Source: Solirubrobacteraceae bacterium (lineage in GTDB: Bacteria; Actinomycetota; Thermoleophilia; Solirubrobacterales; Solirubrobacteraceae). From it: a stretch of DNA of 37,189 nucleotides. The stretch lies in assembly GCA_030447505.1 (NCBI GenBank), contig JAUJOT010000011.1, positions 1 to 37,189 on the forward strand, written 5' to 3'. A model generated the notes under the pieces. The model saw only the letters and a program-made list of their open reading frames with translations. It had not been told where the DNA came from and did not search any database. The position numbers were made by a program, and so were the translations under genes. Within the stretch, counting starts at the first letter, position 1. Every line of letters begins with the position of its first letter. Positions 1 through 37,189 of the stretch are shown here, in pieces.

Positions 1-48
1 GCGGGCGCCGCGCCGCATGCAGCGCAGTTGACCGGACCCACAAGGGGC

Positions 49-54
49 TACGGT
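49..54 (+). promoter_or_regulatory. -10-like element of the acyl-CoA dehydrogenase gene
   Basis: TACGGT at 49-54 lies 8 nt before ATG 63, with TTGACC at 28-33 as a possible -35 (spacer 15). The short gap suggests a leaderless or nearly leaderless transcript and favours ATG 63 over the in-frame TTG at 54. Confidence 0.45.
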
Positions 55-62
55 TGCGTGCG

Positions 63-1184
63 ATGAACACGCACGGCCTGACGGACGACCAGAAGGACAT
101 CCGCGCGCTCGCCGCGCGCTTCGCCGACGAGGTCGTCGCGCCGCAGGCGATGCAGTGGGACAGGGAGCGCCGCTTCCCCAAGGAGGTCGTCCAGCAGCTC
201 GGCGAGCTCGGACTGATGGGCGTCTGCATCCCGCAGGAGTTCGGCGGCGCCGGCGCCGACTACCTGACCTATGCGCTCGTGCTCGAGGAGCTCTCGCGCG
301 GCGACGCCGGGCTCGGCGTCACCCTCGCGGTGCACACGGGCGCGGGCACGCTGCCGATCATCGCCCGCGGCACGCGCCAGCAGATCGAGCGCCTGGTGCC
401 GCCGCTTGCGCAGGGCCACGAGATCGCGGCGTTCGCGCTGACCGAATCGAACGCCGGGTCCGACCCCGCCGCGCTCGCGACACGCTCCCAGAACGGCAAC
501 CTGACGGGGCTGAAGCAGTGGGTCACCAACGGCTCGATCGCGCACGTCTACATCGTCTTCGCAAAGGACCCCGACCGTCCGAGCGCGTTCGTCGTGCGGC
601 GCGGCGCGCACGGCTTCAAGCCCGTGCGCGAGGAGGACAAGCTCGGCCTGAACTCGTCGAGCACCGCCGACCTGCAGTTTGACGAGACCCCCGCCGAGCG
701 CCTCGGCCTGCCCGGCGCCGGCCTGCGGATCGCGCTCGCGACGCTCGACGGCGGGCGGATCGGGATCGCCGCGCAGGCGACGGGCATCGCGCAGGCCGCG
801 CTCGACCTCGCCGTCAGGCACGCCAAGGAGCGGCGCACGTTCGGCAAGCTGATCGGCGCTCACCAGGCGATCCAGCAGAAGCTCGCCGACATGCAGACCG
901 AGATCGAGGCCGCTCGCGCGCTCACCTGGCGGGCGGCACGATTGAGGGACGCCGACCGCCCGCACACGGTCGAGGGGGCGCAGGCCAAGCTGTTCGCCTC
1001 GTCGGTCGCGCGGCGGGTGAGCGGCGAGGCGATCCAGGTGCTCGGCGGCTACGGCTACACGCGCGCGCTTCCCGCAGAGCGCTACTACCGTGACGCGAAG
1101 GTCACCGAGATCTACGAGGGGACCTCCGAGATCCAGCGCCTCGTCATCGCGCGCGCGCTGCTCGGCGAAGCCGCCCGCGAGTAG
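63..1184 (+). CDS. acyl-CoA dehydrogenase
   Basis: This is an FAD flavoenzyme that introduces the alpha-beta double bond into acyl-CoA and passes electrons to ETF. It has 373 residues, a normal family length. The FAD/substrate motif FALTESNAGSDP lies at about 124-135. The C-terminal signature EIYEGTSEIQR includes the likely catalytic base Glu352, and the QVLGGYGYTR helix is at about 325-334. ATG 63 was chosen because a -10-like TACGGT sits 8 nt upstream and the in-frame TTG 54 overlaps it. A MarR regulator follows 15 bp downstream. ETF and ETF-QO, its expected electron acceptors, are encoded at 7240-10743. The chain-length or branched substrate cannot be read from the sequence. Confidence 0.95.
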   Translation: MNTHGLTDDQKDIRALAARFADEVVAPQAMQWDRERRFPKEVVQQLGELGLMGVCIPQEFGGAGADYLTYALVLEELSRGDAGLGVTLAVHTGAGTLPIIARGTRQQIERLVPPLAQGHEIAAFALTESNAGSDPAALATRSQNGNLTGLKQWVTNGSIAHVYIVFAKDPDRPSAFVVRRGAHGFKPVREEDKLGLNSSSTADLQFDETPAERLGLPGAGLRIALATLDGGRIGIAAQATGIAQAALDLAVRHAKERRTFGKLIGAHQAIQQKLADMQTEIEAARALTWRAARLRDADRPHTVEGAQAKLFASSVARRVSGEAIQVLGGYGYTRALPAERYYRDAKVTEIYEGTSEIQRLVIARALLGEAARE

Positions 1185-1199
1185 GCTCCGCAACCGATC

Positions 1200-1706
1200 G
1201 TGACCACCAAGCCGCTGAACATCGACCCGATCGCCGAGGCGCGCCGGCACTGGACCGAGCGCTGGGGCGGCGAGCCCGCCCGTCCGATGGCCGCGATCAC
1301 GTCGATCATGCGCGCCCAGCAGATCCTGCTGGCGCGGCTCAACGAGCTGCTCGGGCCGCTCGGCCTGACGTTCCCGCGCTACGAGGCGCTGATGCTGCTG
1401 TCCTTCACGCGCCAGGGGACGCTGCCGCTCGGCAAGGTCGGCGAGCGCCTCCAGGTTCACCGCACGAGCGTCACGAACATCGTCGACAAGCTCGAGGCCG
1501 ACGGGCTCGTGCGCCGCGTCGCGCACGAGTCCGACCGCCGCACGACGCTGGCGCAGATCACCGACGCCGGGCGCGACGTCGCCGAGCGCGCGACGGAGCT
1601 GCTCAACGCCGACGGCTTCGGCCTCGCCGCGCTCGGCGAGGACGAGCAGGAGCAGGTCACCGAGCTGCTGCGGACGCTGCGCCAGGAGGCCGGCGACTTC
1701 GAGTAG
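1200..1706 (+). CDS. MarR-family transcriptional regulator
   Basis: A 168-residue winged-helix repressor. The DNA-binding part spans about residues 55-125: FPRYEALMLL, then the recognition helix around VHRTSVTNIVDKLEADGLV (86-104), and a wing carrying ESDRRTT (110-116), the usual MarR pattern. The first 35 residues form an extension with WTERWGG. It starts with GTG 1200, only 15 bp after the acyl-CoA dehydrogenase stop, so the two are probably co-transcribed and the regulator may control acyl-CoA degradation. The effector, possibly a CoA thioester, is inferred from context only. A hairpin overlaps the end of the convergent next gene. Confidence 0.9.
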   Translation: MTTKPLNIDPIAEARRHWTERWGGEPARPMAAITSIMRAQQILLARLNELLGPLGLTFPRYEALMLLSFTRQGTLPLGKVGERLQVHRTSVTNIVDKLEADGLVRRVAHESDRRTTLAQITDAGRDVAERATELLNADGFGLAALGEDEQEQVTELLRTLRQEAGDFE

Positions 1707-1710
1707 CGCT

Positions 1711-1725
1711 GCCGCCTCAGGCGGC
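1711..1725. terminator. short bidirectional hairpin between convergent genes
   Basis: GCCGCC (1711-1716) pairs with GGCGGC (1720-1725) around the loop TCA, which is itself the reverse complement of the stop codon of the minus-strand gene. No T tract follows. The position between convergent stops suggests a weak shared terminator. Confidence 0.35.
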
Positions 1726-2226
1726 GCGCAGCTCGCCGTGCCAGGCGGCGTAGGCGACGAGCTCCGCGTGCTCGAGCAGGGGGATCGCGTAGGCCTCGGC
1801 GGCAGTCGCGACGCGACGCCCGCGCTCGCCGAGGTCGTCGGGGTTGCGGCGATCGAGCAGCGCGATCGGGCGCGCGAACTGCGCGCGAAAGCCGCGCTCG
1901 CACTCGACGATCAGCCCCCAGGCGACGATCGCTCCCCAAACGGCCTCGGGTGCCGGCAGGTCGGGCTCCTCGGGCAGCTCGTAGTACGCCGAGAAGCCGC
2001 AGTTGCAGTCGCGCTGCGGGGCGTCGTGGCCGCGCAGCGCGAAGCACTTGGCGACGCGATCCTCGCTGCGCGGCCAGGGCACCGGCTTGACGCGCGGGGC
2101 GATCATCCCGAGCGCCGGATTGGGCACGAAGCGGCCCGCGACGAAGATGCCGGAGTACAGCGCCCCGCGCCTGCAACCCCAGCGCCGAAAGCCGACCAGC
2201 GGCTGTGCGACCGGCTCGACGCTCAC
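1717..2226 (-). CDS. conserved hypothetical protein with CNCG motif
   Basis: A 169-residue protein starting with GTG 2226. It opens with GFRRWGCRRGALYSG and contains GHDAPQRDCNCGFSAYYEL at about residues 68-86. This resembles a widespread actinobacterial hypothetical family with an H-x-A-P-x-x-x-C-x-C-G-x-x-A signature; that match is from memory. The Cys pair and nearby His could bind metal, but there is no direct evidence. There is no signal peptide or membrane segment. It is convergent with the MarR gene, with 10 bp between stops. Function unknown. Confidence 0.7.
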   Translation of the reverse strand: MSVEPVAQPLVGFRRWGCRRGALYSGIFVAGRFVPNPALGMIAPRVKPVPWPRSEDRVAKCFALRGHDAPQRDCNCGFSAYYELPEEPDLPAPEAVWGAIVAWGLIVECERGFRAQFARPIALLDRRNPDDLGERGRRVATAAEAYAIPLLEHAELVAYAAWHGELRAA

Positions 2227-2282
2227 GGCGCGACGCCATCGCTCGTCCGGGGCTGCGCGGCGAAGCTCAACGCAGGTCCTCG

Positions 2283-2399
2283 CTACGCCTTGACGGGCTC
2301 GGGCTTCGGCGGCGCCTTGGCGGGCTCGCTGTCAGGCGTCGCAGGACGCACCGGCGCGGGGCGCTCGGTCTCGCGGATCGGTTTTCCGATGTCTCCCAT
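2283..2399 (-). CDS. small proline-rich protein (38 aa)
   Basis: A 38-residue ORF starting at ATG 2399. It begins MGDIGKPIRETERPAPVRP and ends in a Pro/Ala/Glu/Lys-rich tail. A -10-like TAGCAT on the minus strand (2413-2418) lies 13 nt upstream and overlaps the possible promoter of the divergent gene at 2424. Composition suggests a disordered peptide; I recall similar short Pro-rich proteins in relatives but cannot confirm this. No function is assigned. It could be spurious, given its size. Confidence 0.45.
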   Translation of the reverse strand: MGDIGKPIRETERPAPVRPATPDSEPAKAPPKPEPVKA

Positions 2400-2423
2400 G
2401 TGACGGCCTGGGATGCTACGCGA

Positions 2424-2753
2424 GTGAGCGACGAGTACCCGCCTGAGGAGAACCCGCCCGAGGACGAGCCCGAGGAGATCGCGTTCGAGGACGAGGAGCG
2501 TGAGCGCGGCGACATCCGCGACGACATCACCAAGCAGCTCGCCCTGCTGTTCCCGCACGACCGGATGGAGCGCATCGTCGAGCGCCTGCGCCTGCAGGAC
2601 GAGGACGACTTGCAGTTCGTCGTCGACCTGATCAGCGCGACGTTCACGCGCGGGATCGAGTTCGGTGCCGTCGAGGTCACGGCGCAGCAGATCGAGCTCG
2701 GTCAGGCGACGGCGCCGGCGACGATCGAGATCGTGCACGTCGACCTGCCCTGA
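2424..2753 (+). CDS. acidic hypothetical protein
   Basis: A 109-residue protein starting with GTG 2424. The first 40 residues are extremely acidic (runs of E, D and P, such as PPEENPPEDEPEEIAFEDEE). A compact helical part follows, with LLFPHDRMERIVERLRLQDEDDLQFVVDLISATFTR in the middle. There is no signal peptide, membrane segment or known motif. GATGCT at 2412-2417 may be its -10, 6 nt before the start. It is convergent with the AAA+ ATPase gene, with 10 bp between stops. Function not recognised. Confidence 0.7.
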   Translation: MSDEYPPEENPPEDEPEEIAFEDEERERGDIRDDITKQLALLFPHDRMERIVERLRLQDEDDLQFVVDLISATFTRGIEFGAVEVTAQQIELGQATAPATIEIVHVDLP

Positions 2754-2763
2754 CGGGCGTGAC

Positions 2764-4161
2764 TCAGTCGTCGTCGGGCGCGCCGTCGCCGTCGCCGTCG
2801 CCGAGCAGCGCGCGTGCCAGCTCGCCGGCCCCGCTGCGCAGCTGCGCGAGCGCATCGCGCAGCTGGCGCTCGCCGACGCGCAGCGGCCCGTCGCCCGGTT
2901 CCTCGGCGGCGATCAGCGCGCTGCGGCGCAGCAGCTCGCGGATGAAGGCCGGGCTCGAGCCGGCGAGATCCTCGATCAGCTCGTCGGCGCCGCCGTCGAG
3001 CGTCAGCTCCAGGCCCTCGCCGTAGAGCGCCAGCAGCCGCCGCCGGCCGTCGGCGTCGGGCAGCGGCAGCTCGACCGCCTCGTCGATGCGCCCCGGCCGC
3101 GCAGCGAGCGCGGGCTCGATCCGCTGCGGCGCGTTCGTCGTCAGCACGAACAGCACGTCACGGTCGGCGTCGAGGCCGTCCATCGCGTTGAGCAGCTCGA
3201 AGAGGATCGCGTTCGTCGGCTCGTACGAGCGCTCCATCGCAACGAGGTCGACGTCCTCGAGGATCACGATCGCGGGCGCGAGCGCGGTCGCCAGGTCGAC
3301 CGATGTCGTCACGGTTCCCAGGCCCTGGCCCGTGAGCAGCACGACGGTGCGATCGGGCATCTGCGTCGCCAGGTACATCGCGGTCAGCGTCTTGCCGACG
3401 CCGGGCGGCCCGTGCAGGAGCAATCCGCGGCGCATGTGGCGCCCGCTCGCGCGCAGCCGTTCGGCATGGCGCGACATGCCGAACGTCGTGCGTTCGATGC
3501 GCTCGAGGATCCCCGCCGGCAGGACGATCTGCTCGCGCGCGATCGCCGGCAGTGAGCGGACCGTGAGCGGCGCGCCCTCGTCGCTGTGGAAGTGGCGCTC
3601 GCGCAGCTCGAGCACCCGGCCGCGGTAGACGTTGCGCTCGTTCATGAGTCGCCACAGCTCGGCGAGGACCTCCTCCGCCCGCCCGCGGTCGTTCGCCATC
3701 ACCTCGAGCGCGAGCTCCTCGCCGATCGCGCCGCTGGAGCTTGCGAGCATGACCGCCAGCCGCTCGCTCTCGTCGCCGACGAGCCACAGCCCGAGCTGCA
3801 CGCACGCGATGCTCTCGTCCTCGCCGAGGGGAACCGTCACGTGCTCGGGCGCGCGGATGCTGGCCGCGCTGTCGTACCAGCGGCCGGCGCCGGCGAGCTC
3901 CGCAAGCCCGATCTCGTAGCCGGGCATCGACGCGAGGCCGACGAGTTCGGACGCTCGCCCGTCGAGGAACGCGTCGATCGCGACCTGGAAGTTCGGGCGG
4001 TCCCACGCCTGCAGTGGGCGCGTGACGATCGGCAGCTCGGTCGGGTCGGCGCCGAAGTGCGCGCGCAGCCGCTCGCGCAGCTCGGGTTCGGGCTCGGGCG
4101 TGTGCTGCTCTGCCCACTCGGTGAGCCGCTTGATCGCGAGTGCGAGCTCCTCTGGTTCCAT
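2764..4161 (-). CDS. AAA+ family ATPase
   Basis: A 465-residue protein in two parts. Residues 1-205 are an unrecognised N-terminal domain rich in acidic and hydrophobic residues. Residues 205-465 are a classical AAA module: Walker A GPPGVGKT at 251-258, Walker B IVILEDVD at 298-305, sensor 1 asparagine in TTNAP (341-345), and the second region of homology ending in LAARPGRID (352-360) with two arginines suited to act as fingers. The C-terminus ends in a Gly/Asp tail. It resembles FtsH/CDC48-type AAA domains but has no protease or membrane part, so a remodelling ATPase or chaperone is the best guess. ATG 4161 was chosen because the longer frame upstream is antisense to the mutase gene. Substrate unknown. 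Confidence 0.88.
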   Translation of the reverse strand: MEPEELALAIKRLTEWAEQHTPEPEPELRERLRAHFGADPTELPIVTRPLQAWDRPNFQVAIDAFLDGRASELVGLASMPGYEIGLAELAGAGRWYDSAASIRAPEHVTVPLGEDESIACVQLGLWLVGDESERLAVMLASSSGAIGEELALEVMANDRGRAEEVLAELWRLMNERNVYRGRVLELRERHFHSDEGAPLTVRSLPAIAREQIVLPAGILERIERTTFGMSRHAERLRASGRHMRRGLLLHGPPGVGKTLTAMYLATQMPDRTVVLLTGQGLGTVTTSVDLATALAPAIVILEDVDLVAMERSYEPTNAILFELLNAMDGLDADRDVLFVLTTNAPQRIEPALAARPGRIDEAVELPLPDADGRRRLLALYGEGLELTLDGGADELIEDLAGSSPAFIRELLRRSALIAAEEPGDGPLRVGERQLRDALAQLRSGAGELARALLGDGDGDGAPDDD

Positions 4162-4184
4162 CCGCTGATGCTCGCATGCCGGCG

Positions 4185-4214
4185 GTGACGGCGTCTGCCC
4201 GACGCGTATATACT
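4185..4214 (+). promoter_or_regulatory. promoter of the acyl-CoA mutase large-subunit gene
   Basis: TATACT at 4209-4214 is a near-consensus -10 in a very GC-rich context, with GTGACG at 4185-4190 as -35 (spacer 18). The leader to ATG 4246 is about 25 nt and contains a small inverted repeat, ATCGG/CCGAT (4228-4241). Confidence 0.55.
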
Positions 4215-4245
4215 CTACCTTCCGACTATCGGATTCCCGATCGAG

Positions 4246-5886
4246 ATGGCAACCACCTACCAGCCGACGACAGCGGACGAGTGGCGCGCCGCGTACGGCC
4301 TGCAGGCCGAGCGCGACGTCGCGTTCACGACGCTCAGCGGGACGCCCATCAAGGCGCTCTACACGGCCGAGGACGCACCCCGCGATCCCGGTCATCCGGG
4401 CGTCTATCCCTACACCCGCGGCGTCTACCCGTCGATGTATCGCGGCCGCCTCTGGACGATGCGCCAGTTCGCCGGCTTCGGCACGTCGGAGGAGACCAAC
4501 GAGCGCTTCCGCTACCTGCTCGCGCACGGCCAGGACGGTCTGAGCACCGCCTTCGACATGCCGAGCCTGATGGGCTACGACTCCGACCATCGGCTGAGCC
4601 TCGGGGAGGTCGGCCGCGAGGGCGTCGCCGTCGACACGCTCGACGACATGCGGACGCTCTTTCAGGGCATCGACCTCTCCGAGATCTCCGTCTCGATGAC
4701 GATCAACGCGCCCGCCGTCGTGATGCTCGCCTTCTACGTCGCCGCCGCCGAGCAGCGGGGGATCCCGGCCGAGCGCCTGCGCGGCACGATCCAGGCCGAC
4801 ATCCTCAAGGAGTACATCGCCCAGAAGGAGTGGTGCTTCCCCGTCGACCCGGCGATGCGCCTGTGCGGCGACATGATCGAGTGGTGCACGCACAACATGC
4901 CGAGCTGGCATCCGATCAGCGTGTCGGGCTACCACATCCGCGAGGCCGGCTCGACGGCCGCGCAGGAGCTCGCGTTCACGATCAAGGATGGCCTCACGTA
5001 CGTCGAGCAGGCCGTCGCGCGCGGCCTGGACGTCGACGACTTCGCGCCGCGCCTGAGCTTCTTCTTCAACGCCCAGATCGATTTCTTCGAGGAGATCGCG
5101 AAGTACCGCGCGGCGCGGCGGATCTGGGCGCGCGAGCTGCGCGAGCGCTTCGGCGCGACCGACCCGCGCTCCTGGCGGATGCGCTTCCACACGCAGACGG
5201 CCGGCGTCAGCCTCACTGCCCAGCAGCCGCTCAACAACATCGTCCGCACCGCGATCGAGGCGCTCGCGGGCGTGCTCGGCGGCACGCAGTCGCTGCACAC
5301 GAACTCCTACGACGAGGCGCTCGCGCTGCCGACCGAGCAGGCGGCGCGGATCGCGCTGCGCACGCAGCAGATCATCGCCCACGAGACCGGCGTGACGAAC
5401 ACGATCGACCCGCTCGGCGGGGCGTACTTCGTCGAGGCGCTGACCGATCAGCTCGAGCGCGAGGCCTACGACTACTTCGGCCGCATCGACGAGCTCGGCG
5501 GCATGGTCGAGGCGGTCAAGCAGAGCTTTCCCCAGCGCGAGATCGCCGACGCGGCGTTCGCGCTGCAGTGCGAGTACGACGAGCGCGAGCGGATTCTCGT
5601 CGGCGTCAACGAGCACGTCGACGCGGGCGACGAGGAGATCCCGATCCTGCGCATCGACCCGCAGCTCGAGCGCAAGCAGCGTGGCCGCCTGCAGGCCGTA
5701 CGTGCGCGGCGCGACGCGAGCGCCGTCGAGCAGGCCCTCGCAGCGCTGCGCGCCGATGCCGCGCGCGACGCCGCGAACCTCATGCCGGCGCTGCTGCGCT
5801 GCGCCCGCGCGGATGCCAGCGAGGGCGAGATCGTGCGCGCGCTGCAGGACGTGTTCGGCACGTACACCGAGACGCCGGTCTTCTGA
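4246..5886 (+). CDS. icmA: coenzyme B12-dependent acyl-CoA mutase large subunit, isobutyryl-CoA-mutase-like
   Basis: A 546-residue catalytic TIM-barrel subunit of the methylmalonyl-CoA mutase family, which carries out radical carbon-skeleton rearrangement of acyl-CoA. Family motifs include [15 protein letters not shown] (54-68), TMRQFAGFG (71-79), [13 protein letters not shown] (103-115), SMTINAP (150-156) and [12 protein letters not shown]. By spacing, Phe75 matches the methylmalonyl-CoA mutase Tyr89 and Gln193 matches Arg207, which binds the carboxylate. The Phe/Gln pair 118 residues apart is what isobutyryl-CoA mutase IcmA carries (Phe80/Gln198, from memory). It lacks the C-terminal B12 domain, which is encoded separately at 6754-7167. 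The exact substrate is inferred; a 2-hydroxyisobutyryl-CoA or other short-acyl mutase is the alternative. Confidence 0.88.
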
Positions 5887-5970
5887 GCTCGCAGGCGGGG
5901 ATCGGCCCGCGGAGCTAGGACGGAGCTAGCACAAACGTCCAGGATCCGGGACGGCAGGCGCTGCGAGCGG

Positions 5971-5976
5971 TACGTT
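5971..5976 (+). promoter_or_regulatory. -10-like element of the RTX-like protein gene
   Basis: TACGTT lies exactly 7 nt before ATC 5984, the spacing seen at rpmE, prfA, rpiB and the cupin gene. It supports a leaderless start just before the signal peptide. No convincing -35 is visible. Confidence 0.45.
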
Positions 5977-5983
5977 CTGCCGC

Positions 5984-6685
5984 ATCACGCGATCGATCCG
6001 AACACTGCTCCTCGGCCTGGGCATCCTGCTGGCCGCCGCGCTTGCCGCGCCCCTGACCGGCCTCGCGAGATCCAACGCGCAGCTCTGCCACTCGCCCGAG
6101 CCCGGTGTCAACTGTGGCCCCGGCAACAACCGCCAGCCACCCGGCGGCGGCGACAAGGTGCCCCACGACAACGGCCTGAACAGCAAGAAGGGCCAGCGTG
6201 CCACGCGTGTCTGGCCGAAGGTCAGCGGGATCCTCTGGCAGGTGGTCGATCCTTCGCGCGACGCCGGCAGGAAGCGCACGAAGCTCGGCGGTCCGCTCAA
6301 CGACGAGCTGCTCGGCCGTCACGGCAGCGACATCCTCGTCGGCGGCGGCGGCCACGACATCCTCTGGGGCGACTGGGATCCCGTCGCCAACAACACGAAG
6401 CAGCGCGACGTGCTGAGCGGCGGGCGCGGCAACGACTGGCTGTACCCCAGCCACGGACGCTCGATCGTCAAGGGCGGCCCGGGTGCGGACTACGTCTGGG
6501 CCTACTACGGCAAGGGCACGATCGACTGCGGGCCCGGCACCGACATGGCGCGCATCCGCACGAACGGCGCCTTCAAGACGAAGAACTGCGAGCAGATCAG
6601 GCACTTCTGCGCGCATGGCGAGAGCAACAAGGGCAACTGCCTCTCGCCGACCGGCAAGCCCGTCGCGGCGGCCCGGCTGCGCTAG
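5984..6685 (+). CDS. secreted RTX-like (haemolysin-type repeat) protein
   Basis: The open frame begins with a clear signal peptide (TRSIRTLLLGLGILLAAALA and onward, about residues 2-28), but no ATG, GTG or TTG precedes it after the in-frame stop at 5927. ATC 5984 is the proposed start; the first canonical start, GTG 6158, would remove the signal peptide. The mature part holds Asp/Gly repeats of the GGxGxDxL type (HGSDILVGGGGHDILWGD, LSGGRGNDWL, VKGGPGADYV), then DCGPGTD...NCEQI, a Cys pair typical of actinobacterial calcium-binding-repeat proteins. Calcium binding is known for the repeats; the role here is unknown. It lies between the two mutase subunit genes without obvious functional link. 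Confidence 0.75.
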   Translation: MTRSIRTLLLGLGILLAAALAAPLTGLARSNAQLCHSPEPGVNCGPGNNRQPPGGGDKVPHDNGLNSKKGQRATRVWPKVSGILWQVVDPSRDAGRKRTKLGGPLNDELLGRHGSDILVGGGGHDILWGDWDPVANNTKQRDVLSGGRGNDWLYPSHGRSIVKGGPGADYVWAYYGKGTIDCGPGTDMARIRTNGAFKTKNCEQIRHFCAHGESNKGNCLSPTGKPVAAARLR

Positions 6686-6727
6686 CCGCCAGCTGACGCG
6701 GGACGGGCGCGCGAGCGCGCAGCCGAA

Positions 6728-6733
6728 TATGAT
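6728..6733 (+). promoter_or_regulatory. -10 element upstream of the mutase small subunit
   Basis: TATGAT, a near-consensus -10, lies 20 nt before ATG 6754. It suggests the small subunit has its own promoter rather than relying on the large-subunit transcript. Confidence 0.45.
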
Positions 6734-6753
6734 CGGCGCGCCCACGGGCACCT

Positions 6754-7167
6754 ATGACCGAGCCTGCATCCCAAGGCAAGAAGATCCGCGTGGTCGTCGC
6801 CAAGCCCGGCCTCGACGGACATGACCGCGGGGCGAAGATCATCGCGCGCGCCCTGCGCGACGCGGGCATGGAGGTCATCTACACGGGGCTGCACCAGACC
6901 CCGGAGCAGATCGTCGAGACGGTGATCCAGGAGGACGCCGACGCGGTCGGCCTCTCGATCCTCTCCGGTGCGCACATGACGCTCGTGCCGCGCATCGTCG
7001 AGCTGCTCGAGGAGCAGGGCATCGATGACGTCGTCGTCACCGTCGGCGGCACGATTCCCAGCGACGACATCCCCGAGCTCAAGCGCCTCGGCGTGGCCGA
7101 GGTCTTCACGCCGGGGTCGAGCACCGAGGCGATCATCGACTTCATCCGCGCCTCGGTCGCGGCGTAG
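6754..7167 (+). CDS. icmB: cobalamin-binding small subunit of acyl-CoA mutase
   Basis: A 137-residue B12-binding Rossmann domain. It shows the base-off/His-on signature DGHDRG at 21-26, with His23 as lower axial cobalt ligand, the SIL motif at 68-70, and the glycine pair GG at 98-99. Its size equals stand-alone mutase small subunits such as IcmB (about 136 residues). It should pair with the large subunit at 4246-5886, which lacks this domain. It starts at ATG 6754. About 870 bp containing an unrelated secreted protein separate the two subunits. The gene name follows the Phe/Gln signature of the partner and is less sure than the domain call. Confidence 0.9.
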
Positions 7168-7180
7168 GCGCGGACGGCGA

Positions 7181-7207
7181 TTGACTGGTCAGTCAATGCG
7201 TTACCCT
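7181..7207 (+). promoter_or_regulatory. palindromic operator overlapping the etfBA promoter
   Basis: A 16-bp inverted repeat, TTGACTG-GT-CAGTCAA, occupies 7181-7196. Its first six bases TTGACT can serve as -35, with TACCCT at 7202-7207 as -10 (spacer 15). A regulator bound here would block the promoter. The size and symmetry resemble TetR-family sites of fatty-acid degradation regulators; the identity of the regulator is not shown. Confidence 0.6.
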
Positions 7208-7239
7208 GACCCCGTGGCCTGTTCTGAAGGAGACGCCAG

Positions 7240-8034
7240 TTGAAGATCTGCGTCCTCGTCAAGGAGGTGCCCGACGCCGCCGTCGAGAAGCGGATCGATC
7301 CGGCGACGGGGCGCATGGACCGCAGCGGCGAGCGCAACCTCAACCCGTATGACACGCATGCGATCGAGGCTGCGATGCAGATCCGCGAGGGAGGCGAGGT
7401 CGAGGTCGAGGAGATCGTCGCGGTGACGATGGGACCGGACACGGCCGTCCGCGCGCTGCACAAGGCCGTCTCGCTCGGCGCCGATCGCTCCGTCCACCTG
7501 AGCGACGAATCGCTCGCCGGCTCCGACGTCGTCGCGACGGGGTACGCGCTGGCGAAGGTGCTCGAGCGCGAGCGCCCCGAGCTCGTCCTGCTGGGCCAGC
7601 AGTCAGACGACGGCGAGTGCTACACGATCGGCGCCGTCGTCGCCGACTACCTGAGGATGCCGTCGCTGACGCAGGTCGTCCAGATGGACGTCACGCCCGG
7701 CATGCTGCGCTGCGAGCGCCAGGCCGAGTACGGCTATGACACCGTCGAGATCCAGCTGCCCGCCGTCATCTCGGTCGGCGACGCGATCAACGAGCCGCGC
7801 TACCCGTCGCTGAAGGCGATCATGGGCGCCAAGAAGAAGCCGCTGGACAAGCTCGCGATCGGCGACGCCGGCATCGAGGCCGACCGCGTCGGCGCGGCCG
7901 GCTCGAAGGTCGTCTGCGGCGACTTCAAGCCTCCGCCGCAGAAGGCCGCCGGCGAGATCATCGAAGACGAGGACACCAACGAGACGGTCGAGAAGATCGT
8001 CGCGTGGCTGGATCAAAGGAAGCTGCTGTCGTGA
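7240..8034 (+). CDS. etfB: electron transfer flavoprotein, beta subunit
   Basis: A 264-residue protein starting with TTG 7240, preceded by an AAGGAG ribosome-binding site 7 nt upstream. It begins KICVLVKEVPDAAVEKRIDP, typical of EtfB. It has the AMP-binding region around VTMGPDTAVRALHKAVSLGAD and the family signature GDAINEPRYPSLKAIMGAKK near residue 185. With EtfA it takes electrons from acyl-CoA dehydrogenases. The next gene, etfA, overlaps it by 4 bases, so translation is coupled. A palindromic operator sits over its promoter. Confidence 0.96.
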   Translation: MKICVLVKEVPDAAVEKRIDPATGRMDRSGERNLNPYDTHAIEAAMQIREGGEVEVEEIVAVTMGPDTAVRALHKAVSLGADRSVHLSDESLAGSDVVATGYALAKVLERERPELVLLGQQSDDGECYTIGAVVADYLRMPSLTQVVQMDVTPGMLRCERQAEYGYDTVEIQLPAVISVGDAINEPRYPSLKAIMGAKKKPLDKLAIGDAGIEADRVGAAGSKVVCGDFKPPPQKAAGEIIEDEDTNETVEKIVAWLDQRKLLS

Positions 8035-8999
8035 GCGGCATCCTGGCTTTCGCGCTGCACTACGAGGGCGCCTTCAACAAGAACTCGCTCGGTGGCGTCT
8101 CGGAGGCGGCCAGGCTGGCGGATGAGCTCGGGTGCGAGGCGCACGGCGTCGTCATCGGCGACGTCTCCGACGACCTCGCCGCCTCGCTGGGCAACTACGG
8201 CGCGACGAAGGTCTTTCGCGCCAGGGACGTACCGGAGGGCCTCGCCCAGCCGGTCGTCGACGTGATGGCGAAGGTGATCGACGACAACGGCCACGACTAC
8301 GCGCTCTTCGGCGGCGGGCTGCTCGGCTTCGAGATCGGCGCCGGCCTCGCCGCGCGCCTGAATGCCGGCGTGACAATGGAGGTCACGCAGGTCAACGTCG
8401 CCGACGGCAGGCTCACGGCCGAGCGCCCGATCCACGGCGACTCGTCGATCTCGACGTCGCACTACAAGGACCGCGGGATCATCATCGGGCGCCTGAACGC
8501 CTTTGAGACCGCGGCGCCGAGCGACGCGACGGCGAAGGTCGAGGACGTCGACGTGCAGCTGTCGGAGTTCTCGACGAAGGCGAAGATGGTCCAGCGCGGC
8601 GAGGCTCGCGGCGAGGACATCGACATCGAGGGCGCGAACATCCTCGTCGCCGGCGGGCGCGGCCTCGGCAGGCCCGAGGGCTTTGAGCTGTGCGAGGCGC
8701 TCGCCGCCGCGCTCGGCGGCGCGGTCGCCGCGACCCGCGCCGTCGTCGACGCGGGCTGGTACCCGTACTCGACCCAGATCGGCCAGACGGGCAAGACGGT
8801 CTCGCCGAAGCTCTACCTGGCAGCCGGCATCTCCGGCGCGATCCAGCACAAGGTGGGCTTTCAGTCCTCGGAGAACATCGTGGCGATCAACAAGGACTCG
8901 AACGCGCCGATCTTCGAGTACTCGGACCTCGGCATCGTCGGCGACCTCAACAAGATCCTGCCGAAGCTCACCGACGCAGTGAAGGCGAAGAAGGGCTGA
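8031..8999 (+). CDS. etfA: electron transfer flavoprotein, alpha subunit
   Basis: A 322-residue subunit that holds FAD. The C-terminal FAD signature is clear: AGWYPYSTQIGQTGKTVSPK, then YLAAGISGAIQHKVG and NKDSNAPIFEYSDLGIVGDL. GTG 8031 overlaps the etfB stop as GTGA and fits the usual N-terminus MSGILAFALHYEG; a longer in-frame start at 8004 would run inside etfB and is less likely. It is the second gene of the etfB-etfA-ETF-QO operon. ETF-QO begins 4 bp after its stop. Confidence 0.96.
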   Translation: MSGILAFALHYEGAFNKNSLGGVSEAARLADELGCEAHGVVIGDVSDDLAASLGNYGATKVFRARDVPEGLAQPVVDVMAKVIDDNGHDYALFGGGLLGFEIGAGLAARLNAGVTMEVTQVNVADGRLTAERPIHGDSSISTSHYKDRGIIIGRLNAFETAAPSDATAKVEDVDVQLSEFSTKAKMVQRGEARGEDIDIEGANILVAGGRGLGRPEGFELCEALAAALGGAVAATRAVVDAGWYPYSTQIGQTGKTVSPKLYLAAGISGAIQHKVGFQSSENIVAINKDSNAPIFEYSDLGIVGDLNKILPKLTDAVKAKKG

Positions 9000-9003
9000 C
9001 CGC

Positions 9004-10743
9004 ATGGCCGGCAGCGACGGAGGCGCGCCGAGACCGGCGCAGTTCCCGCCCCCGGTCGACCCGCAGGGCGAGTTCATCAAGCACGGCCTCGATCCCGAGG
9101 ACGAGCTGATCGAGGTCGGCGTCGCGATCGTCGGCGGCGGCACGGCCGGCCTGGCGACCGCCAACCGCCTCCTGCAGCTGCTGGGCGACGACGAGGAGCT
9201 GCTCGAGTCGCTCGGCGAGGTGCCGCTGGCGGTCGTCGAGAAGGCCAAGACGTGCGGGGGGCACAACCTGTCGGGGGCGGTCATGCGCCCGGGACCGCTG
9301 CAGGAGCTGTTCCCGGAGCTGACGCGCGAGGACTGGCGCAGGGAGGGCTTCGCGTTCGGCGCGGTCGACAAGGAAGCGGTCTACCTGATGCCCTCCGCCA
9401 AGAAGGCCGTGAAGATCCCGACGCCGCCGCCGTTTCGCAACCACGGCAACGAGGTCGTCTCGGTGGCCGCGCTTGCGCGCTACCAGCAGCGCGTCGCCGA
9501 GGAGGCGGGCGCCTACGTGCTCACCGAGACCGCGGCGGCCCAGCTGATCGTCGAGGACGGCAGGGTCGTCGGCGTGCGCTCGGCCGACAAGGGACGCGGC
9601 AAGGAGGGCCAGGAGCTGCGCAACTTCGAGCCCGGCACGGACGTCAAGGCGAGCTTCACGGTCCTCGCCGAGGGCTGCTGGGGCCATCTCACCGGTGCTG
9701 CGATCCGCGAGTTCGGTCTCGGCGAAGGGCGCGAGCCGCAGGTCTGGGAGCTCGGCGTCAAGGAGGTCTGGAAGGTTCCGAAGCCGCTTGATCGCCTGAT
9801 CCACACGATCGGACCGTGGCCGCTGAAGCTGTCGGCGAGGTACGGCCAGATCGGCGGCACGTGGCTGTACCCGATGAAGGACGCGAAGACCGGCGACGAC
9901 CTCGTCTCGATCGGCTTCGTCGTCGACCTCGACTACGCCGACGCGACGACCTCCGCCCACGACCTGCTGCAGCAGTTCAAGCTGCACCCGCTCGTGCGCG
10001 AGATCCTCGCGGGCGGCGAGCGCGTCGGCTGGGGCGCCAAGGCGCTGCCGGCCGGCGGCTGGTGGTCGATGCCCAAGCTCACGATGCCCGGCGCGCTGCT
10101 GGTCGGCGACTCGGCCGGCATGGTCGACACGGTCGCGCTGAAGGGCGTGCACCACTCGCTGCTGTCGGGCAGGCTCGCCGCCGAGGCGATCTACGCCGCA
10201 TTGAAGCGCGGGGATTCGTCGGTCGAGTCCTACGAGCAGGCGGTCAGCGACTCGCTGATCGGCAAGGAGCTCTACGAGGTCCGCAACACGCGCCAGCCCT
10301 TCCAGAAGGGCTTCCTGCGCGGCGCCCCGCTGGTCAACCTGATGATCCTCAGCAAGGGCCGCCTTCCCGGCGGGCAGCGCAAGTGGCACCGCAACGACGA
10401 GCAGCCGATGTTCGTCGGCGACACGAAGGACGGCTATCCCAAGGCCGACGGCAGGTACACCTTCGACAAGCTCTCGTCGGTCTACATCACCGGCAACGCG
10501 ACGCGCGACGACGCGCCGAACCACATCCGCGTGCACAAGCGCGTGCCGCGCGAGATCGCCGAGACGTGGGCGTGGATGTGCCCGGCGGGCGTGTACGAGA
10601 TCCCCGAGGACGTTCCGAAGCGGGGACCGGTCGACGTGATCGTCAACTACACGAACTGCGTGCAGTGCGGGGCGATCACCGCGAAGGGCGGGCGCTTGAC
10701 GCCGCCCGAAGGCGGCGACGGGCCGCTGTATCGGATCATGTGA
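9004..10743 (+). CDS. electron transfer flavoprotein-quinone oxidoreductase
   Basis: A 579-residue flavoprotein that moves electrons from ETF to the membrane quinone. It has an FAD-binding fold at VGVAIVGGGTAGLATANRL (about 38-56), EKAKTCGGHNLSGAVM, and a conserved GDSAGMVDTVALKGVHHSL. The C-terminal ferredoxin-like part normally has four cluster cysteines, one in CPAGVYE and three in CxxCxxC. Here Cys526, Cys552 and Cys555 are present, but the fourth position is Ile558 (NCVQCGAITAKGG), so a regular four-Cys 4Fe-4S site is incomplete. The last residues PPEGGDGPLY match the family end. It starts 4 bp after etfA. Since actinobacteria usually use menaquinone, that is the likely acceptor (inference). 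Confidence 0.93.
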   Translation: MAGSDGGAPRPAQFPPPVDPQGEFIKHGLDPEDELIEVGVAIVGGGTAGLATANRLLQLLGDDEELLESLGEVPLAVVEKAKTCGGHNLSGAVMRPGPLQELFPELTREDWRREGFAFGAVDKEAVYLMPSAKKAVKIPTPPPFRNHGNEVVSVAALARYQQRVAEEAGAYVLTETAAAQLIVEDGRVVGVRSADKGRGKEGQELRNFEPGTDVKASFTVLAEGCWGHLTGAAIREFGLGEGREPQVWELGVKEVWKVPKPLDRLIHTIGPWPLKLSARYGQIGGTWLYPMKDAKTGDDLVSIGFVVDLDYADATTSAHDLLQQFKLHPLVREILAGGERVGWGAKALPAGGWWSMPKLTMPGALLVGDSAGMVDTVALKGVHHSLLSGRLAAEAIYAALKRGDSSVESYEQAVSDSLIGKELYEVRNTRQPFQKGFLRGAPLVNLMILSKGRLPGGQRKWHRNDEQPMFVGDTKDGYPKADGRYTFDKLSSVYITGNATRDDAPNHIRVHKRVPREIAETWAWMCPAGVYEIPEDVPKRGPVDVIVNYTNCVQCGAITAKGGRLTPPEGGDGPLYRIM

Positions 10744-10777
10744 GCGGTAGCTCGCGCGGTCGGTAGGCGCCGAATCC

Positions 10778-10807
10778 CGAACGCGGTGCTCGCCGTCCGC
10801 GCGTTCG
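10778..10807. terminator. hairpin between convergent ETF-QO and lipoprotein genes
   Basis: CGAACGCG (10778-10785) pairs with CGCGTTCG (10800-10807) over a 14-nt loop. It lies in the 67-bp gap between convergent stops and could end transcription from both sides. There is no T tract. Confidence 0.4.
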
Positions 10808-10810
10808 CGA

Positions 10811-11848
10811 TCAGGACGCGCCGGAACGGCGCACGCGGGCGGGCACGATGCGGTGCAGAAGCCCATCGCCCGAGCTCGTGACCCAGACCGCGCCGGCTCC
10901 GGTCGCGACCGCGGCCGGGTAGCCGCCGGTCGGGATCGGACGTCCGACCGGGACGCCGGCCTCGGCGTCGACGCGGCGCACCGCGGGCTCGCGCCTCGGC
11001 GTTCCGGGCAGCACGCTGCCGACGTCGGTCGACCAGACCGAGCCAAGGCCCGCCGCGAGGTCGATCGGCACGCCGCTCGGAAGCGGGACCGCCGCTTCGT
11101 CGACCTCGCCGGTCTGCGGGTCGATGCGTCGCAGCTCGACGTCGGTGTTTCGCTCGGAGTCGGTCGCAGCGACCCAGACGGCGCCCTCGCCGACGGCGAG
11201 CGCGAGGATCTGCGCGTCTGCGACGGGGATCGGCTCGCCGGTCGTCCTTCGCGTCCTCGCGTCGAGCCTGCTGACCGTGCCGTCCTGCGTGTTCGCGACC
11301 CAGACGCTGCCAAAGGCGACGGCGACGTCGGCGGGTGCGGTGCCCGTGCGTACCGGGCGTCCGCGCAGCGCACCGGTCCGCGGGTCGAGCGCTGAGACAG
11401 TGCCGTCGCGACGGCTGGTCACCCACACCGAGCCGGCGCCGACCGCGATGCCGCCGGGGTCCGCGACGCGCGCCCGGTCGACGAGCCGGCGGCGCGCCGC
11501 GTCCAGCCGGCTGACCGCGCCCGTGCCGCTCGCGACCCACAGCGCACCATCGCCGGCGGCGAGGGCGAGCGGCGCCTGCGCGCGGACCGGTCGCCCGCGC
11601 ACCGCGCCGCTGGCCGGGTCGACCTCGAGCAAGCGCCCACGGCGTCCGTCGGCCACCCAGACCGCGTCCTCGGTCACGACGATCGCGCCGGGCGCTCCTC
11701 CGAGATCCGTCGTGCGCACGGCCGGCGCCGCGCTGTCCAACGGCTCGCGCTCGCGCGGCTCGCGTCCGCCGCAGCCGGCGAGCACGAAGAGGGCCAGGAC
11801 GACGGCGCAGATCGGCGTGGCGGCGCGGCGCGGCTGTGACAGGGGCAT
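10811..11848 (-). CDS. seven-bladed beta-propeller lipoprotein
   Basis: A 345-residue exported lipoprotein. The N-terminus has a signal peptide with lipobox VLAGC, Cys26 being the lipidated residue. The body contains seven repeats built around VWV[A/T] or LWVAS followed by a turn and an RLD/EVD strand, as in YncE, NHL or Vgb-type propellers. The repeat count fits a closed seven-bladed propeller. There are no catalytic residues I can name. It is divergent from the DUF4331 gene with a 216-bp gap containing tandem repeats. It may be a binding scaffold at the cell surface. Annotations such as virginiamycin B lyase are often given to such repeats, but nothing here supports that activity. Confidence 0.82.
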   Translation of the reverse strand: MPLSQPRRAATPICAVVLALFVLAGCGGREPREREPLDSAAPAVRTTDLGGAPGAIVVTEDAVWVADGRRGRLLEVDPASGAVRGRPVRAQAPLALAAGDGALWVASGTGAVSRLDAARRRLVDRARVADPGGIAVGAGSVWVTSRRDGTVSALDPRTGALRGRPVRTGTAPADVAVAFGSVWVANTQDGTVSRLDARTRRTTGEPIPVADAQILALAVGEGAVWVAATDSERNTDVELRRIDPQTGEVDEAAVPLPSGVPIDLAAGLGSVWSTDVGSVLPGTPRREPAVRRVDAEAGVPVGRPIPTGGYPAAVATGAGAVWVTSSGDGLLHRIVPARVRRSGAS

Positions 11849-12011
11849 CGGGATGCTGTGCGCTCGCCGCGCGAGAGCGGATCAACGGTGAAACGCGACG
11901 GGGTCACACGCGACCGCGCCAAGTACGCCGTTCACGGGTGCTTCGTTTCGTCGGAAGTGATCTACTAGATGCCCGGGCGCGAAAAGAGGTCCGGAGCTGA
12001 CCACCTGCCGC

Positions 12012-12055
12012 CGGTCCGTCGATGCCCTTCTAGCGGTCCGTCGATCCCCTTCTAG
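12012..12055 (+). repeat. two 22-bp tandem repeats before the DUF4331 start
   Basis: Units 12012-12033 and 12034-12055 are identical except for one base (G to C at the 13th position). Each begins CGGTCCGTCGAT and ends CCTTCTAG. The second runs straight into the AGGAGA ribosome-binding site at 12054-12059 of the next gene. Confidence 0.85.
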
Positions 12056-12064
12056 GAGACGCAC

Positions 12065-13495
12065 ATGAGGAAGCTGTCCCTGAGCGCGCTTGGCGCGGCT
12101 CTCGTTGCCGCCGCGGTCGTCGTGCCGTTGAGCACGGGCTCGAGCCACCGCGAGGCACCGAACATCTCGCTCGACCCCTCGGCCGACAACACCGACGTGT
12201 ACGCGTTCGTGCCGAAGGACGCGCCGGACAAGGTGGCGCTGGTCGCCAACTGGTTCCCGAACTCGATCCCGGCCAACGGTCCGAACTTCTTCCGCTTCGA
12301 CGATCGGGCGCGCTACTACATCAACATCGACAACACCGGCGACGGCCGTCCGGACGTCCGGTTCCTGTTCAAGTTCGACACCGACCTGCGCAGCCCCGGC
12401 TCGTTTCTGTACTCCCTGCCGGGCGTGACCAGCGTCAACAACGACAAGCTGAACCTCTTCCAGCGCTACGACGTCTTCCGCGAGCGACTGCGCCGCGGGC
12501 GGGTCATCAACAGGACGCGCATCGGGCGCCAGCTTCCGGTCGCCCCGTCGAACGTCGGGCCCAAGACGTTCCCGGACTACGCGGCGCTGACCCGCCAGGC
12601 GATTCGCCGCCTGTCCGGCGGGCGGACCGTCTTCGCCGGCCAGCGCGACGATCCGTTCTTCGTCGATCTCGGCGCGACGTTCGACGCGCTGAACATCCGC
12701 AGGGGCACGGGCAACGAGGGCGCCGGCAAGGACGACTTCTCCGGGCTGTCGACGCAGTCGATCGTCCTGCGCGTGCCTCAGGCGCAGCTCACGCGTGATG
12801 GGCGAGAGGTCAGCGGCCCCTCGGCCCGCAACGCCGTGGTGGGCATCTGGTCATCCACGGAGCGGCGCAAGCTCGAGGTCACCAACGCCGACTTCGACCG
12901 CAACTCGAAGTCGCGCGGCAGCTTCGTGCAGGTCTCGCGCCTGGGCAACCCGCTCGTCAACGAGGTCATCATCCCGCTGGGCAAGAAGGATCTGTTCAAC
13001 CGCACCTCGCCGTCCGGTGACGGCAAGCGCTTCGGCGCCAACGTCGTCAAGCCCGAGCTCGCCGCGATCCTGAACGCCCTGTTCGAGGTCAACGCACCGG
13101 AGAACAACCGCACGGACATCGTCCGGGCGCTGCTCACCGGCCTCCCGGGCCTGACGCGGATCCGCCCGGGAGCGCCGCCGACCGACACGCTGAAGCTCAA
13201 CATGGGCGTGCCGGCGACCGAGAACCCGAACCGCTTCGGGTTGCTCGCGGGCGACAACCAGGGGTTCCCGAACGGCCGCCGGCTGATCGACGACGTCGTC
13301 GACATCGAATTGCAGGTGGTGGCCGGCTTCCTGAGGGGCAACAAGGTGCCGCTGGGCGACGGTGTCGACCAGAACGACAAGCCGTTCTCGGACCGCTTCC
13401 CCTATCTCGCCCCGCCGACCTCCGGCTTCGAGTCCAATCCGACCAACCGCACGGAGCCCGTGCACCCGCCGGTCCCTGCCGGCGGCGCTGGGTAG
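12065..13495 (+). CDS. secreted DUF4331 protein
   Basis: A 476-residue exported protein. The signal peptide spans about residues 1-25 (LSALGAALVAAAVVVPL). The mature part starts SSHREAPNISLDPSADNTDVYAFV, the hallmark of DUF4331, and continues with ANGPNFFRFDDRARYYINID. It starts at ATG 12065 with AGGAGA 5 nt upstream. The family function is unknown; in several actinobacteria it is found near TPR and NicO-type genes, as here. The HREAP segment just after the signal could bind metal, but this is inference. A strong hairpin follows the gene at 13512-13546, so most transcripts may end before the TPR gene. Confidence 0.9.
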   Translation: MRKLSLSALGAALVAAAVVVPLSTGSSHREAPNISLDPSADNTDVYAFVPKDAPDKVALVANWFPNSIPANGPNFFRFDDRARYYINIDNTGDGRPDVRFLFKFDTDLRSPGSFLYSLPGVTSVNNDKLNLFQRYDVFRERLRRGRVINRTRIGRQLPVAPSNVGPKTFPDYAALTRQAIRRLSGGRTVFAGQRDDPFFVDLGATFDALNIRRGTGNEGAGKDDFSGLSTQSIVLRVPQAQLTRDGREVSGPSARNAVVGIWSSTERRKLEVTNADFDRNSKSRGSFVQVSRLGNPLVNEVIIPLGKKDLFNRTSPSGDGKRFGANVVKPELAAILNALFEVNAPENNRTDIVRALLTGLPGLTRIRPGAPPTDTLKLNMGVPATENPNRFGLLAGDNQGFPNGRRLIDDVVDIELQVVAGFLRGNKVPLGDGVDQNDKPFSDRFPYLAPPTSGFESNPTNRTEPVHPPVPAGGAG

Positions 13496-13511
13496 CAGCC
13501 ATCGATCGACC

Positions 13512-13546
13512 GCAGGGAGGGAGCACGGCGCGCGCTCCCTCCCTGC
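13512..13546 (+). terminator. strong hairpin after the DUF4331 gene
   Basis: A 13-bp perfect stem, GCAGGGAGGGAGC (13512-13524) with GCTCCCTCCCTGC (13534-13546), surrounds a 9-nt loop. It starts 16 bp after the stop codon. There is no T tract, as is common for GC-rich actinobacterial terminators. Confidence 0.6.
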
Positions 13547-13608
13547 ACTGAACCGCCACGCGCTCGCCCGCGCACACCCCTGAGCACGCGACTGATCGAC
13601 GGTCCCCG

Positions 13609-14904
13609 TTGCGCCCTGCGCTCATCCTCCCGCTCCTCACCTTCGTCCTCGGCCTCGCCCTGCTCACGCTGCTGCAGCGCGGCGACGCGACGCGTGCCGC
13701 CCAGCCGACGGTCGAGACGAAGCCGCTCGCGCCGGACGCCTCGACCGATGAGCGCATCGCCGCACTCCAGGCGGGAGTGCGCAACGCGCGCCAGGGCAAG
13801 CGGCCGTTCGCCGCGCTCGGGCTCGCGTACCTGCAGAAGGTCCGCGAGACCGGCGACCCCGGCTTCTACAGCCGCGCCGAGAACGCGCTGCGCCGAGCGC
13901 TCGCCGCCGATGCCCGCGACGCCGCAGCCGTCACCGGGCTCGGAACGCTCGCACTCGCGCGCCACGACTTCGGCGCCGCGCTGCGCCTCGGCAGGCGGGC
14001 TCGACGCCTCCAGCCCGACGCGGTGGCCGCCTACCCGGTGCTCGTCGACGCCCTCGTCGAGCTCGGGCGCTACGACGACGCCGCCCGCGCGCTGCAGCAG
14101 TTCATCGACCGCAAGCCCGCGCTGCCGTCCTACGCCCGGGTCTCCTACTTCCGCGAGCTGCACGGCGACCTCGACGGAGCCGTCGAGGCGATGCGCCTCG
14201 CGGTGTCCGCGGCCGGCGGAACCGGCGAGGGGCTCGCCTCCGTCCAGGCGCTGCTCGGGAACCTCGAGTTCGCCCGCGGCCGTCTCGGCGCCGCCCGCCG
14301 CGCCCATCGCGCGGCGCTGAGGACGATGCCCGGGCACGCCGCCGCGAGCGCCGGGCTGGCACGCCTCGACGCCGCGGCCGGGCGCTTGGACCCGGCGATC
14401 CGCCGGCTGCGCGCCCTCGTCGACCGGCTGCCCCTGCCCGAGTACGTCGTGGCGCTCGGCGAGACCCAGCTCGCCGCCGGACGGCGCCGGTCGGCACGCG
14501 ACAGCTTCGACCTCGTCCGGGCGCAGCAGCGCCTGCTCGCCGGACAGGGTGTCAACACGGACGTCGAGCTGGCGATCTTCGAGGCCGATCACGGCGACGC
14601 GCAGCGCGCCGTCGCCCTCGCGCGCCGGGCCTGGCGGGCGGCGCCGAGCGTCCGCTCGGCGGACGCGCTCGGCTGGGCGCTGACGAGGGCCGGACGCGCC
14701 GCCGAGGGCGATCGCTTCGCGCGGCGCGCGCTGAAGCTCGGCTGGCGCGACCCGATCGTGCTCTATCACGCCGGCCTGAGCGCGCGTGCGGCCGGACGCG
14801 ACGGCGCCGCACGCAAGCTGCTGCGCCGCGCGCTCGAGCACAATCCGCGCTTCTCGGCGCTGCACGCGCCGCGCGCGCGCGCGGCGCTGGAGGCCCTGCG
14901 ATGA
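13609..14904 (+). CDS. membrane-anchored TPR-repeat protein
   Basis: A 431-residue protein starting with TTG 13609. A single hydrophobic helix at residues 3-20 (PALILPLLTFVLGLALLTLL) has no clear cleavage site and probably serves as a membrane anchor. From about residue 60 it is a run of helical Ala/Leu/Arg-rich repeats of TPR type, for example VTGLGTLALARHDFGAALRL and YPVLVDALVELGRYDDAARA. Its stop overlaps the NicO transporter start (ATGA), so the two are translationally coupled. It is likely a scaffold for extracytoplasmic partners such as the DUF4331 protein; no enzyme motif is seen. Confidence 0.85.
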   Translation: MRPALILPLLTFVLGLALLTLLQRGDATRAAQPTVETKPLAPDASTDERIAALQAGVRNARQGKRPFAALGLAYLQKVRETGDPGFYSRAENALRRALAADARDAAAVTGLGTLALARHDFGAALRLGRRARRLQPDAVAAYPVLVDALVELGRYDDAARALQQFIDRKPALPSYARVSYFRELHGDLDGAVEAMRLAVSAAGGTGEGLASVQALLGNLEFARGRLGAARRAHRAALRTMPGHAAASAGLARLDAAAGRLDPAIRRLRALVDRLPLPEYVVALGETQLAAGRRRSARDSFDLVRAQQRLLAGQGVNTDVELAIFEADHGDAQRAVALARRAWRAAPSVRSADALGWALTRAGRAAEGDRFARRALKLGWRDPIVLYHAGLSARAAGRDGAARKLLRRALEHNPRFSALHAPRARAALEALR

Positions 14905-16466
14905 GGGCGCTCCTGCGCACGCTCGCCCTGGCCGTCCTGGCCCTCGCCGTACTGGCGCCCGCCGCGGCCGCGCATCCGCTCGGCAACTTCACCGTCAATC
15001 ACGTCACCCAGGTGTCGGTTTCCGAGGACCGCGTCGACGTGCGCTACATCCTCGACGAGGCGGAGATCCCGACCTTCCAGCAGCGCCGGCTGAGCGACGC
15101 CGAGCTCGTCGAGCGCAAGCGAGCGGAGGTCCTGCGGGCCCTGCGGGTGACGGTCGACGGCCGCCGCGTCGCCCTACGACCCGTGGCGGTCAAGGGGCCG
15201 ACGCACCCCCAGGGCCAGGGCGGGCTGACGACGACGCGCCTGGAGCTGGTGATGACCGCTGCGGTCTCCGATCCTCGCCGCGTCGAGGTGCGCGACGAGA
15301 CGTTCGCGGACCGCGTCGGGTGGAAGGCGATCGTCGCCGCGCCCGGCGAGGCAACGGCGGTCCGCTCGAGCGTCGCATCGGGCGACCCGACGAACGGACT
15401 GCGTGCCTATCCGGAGGAGCTGCTCGAGAGCCCGCTGGACGTTCGCCGCGCGGTCCTCGACGTGCGGCCCGGTGACGGCACGCTCGTCGCGCCGCAGCAG
15501 CAGGGCGGCGAGGCGGTCACGACGCGCGGCGCGGAGAGCGACGGCTTTGCCGCCGTCTTCGAGGACGCCGCCGCCGGGCAGGGAGTCCTGCTGTTCCTGC
15601 TGCTGTCGGCGTTCGCGTGGGGGGCGCTGCACGCGCTGGCGCCAGGACACGGCAAGGCGATGGTCGCCGCCTACCTCGTCGGCACGCGCGGCACCGCGCG
15701 TCACGCGGTCGCCCTCGGCGCGACCGTCACGATCACCCACACGATCGGCGTCTTCGCGCTGGGCGTGGTGACGCTCGCCCTGTCGCAGTACCTCCTCCCG
15801 GAGGACCTCTACCCATGGCTGACGCTCGTCTCCGGACTGCTCGTCGTCGTCATCGGGGCCGGCGTCCTGCGCGCGCGGATCCGGTTCTTCCGCCGCACCA
15901 GGCCGCCGAGGCAGGGCGACGAGCACAGCCACCACGCGCACGCGCACCGCGACCACGACCACCACGACCGCGGCCACGATCACGACGACCACGGGCACGC
16001 CCACCACGGCCACGACCACGGCCACGGCGACGACGGCCACGATCACGGCCACGGCCACGGCCACGGCCACGGCCACGGCCACGGCCACGATCACGGCCAC
16101 GGCCACGGCCACGGCCACGGCCACGATCACGGCCACCAACACGTCCCCGACCGCCTGACGTGGCGCGGCCTGATCGGGATGGGCGCCGCCGCCGGACTGA
16201 TCCCGTGCCCGTCGGCGCTTGTCGTGCTGCTCGGCGCGATCGCTCAGCAGCAGGTCGCGCTCGGGCTGCTGCTGATCGTCGCCTTCAGCCTCGGCCTTGC
16301 GGCAACGCTGACCCTGCTCGGGCTGATCGTCGTGCGATCTCGCGGGCTGTCGGCGAGGCTGCGCGTTCCGGTCCGGGTGACCATGGCCCTGCCGGCCGTG
16401 TCCGCCGTGATCATCGTCGCCGCCGGCTGCCTGCTGACGCTCAGGGCCGTGCCGCAGATCATCTGA
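14901..16466 (+). CDS. NicO-type nickel/cobalt transporter with exported N-domain and His-rich loop
   Basis: A 521-residue protein. A signal peptide (1-24) is followed by HPLGNFTVNH at the mature N-terminus, a likely metal site. An extracytoplasmic domain of about 200 residues comes next. A membrane part follows with NicO/RcnA motifs HALAPGHGKAMVAAYLVGTR and ITHTIGVFALG. A loop at about residues 340-413 has some 35 histidines, mostly GHGHDH repeats, then two or three further helices starting RGLIGMGAAAGLIPCPSALV. The His loop is a probable Ni/Co/Zn buffer or sensor. Direction of transport, uptake or efflux, is not decided by sequence. The gene overlaps the TPR gene by 4 bases. Confidence 0.9.
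   Translation: MRALLRTLALAVLALAVLAPAAAAHPLGNFTVNHVTQVSVSEDRVDVRYILDEAEIPTFQQRRLSDAELVERKRAEVLRALRVTVDGRRVALRPVAVKGPTHPQGQGGLTTTRLELVMTAAVSDPRRVEVRDETFADRVGWKAIVAAPGEATAVRSSVASGDPTNGLRAYPEELLESPLDVRRAVLDVRPGDGTLVAPQQQGGEAVTTRGAESDGFAAVFEDAAAGQGVLLFLLLSAFAWGALHALAPGHGKAMVAAYLVGTRGTARHAVALGATVTITHTIGVFALGVVTLALSQYLLPEDLYPWLTLVSGLLVVVIGAGVLRARIRFFRRTRPPRQGDEHSHHAHAHRDHDHHDRGHDHDDHGHAHHGHDHGHGDDGHDHGHGHGHGHGHGHGHDHGHGHGHGHGHDHGHQHVPDRLTWRGLIGMGAAAGLIPCPSALVVLLGAIAQQQVALGLLLIVAFSLGLAATLTLLGLIVVRSRGLSARLRVPVRVTMALPAVSAVIIVAAGCLLTLRAVPQII
16035..16136 (+). repeat. GGCCAC hexanucleotide repeat coding for (Gly-His)n
   Basis: Two blocks of near-perfect GGCCAC units, broken by GATCAC, encode the Gly-His run of the NicO loop. 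Such in-frame hexamer repeats can expand or shrink by slippage without a frameshift. Confidence 0.85.
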
Positions 16467-16583
16467 CCGCCTCGCGGCTCGCCCCGGCGTAACCGGCGCC
16501 GACGCTCATTGCGATGACCGCGCCGTGCCGGCCCGTGCGGCGGCACCCGCAACTCCCGCGCCGCGCCGTTGTCATAAGAGCGC

Positions 16584-17333
16584 ATGGCTCGCTCGCTGCT
16601 GCTCGTCACCCTGATCGCCCTCGCCTCGGCGGCGCCCTCCGCGAGCGCGGAGCTGACGCAGGAGAGCGCGCCGCGGCTCAGAGCCACGCTCGAGTCCTGC
16701 ATCACGAGCCCGCTGCCGATCGAGCGCGTCGCCACCTTCGTCGGCTCGATGCCCGCCCGCGCGGGCGCGAAGCGGATGCGCATCCGCTTCGATCTCGAGC
16801 GGCGGCGTGCGGGGGAGCGGCACTGGCGGCGCATCCGCGCGCCCGGCTTCGGGACCTGGGAGCGGTCGGCGCCGAACGTCGCGGGGTTCGTCTTTCGCAA
16901 GCGCGTCAACGGACTGCCGGTACCGGCGAGCTACCGCGCGCGTGTGCGCTTCCGCTGGATCACGGCCGGTGGCACGATCGTGCGCCGCGCCCACGCGCGC
17001 ACCCCGGCCTGCACGCAGCCCGACCTGCGCCCGAACCTCGTTCCAGGCGTGCTGACGGCGATCCTCGACGCCCAGTCCGGCCTCGCCGTCTACGCGCTGA
17101 TCGTGCGCAACACCGGTCGCTCGACGGCGACCGCGTTCAGCGTGCGCGTGGGATCGGGCAGCGCCGAGGTGGCGTCGCTCGATCGGGACGAGCAGCGCGC
17201 GGTGACGGTCGTCGCGCCGGCCTGCAGTCCGGGAACGATCATCGCCGCGCGCGTCGACGCAGACCATCGCGTTGAGGAGTCCGAGGAGCGCGGCAACACA
17301 GCGCGCGCGCGCTGCCCGCTGCCGCTCGGATGA
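16584..17333 (+). CDS. secreted CARDB-like protein
   Basis: A 249-residue protein starting at ATG 16584. The signal peptide covers about residues 1-22 (LLLVTLIALASAAPSASA). The middle region is unrecognised and holds Cys39. The C-terminal 110 residues look like a CARDB-type immunoglobulin fold: PDLRPNLVPG, then VRNTGRSTATAFSVRV, and the ending RVDADHRVEESEERGNTAR. CARDB domains are surface adhesion or binding modules. It lies 117 bp after the transporter and may be transcribed alone. The role in this cluster is not shown. Confidence 0.72.
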   Translation: MARSLLLVTLIALASAAPSASAELTQESAPRLRATLESCITSPLPIERVATFVGSMPARAGAKRMRIRFDLERRRAGERHWRRIRAPGFGTWERSAPNVAGFVFRKRVNGLPVPASYRARVRFRWITAGGTIVRRAHARTPACTQPDLRPNLVPGVLTAILDAQSGLAVYALIVRNTGRSTATAFSVRVGSGSAEVASLDRDEQRAVTVVAPACSPGTIIAARVDADHRVEESEERGNTARARCPLPLG

Positions 17334-17359
17334 GCGTCGAAGCGCTGCGCCCCGCTCGG

Positions 17360-17365
17360 TAGAGT
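17360..17365 (+). promoter_or_regulatory. -10 element of rpmE
   Basis: TAGAGT lies exactly 7 nt before ATG 17373, which places the likely transcription start at or next to the start codon (leaderless mRNA). No Shine-Dalgarno sequence fits in the gap. Confidence 0.6.
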
Positions 17366-17372
17366 GGGGCAT

Positions 17373-17588
17373 ATGAAGACCGACACCCATCCCGACTACG
17401 TCGCGTCACACGTCCGCTGCACCTGTGGCAACGAGTTCACGACGCGCTCGACGCAGGGCGAGATCCACGTCGAGATCTGCTCGAACTGCCACCCGTTCTA
17501 CACCGGGCGGCAGAAGCTCGTCGACACGGGTGGCCGCGTCGATCGCTTCAAGCGCCGCGCCGCCAGGCGCCAGCCTGCGGCGAAGTAA
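17373..17588 (+). CDS. rpmE: 50S ribosomal protein L31, zinc-binding type
   Basis: A 71-residue ribosomal protein with the typical start [20 protein letters not shown]. Cys16, Cys18, Cys36 and Cys39 form the zinc ribbon, so this is the zinc-containing (C+) paralogue. The C-terminus [21 protein letters not shown] is conserved. ATG 17373 is preferred over GTG 17364, which lies inside the -10 element. It opens the conserved block rpmE-prfA-prmC-tsaC; here a small minus-strand gene and an insertion sequence separate it from prfA. Confidence 0.97.
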
Positions 17589-17621
17589 GCGCTGTCTTCT
17601 TCCTGCTGACTAGCGCGGCGG

Positions 17622-17666
17622 CGCGTGGCGCCTTTGTCGGGCTGAGACCCACAAAGGCGCCACGCG
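17622..17666. terminator. strong bidirectional hairpin after rpmE
   Basis: Arms 17622-17637 and 17651-17666 are 16 bp and perfectly complementary, containing GTGGCGCCTTTGT and its complement. An inner GGG/CCC can extend the stem. It lies 34 bp after rpmE and 132 bp beyond the stop of the convergent minus-strand gene. Probably a shared terminator. Confidence 0.65.
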
Positions 17667-17729
17667 AAGGACGAGTCCTCGGTCACGTGCTCGCCGTCGA
17701 GACGCCGGCCGAGGCGAGCGCCGAGGACC

Positions 17730-17751
17730 GGGTCGGGTCGGGTCGGGTCGG
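17730..17751 (+). repeat. GGGTC tandem repeat, G-quadruplex motif
   Basis: Four GGG runs at 17730-17732, 17735-17737, 17740-17742 and 17745-17747 are separated by TC, with a further GG at 17750. This meets the G3N2 quadruplex pattern. It is in the gap between rpmE and the small membrane-protein gene. Confidence 0.6.
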
Positions 17752-17797
17752 AGGTCGTGGCCTGACGCGCTCGTGGCCGAGCCTGCAGGGCGCCCCA

Positions 17798-18112
17798 CTA
17801 GCGGCGGTCGCGCCTGCGCCGCTGCGCCACGAGAAACCCCGTCACGCCCGCCACGAGCACGGCGAGCGCCAGCAGCAGGACCGCCCAGCGGCTCGGGTTG
17901 CGCGCGAGGACCGCGATCAGCCCGAGAGCGACGATCACCGCTGCGCTGATCACCACCGCGGGGCGGCGCACCAGCTCGCGCATCCGCTCGAGCGCCTCCT
18001 CGAGCTCGGGGTCGCGCTCGTACTCGACCTCGCGCCGACCCTGGCGCCCGCGCAGGATCAGCAGCATCAGGGCGATGCATCCTGCGAGTACGACCGCGGC
18101 GACGATTGGCAT
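17798..18112 (-). CDS. small three-helix membrane protein
   Basis: A 104-residue protein starting at ATG 18112. It has a hydrophobic helix at about 2-20, a charged cytoplasmic stretch with EVEYERDPELEEALERMRELV (about 28-48), two further helices at about 52-70 and 75-96, and a basic tail RRRRDRR. It is not recognised beyond that. Its -10-like TAGCGT (minus strand, 18120-18125) is 7 nt from the start, and the insertion sequence begins immediately beyond, so its original -35 region has been replaced. It may be silenced or driven from the element. Confidence 0.65.
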   Translation of the reverse strand: MPIVAAVVLAGCIALMLLILRGRQGRREVEYERDPELEEALERMRELVRRPAVVISAAVIVALGLIAVLARNPSRWAVLLLALAVLVAGVTGFLVAQRRRRDRR

Positions 18113-18119
18113 GACGCAG

Positions 18120-18125
18120 ACGCTA
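18120..18125 (-). promoter_or_regulatory. -10-like element cut at its edge by the IS insertion
   Basis: On the minus strand TAGCGT lies 7 nt before ATG 18112. Its TAG is part of the CTAG (18123-18126) that borders the insertion sequence, so the hexamer survives but the -35 side is now element DNA. Confidence 0.45.
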
Positions 18126-18138
18126 GATGGTTGATTCC
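18123..18138 (+). repeat. left terminal inverted repeat of the IS
   Basis: CTAGATGGTTGATTCC matches the reverse complement of 19104-19119 in all 16 bases. CTAG is self-complementary, so it may be target duplication rather than element end; the sure inverted repeat is the 12 bp from 18127. Confidence 0.9.
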
Positions 18139-19115
18139 GCGCGGTTAGGCGCAGTAGTTGACGAGTGCGCGGCTGGGGCGCCCGAGTTGGTGGTTGAGCG
18201 TGATCGCGGCGGCGAGGCAGACGAAGCGTTGAAGGACGCGTTCGCGCAAGCCTTTGAGCGTGCGAGCGCCGTGGCGTTCGAGGGTGAGGATGTCCTTGCA
18301 GGTCCAGAAGATGCTTTCGATGCGCTGGCGGATCGGGGCGAGGTGCGGTCCTTGGCCGGGCTCGTCGCGGCGCCGCGGCCTGACGATCGTGGCGTCCAGT
18401 TCGCTGACGGCGATCGCGAACGCGCGGCCGGCGTAGCCCTTGTCGCCGAGCAGCGTCTCGCCGCCCTGGCGGTCGCAGCGCGCCAGCAACGCGAGCGCGA
18501 CGTCGCGCTCGTCGATCTTCGGAGACGTGAGCTCAAGCGCGCGCGGGGTGCCGTCGGGCGCGAACATCGCATGCAGCCGAAAACCCCAGAAATAGCGGCT
18601 GTGGCTGGCGCACCAGCCGTAATCGGCGGCATCGCCCAGCTGCGAGCGCCGGACGGTCTCGCGGCTCTGCGCGCACGCAACCGGGGTGCTGTCGACCAGC
18701 AGCAGATCGTCCTGCGAGCCGGGGCTTTGGCTGGCGAAGATCCCCAGCAGCCATTCCAGCGTGTCAGCCAGCCGGCGGCGACGCTTGAAGTACCCCGACT
18801 GCTGGGGCAACTGCGGAAACAGATGCCTGAGCTGCTTACCGGCGACGGCGAGAAAGCGCCGGTCCGACGGGATGCCCATGATCGCCTGCGCGACGCACAA
18901 CGTGACGACCTCCGCGTCTGTGACTCTTCGCGCCGCGTTCGCTTGCCGGTCAGGCAGGAGATCGTCGGCGGTGCAGAACACCGTCGTGAGCAGCAGGTCG
19001 AGGTCGGCGTCCATCGAGGCCCCCACAGGTCGGCGATGCGTGTTAGCACCGCCGACTTCGACCCTGCTGCCGCCAAATCCTCGACAAACACGGGCTCTCC
19101 CGTGGAATCAACCAT
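18127..19115 (-). mobile_element. IS982-family insertion sequence, complete
   Basis: A 989-bp element with 12-bp perfect inverted repeats ATGGTTGATTCC at both ends and CTAG on either side, read as a 4-bp target duplication. If CTAG belongs to the element it spans 18123-19119. It contains one intact transposase on the minus strand, and nothing suggests decay. It sits between a small membrane-protein gene and prfA, which would have been divergent genes about 60 bp apart before insertion. Confidence 0.9.
18145..19026 (-). CDS. IS982-family DDE transposase
   Basis: A 293-residue transposase starting with GTG 19026 (ATG 19014 is an alternative). IS982-type features are GDAADYGWCASHSRYFWGFR (131-150), DERDVALALLAR, LLGDKGYAGR and the ending LNHQLGRPSRALVNYCA. 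The likely catalytic triad is Asp112 (LLLVDSTPV), Asp195 (LLGDKGYAG) and Glu237 (PIRQRIESIFWTCKD). The reading frame is unbroken, so the element may still be active. The gene stops 18 bp inside the left end. Confidence 0.94.
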   Translation of the reverse strand: MGASMDADLDLLLTTVFCTADDLLPDRQANAARRVTDAEVVTLCVAQAIMGIPSDRRFLAVAGKQLRHLFPQLPQQSGYFKRRRRLADTLEWLLGIFASQSPGSQDDLLLVDSTPVACAQSRETVRRSQLGDAADYGWCASHSRYFWGFRLHAMFAPDGTPRALELTSPKIDERDVALALLARCDRQGGETLLGDKGYAGRAFAIAVSELDATIVRPRRRDEPGQGPHLAPIRQRIESIFWTCKDILTLERHGARTLKGLRERVLQRFVCLAAAITLNHQLGRPSRALVNYCA

Positions 19116-19119
19116 CTAG
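19104..19119 (-). repeat. right terminal inverted repeat of the IS
   Basis: GGAATCAACCATCTAG is the exact complement of the left end at 18123-18138. The IS boundary lies 45-49 bp before the -10 of prfA. Confidence 0.9.
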
Positions 19120-19163
19120 TGGGCCGCGGCGGCGGAAGGTCGCTGTTCCAGGACGCGGACGAC

Positions 19164-19169
19164 TACCCT
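19164..19169 (+). promoter_or_regulatory. -10 element of prfA
   Basis: TACCCT lies exactly 7 nt before GTG 19177, pointing to leaderless transcription. The likely -35 region (about 19139-19146) is outside the insertion sequence, so this promoter should have survived the insertion. Confidence 0.5.
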
Positions 19170-19176
19170 CGCAGGT

Positions 19177-20223
19177 GTGATCGAGCAACTCGTCGAGCAG
19201 ATCGAGGCGCGCTTTGCCGACGCGCAGCGCGAGATGTCCGACCCCGAGATCTTCGGGGATCGCCAGCGCGCGGCCGCGGCCGGGCGCAACTACCGTCAGC
19301 TCGAAGCCGCGGCGAAGCTCGCGGAGGCCTGGCGGCGTGCGGTCGACGACGAGGCCGGCGCGCGCGAGCTGCTCGAGGAGGGCGAGGACCCCGAGGTACG
19401 CGAGATGCTCGCTGCCGCGCGCGCGGAGATCGAGCGCATCGAGCAGCAGATCCGCCTGGCGCTCGTCGAGCGCGACCCCAACGACGACAAGAACGTCATC
19501 GTCGAGATCCGTGCCGGCGCCGGCGGCGACGAGGCGAGCCTCTGGGCAGCCGACCTGTTTCGGATGCTCGCCAAGTACGCCGAGCGGCGCGGCCTGAGCG
19601 TGGAGCTGCTGGAGACCGGCGAGGGCGCCTTCACGTTCGCGATCAAGGGCGATGGCGCGTATTCGATCTTCAAGTTCGAGGGCGGCACCCATCGCGTGCA
19701 GCGCGTCCCCGCGACCGAGTCGCAGGGCCGCGTCCACACGTCCACCGCGACCGTCGCGGTGCTTCCCGAGGCCGACGACGTCGACATCGAGATCGACCAG
19801 AACGACCTGCAGATCGACGTCTACCGCTCCTCGGGGCCGGGCGGGCAGTCGGTCAACACGACCGACTCGGCGGTGCGGATCACGCACAAGCCGAGCGGGA
19901 TCGTCGTCTCGATGCAGGACGAGAAGTCCCAGCTTCAGAACCGTGAGCGGGCGATGCGGGTGCTGCGCGCGCGCCTGTACGACCAGGCGCTCGCCGAGCA
20001 GCAGGCCGAGCTCGCTGCCGACCGCCGCTCACAGGTCGGAAGCGGCGAGCGCGCCGAGAAGATCCGCACCTACAACTACGGCGAGCGGCGGGTCAAGGAC
20101 CACCGCATCAACCTGCTCGTGCACAACCTCGACGAGGTCCTCGAGGGTGCGCTCGACGAGTTCACGGCGGCGCTGCAGGCCGACGAGAAGCGCCGTGTCC
20201 TGGAGCTTCAGGCGACGGCGTAG
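19177..20223 (+). CDS. prfA: peptide chain release factor 1
   Basis: A 348-residue class I release factor that reads UAA and UAG and triggers peptide release. The PAT tripeptide at 178-180 ([14 protein letters not shown]) is the RF1 codon-recognition motif. The GGQ motif at 222-224 lies in [21 protein letters not shown] and acts at the ribosomal peptidyl-transferase centre. It starts with GTG 19177. prmC, which methylates the Gln of GGQ, follows 21 bp downstream. An insertion sequence has separated it from the rpmE side. Confidence 0.97.
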
Positions 20224-20244
20224 CCCGCCCGCGGGCGGCCGCCG

Positions 20245-21087
20245 GTGAGCGCGTTCGGCGGCGCGACCGTCCGCGAGGCGCTGGACTCCGCCGTCATCGC
20301 GATCGCGGCCGCGGGCTCGGACACGCCGCGGCTGGACGCCGAGCTGCTGCTGGCGGCGGCGCTCGGGATCGACCGCACGGCGCTGTTCCTCGCACCCGGC
20401 CGGGAGGTCGCGGGCCCGGCGGTGCGCGCGTTCCAGGACGCGGTGCGCCGGCGATCGGCGGGCCGTGAGCCGGTCGCCTACATCACGGGGACGCGGCGCT
20501 TCCGCTACATCGAGCTTGCGGTCGATCCACGCGTGCTCGTGCCGCGGCCGGAGACGGAGCTGCTCGTCGAGGTCGGGCTCGAGCTGCTCGCGGACGGGGA
20601 GCGGGTGGTGGACGTCGGGACCGGCAGCGGCGCGGTGGCGCTGGCGCTGGCGAGCGAGCGCCCGGATCTCGCGGTCGCGGCGACCGACGTCAGCGCCGAC
20701 GCGCTCGCGGTCGCGCGCGCCAACGCGGCGCGGCTCGGGCGCGATGATGTCGTGTTCGTCGAGGGCGACCTGCTGGCCGGGGTGGCGCAGGTCGAAGCGG
20801 TGCTCTGCAACCCGCCCTATGTCGCCGCGGGCGAGCGCGCGTCGCTGTCGCCGGAGATCACGCGCCACGAGCCGCCCGCGGCGCTGTTCGGAGGCGACGA
20901 CGGGCTGGACGTGATCCGCCGCCTCGTGCCGGCCGCGGCGGCCGCCGGAGCGCGGCTGCTCGCGATCGAGGTCGGCGGCGGCCAGGCCCGGGCGGTCGAG
21001 GAACTGATGGGCGAGGCGGGGTTCTCGCACGTCGACGCGCGCCGCGACCTCGCCGGCATCGAGCGCGTCGTGATCGGCGTGCGGTGA
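20245..21087 (+). CDS. prmC: release factor glutamine methyltransferase
   Basis: A 280-residue SAM-dependent enzyme that N5-methylates the glutamine of the GGQ motif of release factors. Visible are VPRPETELLVE (99-109), the SAM loop VVDVGTGSGAVAL (121-133) and the active-site NPPY (189-192). It starts with GTG 20245 and directly follows prfA, its substrate gene. Its stop overlaps the GTG of the next gene by 4 bases (GTGA). Confidence 0.95.
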   Translation: MSAFGGATVREALDSAVIAIAAAGSDTPRLDAELLLAAALGIDRTALFLAPGREVAGPAVRAFQDAVRRRSAGREPVAYITGTRRFRYIELAVDPRVLVPRPETELLVEVGLELLADGERVVDVGTGSGAVALALASERPDLAVAATDVSADALAVARANAARLGRDDVVFVEGDLLAGVAQVEAVLCNPPYVAAGERASLSPEITRHEPPAALFGGDDGLDVIRRLVPAAAAAGARLLAIEVGGGQARAVEELMGEAGFSHVDARRDLAGIERVVIGVR

Positions 21088-21674
21088 GCGCCTTCGAGCG
21101 CTGCATCGCGGCGGGCGGCGTCGCGGTCTTTCCCGCCGACACCGTCTACGGCCTGGCCTGCGATCCCGCGTCGCCGGCGGCCGTCGCGCGCCTGTACGAG
21201 ATCAAGCGCCGCCGCCCGGACAAGCCGGCGGCGATCATGTTCTTCGCGCTCGAGCGCGCACTGGCCGCGCTGCCGGAGCTCGAGCCGCGGCTGCGCGGCG
21301 CGCTGCAGGCGCTCCTGCCCGGGTCCGTGACGCTGCTGCTGCCAAACCCGCTGGCTCGCTATCCGCTCGCCTGTGGGCCCGACCCATGGACGCTCGGCCT
21401 GCGCGTGCCCGGCCCCGGACCGCTCGCCGAGGTCACGCTGGCGGTCCTGCAGTCAAGCGCGAACCCGTCCGGCGGCGCCGACCCGCGCACGCTCGACGAG
21501 CTCGACCCGGCCGTGCGCGACGGCGCCGACCTCGTCGTGGGGGGGGGGCCGCCGCCGGGCACGCCGTCGCCGGTCGTCGACCTGCGCGGCTACGCGCGCG
21601 ACGGCGGTTTCCGCGTGCTGCGCGAGGGCGCGCTCGCGCACGACCAGATCGCCGCGGCGCTCGCAGCGCGATAG
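21084..21674 (+). CDS. tsaC: L-threonylcarbamoyladenylate synthase
   Basis: A 196-residue YrdC-type protein that makes threonylcarbamoyl-AMP for the t6A37 modification of tRNAs. Typical segments are GGVAVFPADTVYGLACDP (10-27), YEIKRRRPDKPAAIMF (about 38-53), LGLRVPGPGP and SSANPSGG. The length fits the short TsaC form without the Sua5 C-domain. It starts with GTG 21084, overlapping prmC. A run of ten G (21539-21548) inside the gene codes for part of VVGGGPPPG and is a slippage-prone site. Confidence 0.92.
   Translation: MSAFERCIAAGGVAVFPADTVYGLACDPASPAAVARLYEIKRRRPDKPAAIMFFALERALAALPELEPRLRGALQALLPGSVTLLLPNPLARYPLACGPDPWTLGLRVPGPGPLAEVTLAVLQSSANPSGGADPRTLDELDPAVRDGADLVVGGGPPPGTPSPVVDLRGYARDGGFRVLREGALAHDQIAAALAAR
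21539..21548 (+). repeat. ten-G homopolymer inside tsaC
   Basis: Ten consecutive G bases span the end of a GTG codon and three GGG codons. A change of one base would shift the frame about 43 codons before the stop. Confidence 0.9.
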
Positions 21675-21712
21675 CCGCGCAGGTCGTCGGATCGCTCGCT
21701 CAGCGCCGTGCG

Positions 21713-21718
21713 TAGGAT
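21713..21718 (+). promoter_or_regulatory. -10 element of rpiB
   Basis: TAGGAT lies exactly 7 nt before ATG 21726, so rpiB may have its own leaderless transcript besides read-through from tsaC. Confidence 0.55.
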
Positions 21719-21725
21719 GCGTGCA

Positions 21726-22157
21726 ATGCGGATCGCGATCGCGTCAGACCATGCAGGGTTCGAGCTCAAGGAGCACGTCAAGGCGCAGCTGCAGAGCGCC
21801 GGCCACGATGTCGTCGATGTCGGTCCCGGCTCTGACGAGTCGACCGACTACCCGCGCTACGCCCGTCCCGCGGCGCAGCTCGTCGCCGAGGGAGACGCCG
21901 AACGGGGGGTGCTCGTCTGTGGCTCCGGCGTCGGCGTCTCGATCGTCGCCAACAAGGTTGCGGGCGTCCGCGCGGTCAATGCCCACGACCCCGAGGAGGC
22001 GCAGCTCGCACGCGCCCACAACGACGCGAACGTGGTGACGCTGTCGGGCCGCCGGCTCGACGGCGAGCACGCCGACGCGATCGTGCAGGCGTTCCTCGAC
22101 GCGGATTTCGAGGGCGGCCGCCACGCGCGCCGCGTCGCGCTGATCGAAGAGGACTAA
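21726..22157 (+). CDS. rpiB: ribose-5-phosphate isomerase B
   Basis: A 143-residue RpiB/LacAB-family isomerase that interconverts ribose 5-phosphate and ribulose 5-phosphate. It begins MRIAIASDHAGFELKEHV. Cys65 in GVLVCGSGVGVSIVANK is the usual catalytic base and is present, as is the HNDANV segment near residue 99. ATG 21726 fits both the family start and the -10 element 7 nt upstream; longer in-frame starts overlap that element. Its stop shares bases with that of the convergent glycosyltransferase gene (22154-22157). Confidence 0.95.
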   Translation: MRIAIASDHAGFELKEHVKAQLQSAGHDVVDVGPGSDESTDYPRYARPAAQLVAEGDAERGVLVCGSGVGVSIVANKVAGVRAVNAHDPEEAQLARAHNDANVVTLSGRRLDGEHADAIVQAFLDADFEGGRHARRVALIEED

Positions 22158-23194
22158 CGAGACGCCGGGCGTTGGCGAGCGCGCCGGCCTGCCACCGCCT
22201 GCTCGAGCAGCGCGGCCATGCGGGCGGCCTGGGTGCGCCCGTCGTGTTCGCCGGCGGCGCGCCGCGCGGCGAGGTTGGGCGTCGGCAGTGACGCCGCCTG
22301 CGCGAGCGCAGCGGTCAGCGCCGCGACGTCGCGGGGGTCGACCAGGACGCCGGCCTGCGGCGTGACGAACTCCGGCGGCCCGCCGTTCGTCGTCGCCACG
22401 ACGCTGCGCTCCATCGCCATCGCCTCGAGCGCGGCCTGACCGAAGGGCTCCATCCGCGAGGGCTGACAGAGCACGTCGCAGGCCGCGATCCAGGGCGGCA
22501 CGTCGGCGTGCGCGACGCGGCCGAGCAGACGCACGCCGGGCCGCCCGGCGAGGCGCTCGCGCAGCGGACCGTCGCCGACGAAGGCGAGGCTGCCGCGCCC
22601 GAGCCGCTCGAACGCGTCGGCGAGCTCGACGACGCCCTTGCGCTCGACCAGCGACCCGACGACGAGGAAGGCCGGTCCGTCATCGCCCCAGCCGAGCTGC
22701 GCGCGCGCCGCGCCCGCGCTGCGCGGCGCGAAGACGTCGAGGTCGACGCCGCAGTCGATCACCGCGAGCTGTCCCGGGACGCGTCCGAGGCGGTCGGCGA
22801 GCCAGCGCGAGTTCGCGATCACGGCCGCCGCTCGCGTCGTGACGACGCGCGTCGCCGCCGCCAGGACGCGCGAGCGACGGGCGTTCTCGACGTCCGTGCC
22901 GTGCGCCATGACGACGAGCGGCACGCGCGCGGCCGCCGCGGCGGCGGCACCGGCGCCGCCGGCCGGGAAGAGGAAGTGCGCGAACACGACGTCCGGGCGG
23001 CGCCGGCGGGCGGCGGCGATCGCGCTCGCCGTCAGGCGCGCGTACTTCGCCGGCCCTCCACCGCGCCGGTCGATCGCGCAGACGTCGAGCTCGTGGCCCA
23101 GCCGCCGCAGCTCGCGCGCGATGTCGAACACGAACACGCCGAGGTCGGGGTCGCGCGGGCCCGGCCACATCTGCGTGACGAGCAGGATCCTCAT
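22154..23194 (-). CDS. glycosyltransferase family 4 protein
   Basis: A 346-residue GT-B enzyme that transfers a sugar from a nucleotide donor. It starts MRILLVTQMWPGPRDPDLGV. The donor-binding half shows FLVVGSLVERKGVVELADAF (176-195) and the EX7E motif Glu249/Glu257 in RMEPFGQAALEAMAM, then TTNGGPPEFV. Sugar specificity cannot be read. It is the last gene of a four-gene operon and its ATG overlaps the stop of the AsnB-like gene. Likely role: surface polysaccharide assembly. Confidence 0.92.
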   Translation of the reverse strand: MRILLVTQMWPGPRDPDLGVFVFDIARELRRLGHELDVCAIDRRGGGPAKYARLTASAIAAARRRRPDVVFAHFLFPAGGAGAAAAAAARVPLVVMAHGTDVENARRSRVLAAATRVVTTRAAAVIANSRWLADRLGRVPGQLAVIDCGVDLDVFAPRSAGAARAQLGWGDDGPAFLVVGSLVERKGVVELADAFERLGRGSLAFVGDGPLRERLAGRPGVRLLGRVAHADVPPWIAACDVLCQPSRMEPFGQAALEAMAMERSVVATTNGGPPEFVTPQAGVLVDPRDVAALTAALAQAASLPTPNLAARRAAGEHDGRTQAARMAALLEQAVAGRRARQRPASR

Positions 23195-25065
23195 CGCTGC
23201 CCGTGCTCCTGCCACAGCACGAAGCACAGCAGCCCCCAGAGGGCGCGCGAGTGGTCGTCGCGGCGCGCGACGTGCTCGTCGAGCAGTCGCGCGACCGGAG
23301 CGGCATCGAGCACTCCGCCGCGCGCGAGCGCGGCGGGCGCGAGCAGGTCGCGTGCCATCGGCAGCAGCGGGCCGCGCAGCCAGGCCGCCATCGGGATCGA
23401 GAAGCCGCGCTTGGCGCCGCGCGCGACCTCGCGCGGCAGCAGCGTCGCGGCGACCGACCGCAGCAGGCGCTTCTTCGCCAGCCGGCGCACCTTTGCCGAC
23501 GTCGGGAGCGCCAGTGCGAGCTCGGCGACGTGCGGGTCGAGAAACGGCACGCGCACCTCGAGCGAGTGCGACATGCTCATGCGGTCGGTCTTCGTCAGCA
23601 GGTCGTCGGCGAGGTACGGCGCGAGGTCGACGTCCTGCAGCCGCGCGAGCGGCTCGGCGCCGGCCGTCTCGGCGAAGCGCCGGCGCAGCTGGTCGAGCGG
23701 GTCCTGCGGCGCGCGGCCGTCGTGGATCGGCGCGAGCAGCTGCGCACGGACCGCCGGCGCCAGGATCTCCTTCCAGCCGTGGTGGCGCTCGAGCGGCGGC
23801 AGCTGTGCCGCGCGCACGAAGCGCCGCGCGCGGTAGTCGAGGCTGACGCGCCGCGAGGAGCTCGGGACACGCTCGACGAGCGGTCGCGCGAGGCGGGCGA
23901 CGCCCGCCAGGCGCGGTGCCAGCAGGTCGGCGGCGTAGGTCTGGTAGCCGCCGAACAGCTCGTCGCCGCCCTCGCCGCTGAGCGCCACCTTGACGTGCCG
24001 AGCCGTCAGCCGCGACACCGCATCGGCGGGCAGCGCCGAGCTGTCGGCGTAGGGCTCGTCGAACGCCGCCGCGATCCGCGGCAGCAGCTCGGCCGACTCG
24101 GGGCCGAGGATCGCCTCGTGGTGCTCGCTGCCGAGCCGCGCCGCGACGAGCCGTGCGCGGTCGAGCTCGTCGAAGCTGCGCTCGTGGAAGCCGATCGAGA
24201 ACGTCCGCAGCCGCTCGCCCGACTCCTGCGCCGCCAGCGCGGCGAGCAGCCCGGAGTCGACGCCGCCGCTCAGCCAGACGCCGACCGGCACGTCGCTGAC
24301 GAGGTGTGCGCGGACGCTGTCGCGCAGACGGTCGGCAAGCTCGGCGGCGAGCTCGCGTTCGTCCTCGGTCCGCACGTCGCCTGCCTGCGCGGGCGCCGGC
24401 CTGCACCAGCGGCGGACCTGCGGCGCATGACCCGGGCGCCATGACAGCAGCGTGCCCGGCTCGAGCTTGCGCACGTCGCGGAAGATCGTCAGCGGAGACG
24501 GGATGCTGTTGAAGGCGAAGTACGCCTCGATCGCGTCGGGGTCGAGCTCGCCCCGGAAGTCCGGCATCGTGCGCAGCGCCTTGAGCTCGGAGGCAAAGCT
24601 CAGGACGCCGCCGGCCGCGCGCCAGTACAGCGGCTTGATGCCGAAGCGGTCGCGGGCGAGCAGCAGCCGCTGCTCGCGCGCGTCCCAGATCGCCAGCGCG
24701 AACATGCCGCGCAGCGCGTCGAGCATCCGCTCGCCGCGCTGCTCGTAGAGGTGGACGAGGACCTCGGTGTCGCAGCGCGTCGCAAAGCGGTGGCCGCAGC
24801 GCTCGAGCTCGCGCCGCAGCGCCGCGTGGTTGAGGATCTCGCCGTTCTGCGCCGCGTGCACGCCGCCGTCCTCGGAGGAGATCGGCTGGCGCCCGGCGGC
24901 GAGGTCGATGATCGCCAGCCGCCGTGCCGCGAGCGCGACGGGGCCGTCGATCACGCTGCCCTCGTCGTCCGGTCCGCGATGCACGAGCGCCGCGCTCATC
25001 GCGTGCAGCGGCGCCGCGTCGACCGCTGCGCCGTCGAGCGCGGCCAGGCCGCAGATCCCGCACAC
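23191..25065 (-). CDS. asnB: asparagine synthetase (glutamine-hydrolysing)-type amidotransferase
   Basis: A 624-residue class II amidotransferase. GTG 25065 gives MCGICG, where Cys2 is the glutaminase nucleophile. NGEI at 74-77 and RRLAIIDL belong to the glutaminase half. The synthetase half has the ATP PP-loop SGGVDS at 266-271, then SGEGGDELFGGY and a conserved KTDRMSMSHSLEVRVPFLD. It belongs to the AsnB/exosortase-associated group often found in polysaccharide loci, where it may amidate a sugar acid rather than aspartate; that is inference from the neighbouring glycosyltransferases. It begins 2 bp after the sugar transferase stop. Confidence 0.9.
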   Translation of the reverse strand: MCGICGLAALDGAAVDAAPLHAMSAALVHRGPDDEGSVIDGPVALAARRLAIIDLAAGRQPISSEDGGVHAAQNGEILNHAALRRELERCGHRFATRCDTEVLVHLYEQRGERMLDALRGMFALAIWDAREQRLLLARDRFGIKPLYWRAAGGVLSFASELKALRTMPDFRGELDPDAIEAYFAFNSIPSPLTIFRDVRKLEPGTLLSWRPGHAPQVRRWCRPAPAQAGDVRTEDERELAAELADRLRDSVRAHLVSDVPVGVWLSGGVDSGLLAALAAQESGERLRTFSIGFHERSFDELDRARLVAARLGSEHHEAILGPESAELLPRIAAAFDEPYADSSALPADAVSRLTARHVKVALSGEGGDELFGGYQTYAADLLAPRLAGVARLARPLVERVPSSSRRVSLDYRARRFVRAAQLPPLERHHGWKEILAPAVRAQLLAPIHDGRAPQDPLDQLRRRFAETAGAEPLARLQDVDLAPYLADDLLTKTDRMSMSHSLEVRVPFLDPHVAELALALPTSAKVRRLAKKRLLRSVAATLLPREVARGAKRGFSIPMAAWLRGPLLPMARDLLAPAALARGGVLDAAPVARLLDEHVARRDDHSRALWGLLCFVLWQEHGQR

Positions 25066-25067
25066 GG

Positions 25068-25820
25068 TCAGGTCCCCGGTTGCGGCGTGCGGCTGAGCTC
25101 GCCCCGCATCCGGCCCAGCAGACGCCCGACCGTGGCGAGCACGATGCGCACGTACAGCCGTACCGAGCGGTCGGCGAGGTACTCGAGGTCGTGGGCGAGC
25201 TTCTCGGCCCACGTCGTGTCGCGGCGCATCCGCAGCTGCGCGAACCCGGTCAGCCCGGGGCGCACGACGAGGCGCTGCCAGTACTGCGGGATGTCGATCA
25301 CGAGCTCCTCGAAGAACACAGGCCGGATCGGGCGCGGGCCGACGATCGACATCTCGCCGCGCAAGACGTTGACGAGCTGCGGCAGCTCGTCGAGCTGGGT
25401 CGCGCGCAGCAGCCGGCCGATCCGCGTGTGCTCGCTCTCCGTCAGCCGGTCGAGCTCGCGGTCCTGCAGGCCGCGCAGCCGCTGCTCGGCGTCCGGGCGC
25501 AGCGTGCGCAGCTTGTACATCGTGAACGTCTGGCCGGCGCGGCCGACGCGCGCGCCGCGGTACAGGACCGGCGAGCCGGAGGTGAGCTTGATCGCCAGCG
25601 CCGCCAGCGCCAGGACCGGCGCGGCCGGAAGCAGCAGCGCGACTGCGAGCACGATGTCGAGCGCGCGCAGGACGCCGTCGACGGGCCGTGGGCGCAGCGC
25701 GCGGTCGCCGAGCGTCGCGTAGCGCGCGGCGAGATCCTGGCCGAACTCGAGCTCCGCCGAGCGACGCCGTTCGTCGCCGCTCTGCGGCTCGGGCAGCGTG
25801 CGCAGCAGCCGCGTCTTCAC
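25068..25820 (-). CDS. polyprenyl-phosphate sugar-1-phosphate transferase (bacterial sugar transferase family)
   Basis: A 250-residue initiating transferase that loads the first sugar phosphate onto undecaprenyl phosphate. It has one membrane helix at about 51-78, then SPVLYRGARVGRAGQTFTMYKLRT (83-106), the catalytic Asp144-Glu145 in TQLDELPQLVNVLRGEMS, GPRP at 161-164 and PGLTG at 188-192. It lacks the four extra N-terminal helices of WcaJ-type enzymes, so it is the short PglC-like form with a 50-residue soluble N-extension. Its ATG overlaps the stop of the DUF354 gene. Confidence 0.92.
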   Translation of the reverse strand: MKTRLLRTLPEPQSGDERRRSAELEFGQDLAARYATLGDRALRPRPVDGVLRALDIVLAVALLLPAAPVLALAALAIKLTSGSPVLYRGARVGRAGQTFTMYKLRTLRPDAEQRLRGLQDRELDRLTESEHTRIGRLLRATQLDELPQLVNVLRGEMSIVGPRPIRPVFFEELVIDIPQYWQRLVVRPGLTGFAQLRMRRDTTWAEKLAHDLEYLADRSVRLYVRIVLATVGRLLGRMRGELSRTPQPGT

Positions 25821-26821
25821 GCCGCCTCCAGCATCAGGTCGACGAGCATGTCCGGGTCGCGCCGGGCCGTCGGCTCGCGGCGCTCGTGCTTGACGATCTC
25901 GATCGCGCGCACGTCGGTTGCCGGCCGCAGCCGTCCCTCGCGGATCAGTGCCTCGTCGACTGCCCCCAACCGCCCGCCGTACGTCGTGTAGACCGGGGTT
26001 CCGAGCGCGACCGCCTCGCGGTTCATCGTGCCGCCGGCGGAGATCACGAGGTCGGCGAGCGCGATCAGGCTCTGGGCGTCGATCGCCCCCTCCGGGACGA
26101 TCACGCTCGGCAGGGCCAACGCGCGCAGGGCACGGCGCTGCTCCTGGGTCCGTGGAATCACGACGGCGTGCACGCCGTCGTCATGGCCGATGTGCTCCAG
26201 AACCTGCAGGTACAGGGGGTTCGAGCGCCGGTGGTACAGCGAGACGTCGGGCGGCGGGCGCACGACCACCACCGTGCGCTGCTCGTCGACGCTGAGGCGG
26301 CCGAGCAGCCCGATGTCCGGCTCGAAGTCGGCGAGGTAGTAGTCCTCCTTGATGCCCGGGTAGTGACGCAGCCGCTCGGCAGTGACGCCGTAGCGGCTGA
26401 GCCGTTGCAGCGGGATCGCCTCCGGCACGACGACGCGGCGCGCCAGCCGGCAGCCGACGTTGTGCTGCAGCGTCGCCCACTCGTAGTCGAACGTGTTGCA
26501 GGCCGGTACGTTCAGCATCCGCGCGACGAGGGCGAGGTCGTTGGACCCGTGCGCGACCGCGAGCGACGGGGCGAAGCGGCGCACGCGCCGATACAGGCGC
26601 ACGGTCCGCGAGGCGAGGCTGCCGGCCTTGCTCATCATCGAGGCGCCGCCGTGCACGCCGACGACCGTCGCGTCGATGCCGTGCAGCCGGCAGAGGTCGA
26701 GCGTCTGCGCGTAGTCGCGCGCCGTCACGAGCACCTCGTGGCCACGTGCGCGCAGGCGCGCGAGCAGCGGCCGAAACACGACCGGGTGCGCAGGTGCTGT
26801 GAGGTCGATCCAGATCCGCAT
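25817..26821 (-). CDS. DUF354 protein, glycosyltransferase-like
   Basis: A 334-residue protein matching the DUF354 family, which has a GT-B-like fold. It starts MRIWIDLTAPAHPVVFRPLL, contains AHGSNDLALVARMLNVPACNTFDYEWA and ends with the donor-site-like ISAGGTMNREAVALGTPVYT and GGRLGAVDEALI. A GGAAGGG-like ribosome-binding site precedes ATG 26821. It is the first gene of the polysaccharide operon that continues through the sugar transferase, AsnB-like protein and GT4. It probably acts as a nucleotide-sugar-dependent enzyme, substrate unknown. Confidence 0.85.
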   Translation of the reverse strand: MRIWIDLTAPAHPVVFRPLLARLRARGHEVLVTARDYAQTLDLCRLHGIDATVVGVHGGASMMSKAGSLASRTVRLYRRVRRFAPSLAVAHGSNDLALVARMLNVPACNTFDYEWATLQHNVGCRLARRVVVPEAIPLQRLSRYGVTAERLRHYPGIKEDYYLADFEPDIGLLGRLSVDEQRTVVVVRPPPDVSLYHRRSNPLYLQVLEHIGHDDGVHAVVIPRTQEQRRALRALALPSVIVPEGAIDAQSLIALADLVISAGGTMNREAVALGTPVYTTYGGRLGAVDEALIREGRLRPATDVRAIEIVKHERREPTARRDPDMLVDLMLEAA

Positions 26822-26917
26822 GACGTCTGCCCTTCCCCCACGAGCGTCATCCCCCGATGAAGCCGGGCGTCAGCGACAGTCTCGCACGCGCGGCGGCCGG
26901 CAGCCGCGCGGGATGGG

Positions 26918-28129
26918 ATGCTGTCGGTGATGCCGCCTTCGACGTGGGATGCAGCCGCAGCCGCGGCGGTCGCGGCGCTCGTCGTGGTCTTCCTGACTCC
27001 GATTGCCGTCCGCCTGGCCCGTCGCGTCGGCGCCGTCGACGAGCCGCGCGCGCGCGGGTTGTCGGACCGCCCGATGCCGCGCCTGGGCGGGGTCGCGATC
27101 TTCGCCGGCGTGCTCGTCGGCGCGATCCTCTTCCTTCCGCTCGACGGTCCCTTCGGCGCGATCCTGGCGGGCGCGGCGGTGATCACCGTGGTCGGAGCGC
27201 TGGACGACGTCTTCGAGCTGAGCGCCCCGGTCAAGCTGCTCGGCCAGATCGTCGCGGCGCTGATCCCGGTGCTCGAGGGTGTCCGCGTCGAGGATTTCAC
27301 GCTGCCGTTCGTGCACCGGGTGGAGCTCGGCGACCTCGGGATCCCGCTGACGGTACTCGGGATCGTGCTGATCATGAACGTCGTGAACTTCTCCGACGGC
27401 GTCGACGGCCTCGCGGCGGGCGTCTGTGCGATCGCGGCGGCGGCGTTCGTCGTCATCGCCTTCGACCTCGAGCGGGCAAACGCCGCCGTCCTCGCGGCGA
27501 TCATCGCGGGAGCGGCGCTCGGCTTCCTGGTGCACAACTTCCACCCGGCGACGGTCTTCATGGGCGACTGCGGCTCGAACCTGCTCGGGTTGCTGCTGGC
27601 GTGCGTCGCGGTCGAGGGGACGGTCAAGACGCAGGCCGTGCTCGCGCTCGTGCTGCCCCTGGTCGTCCTCGCCGTCCCGTTCCTCGACACGACCTTCGTG
27701 GTCCTCAAGCGGCTGAAGTACCGCCAGCCCGTCTACCAGGCCGACCGCGAGCACTTTCACCATCGGATGGACCGCATCGGGTTCTCTACGCGGCGCACCG
27801 TCCTGTACCTCTACGCGTGGACGCTGATGCTGGCGGGCCTGGCGCTGGCGCTGCGGTTCGTGCCCTACTCCGACAACGGCGGGCGCCTGCACGCGGGGTG
27901 GTCGAGCGTCATGGTCGCGCTCGGCCTGGTCGCGGTCGTCGCATCGGTCTACCTCGTCTACGTCCTCGAGATCCTCAAGTTCAAGCGCCTGAACACGATC
28001 CGCCTGCGCCGCATCAGGCCGGACGCGAGCGAGGTCGAGATCGACTCCGACGTCGTCGCGCGACTCGAGACGGGCGAGTTCGACGCGGTGCGGCGCGAGA
28101 CGGAGGAGTTCGAGCGGTTGCGGTCCTAG
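26918..28129 (+). CDS. WecA/TagO/MraY-family UDP-sugar phosphotransferase
   Basis: A 403-residue multi-spanning membrane enzyme that attaches a sugar 1-phosphate to polyprenyl phosphate for wall or surface glycopolymers. Conserved loops are GLSDRPMPRLGG (47-58), GALDDVFEL (93-101), NVVNFSDGVDGLAAG (154-168), HNFHPATVFMGDCGSN (206-221) and ADREHFHHRMDR. The C-terminal 60 residues are cytoplasmic and acidic. In actinobacteria this gene commonly sits upstream of the atp operon. ATG 26918 is given; ATG 26930 is equally possible, with GATGCT 7 nt before it. Confidence 0.93.
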   Translation: MLSVMPPSTWDAAAAAAVAALVVVFLTPIAVRLARRVGAVDEPRARGLSDRPMPRLGGVAIFAGVLVGAILFLPLDGPFGAILAGAAVITVVGALDDVFELSAPVKLLGQIVAALIPVLEGVRVEDFTLPFVHRVELGDLGIPLTVLGIVLIMNVVNFSDGVDGLAAGVCAIAAAAFVVIAFDLERANAAVLAAIIAGAALGFLVHNFHPATVFMGDCGSNLLGLLLACVAVEGTVKTQAVLALVLPLVVLAVPFLDTTFVVLKRLKYRQPVYQADREHFHHRMDRIGFSTRRTVLYLYAWTLMLAGLALALRFVPYSDNGGRLHAGWSSVMVALGLVAVVASVYLVYVLEILKFKRLNTIRLRRIRPDASEVEIDSDVVARLETGEFDAVRRETEEFERLRS

Positions 28130-28163
28130 GGACGGGGCGCGTCAGAGGGACGGGGCGCGTCAG
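28128..28163 (+). repeat. 18-bp tandem duplication between wecA-like and tetR genes
   Basis: Units 28128-28145 and 28146-28163 are identical, each starting AGGGACGGGG and ending GCGTCAG. The first overlaps the plus-strand TAG stop; the second contains the TCA that is the stop of the minus-strand regulator. Confidence 0.85.
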
Positions 28164-28771
28164 CTGCAGTACACGGTCGCCACCCAGATCTCCGCCAGGG
28201 CCCGCACGAGCTCGTCGTCGGACACAGAGCCCGCCTGCACGAGCATCTGGTGCAGCGTGCGCTCGGTCATCCACACGAGCGCGAACGCCGTCGCCTCCGA
28301 GGAGGCGGCCGCGACGTCGACCTCGGAAGCGATCCGGGCAGCGCTGGCCTCCACGAAGCGCCCGACGAGCCCGCGCCAGAAGGGCCCGACGACCTCGTCA
28401 TACGTCGACAGCTCGACGACCGCGCAGACCAACGGACCGTGCGCGCGGTACAGAGCGGCGATCTTGCCCAGCGCCGCCGTCAGCTGCTCGGGCCCGTCGC
28501 CGGCGCCCGACCACCAGGCGTCGGCCTCGCGGTAGAGGTCGTCGCTCAACTTCGACGCCAGCCGCATCAGCAGCTCGCGCTTGTCGGCGAAGTAGAAGTA
28601 GAACGCCGTGCGCGAGATCCCGGCGCGCGTGGCGATTCGCTCGACGCTCAGCGTCGCGTACGCGGCGCCCTCGCCGAGCAGTTCCTCCATCGCCTGCAGC
28701 ACGGCGGCCTCGATCGCCTGGCGCTTCTCGCTGGGCGACTCCGGTCGCCGCGACAGAGACTGGACGTTCAT
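28160..28771 (-). CDS. TetR-family transcriptional regulator
   Basis: A 203-residue repressor. The N-terminal helix-turn-helix is at about 41-62 (LSVERIATRAGISRTAFYFYF), followed by ADKRELLMRLASKL. The C-terminal ligand domain has Trp-rich helices (DAWWSGAGDG, GPFWRGLVGRFVEA) resembling EthR-type repressors. ATG 28771 has TACGCT on the minus strand 9 nt upstream (28781-28786). The gene is divergent from the cupin gene, a likely target. It could also be the regulator of the TetR-like operator before etfB, but no shared site was found. Confidence 0.9.
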   Translation of the reverse strand: MNVQSLSRRPESPSEKRQAIEAAVLQAMEELLGEGAAYATLSVERIATRAGISRTAFYFYFADKRELLMRLASKLSDDLYREADAWWSGAGDGPEQLTAALGKIAALYRAHGPLVCAVVELSTYDEVVGPFWRGLVGRFVEASAARIASEVDVAAASSEATAFALVWMTERTLHQMLVQAGSVSDDELVRALAEIWVATVYCS

Positions 28772-28820
28772 GCGACTGGCAGCGTATTCCCCGTCGGTGC
28801 TCCTGGTCGCCGCCGATCAC

Positions 28821-28826
28821 TACCGT
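28821..28826 (+). promoter_or_regulatory. -10 element of the cupin gene
   Basis: TACCGT lies exactly 7 nt before ATG 28834, again suggesting a leaderless transcript. It is in the 62-bp divergent gap with the TetR gene. Confidence 0.5.
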
Positions 28827-28833
28827 TGTCCCG

Positions 28834-29199
28834 ATGCTCGTCTCCGATCTCAATCGCGCCGAGGCGTTCGTGACGCTCGACGGCTCCACGATCCGTGAGC
28901 TCGCGGGCCGCGTGTCGCTGCCGACCGACAACCAGTCGCTCGCGGAGGCGACCGTCCCGGTCGGCGGCTCGACGGCCGAGCATTTCCACGTCGTCAGCGA
29001 GGAGCTGTACTTCTTCACGGCGGGCACGGGGCAGCTGCGCGTCGGCGACGACGTCCGCGACGTCTGCGCCGGCGAGTGCGTCGTGATTGCGCCCGGCGCG
29101 ATCCACAAGCTCACGAACACCGGCGACGAGCCGCTCAAGCTGCTGTGCTGCTGCGCGCCGGCCTACAGCAACGACGACACGATCCTGACGGGCGGCTGA
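28834..29199 (+). CDS. cupin-domain protein
   Basis: A 121-residue single-domain cupin. Motif 1 has His50, His52 and Glu56/57 (AEHFHVVSEELYFFTAGTG) and motif 2 has His91 (CVVIAPGAIHKLTNTGDEP), together a likely metal site. The LCCCAPAYSNDD tail is like small cupins annotated as mannose-6-phosphate-isomerase-like or dioxygenase-like. The substrate is not predictable. The start is ATG 28834. The glycoside-hydrolase-like gene follows 5 bp after its stop, so they are likely co-transcribed. Confidence 0.88.
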   Translation: MLVSDLNRAEAFVTLDGSTIRELAGRVSLPTDNQSLAEATVPVGGSTAEHFHVVSEELYFFTAGTGQLRVGDDVRDVCAGECVVIAPGAIHKLTNTGDEPLKLLCCCAPAYSNDDTILTGG

Positions 29200-29204
29200 G
29201 GGAG

Positions 29205-30191
29205 ATGCCGCACCGCCGCGCCGCGGCGGCGCTGCTCGCCGCCGTCGTGCTGGCGCTCGCCCTGAACGCCCAGGTGCAAGCCGCCGAGATCCCCGCGCGG
29301 CCCGGTGCCAGCCTGCCCGCGCCGGGCGTCGAGGTCGGCATCGCCGACCAGAAGGCGGACATGTTCTCCGACCCGCGCTTCGGCGCGCTCGGCATCACGC
29401 GCGCGCGGCTGGCGGTCGGCTGGGACGCGCTCACGAATCCCGCCGAGGTCGCCGAGATCGACGCCTGGCTGAAGGGCGCGCAGGCGGCGGGCGTGGAGCC
29501 GCTGATCTCCTTCATGCACTCGCGCTCCAGGCGCCGCAGCGTGCCGACGCCGGAGCGGCTGAAGTACGAGTTCCGGCGCTTCCGGCAGCTCTGGCCCTGG
29601 GTCACGACGTTCGCGACCTGGAACGAGGCCAACCACTGCGGTGAGCCGCTCTGCCATCGCCCGAAGCTCGCTGCGGGCTACTACCGCGCGCTGCGGCGCG
29701 AGTGCCCGACGTGCACGATCCTCGCGCCCGAGGTGCTCGACATGCCGAACATGCGCAGCTGGGTGCGGGACTTCAACCGCAGGCTCGGCTTCTCGCCGAA
29801 GATCTGGGGACTGCACAACTACGTCGAGGCCAACCGCTTCAGGATGCGGCGCCTGCGCCAGCTGCTGCGCGTCGCGCCGCGCTCGCAGGTGTGGCTGACG
29901 GAGACCGGCGGCCTCGTGCGGCGCAACAACCGCAGCAGGACCCGGATTCCCGAGGGCCCGCGCCATGCGGGCAAGGTCACCCGCTTCATCTTCGACCGCG
30001 TCCTGCCGCTCAACCCGCGCATCACGCGGGTCTACCTGTACCACTGGAACTCCGTGTCCGCCAAGGACAGCTGGGACTCCGCGCTGATCACCCCCGGCGG
30101 GCGCGAGCGCAGCGCGCTCTTCGTGCTTGCTCGCGTGCTGCGCTTCGGCCTGCGCCCAGCCTGGAACCACCGCTCGAGCAAGACGCCGTAG
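29205..30191 (+). CDS. secreted glycoside-hydrolase-like protein (clan A type barrel)
   Basis: A 328-residue exported protein with signal peptide at about 1-27. The rest reads as a TIM barrel. Glu141 in ATWNEANHC is placed like the acid/base of clan GH-A enzymes, and Glu233 in VWLTETGGLV like the nucleophile. IWGLHNYVEANR and YLYHWNS add further barrel strands. It contains a Cys cluster (145, 150, 167, 170) that may form disulfides. The glycan acted on is unknown; a polysaccharide made by the nearby cluster is a guess. The start ATG 29205 has GGGAG directly upstream and follows the cupin gene by 5 bp. Confidence 0.78.
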   Translation: MPHRRAAAALLAAVVLALALNAQVQAAEIPARPGASLPAPGVEVGIADQKADMFSDPRFGALGITRARLAVGWDALTNPAEVAEIDAWLKGAQAAGVEPLISFMHSRSRRRSVPTPERLKYEFRRFRQLWPWVTTFATWNEANHCGEPLCHRPKLAAGYYRALRRECPTCTILAPEVLDMPNMRSWVRDFNRRLGFSPKIWGLHNYVEANRFRMRRLRQLLRVAPRSQVWLTETGGLVRRNNRSRTRIPEGPRHAGKVTRFIFDRVLPLNPRITRVYLYHWNSVSAKDSWDSALITPGGRERSALFVLARVLRFGLRPAWNHRSSKTP

Positions 30192-30295
30192 CAGCGCGCA
30201 TCGGCGCAGGTAGGCCGGCCGCAGCGGCGCTGCATCGCCGTCGCGCCATGACCGCGCGCCTGGCCCAGGCAGGCCGGCTGTAGCAAGATCGCGCG

Positions 30296-32080
30296 ATGGG
30301 ACACGAGGCAAGGCTGATCCTGGTCGCGGGCCTGCTGCTCGCGCTCGGCCTCGCGGCCTCGCTGCTCGCCGGGCGCCTGCGCATCCCCGGCCTCGTGCTC
30401 TTCCTCGGCGTCGGCATGCTCGTCGGCTCCGACGGCCTGGGGCTGATCTCGTTCGCCGACTACGAGCTGGCGCGCACGATCGGCGTCATCGCGCTGGCGC
30501 TGATCCTCTTCGAGGGCGGTCTCGCCGCCGGCCTTCCGGAGATCCGCCCCGTGCTCGGCTCCGCGCTGAGCCTCGCGACGCTCGGCACGCTCGTCACGGC
30601 GGTCGTGACCGGACTGGCGGCGTTCTGGCTGCTGGACCTCACGCTGCTGCAGGGGATGCTCGTCGGCGCGATCGTCTCCGCGACGGACGGCGCGGCGATC
30701 TTCGCCCTGCTGCGCGGCTCGACGCTCAAGCGGCGCCTGGCGCGCACGCTGGAGGGCGAGGCCGGGATGAACGACCCCGTCGCGGTGCTGCTCGTGCTCG
30801 GCTTCATCGAGTGGATCAAGCGCCCGGACTTCGGGATCTTCGACATGGCCCTGCTGTTCGTCCAGCAGCTCGGGATCGGCGTCGTCGTCGGAATCGGCGT
30901 CGGGTTGCTGGCCGTGCAGGCGTTTCGCCGCGCGCACCTGGCGACGGCCGGGCTGTACCCGGTCGCGTCGATCGCCGTCGTCGCGATAGCATTCGGCTGC
31001 GCCGAGGTGCTGCACGGCTCGGGGTTCCTGGCCGTCTACCTGTCCGGCCTGGCGATGGGATCGGCGAGCCTGCCCGCGCGCCAGACCGTGCACGCCTTCC
31101 ACGACGGCCTCGCGTGGGTGGCGCAGCTGACGATGTTCCTCGCGCTCGGCCTGCTCGTCTTCCCGACGCAGCTGGACGACATCGCGTGGCGGGGCACGCT
31201 GGTCGCGGTCGTGCTCGTCTTCGTCGCGCGCCCGCTGGCCGTCACGATCGCGACCGCCTTCGCGCCGCTCAGGCTCACCGACCGGCTCGTGCTCGGCTGG
31301 GCGGGGCTGCGCGGGGCGGTCCCGGTCGTGCTCGCGACGTTCCCGGTCATCGAGGGCGTCGACGGCAGCCTGACGTTCTTCAACATCGCGTTCTTCGCCG
31401 TGCTCCTCTCGACGCTGCTGCAGGGCGCGACGTTCCAGCCGCTCGCCCGCCGGCTCGGCGCGACGACGCAGGAGCCTGCGCTGCCGCGCCCGCTCGTCGA
31501 GGTCGGCTCGATCCGCCAGCTCGGCGCGGACGTCGTCGAGGTCCCGATCGGCGAGGGGGATGCCGCGATCGGCGTGCGCGTGCGCGACCTCGGCCTGCCG
31601 CGCGACGCGCTCGTCAACGTCCTCGTCCGCAATGACGAGGCGTTGCCACCGCGCGGCTCGACGCGGCTGCAGGCGGGCGACCTGCTGTACATCGTCGCGC
31701 GCCAGTCGGCGGTCACGGCGCTCGAGGACGCGCGCGAGCGCTGGCGCAAGGGCCCGGTCGGCCCCGCCCCGCGCCCCGAGCGCACGCCGCCGACCGGCGC
31801 CCCGATCTTCACGACCCGGCCCTGGACGGAGGCCGACGGCGACCCCGACGCGCCGACGCAGGTGCTCGGGCTCAAGGTCGTCGAGCGGCTCAACACGCGC
31901 TGGGACGTGCCGGGCGCCCTGGTCGTGCTCGAGGACGGGCGCTACGCGGTGACCGGGCCGCATCTGCTGGTCGGTGCGCGTGAGCAGGTGCAGTGGCATG
32001 CGCGGCGGCGGTTGCGGACGTCGTCGACCGATGCCGAGCGGGCCTGGTGGCAGGAGGTGATCGGTGCTTCGGCCTTGTGA
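30296..32080 (+). CDS. CPA-type K+ or Na+/H+ antiporter with TrkA-C domain
   Basis: A 594-residue membrane antiporter. About twelve helices span residues 5-390. Functional acidic residues are Asp131 in SATDGAAIF and Asp160 in GEAGMNDPVAVLL, as in NhaP2/CvrA-type transporters. A TrkA-C domain follows at about 400-475 (GDAAIGVRVRDLGLPRDALV, LQAGDLLYIVAR), probably binding a nucleotide regulator. The last 110 residues are cytoplasmic and of unknown role. CAAGAT ends 6 nt before ATG 30296. It is convergent with the CDF gene, 3 bp between stops. Confidence 0.92.
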   Translation: MGHEARLILVAGLLLALGLAASLLAGRLRIPGLVLFLGVGMLVGSDGLGLISFADYELARTIGVIALALILFEGGLAAGLPEIRPVLGSALSLATLGTLVTAVVTGLAAFWLLDLTLLQGMLVGAIVSATDGAAIFALLRGSTLKRRLARTLEGEAGMNDPVAVLLVLGFIEWIKRPDFGIFDMALLFVQQLGIGVVVGIGVGLLAVQAFRRAHLATAGLYPVASIAVVAIAFGCAEVLHGSGFLAVYLSGLAMGSASLPARQTVHAFHDGLAWVAQLTMFLALGLLVFPTQLDDIAWRGTLVAVVLVFVARPLAVTIATAFAPLRLTDRLVLGWAGLRGAVPVVLATFPVIEGVDGSLTFFNIAFFAVLLSTLLQGATFQPLARRLGATTQEPALPRPLVEVGSIRQLGADVVEVPIGEGDAAIGVRVRDLGLPRDALVNVLVRNDEALPPRGSTRLQAGDLLYIVARQSAVTALEDARERWRKGPVGPAPRPERTPPTGAPIFTTRPWTEADGDPDAPTQVLGLKVVERLNTRWDVPGALVVLEDGRYAVTGPHLLVGAREQVQWHARRRLRTSSTDAERAWWQEVIGASAL

Positions 32081-32083
32081 GTG

Positions 32084-33019
32084 CTACGAGCGGGTGTCGA
32101 TCTGCACCAACGGCTGCCACGACTCGTGATCGACCTGCAGCGTCGTGTGGCCGATCCCGAAATGGTCGTGGAGGACTGACTGCAGCTCGCGGCGGCGCAG
32201 GTGGCAGTCGTCGTCGGGCGCCACCACGACGTGTGCGGCGACCGCGACGAAGCCGGAGGTGACCTCCCAGACGTGGAGGTCGTGGATCTCGACGATTCCG
32301 GGCATCGCCGCGAGCATGCGCCCGACCTCGTCGGGGTCGATGCCGCGCGGCGAGGCCTCGAGCAGGACGCGCGCCGATGCGCGCAGCAGCGACCAGCCCG
32401 AGCGCAGCATCAGCGCGGCGACGCTGAGGGCCGCGATCGCGTCGGTCTCTGCGGGCCCGCCGAGCGCGATCACCGTGCCGGCGGCGACCGCCGCGACGGA
32501 CCCGTAGAGGTCGGCGAGCACGTGCGCGCGCGCGCCCGCGACGTTGAGGCTCTGGCGCTCGGAGCGCGACAGTGCCCAGAACGCCGCGACGTTCACGAGC
32601 GCGCCGAGCGCGCCGACCACGATCACGATCGATCCGTCGACGTCCGGCGGCGCGCCGAGCCGGCGCACGCCCTCGACGGCGATGACGCCGGCGAGCACGA
32701 AGAGCGCGGCGCCGTTGATCTGCGCCGAGAGGATCTCGGCGCGTCCGAAGCCGAACGTGAACGCGCCCCTGGCGGGGCGCGACGCGAGCCGCGCGGCGAA
32801 CAGCGCCAAGCCGATCGAGGCGGCGTCGGTGAGCATGTGCGCGGCGTCGGACAGCAGCGCCAGCGAGCCGGCGAGCAGGCCGGCGACGACCTCGACCGCC
32901 ATGAAGCTCGCGATCAGGAGGAGCGCGACGGTCAGCCAGCGGCGGTCAGCCTGCGCAGAGGGCGCATGCGAGTGTCCGTCACGGGAACCGCCGTGAGCGT
33001 GGTCGTGGCCGCTGTGCAC
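32084..33019 (-). CDS. cation diffusion facilitator (Zn/Co/Cd efflux)
   Basis: A 311-residue CDF exporter of the CzcD/ZitB group. It has a His-rich N-terminus (HSGHDHAHGGSRDGHSH), six membrane helices and metal-site residues in LLSDAAHMLTDAASIG (helix 2) and AHVLADLYGSVAAV (helix 5). The cytoplasmic C-domain includes EIHDLHVWEVTSGFVAVAAHV. It uses the proton gradient to move divalent metal out of the cell. No metal-responsive regulator gene adjoins it. The start is ATG 33019. Confidence 0.93.
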   Translation of the reverse strand: MHSGHDHAHGGSRDGHSHAPSAQADRRWLTVALLLIASFMAVEVVAGLLAGSLALLSDAAHMLTDAASIGLALFAARLASRPARGAFTFGFGRAEILSAQINGAALFVLAGVIAVEGVRRLGAPPDVDGSIVIVVGALGALVNVAAFWALSRSERQSLNVAGARAHVLADLYGSVAAVAAGTVIALGGPAETDAIAALSVAALMLRSGWSLLRASARVLLEASPRGIDPDEVGRMLAAMPGIVEIHDLHVWEVTSGFVAVAAHVVVAPDDDCHLRRRELQSVLHDHFGIGHTTLQVDHESWQPLVQIDTRS

Positions 33020-33118
33020 GCTCTCGATCGTACGCCTCGCGACGCGGCTGCTGATTGCCTGCGTGCGGTTGAAGGACGCATAGACGCAGCGCTCAGCGCG
33101 CCGCTTGTCGTGCCTCGT

Positions 33119-33157
33119 GTCACAAAGTTGTTACAAAGTTCGCACAAGCGATATGCT
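33119..33157 (+). promoter_or_regulatory. phased GTNACA repeats and promoter before the atp operon
   Basis: GTCACA (33119-33124), GTTACA (33130-33135) and CGCACA (33141-33146) recur every 11 bp with AAGTT after the first two. A promoter TTGTTA (33128-33133), spacer 18, TATGCT (33152-33157) overlaps them. GTNACA direct repeats one helical turn apart resemble the binding mode of MtrA-type response regulators. A second -10-like TAGGGT lies at 33218-33223. Confidence 0.55.
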
Positions 33158-33236
33158 GCACGAGCCAGACGACCGGACCCGGAAGTGGCCGCGCATCCCG
33201 CGCGGTCTTGCTGTCTGTAGGGTCCGCCGCCTTCCG

Positions 33237-33470
33237 TTGCCCGTACCCGCTCTCAGCCACCTCCACGCGATCAACGCACCCGAACGCAAACCGCTCGCCC
33301 GCGGCGCCGCCGCCGGCCTGATGCTGCTCGCGTCGCTGCTGCTGTGCGGCGCGCTCGGCGGCATCGTGGGGGCGCTGACCGGCGCGGTCGGCATCTTCCT
33401 CGCCCTCGGCATCTTCATCGGGTTCGTCGTCGGCATCGCCGCCGTGCGAGCGCGCTTCCCGGACCTCTAG
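33237..33470 (+). CDS. small AtpZ/AtpI-like membrane protein
   Basis: A 77-residue protein if started at TTG 33237. It has two membrane helices at about 22-45 and 48-70 and the ending AAVRARFPDL. Proteins of this size at the head of atp operons belong to the AtpZ (ATPase gene 1) group, thought to help Mg2+ or c-ring handling. ATG 33153 is in frame but lies inside the likely -10 element, and the extra 28 residues are not conserved-looking, so the later start is preferred. The next gene starts 2 bp after the stop. Confidence 0.65.
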   Translation: MPVPALSHLHAINAPERKPLARGAAAGLMLLASLLLCGALGGIVGALTGAVGIFLALGIFIGFVVGIAAVRARFPDL

Positions 33471-33472
33471 AG

Positions 33473-33856
33473 ATGCGCGCCCTGCGGTACATCGATCTCG
33501 TCCTGCTGTGGCTCACGGTCCCGCTCGCGCTGGCCCTCGGCGCGCCGCAGCTCGGCGTGCTGCTGGCCGCCGTCGCCTGGACCGTCCAGCGGCTCGCCGC
33601 GCTGAAGGTCGACCAGCGCGCGCGGGAGCGCGAAAGCGCGCGCGAGGCGATCGGCCTGAACATGGTCACGATGATCGTGCGGATGTGGCTTGTCGCCGCA
33701 ACCGTCGTCGTGGCCGGCCTTGCCGGCGAGCGTGAGGACGGCGTCGCAGCGGCCGTCGTGCTGCTCGTGACGTTCACGGTCGCCTTCGCAGCGACGCTGC
33801 TGAGCCGCTCGCTGACCCGCAGCGGAGCTCGACCAGGGACCCCCACGCACGCATGA
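33473..33856 (+). CDS. atpI: ATP synthase subunit I-like protein
   Basis: A 127-residue membrane protein with helices at about 5-40 and 65-115 and a basic, charged loop LKVDQRARERESAREAIG between them. Its place directly before atpB and its size match AtpI, which assists c-ring assembly; sequence similarity is weak, as usual for this family. ATG 33473 follows the previous stop by 2 bp, and its own stop overlaps atpB by 4 bases (ATGA). Confidence 0.65.
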   Translation: MRALRYIDLVLLWLTVPLALALGAPQLGVLLAAVAWTVQRLAALKVDQRARERESAREAIGLNMVTMIVRMWLVAATVVVAGLAGEREDGVAAAVVLLVTFTVAFAATLLSRSLTRSGARPGTPTHA

Positions 33857-34743
33857 GCAGACGCGCGAAGATCTTCACCGGGCTGGGCCTCTACCTGGCC
33901 GGCATCGTCGTGCTCGTCCTCCTGACGGGCAGCGCCGGCAAGAACGAGGAGTTCCAGCCGCAGAACGAGTTCAAGCTCGAGCCGTGGGTCGACCTGCCGG
34001 GCCCGTTCGACATCAACAAGGCGGTCGTCTACGTCATCGCCGCCGCCGTGCTGACCGTCTTCGCGATGATCTACATCGCGCGCCGCATGCAGGACCGGCC
34101 CAACCGCGTGCAGACGCTCGTCGAGACGGTCTACACCGTCATGCGCGACAACATCACGCGCAACAACATGGACGCCACGATGGCGGCGAGGTGGTTTCCC
34201 TTCATCGCCACGCTGTTTCTCTTCATCTGGATCTCGAACCTGATCGGCTACATCCCCCTTCCGACGAACACCGAGCATCCGGTCCACATCTTCGGCCTCG
34301 AGATCCCGGCCCTCGCGATCTACGCGGCGACGGCGAACCTCTCGGTCCCGCTCGTGCTGGCGCTCGTCGTCTTCATCGCCTACACGGTCGAGGGCCTGCG
34401 CGCGAAGGGCCCGATCGGCTACCTCAAGGCGCTCGTCCCGAAGGGCGTCACCGGCGGCATGGCGGTCTTCATCTTCGTCCTCGAGCTGATCTCGAACGTG
34501 CTGCGGCTGATCTCGCTGAGCGTCCGGTTGTTCGCGAACATCCTCGCCGGCCACCTCATCATCCTGTTCATGGCCGGCGGCATCGCGGTGCTGATGGGAA
34601 TCGCCGCGATCGGCTTCTTGACGCTGCCGCTCGGCGTGATCCTCTTCATCTTCGAGGTCGGGCTCGTCGCGACGCTGCAGGCCTTCATCTTCGCCACGCT
34701 GGCCTCGATCTACTTCGGCGGCGCTGTCGCCCATGACCACTGA
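33853..34743 (+). CDS. atpB: ATP synthase F0 subunit a
   Basis: A 296-residue proton-channel subunit. The essential arginine is Arg225 in SLSVRLFANILAGHLI, facing the c-ring Glu. Other conserved parts are FLFIWISNLIGYIP (122-135) and the last helix FEVGLVATLQAFIFATLASIYFGGA. The N-terminal 50 residues include one extra helix. It is the first core gene of the operon; atpE starts 24 bp after it behind an AAGGAG site. Confidence 0.97.
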   Translation: MSRRAKIFTGLGLYLAGIVVLVLLTGSAGKNEEFQPQNEFKLEPWVDLPGPFDINKAVVYVIAAAVLTVFAMIYIARRMQDRPNRVQTLVETVYTVMRDNITRNNMDATMAARWFPFIATLFLFIWISNLIGYIPLPTNTEHPVHIFGLEIPALAIYAATANLSVPLVLALVVFIAYTVEGLRAKGPIGYLKALVPKGVTGGMAVFIFVLELISNVLRLISLSVRLFANILAGHLIILFMAGGIAVLMGIAAIGFLTLPLGVILFIFEVGLVATLQAFIFATLASIYFGGAVAHDH

Positions 34744-34767
34744 TCCACTGAAAGCAAGGAGCAACTC

Positions 34768-35052
34768 GTGAGCGTTCTCGTAAGCATCATCGCTGAGGCC
34801 GGCGCGGCCGCAGAGGCAGCCGCCACCGGCTCCGACGCGGGCGGCAAGATCGCGCTCGGCATCGGCGGCGGACTCGGGGCCGCGGGCGCCGGCATCGGCA
34901 TCGGCTACATCTTCGGCAACGTCATCCAGGCCGTCACGCGCCAGCCCGAGATGCGTGACGAGATCACCTCGATCCAGTGGCTCGGCTTCGCGCTCACCGA
35001 GGCCGTCGTGTTCTACGGCCTCGTCGCCGGCCTGCTGGCCTTCTTCCTCTAG
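34768..35052 (+). CDS. atpE: ATP synthase F0 subunit c
   Basis: A 94-residue c-ring subunit starting with GTG 34768, preceded by AAGGAG. It has an N-terminal extension of about 25 residues rich in Ala and Gly, a first helix with the Gly-rich GIGGGLGAAGAGIGIGYIFG (31-50), the polar loop RQPEMRD (58-64), and a second helix with the ion-binding Glu78 in ALTEAVVFYGLV. No sodium-type ligands such as a Gln in helix 1 are evident, so it should be proton-coupled. atpF follows 6 bp downstream. Confidence 0.96.
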   Translation: MSVLVSIIAEAGAAAEAAATGSDAGGKIALGIGGGLGAAGAGIGIGYIFGNVIQAVTRQPEMRDEITSIQWLGFALTEAVVFYGLVAGLLAFFL

Positions 35053-35058
35053 GTCGCG

Positions 35059-35637
35059 ATGTTCGACTCGGTGTTCATCCTGGCGGCTGCGGCCGCGGCG
35101 GAGGAGGAGGAGGGCGGGAGCTTCCTCGTGCAGCCCGACATCGGGCTGATGGTGTGGACGCTGCTGGCCTTCGCGATCTCCGGCTTCCTGCTCAAGAAGT
35201 ACGCCTTCCCGCAGATCGCCGAGGCGCTCGACCGCCGCCAGCGCGTCATCGAGGACTCGCTCGAGACCGCCGCCAGGACGCGCGCCGAGGCCGAGGTGCT
35301 GCTCGAGGAGTACCGCGAGCGCTTGACCGCCGCGCGCGAGCAGGCCGAGGCGATCCTCGCCCGCGCCCGCAGGGCCGCCGAGACGAGCGAGCAGGAGACC
35401 GTCGCCGCGGCCAAGGCGCGCCGCGAGGAGCTGCTCGCTCAGGCCAAGCGCGACATCGAGGCCGAGACGCGGCGCGCGATCCAGGACATCCGCAACGAGG
35501 TCGCCGACCTCACGATCCTCGCCACCGAGAAGGTCACGCGCAAGACGCTCACCGAGGCCGATCAGCGCCGTCTCGTCGAGGAGACGCTCGCGGAGCTCGA
35601 CTTCTCCGCGCTGGCCGGCGAGGGGAGCAGGGCCTAG
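35059..35637 (+). CDS. atpF: ATP synthase F0 subunit b
   Basis: A 192-residue stator subunit. An acidic EEEEGG stretch (15-20) is followed by one membrane helix at about 27-46 (DIGLMVWTLLAFAISGFLLK), then a long charged coiled coil of Ala, Glu and Arg, and a C-terminal part that binds delta. The start is ATG 35059. atpH begins at the base after its stop, so translation is likely coupled. Confidence 0.95.
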   Translation: MFDSVFILAAAAAAEEEEGGSFLVQPDIGLMVWTLLAFAISGFLLKKYAFPQIAEALDRRQRVIEDSLETAARTRAEAEVLLEEYRERLTAAREQAEAILARARRAAETSEQETVAAAKARREELLAQAKRDIEAETRRAIQDIRNEVADLTILATEKVTRKTLTEADQRRLVEETLAELDFSALAGEGSRA

Positions 35638-36174
35638 ATGGAAGAGATCGCCGAGGTCTACGGTCGCGCGCTCTTCGAGGTCGCGTCCGAGCACGGCACG
35701 ACCGACGAGATCCGCGAGCAGCTCGGCCAGTTCGCCGACGCGCTCGACGCAAATCGCGACCTCGCGATCTACTTCTTCTCGCCCTACTTCTCGACCCAGG
35801 AGAAGAAGGACGGCCTGGCGAAGCTGCTCGACGGAGGCGACGACGCGCTCGTCAACTTCCTCGAGCTGCTGATCGAAAAGCACCGCATGCCGGCGATCTT
35901 CCGCATCCGGCGCTACTACGACTCGCTCTGGGAGCAGGCCCACCAGATCCTGCCCGTTCAGATCGCCACCGCGATCGCGCTCGACGAGGGCGTCGCCAAG
36001 CAGCTCGGCGAGCAGATCGAGAAGACCACCGGCCAGAGGATCGAGCTGACCGCGACCGTCGACCCGGACATCCTCGGCGGCATCGTCCTGCGCGTCGGCA
36101 ACTCGATTCTCGACGCATCGATCCGCAACCGACTCGAAAACCTGAGAAAGGCCGTCGCGCGCGGCGCGGCCTGA
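35638..36174 (+). CDS. atpH: ATP synthase F1 delta subunit
   Basis: A 178-residue stalk subunit linking F1 to subunit b. The N-terminal helical domain starts MEEIAEVYGRALFEVASEHG. The C-terminal signature DPDILGGIVLRVGNSILDAS is typical of AtpH. It is of normal length and stays separate from subunit b, unlike the fused b-delta of mycobacteria. The start ATG 35638 is directly after the atpF stop. atpA follows after 15 bp. Confidence 0.95.
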   Translation: MEEIAEVYGRALFEVASEHGTTDEIREQLGQFADALDANRDLAIYFFSPYFSTQEKKDGLAKLLDGGDDALVNFLELLIEKHRMPAIFRIRRYYDSLWEQAHQILPVQIATAIALDEGVAKQLGEQIEKTTGQRIELTATVDPDILGGIVLRVGNSILDASIRNRLENLRKAVARGAA

Positions 36175-36189
36175 GCGGGAAAGGCACAC

Positions 36190-37189
<1,000 letters not shown>

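Follow-up and report, generated by a model that had tools for sequence, protein, structure and literature searches.

A conserved gene module of DUF4331, a TPR protein and a NicO-type permease with a probable role in extracytoplasmic metal trafficking

A three-gene core module in the window

In the 37,189-nucleotide stretch of DNA that was analyzed (the window), the genes for an exported DUF4331 protein, a membrane-anchored TPR-repeat protein and a NicO/RcnA-type permease with an exported N-domain form the core of a conserved gene set. We consider it probable, though well short of established, that the three products constitute one extracytoplasmic transition-metal trafficking module, in which a metal would be handed over from N-terminus to N-terminus on a TPR scaffold; from our reading, this module appears to be previously undescribed. 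Since both exported chains are predicted to carry a Cu/Ni-binding end, the gene set probably moves a trace metal into or out of the cell, with nickel or copper as the most likely metal and cobalt as a possible one.

The initial annotation had grouped five neighboring genes, all encoding exported or membrane proteins, as a candidate envelope metal system. All five are present with the families assigned to them, as follows.

10811..11848, minus strand: beta-propeller lipoprotein (lipobox LAGC; Vgb_lyase-like, E = 6.7e-12), neighbor outside the core
12065..13495, plus strand: DUF4331 gene (PF14224), exported, core member
12140..12148, plus strand: predicted mature N-terminus of DUF4331, codons Ser-Ser-His, X-X-His (ATCUN-type) motif
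13609..14904, plus strand: TPR-repeat protein with an N-terminal membrane anchor (several TPR Pfam models), core member
14901..16466, plus strand: NicO/RcnA-type permease with an exported N-domain (PF03824), core member
14973..15572, plus strand: anglerase-like N-domain of the NicO protein, exported and predicted to start at His1 (HPLGNF)
15579..16466, plus strand: RcnA-like transmembrane domain of the NicO protein (HALAPGHGK, THT and IPCP motifs)
15921..16142, plus strand: His-rich loop between NicO transmembrane segments (His counted in homologues, see below)
16584..17333, plus strand: CARDB-domain exported protein (PF07705, E = 9.7e-6), neighbor outside the core
4246-5886 and 6754-7167: B12-dependent mutase, 5 kb from the module

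The DUF4331 gene matches PF14224 over its full length (1-421 of 421; E = 2e-132, 442.9 bits, cut-off 27), and the NicO protein matches PF03824 with 65.2 bits (E = 8e-18), above the curated cut-off of 27.7. The TPR gene starts with TTG, and its stop codon shares 4 bp with the NicO start codon (ATGA, 14901-14904), which fits the coupling of these two genes proposed earlier.

Gene neighborhoods define which of the five genes belong together. Because the gene calls in the relatives' loci came from our own codon-usage script, neighbors were counted instead as profile HMM matches on six-frame translations of the loci. Eighty loci had been picked by the pattern [AGM]SSHREAP, among others, and were therefore left out as evidence for SSH conservation and used for neighbors and modeling only. 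Of the exported DUF4331 loci, 37 had flanks long enough to be judged, and among these a TPR gene of the same family by HMM adjoins in 32 and a NicO gene in 24; counting against the module, NicO is absent within 5.5 kb in the other 13. None of the three leaderless full-length DUF4331 loci has the module, which is thus confined to exported members. As for the remaining two genes, the propeller gene is divergent, so that the five genes are not one transcription unit, and it clusters with the module in two other loci only (L074, of the same family, and L039), while a recurrent homologue of the CARDB protein is absent from the other 60 loci. We therefore rejected the five-gene system and retained its DUF4331-TPR-NicO part, the conserved group. 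Two features count against a metal role: the regulator that recurs beside the module, an ECF sigma/RskA-type pair, is not specific to metals, and a riboswitch search near the module found none.

Co-occurrence across genomes and phyla

Of 396 Actinomycetota genomes, 40 encode a NicO protein with an exported N-domain. DUF4331 is found in 39 of these 40 versus 29 of the 356 others (p = 3.5e-34), and overall in 68 of the 396, about one in six of the genomes sampled. The co-occurrence of DUF4331, the TPR family and this form of NicO, which the initial annotation had proposed as a check, is thus very strong, and it crosses phyla. DUF4331 itself occurs in several phyla, and the module in many bacterial phyla: the order DUF4331-TPR-NicO is found in Nostoc and Chloroflexi, and Marinobacter, Pseudoalteromonas, Comamonadaceae, Lichenicola and Acidobacteria have DUF4331 followed by a TPR or hypothetical gene and then by HupE/UreJ_2. 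NicO is accordingly replaced by a HupE/UreJ_2 permease in Proteobacteria and Acidobacteria and retained in Nostoc. Two observations count against the association: only 6 of 26 acidobacterial genomes with DUF4331 have HupE/UreJ_2 nearby, and the DUF4331 genes of Rhodobacterales adjoin type II secretion genes and lack a nearby permease. In favor of the metal module, Ni-SOD is enriched in genomes with the N-domain NicO (29/40 versus 78/356, p = 2.6e-10, a statistic that ignores kinship), and the genome of the window has four [NiFe]-hydrogenase large-subunit loci.

An RcnA-like permease with an anglerase-like outer domain

The NicO protein begins its predicted mature chain at AAA/HPLGNFTVNH (the slash marks the putative cleavage site). 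His1 is invariant in 87 aligned NicO proteins of the module, preceded in most of them by A-x-A. A sequence search of the PDB with the N-domain returned no relative, and neither did a single-sequence search with the HupE proteins of the module. In a Foldseek search with the N-domain model (pLDDT 87), the sole PDB match below 1e-3 was the Cu-bound "anglerase" 9GCE (E = 1.1e-5, prob 1.00); VIA gave Z 8.9 for this pair, with an rmsd of 3.9 over 137 residues, and its next matches were the Zn-binding ZrgA and PA4063. The anglerases Ang-1 and Ang-2 are fused to HupE/UreJ_2 permeases, have been shown to bind Cu and Ni, and use Asn41 and Asp33, respectively, as a second ligand (PMC12537917; structure 9GCE). 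In the N-domain, D28 and E31 are invariant and would be candidates for this role.

Like Ang-1 and Ang-2, the N-domain is an exported beta sandwich whose strands 2 and 3 are separated by helices, has His1 predicted right after the signal peptide, and precedes a Ni-type permease. Unlike them, it is joined to a NicO/RcnA-type permease (PF03824), has only ~13-15% identity to 9GCE, and has DUF4331 and the TPR protein as frequent partners; NicO, TPR and DUF4331 are all unnamed in PMC12537917. The window's NicO protein matches PF03824 and PF13386 and not PF13795 (HupE/UreJ_2), and we therefore call it anglerase-like and do not file it as Ang-1 or Ang-2.

The membrane domain is 32% identical to E. coli RcnA (E = 6e-24). 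The two have in common the PGH-K and IPCP motifs as well as a His-rich loop; an exported N-domain is lacking in RcnA. The score against the RcnA-type NCBIfam model NF007454, 133.3 bits, falls below the cut-off of 195, so the protein is described as related to RcnA and is not called a member. Among the 87 homologues, H220, PGHGK and H256-T257 (mature numbering) are conserved, and 83 of them have six or more His in the loop (median 21).

A position-3 histidine in DUF4331

The predicted mature N-terminus of DUF4331 is STG/SSHREAP, and SSHREA is invariant or nearly so in group A1. Sorting the N-termini by reading (L078 and L222 are the same place, as are L065 and L225), we found that His is the third residue of the predicted processed chain both in members that are exported and in those without a leader. 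Exported proteins would begin with SSH, ASH, ADH, ANH or SDH after A, G or S at the putative -1 site, and in 21 of 22 leaderless proteins the start codon (ATG, GTG or TTG) is followed by [S/A/P]-X-His. His3 would thus be reached by two routes, signal-peptide cleavage in the former and removal of the start Met in the latter. Such an end, free and with His as its third residue, fits the ATCUN (Cu/Ni) motif, here judged by sequence alone, as in serum albumin, histatins and A-beta 4-x. Most ATCUN sites that have been well studied belong to animal proteins and peptides; unlike these, the motif in DUF4331 would be conserved across a bacterial family and is predicted to arise via signal peptidase and methionine aminopeptidase. 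With His1 of the NicO protein likewise invariant, the earlier proposal that both exported proteins present His outside holds, given the predicted cleavage.

The AF2 model of DUF4331 (pLDDT 86.7, pTM 0.89) shows an Ig/CBM-like beta sandwich; its first ten residues have low confidence, so the ligand geometry cannot be read from it. A sequence search of the PDB gave no relative and a fold search no clear match: the best, Sas6 (Z 8.1), stood among antibodies, and we took it to reflect a common beta-sandwich arrangement. In the open-access literature we found no paper that mentions DUF4331 and no published function, in agreement with the annotation of DUF4331 as a family without a known role.

Proposed mechanism and alternative readings

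Co-occurrence, outward-facing His residues, a Ni/Co-type permease and the fold of a Cu/Ni-binding domain all favor the envelope metal system in its three-gene form. The NicO protein would be a two-part permease, with an RcnA-like membrane channel and an outer anglerase-fold domain that may bind the metal by its N-terminal His1. DUF4331 would be the exported partner, holding the same metal at its free N-terminus and His3 in an ATCUN-type site, and the anchored TPR protein may keep these two together for the exchange of metal between the permease's His1 and the DUF4331 N-terminus.

It is possible, but on balance doubtful, that the hand-over serves uptake, with secreted DUF4331 capturing scarce Ni, Cu or Co and passing it via the anglerase-like domain to an importing permease. 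The swap of NicO for HupE-type permeases and the Ni enzymes of the host agree with this, as do the N-domain's structural relatives ZrgA and PA4063, periplasmic Zn-binding proteins that are tied to Zn uptake. Anglerase-HupE/UreJ_2 proteins have also been proposed to capture and import metal (PMC12537917). Against import, the nearest relative of the membrane domain is the exporter RcnA, the direction given for the NicO family is in-to-out, and a TonB receptor or ABC importer is not recurrent nearby.

A metal-loading machine, rather unlikely in our estimation, would run outward: the RcnA-type permease would export Ni, Co or Cu to the His1 domain and on to the X-X-His of DUF4331 as a secreted metalloprotein. 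Such loading would explain why the TPR and permease genes accompany only exported DUF4331, as leaderless members could be loaded in the cytoplasm.

E. coli RcnA-RcnB, a Ni/Co exporter with a periplasmic protein, offers a precedent for detoxification, in which DUF4331 and the N-domain would act as outside metal buffers for Ni/Co/Cu efflux. The RcnA-type channel with its His-rich loop fits; RcnB is small (~112 residues) and DUF4331 a large beta-sandwich protein. We judge this reading improbable, because ECF/RskA pairs and not a recurrent metal-sensing repressor lie beside the module, and the permease-DUF4331 pairing (39/40) is stricter than a buffer would require.

The three genes could also be linked by a function other than metal handling, with NicO moving another solute and the N-terminal His serving the fold or a partner contact, since NicO lies within the broad LysE superfamily, which carries other substrates too, and the weak best PDB match of the DUF4331 sandwich is a starch-binding protein. 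That linkage seems unlikely to us: the strict position-3 His through two processing routes points to a metal, and so does the anglerase fold with His1 and the conserved His of a Ni/Co channel.

Lastly, a cobalt supply by all five genes, propeller and CARDB included, to the B12-dependent mutase was suggested by proximity and the shared export or membrane location, and we rejected it as highly improbable, since lack of conservation already contradicts it: the mutase is real but does not cluster with other modules, near which the CARDB gene is absent as well, and a riboswitch search near the module found none, cobalamin riboswitches included.

Significance

With a TPR partner and an anglerase-like permease assigned to it, the DUF4331 family acquires a testable function, and the range of permeases that carry anglerase-like domains widens from HupE/UreJ_2 to NicO. 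The sequences of DUF4331 also suggest an uncommon situation, as two different processing enzymes would generate the same N-terminal metal motif within a single family.

Gene layout and conservation of the module

The window, contig C2 of an actinobacterial draft genome of 3.84 Mb, contains all five genes that the initial annotation had grouped as a candidate envelope metal system:

10811-11848, minus strand, propeller lipoprotein, pointing away from DUF4331
12065-13495, plus strand, DUF4331 protein
13609-14904, plus strand, TPR protein
14901-16466, plus strand, NicO permease, sharing four bases with the TPR gene (ATGA overlap)
16584-17333, plus strand, CARDB protein

A DUF4331 profile was run on 396 Actinomycetota genomes (68 positive), and 60 DUF4331 loci were fetched and scanned in all six frames with profiles made from the window families. 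Among 37 full-length exported (signal peptide-bearing) DUF4331 genes, each followed by 4.8 kb of sequence or more, a TPR gene lies within 3 kb in 32 loci and a NicO gene within 5.5 kb in 24, while neither was found near full-length leaderless DUF4331 genes (0/3 loci). Clustering over the fetched loci grouped the propeller only with genes in L074 and L039, and CARDB gave no recurrent family match; therefore, the proposed system narrows to DUF4331, TPR and NicO, leaving out the propeller and CARDB. A second, weak NicO-like gene immediately follows the module NicO in one locus (L071:11963-12463). In another, a sortase gene sits between DUF4331 and TPR (L042:6781-7548), and other DUF4331 proteins, e.g. 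in L035 and L038, carry a C-terminal membrane segment with a basic tail, together hinting at surface anchoring.

The initial annotation had suggested examining co-occurrence over many genomes, and the association proved strong. With the exported N-domain of NicO plus the first membrane segments as the query, this form was found in 40 of the same 396 genomes, spread over ~16 families (counted by hand from the search output). DUF4331 is present in 39/40 of them versus 29/356 others (Fisher p=3.5e-34, uncorrected for kinship); in the sole exception, G017, the NicO match is at a contig edge. NicO/RcnA-like matches lacking the N-domain were mostly in genomes without DUF4331.

Beyond Actinomycetota, DUF4331 shares annotated plasmids of Marinobacter, Pseudoalteromonas, Comamonadaceae and Lichenicola with a HupE/UreJ protein, and the gene between them codes for a TPR or a hypothetical protein; Pfam assigns the permease to HupE_UreJ_2 (PF13795). 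Pfam also finds TPR repeats in the middle proteins of the Pseudoalteromonas and Comamonadaceae loci and none in that of Lichenicola. Nostoc has a divergent DUF4331 with TPR and NicO, Chloroflexi loci have TPR beside DUF4331 (and NicO in one case), and HupE_UreJ_2 is located a few kb or less from DUF4331 in 6 of 26 acidobacterial DUF4331 genomes. That either of two Ni-type permease families fills the same gene position argues for a shared substrate. On four Rhodobacterales plasmids (L174, L176, L183, L184), DUF4331 adjoins a type II secretion gene cluster, with an A24 prepilin peptidase beside it in three and no HupE or NicO nearby; here DUF4331 may be among the proteins secreted by that system.

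The DUF4331 N-terminus

The DUF4331 structure model is confident (pLDDT 86.7, pTM 0.89) except for its first ten residues, and has no clear match among PDB structures. SHREA, almost always preceded by Ser, is invariant in an alignment of 32 diverse members and holds their sole invariant His. Among members picked by profile rather than by motif, the site where exported proteins are inferred to be cut reads [A/G/S]|[S/A]-X-His, and position -1 is almost always A or G. Leaderless proteins have [S/A/P]-X-His immediately after the start codon in 21/22 (MSSH, MSHH, MSNH, MSDH, MADH, plus GTG or TTG starts), the exception being L216 (MSDY). A small second residue normally permits removal of the start Met, and the ATCUN Cu/Ni motif is by definition a free amino terminus whose third residue is His. 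Since cleavage and start-Met removal would both give X-X-His, two processing routes appear to produce the same putative ATCUN end. Judged from sequence, this two-route His3 N-terminus is the strongest new observation of the analysis; the open-access literature searched had no mention of DUF4331.

The NicO permease

The N-domain (14973-15572) opens with an invariant HPLG-F, preceded by an A-x-A site in most of 87 module NicO proteins. Its AlphaFold model (pLDDT 87.2) has a single significant PDB match, 9GCE (E=1.1e-5, prob 1.00; VIA Z 8.9), followed by two Zn-binding periplasmic proteins. 9GCE is a Cu-bound Ang-1 domain from a HupE/UreJ-2 protein, whereas the N-domain is carried by NicO. Such domains were named anglerases, their Cu and Ni binding was measured, and a role in metal capture and uptake was proposed (PMC12537917); neither NicO nor TPR proteins came up in a text search of that paper, which alone among the open-access papers searched uses the word anglerase. 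The part in the membrane can be aligned over 249 positions, His-rich loop included, with E. coli RcnA, which is annotated as a Ni/Co exporter (32% identity, E=6e-24). Across the 87 proteins, His220, PGHGK and His256-Thr257 show little or no variation, and the loop has at least 6 His in 83.

Genome context and probable nickel use

An ECF sigma factor and RskA-type anti-sigma lie beside the module in ~10 Actinomycetota loci and directly upstream of it in Pseudoalteromonas, suggesting envelope-signal control. Examples beside DUF4331, from both groups, are:

L175:5588-6804, ECF sigma and RskA-type anti-sigma
L185:3418-4622, ECF sigma and RskA-type anti-sigma
L057:10583-11901, ECF sigma and RskA-type anti-sigma

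A search for Rfam elements, covering the window and five other loci, found none. In related actinobacterial genomes (L052, L057, L061, L045, L086, L076), a gene for a Rex-type redox repressor is just downstream of the module, in several with glutaredoxin and hemA/hemC genes. Elsewhere in the window, the large and B12-binding domains of methylmalonyl-CoA mutase are separate genes (4246-7167) with a small RTX Ca-binding-repeat protein between them (6158-6685), and a mobile element lies near the module, a DDE transposase gene (18145-19026) flanked by a small membrane protein gene and a release-factor-like gene (19177).

Ni-SOD occurs in 29/40 N-domain NicO genomes versus 78/356 others (p=2.6e-10) and urease is somewhat commoner (14/40 versus 55/356, p=0.004), differences for which kinship could account in part. 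Neither Ni-SOD nor urease gave a match in the window's own genome; nevertheless, its organism probably uses nickel because four [NiFe]-hydrogenase(-like) large-subunit loci are present on contigs C3, C10 and C13, two of them ~4 kb apart on C3.

Proposed mechanism

The module most likely works as a membrane-tethered metal relay, in which the DUF4331 N-terminus and the permease's His1 would exchange metal on a scaffold provided by the TPR protein; in this picture the cleavage sites, the binding and identity of the metal, assembly of the complex and gene expression are all inferred. The pointers to transport direction conflict: the channel looks like an exporter, and the N-domain looks like domains associated with uptake. 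Leaderless DUF4331 genes without the module, from few loci, favor an export-and-load version, which would best explain them.
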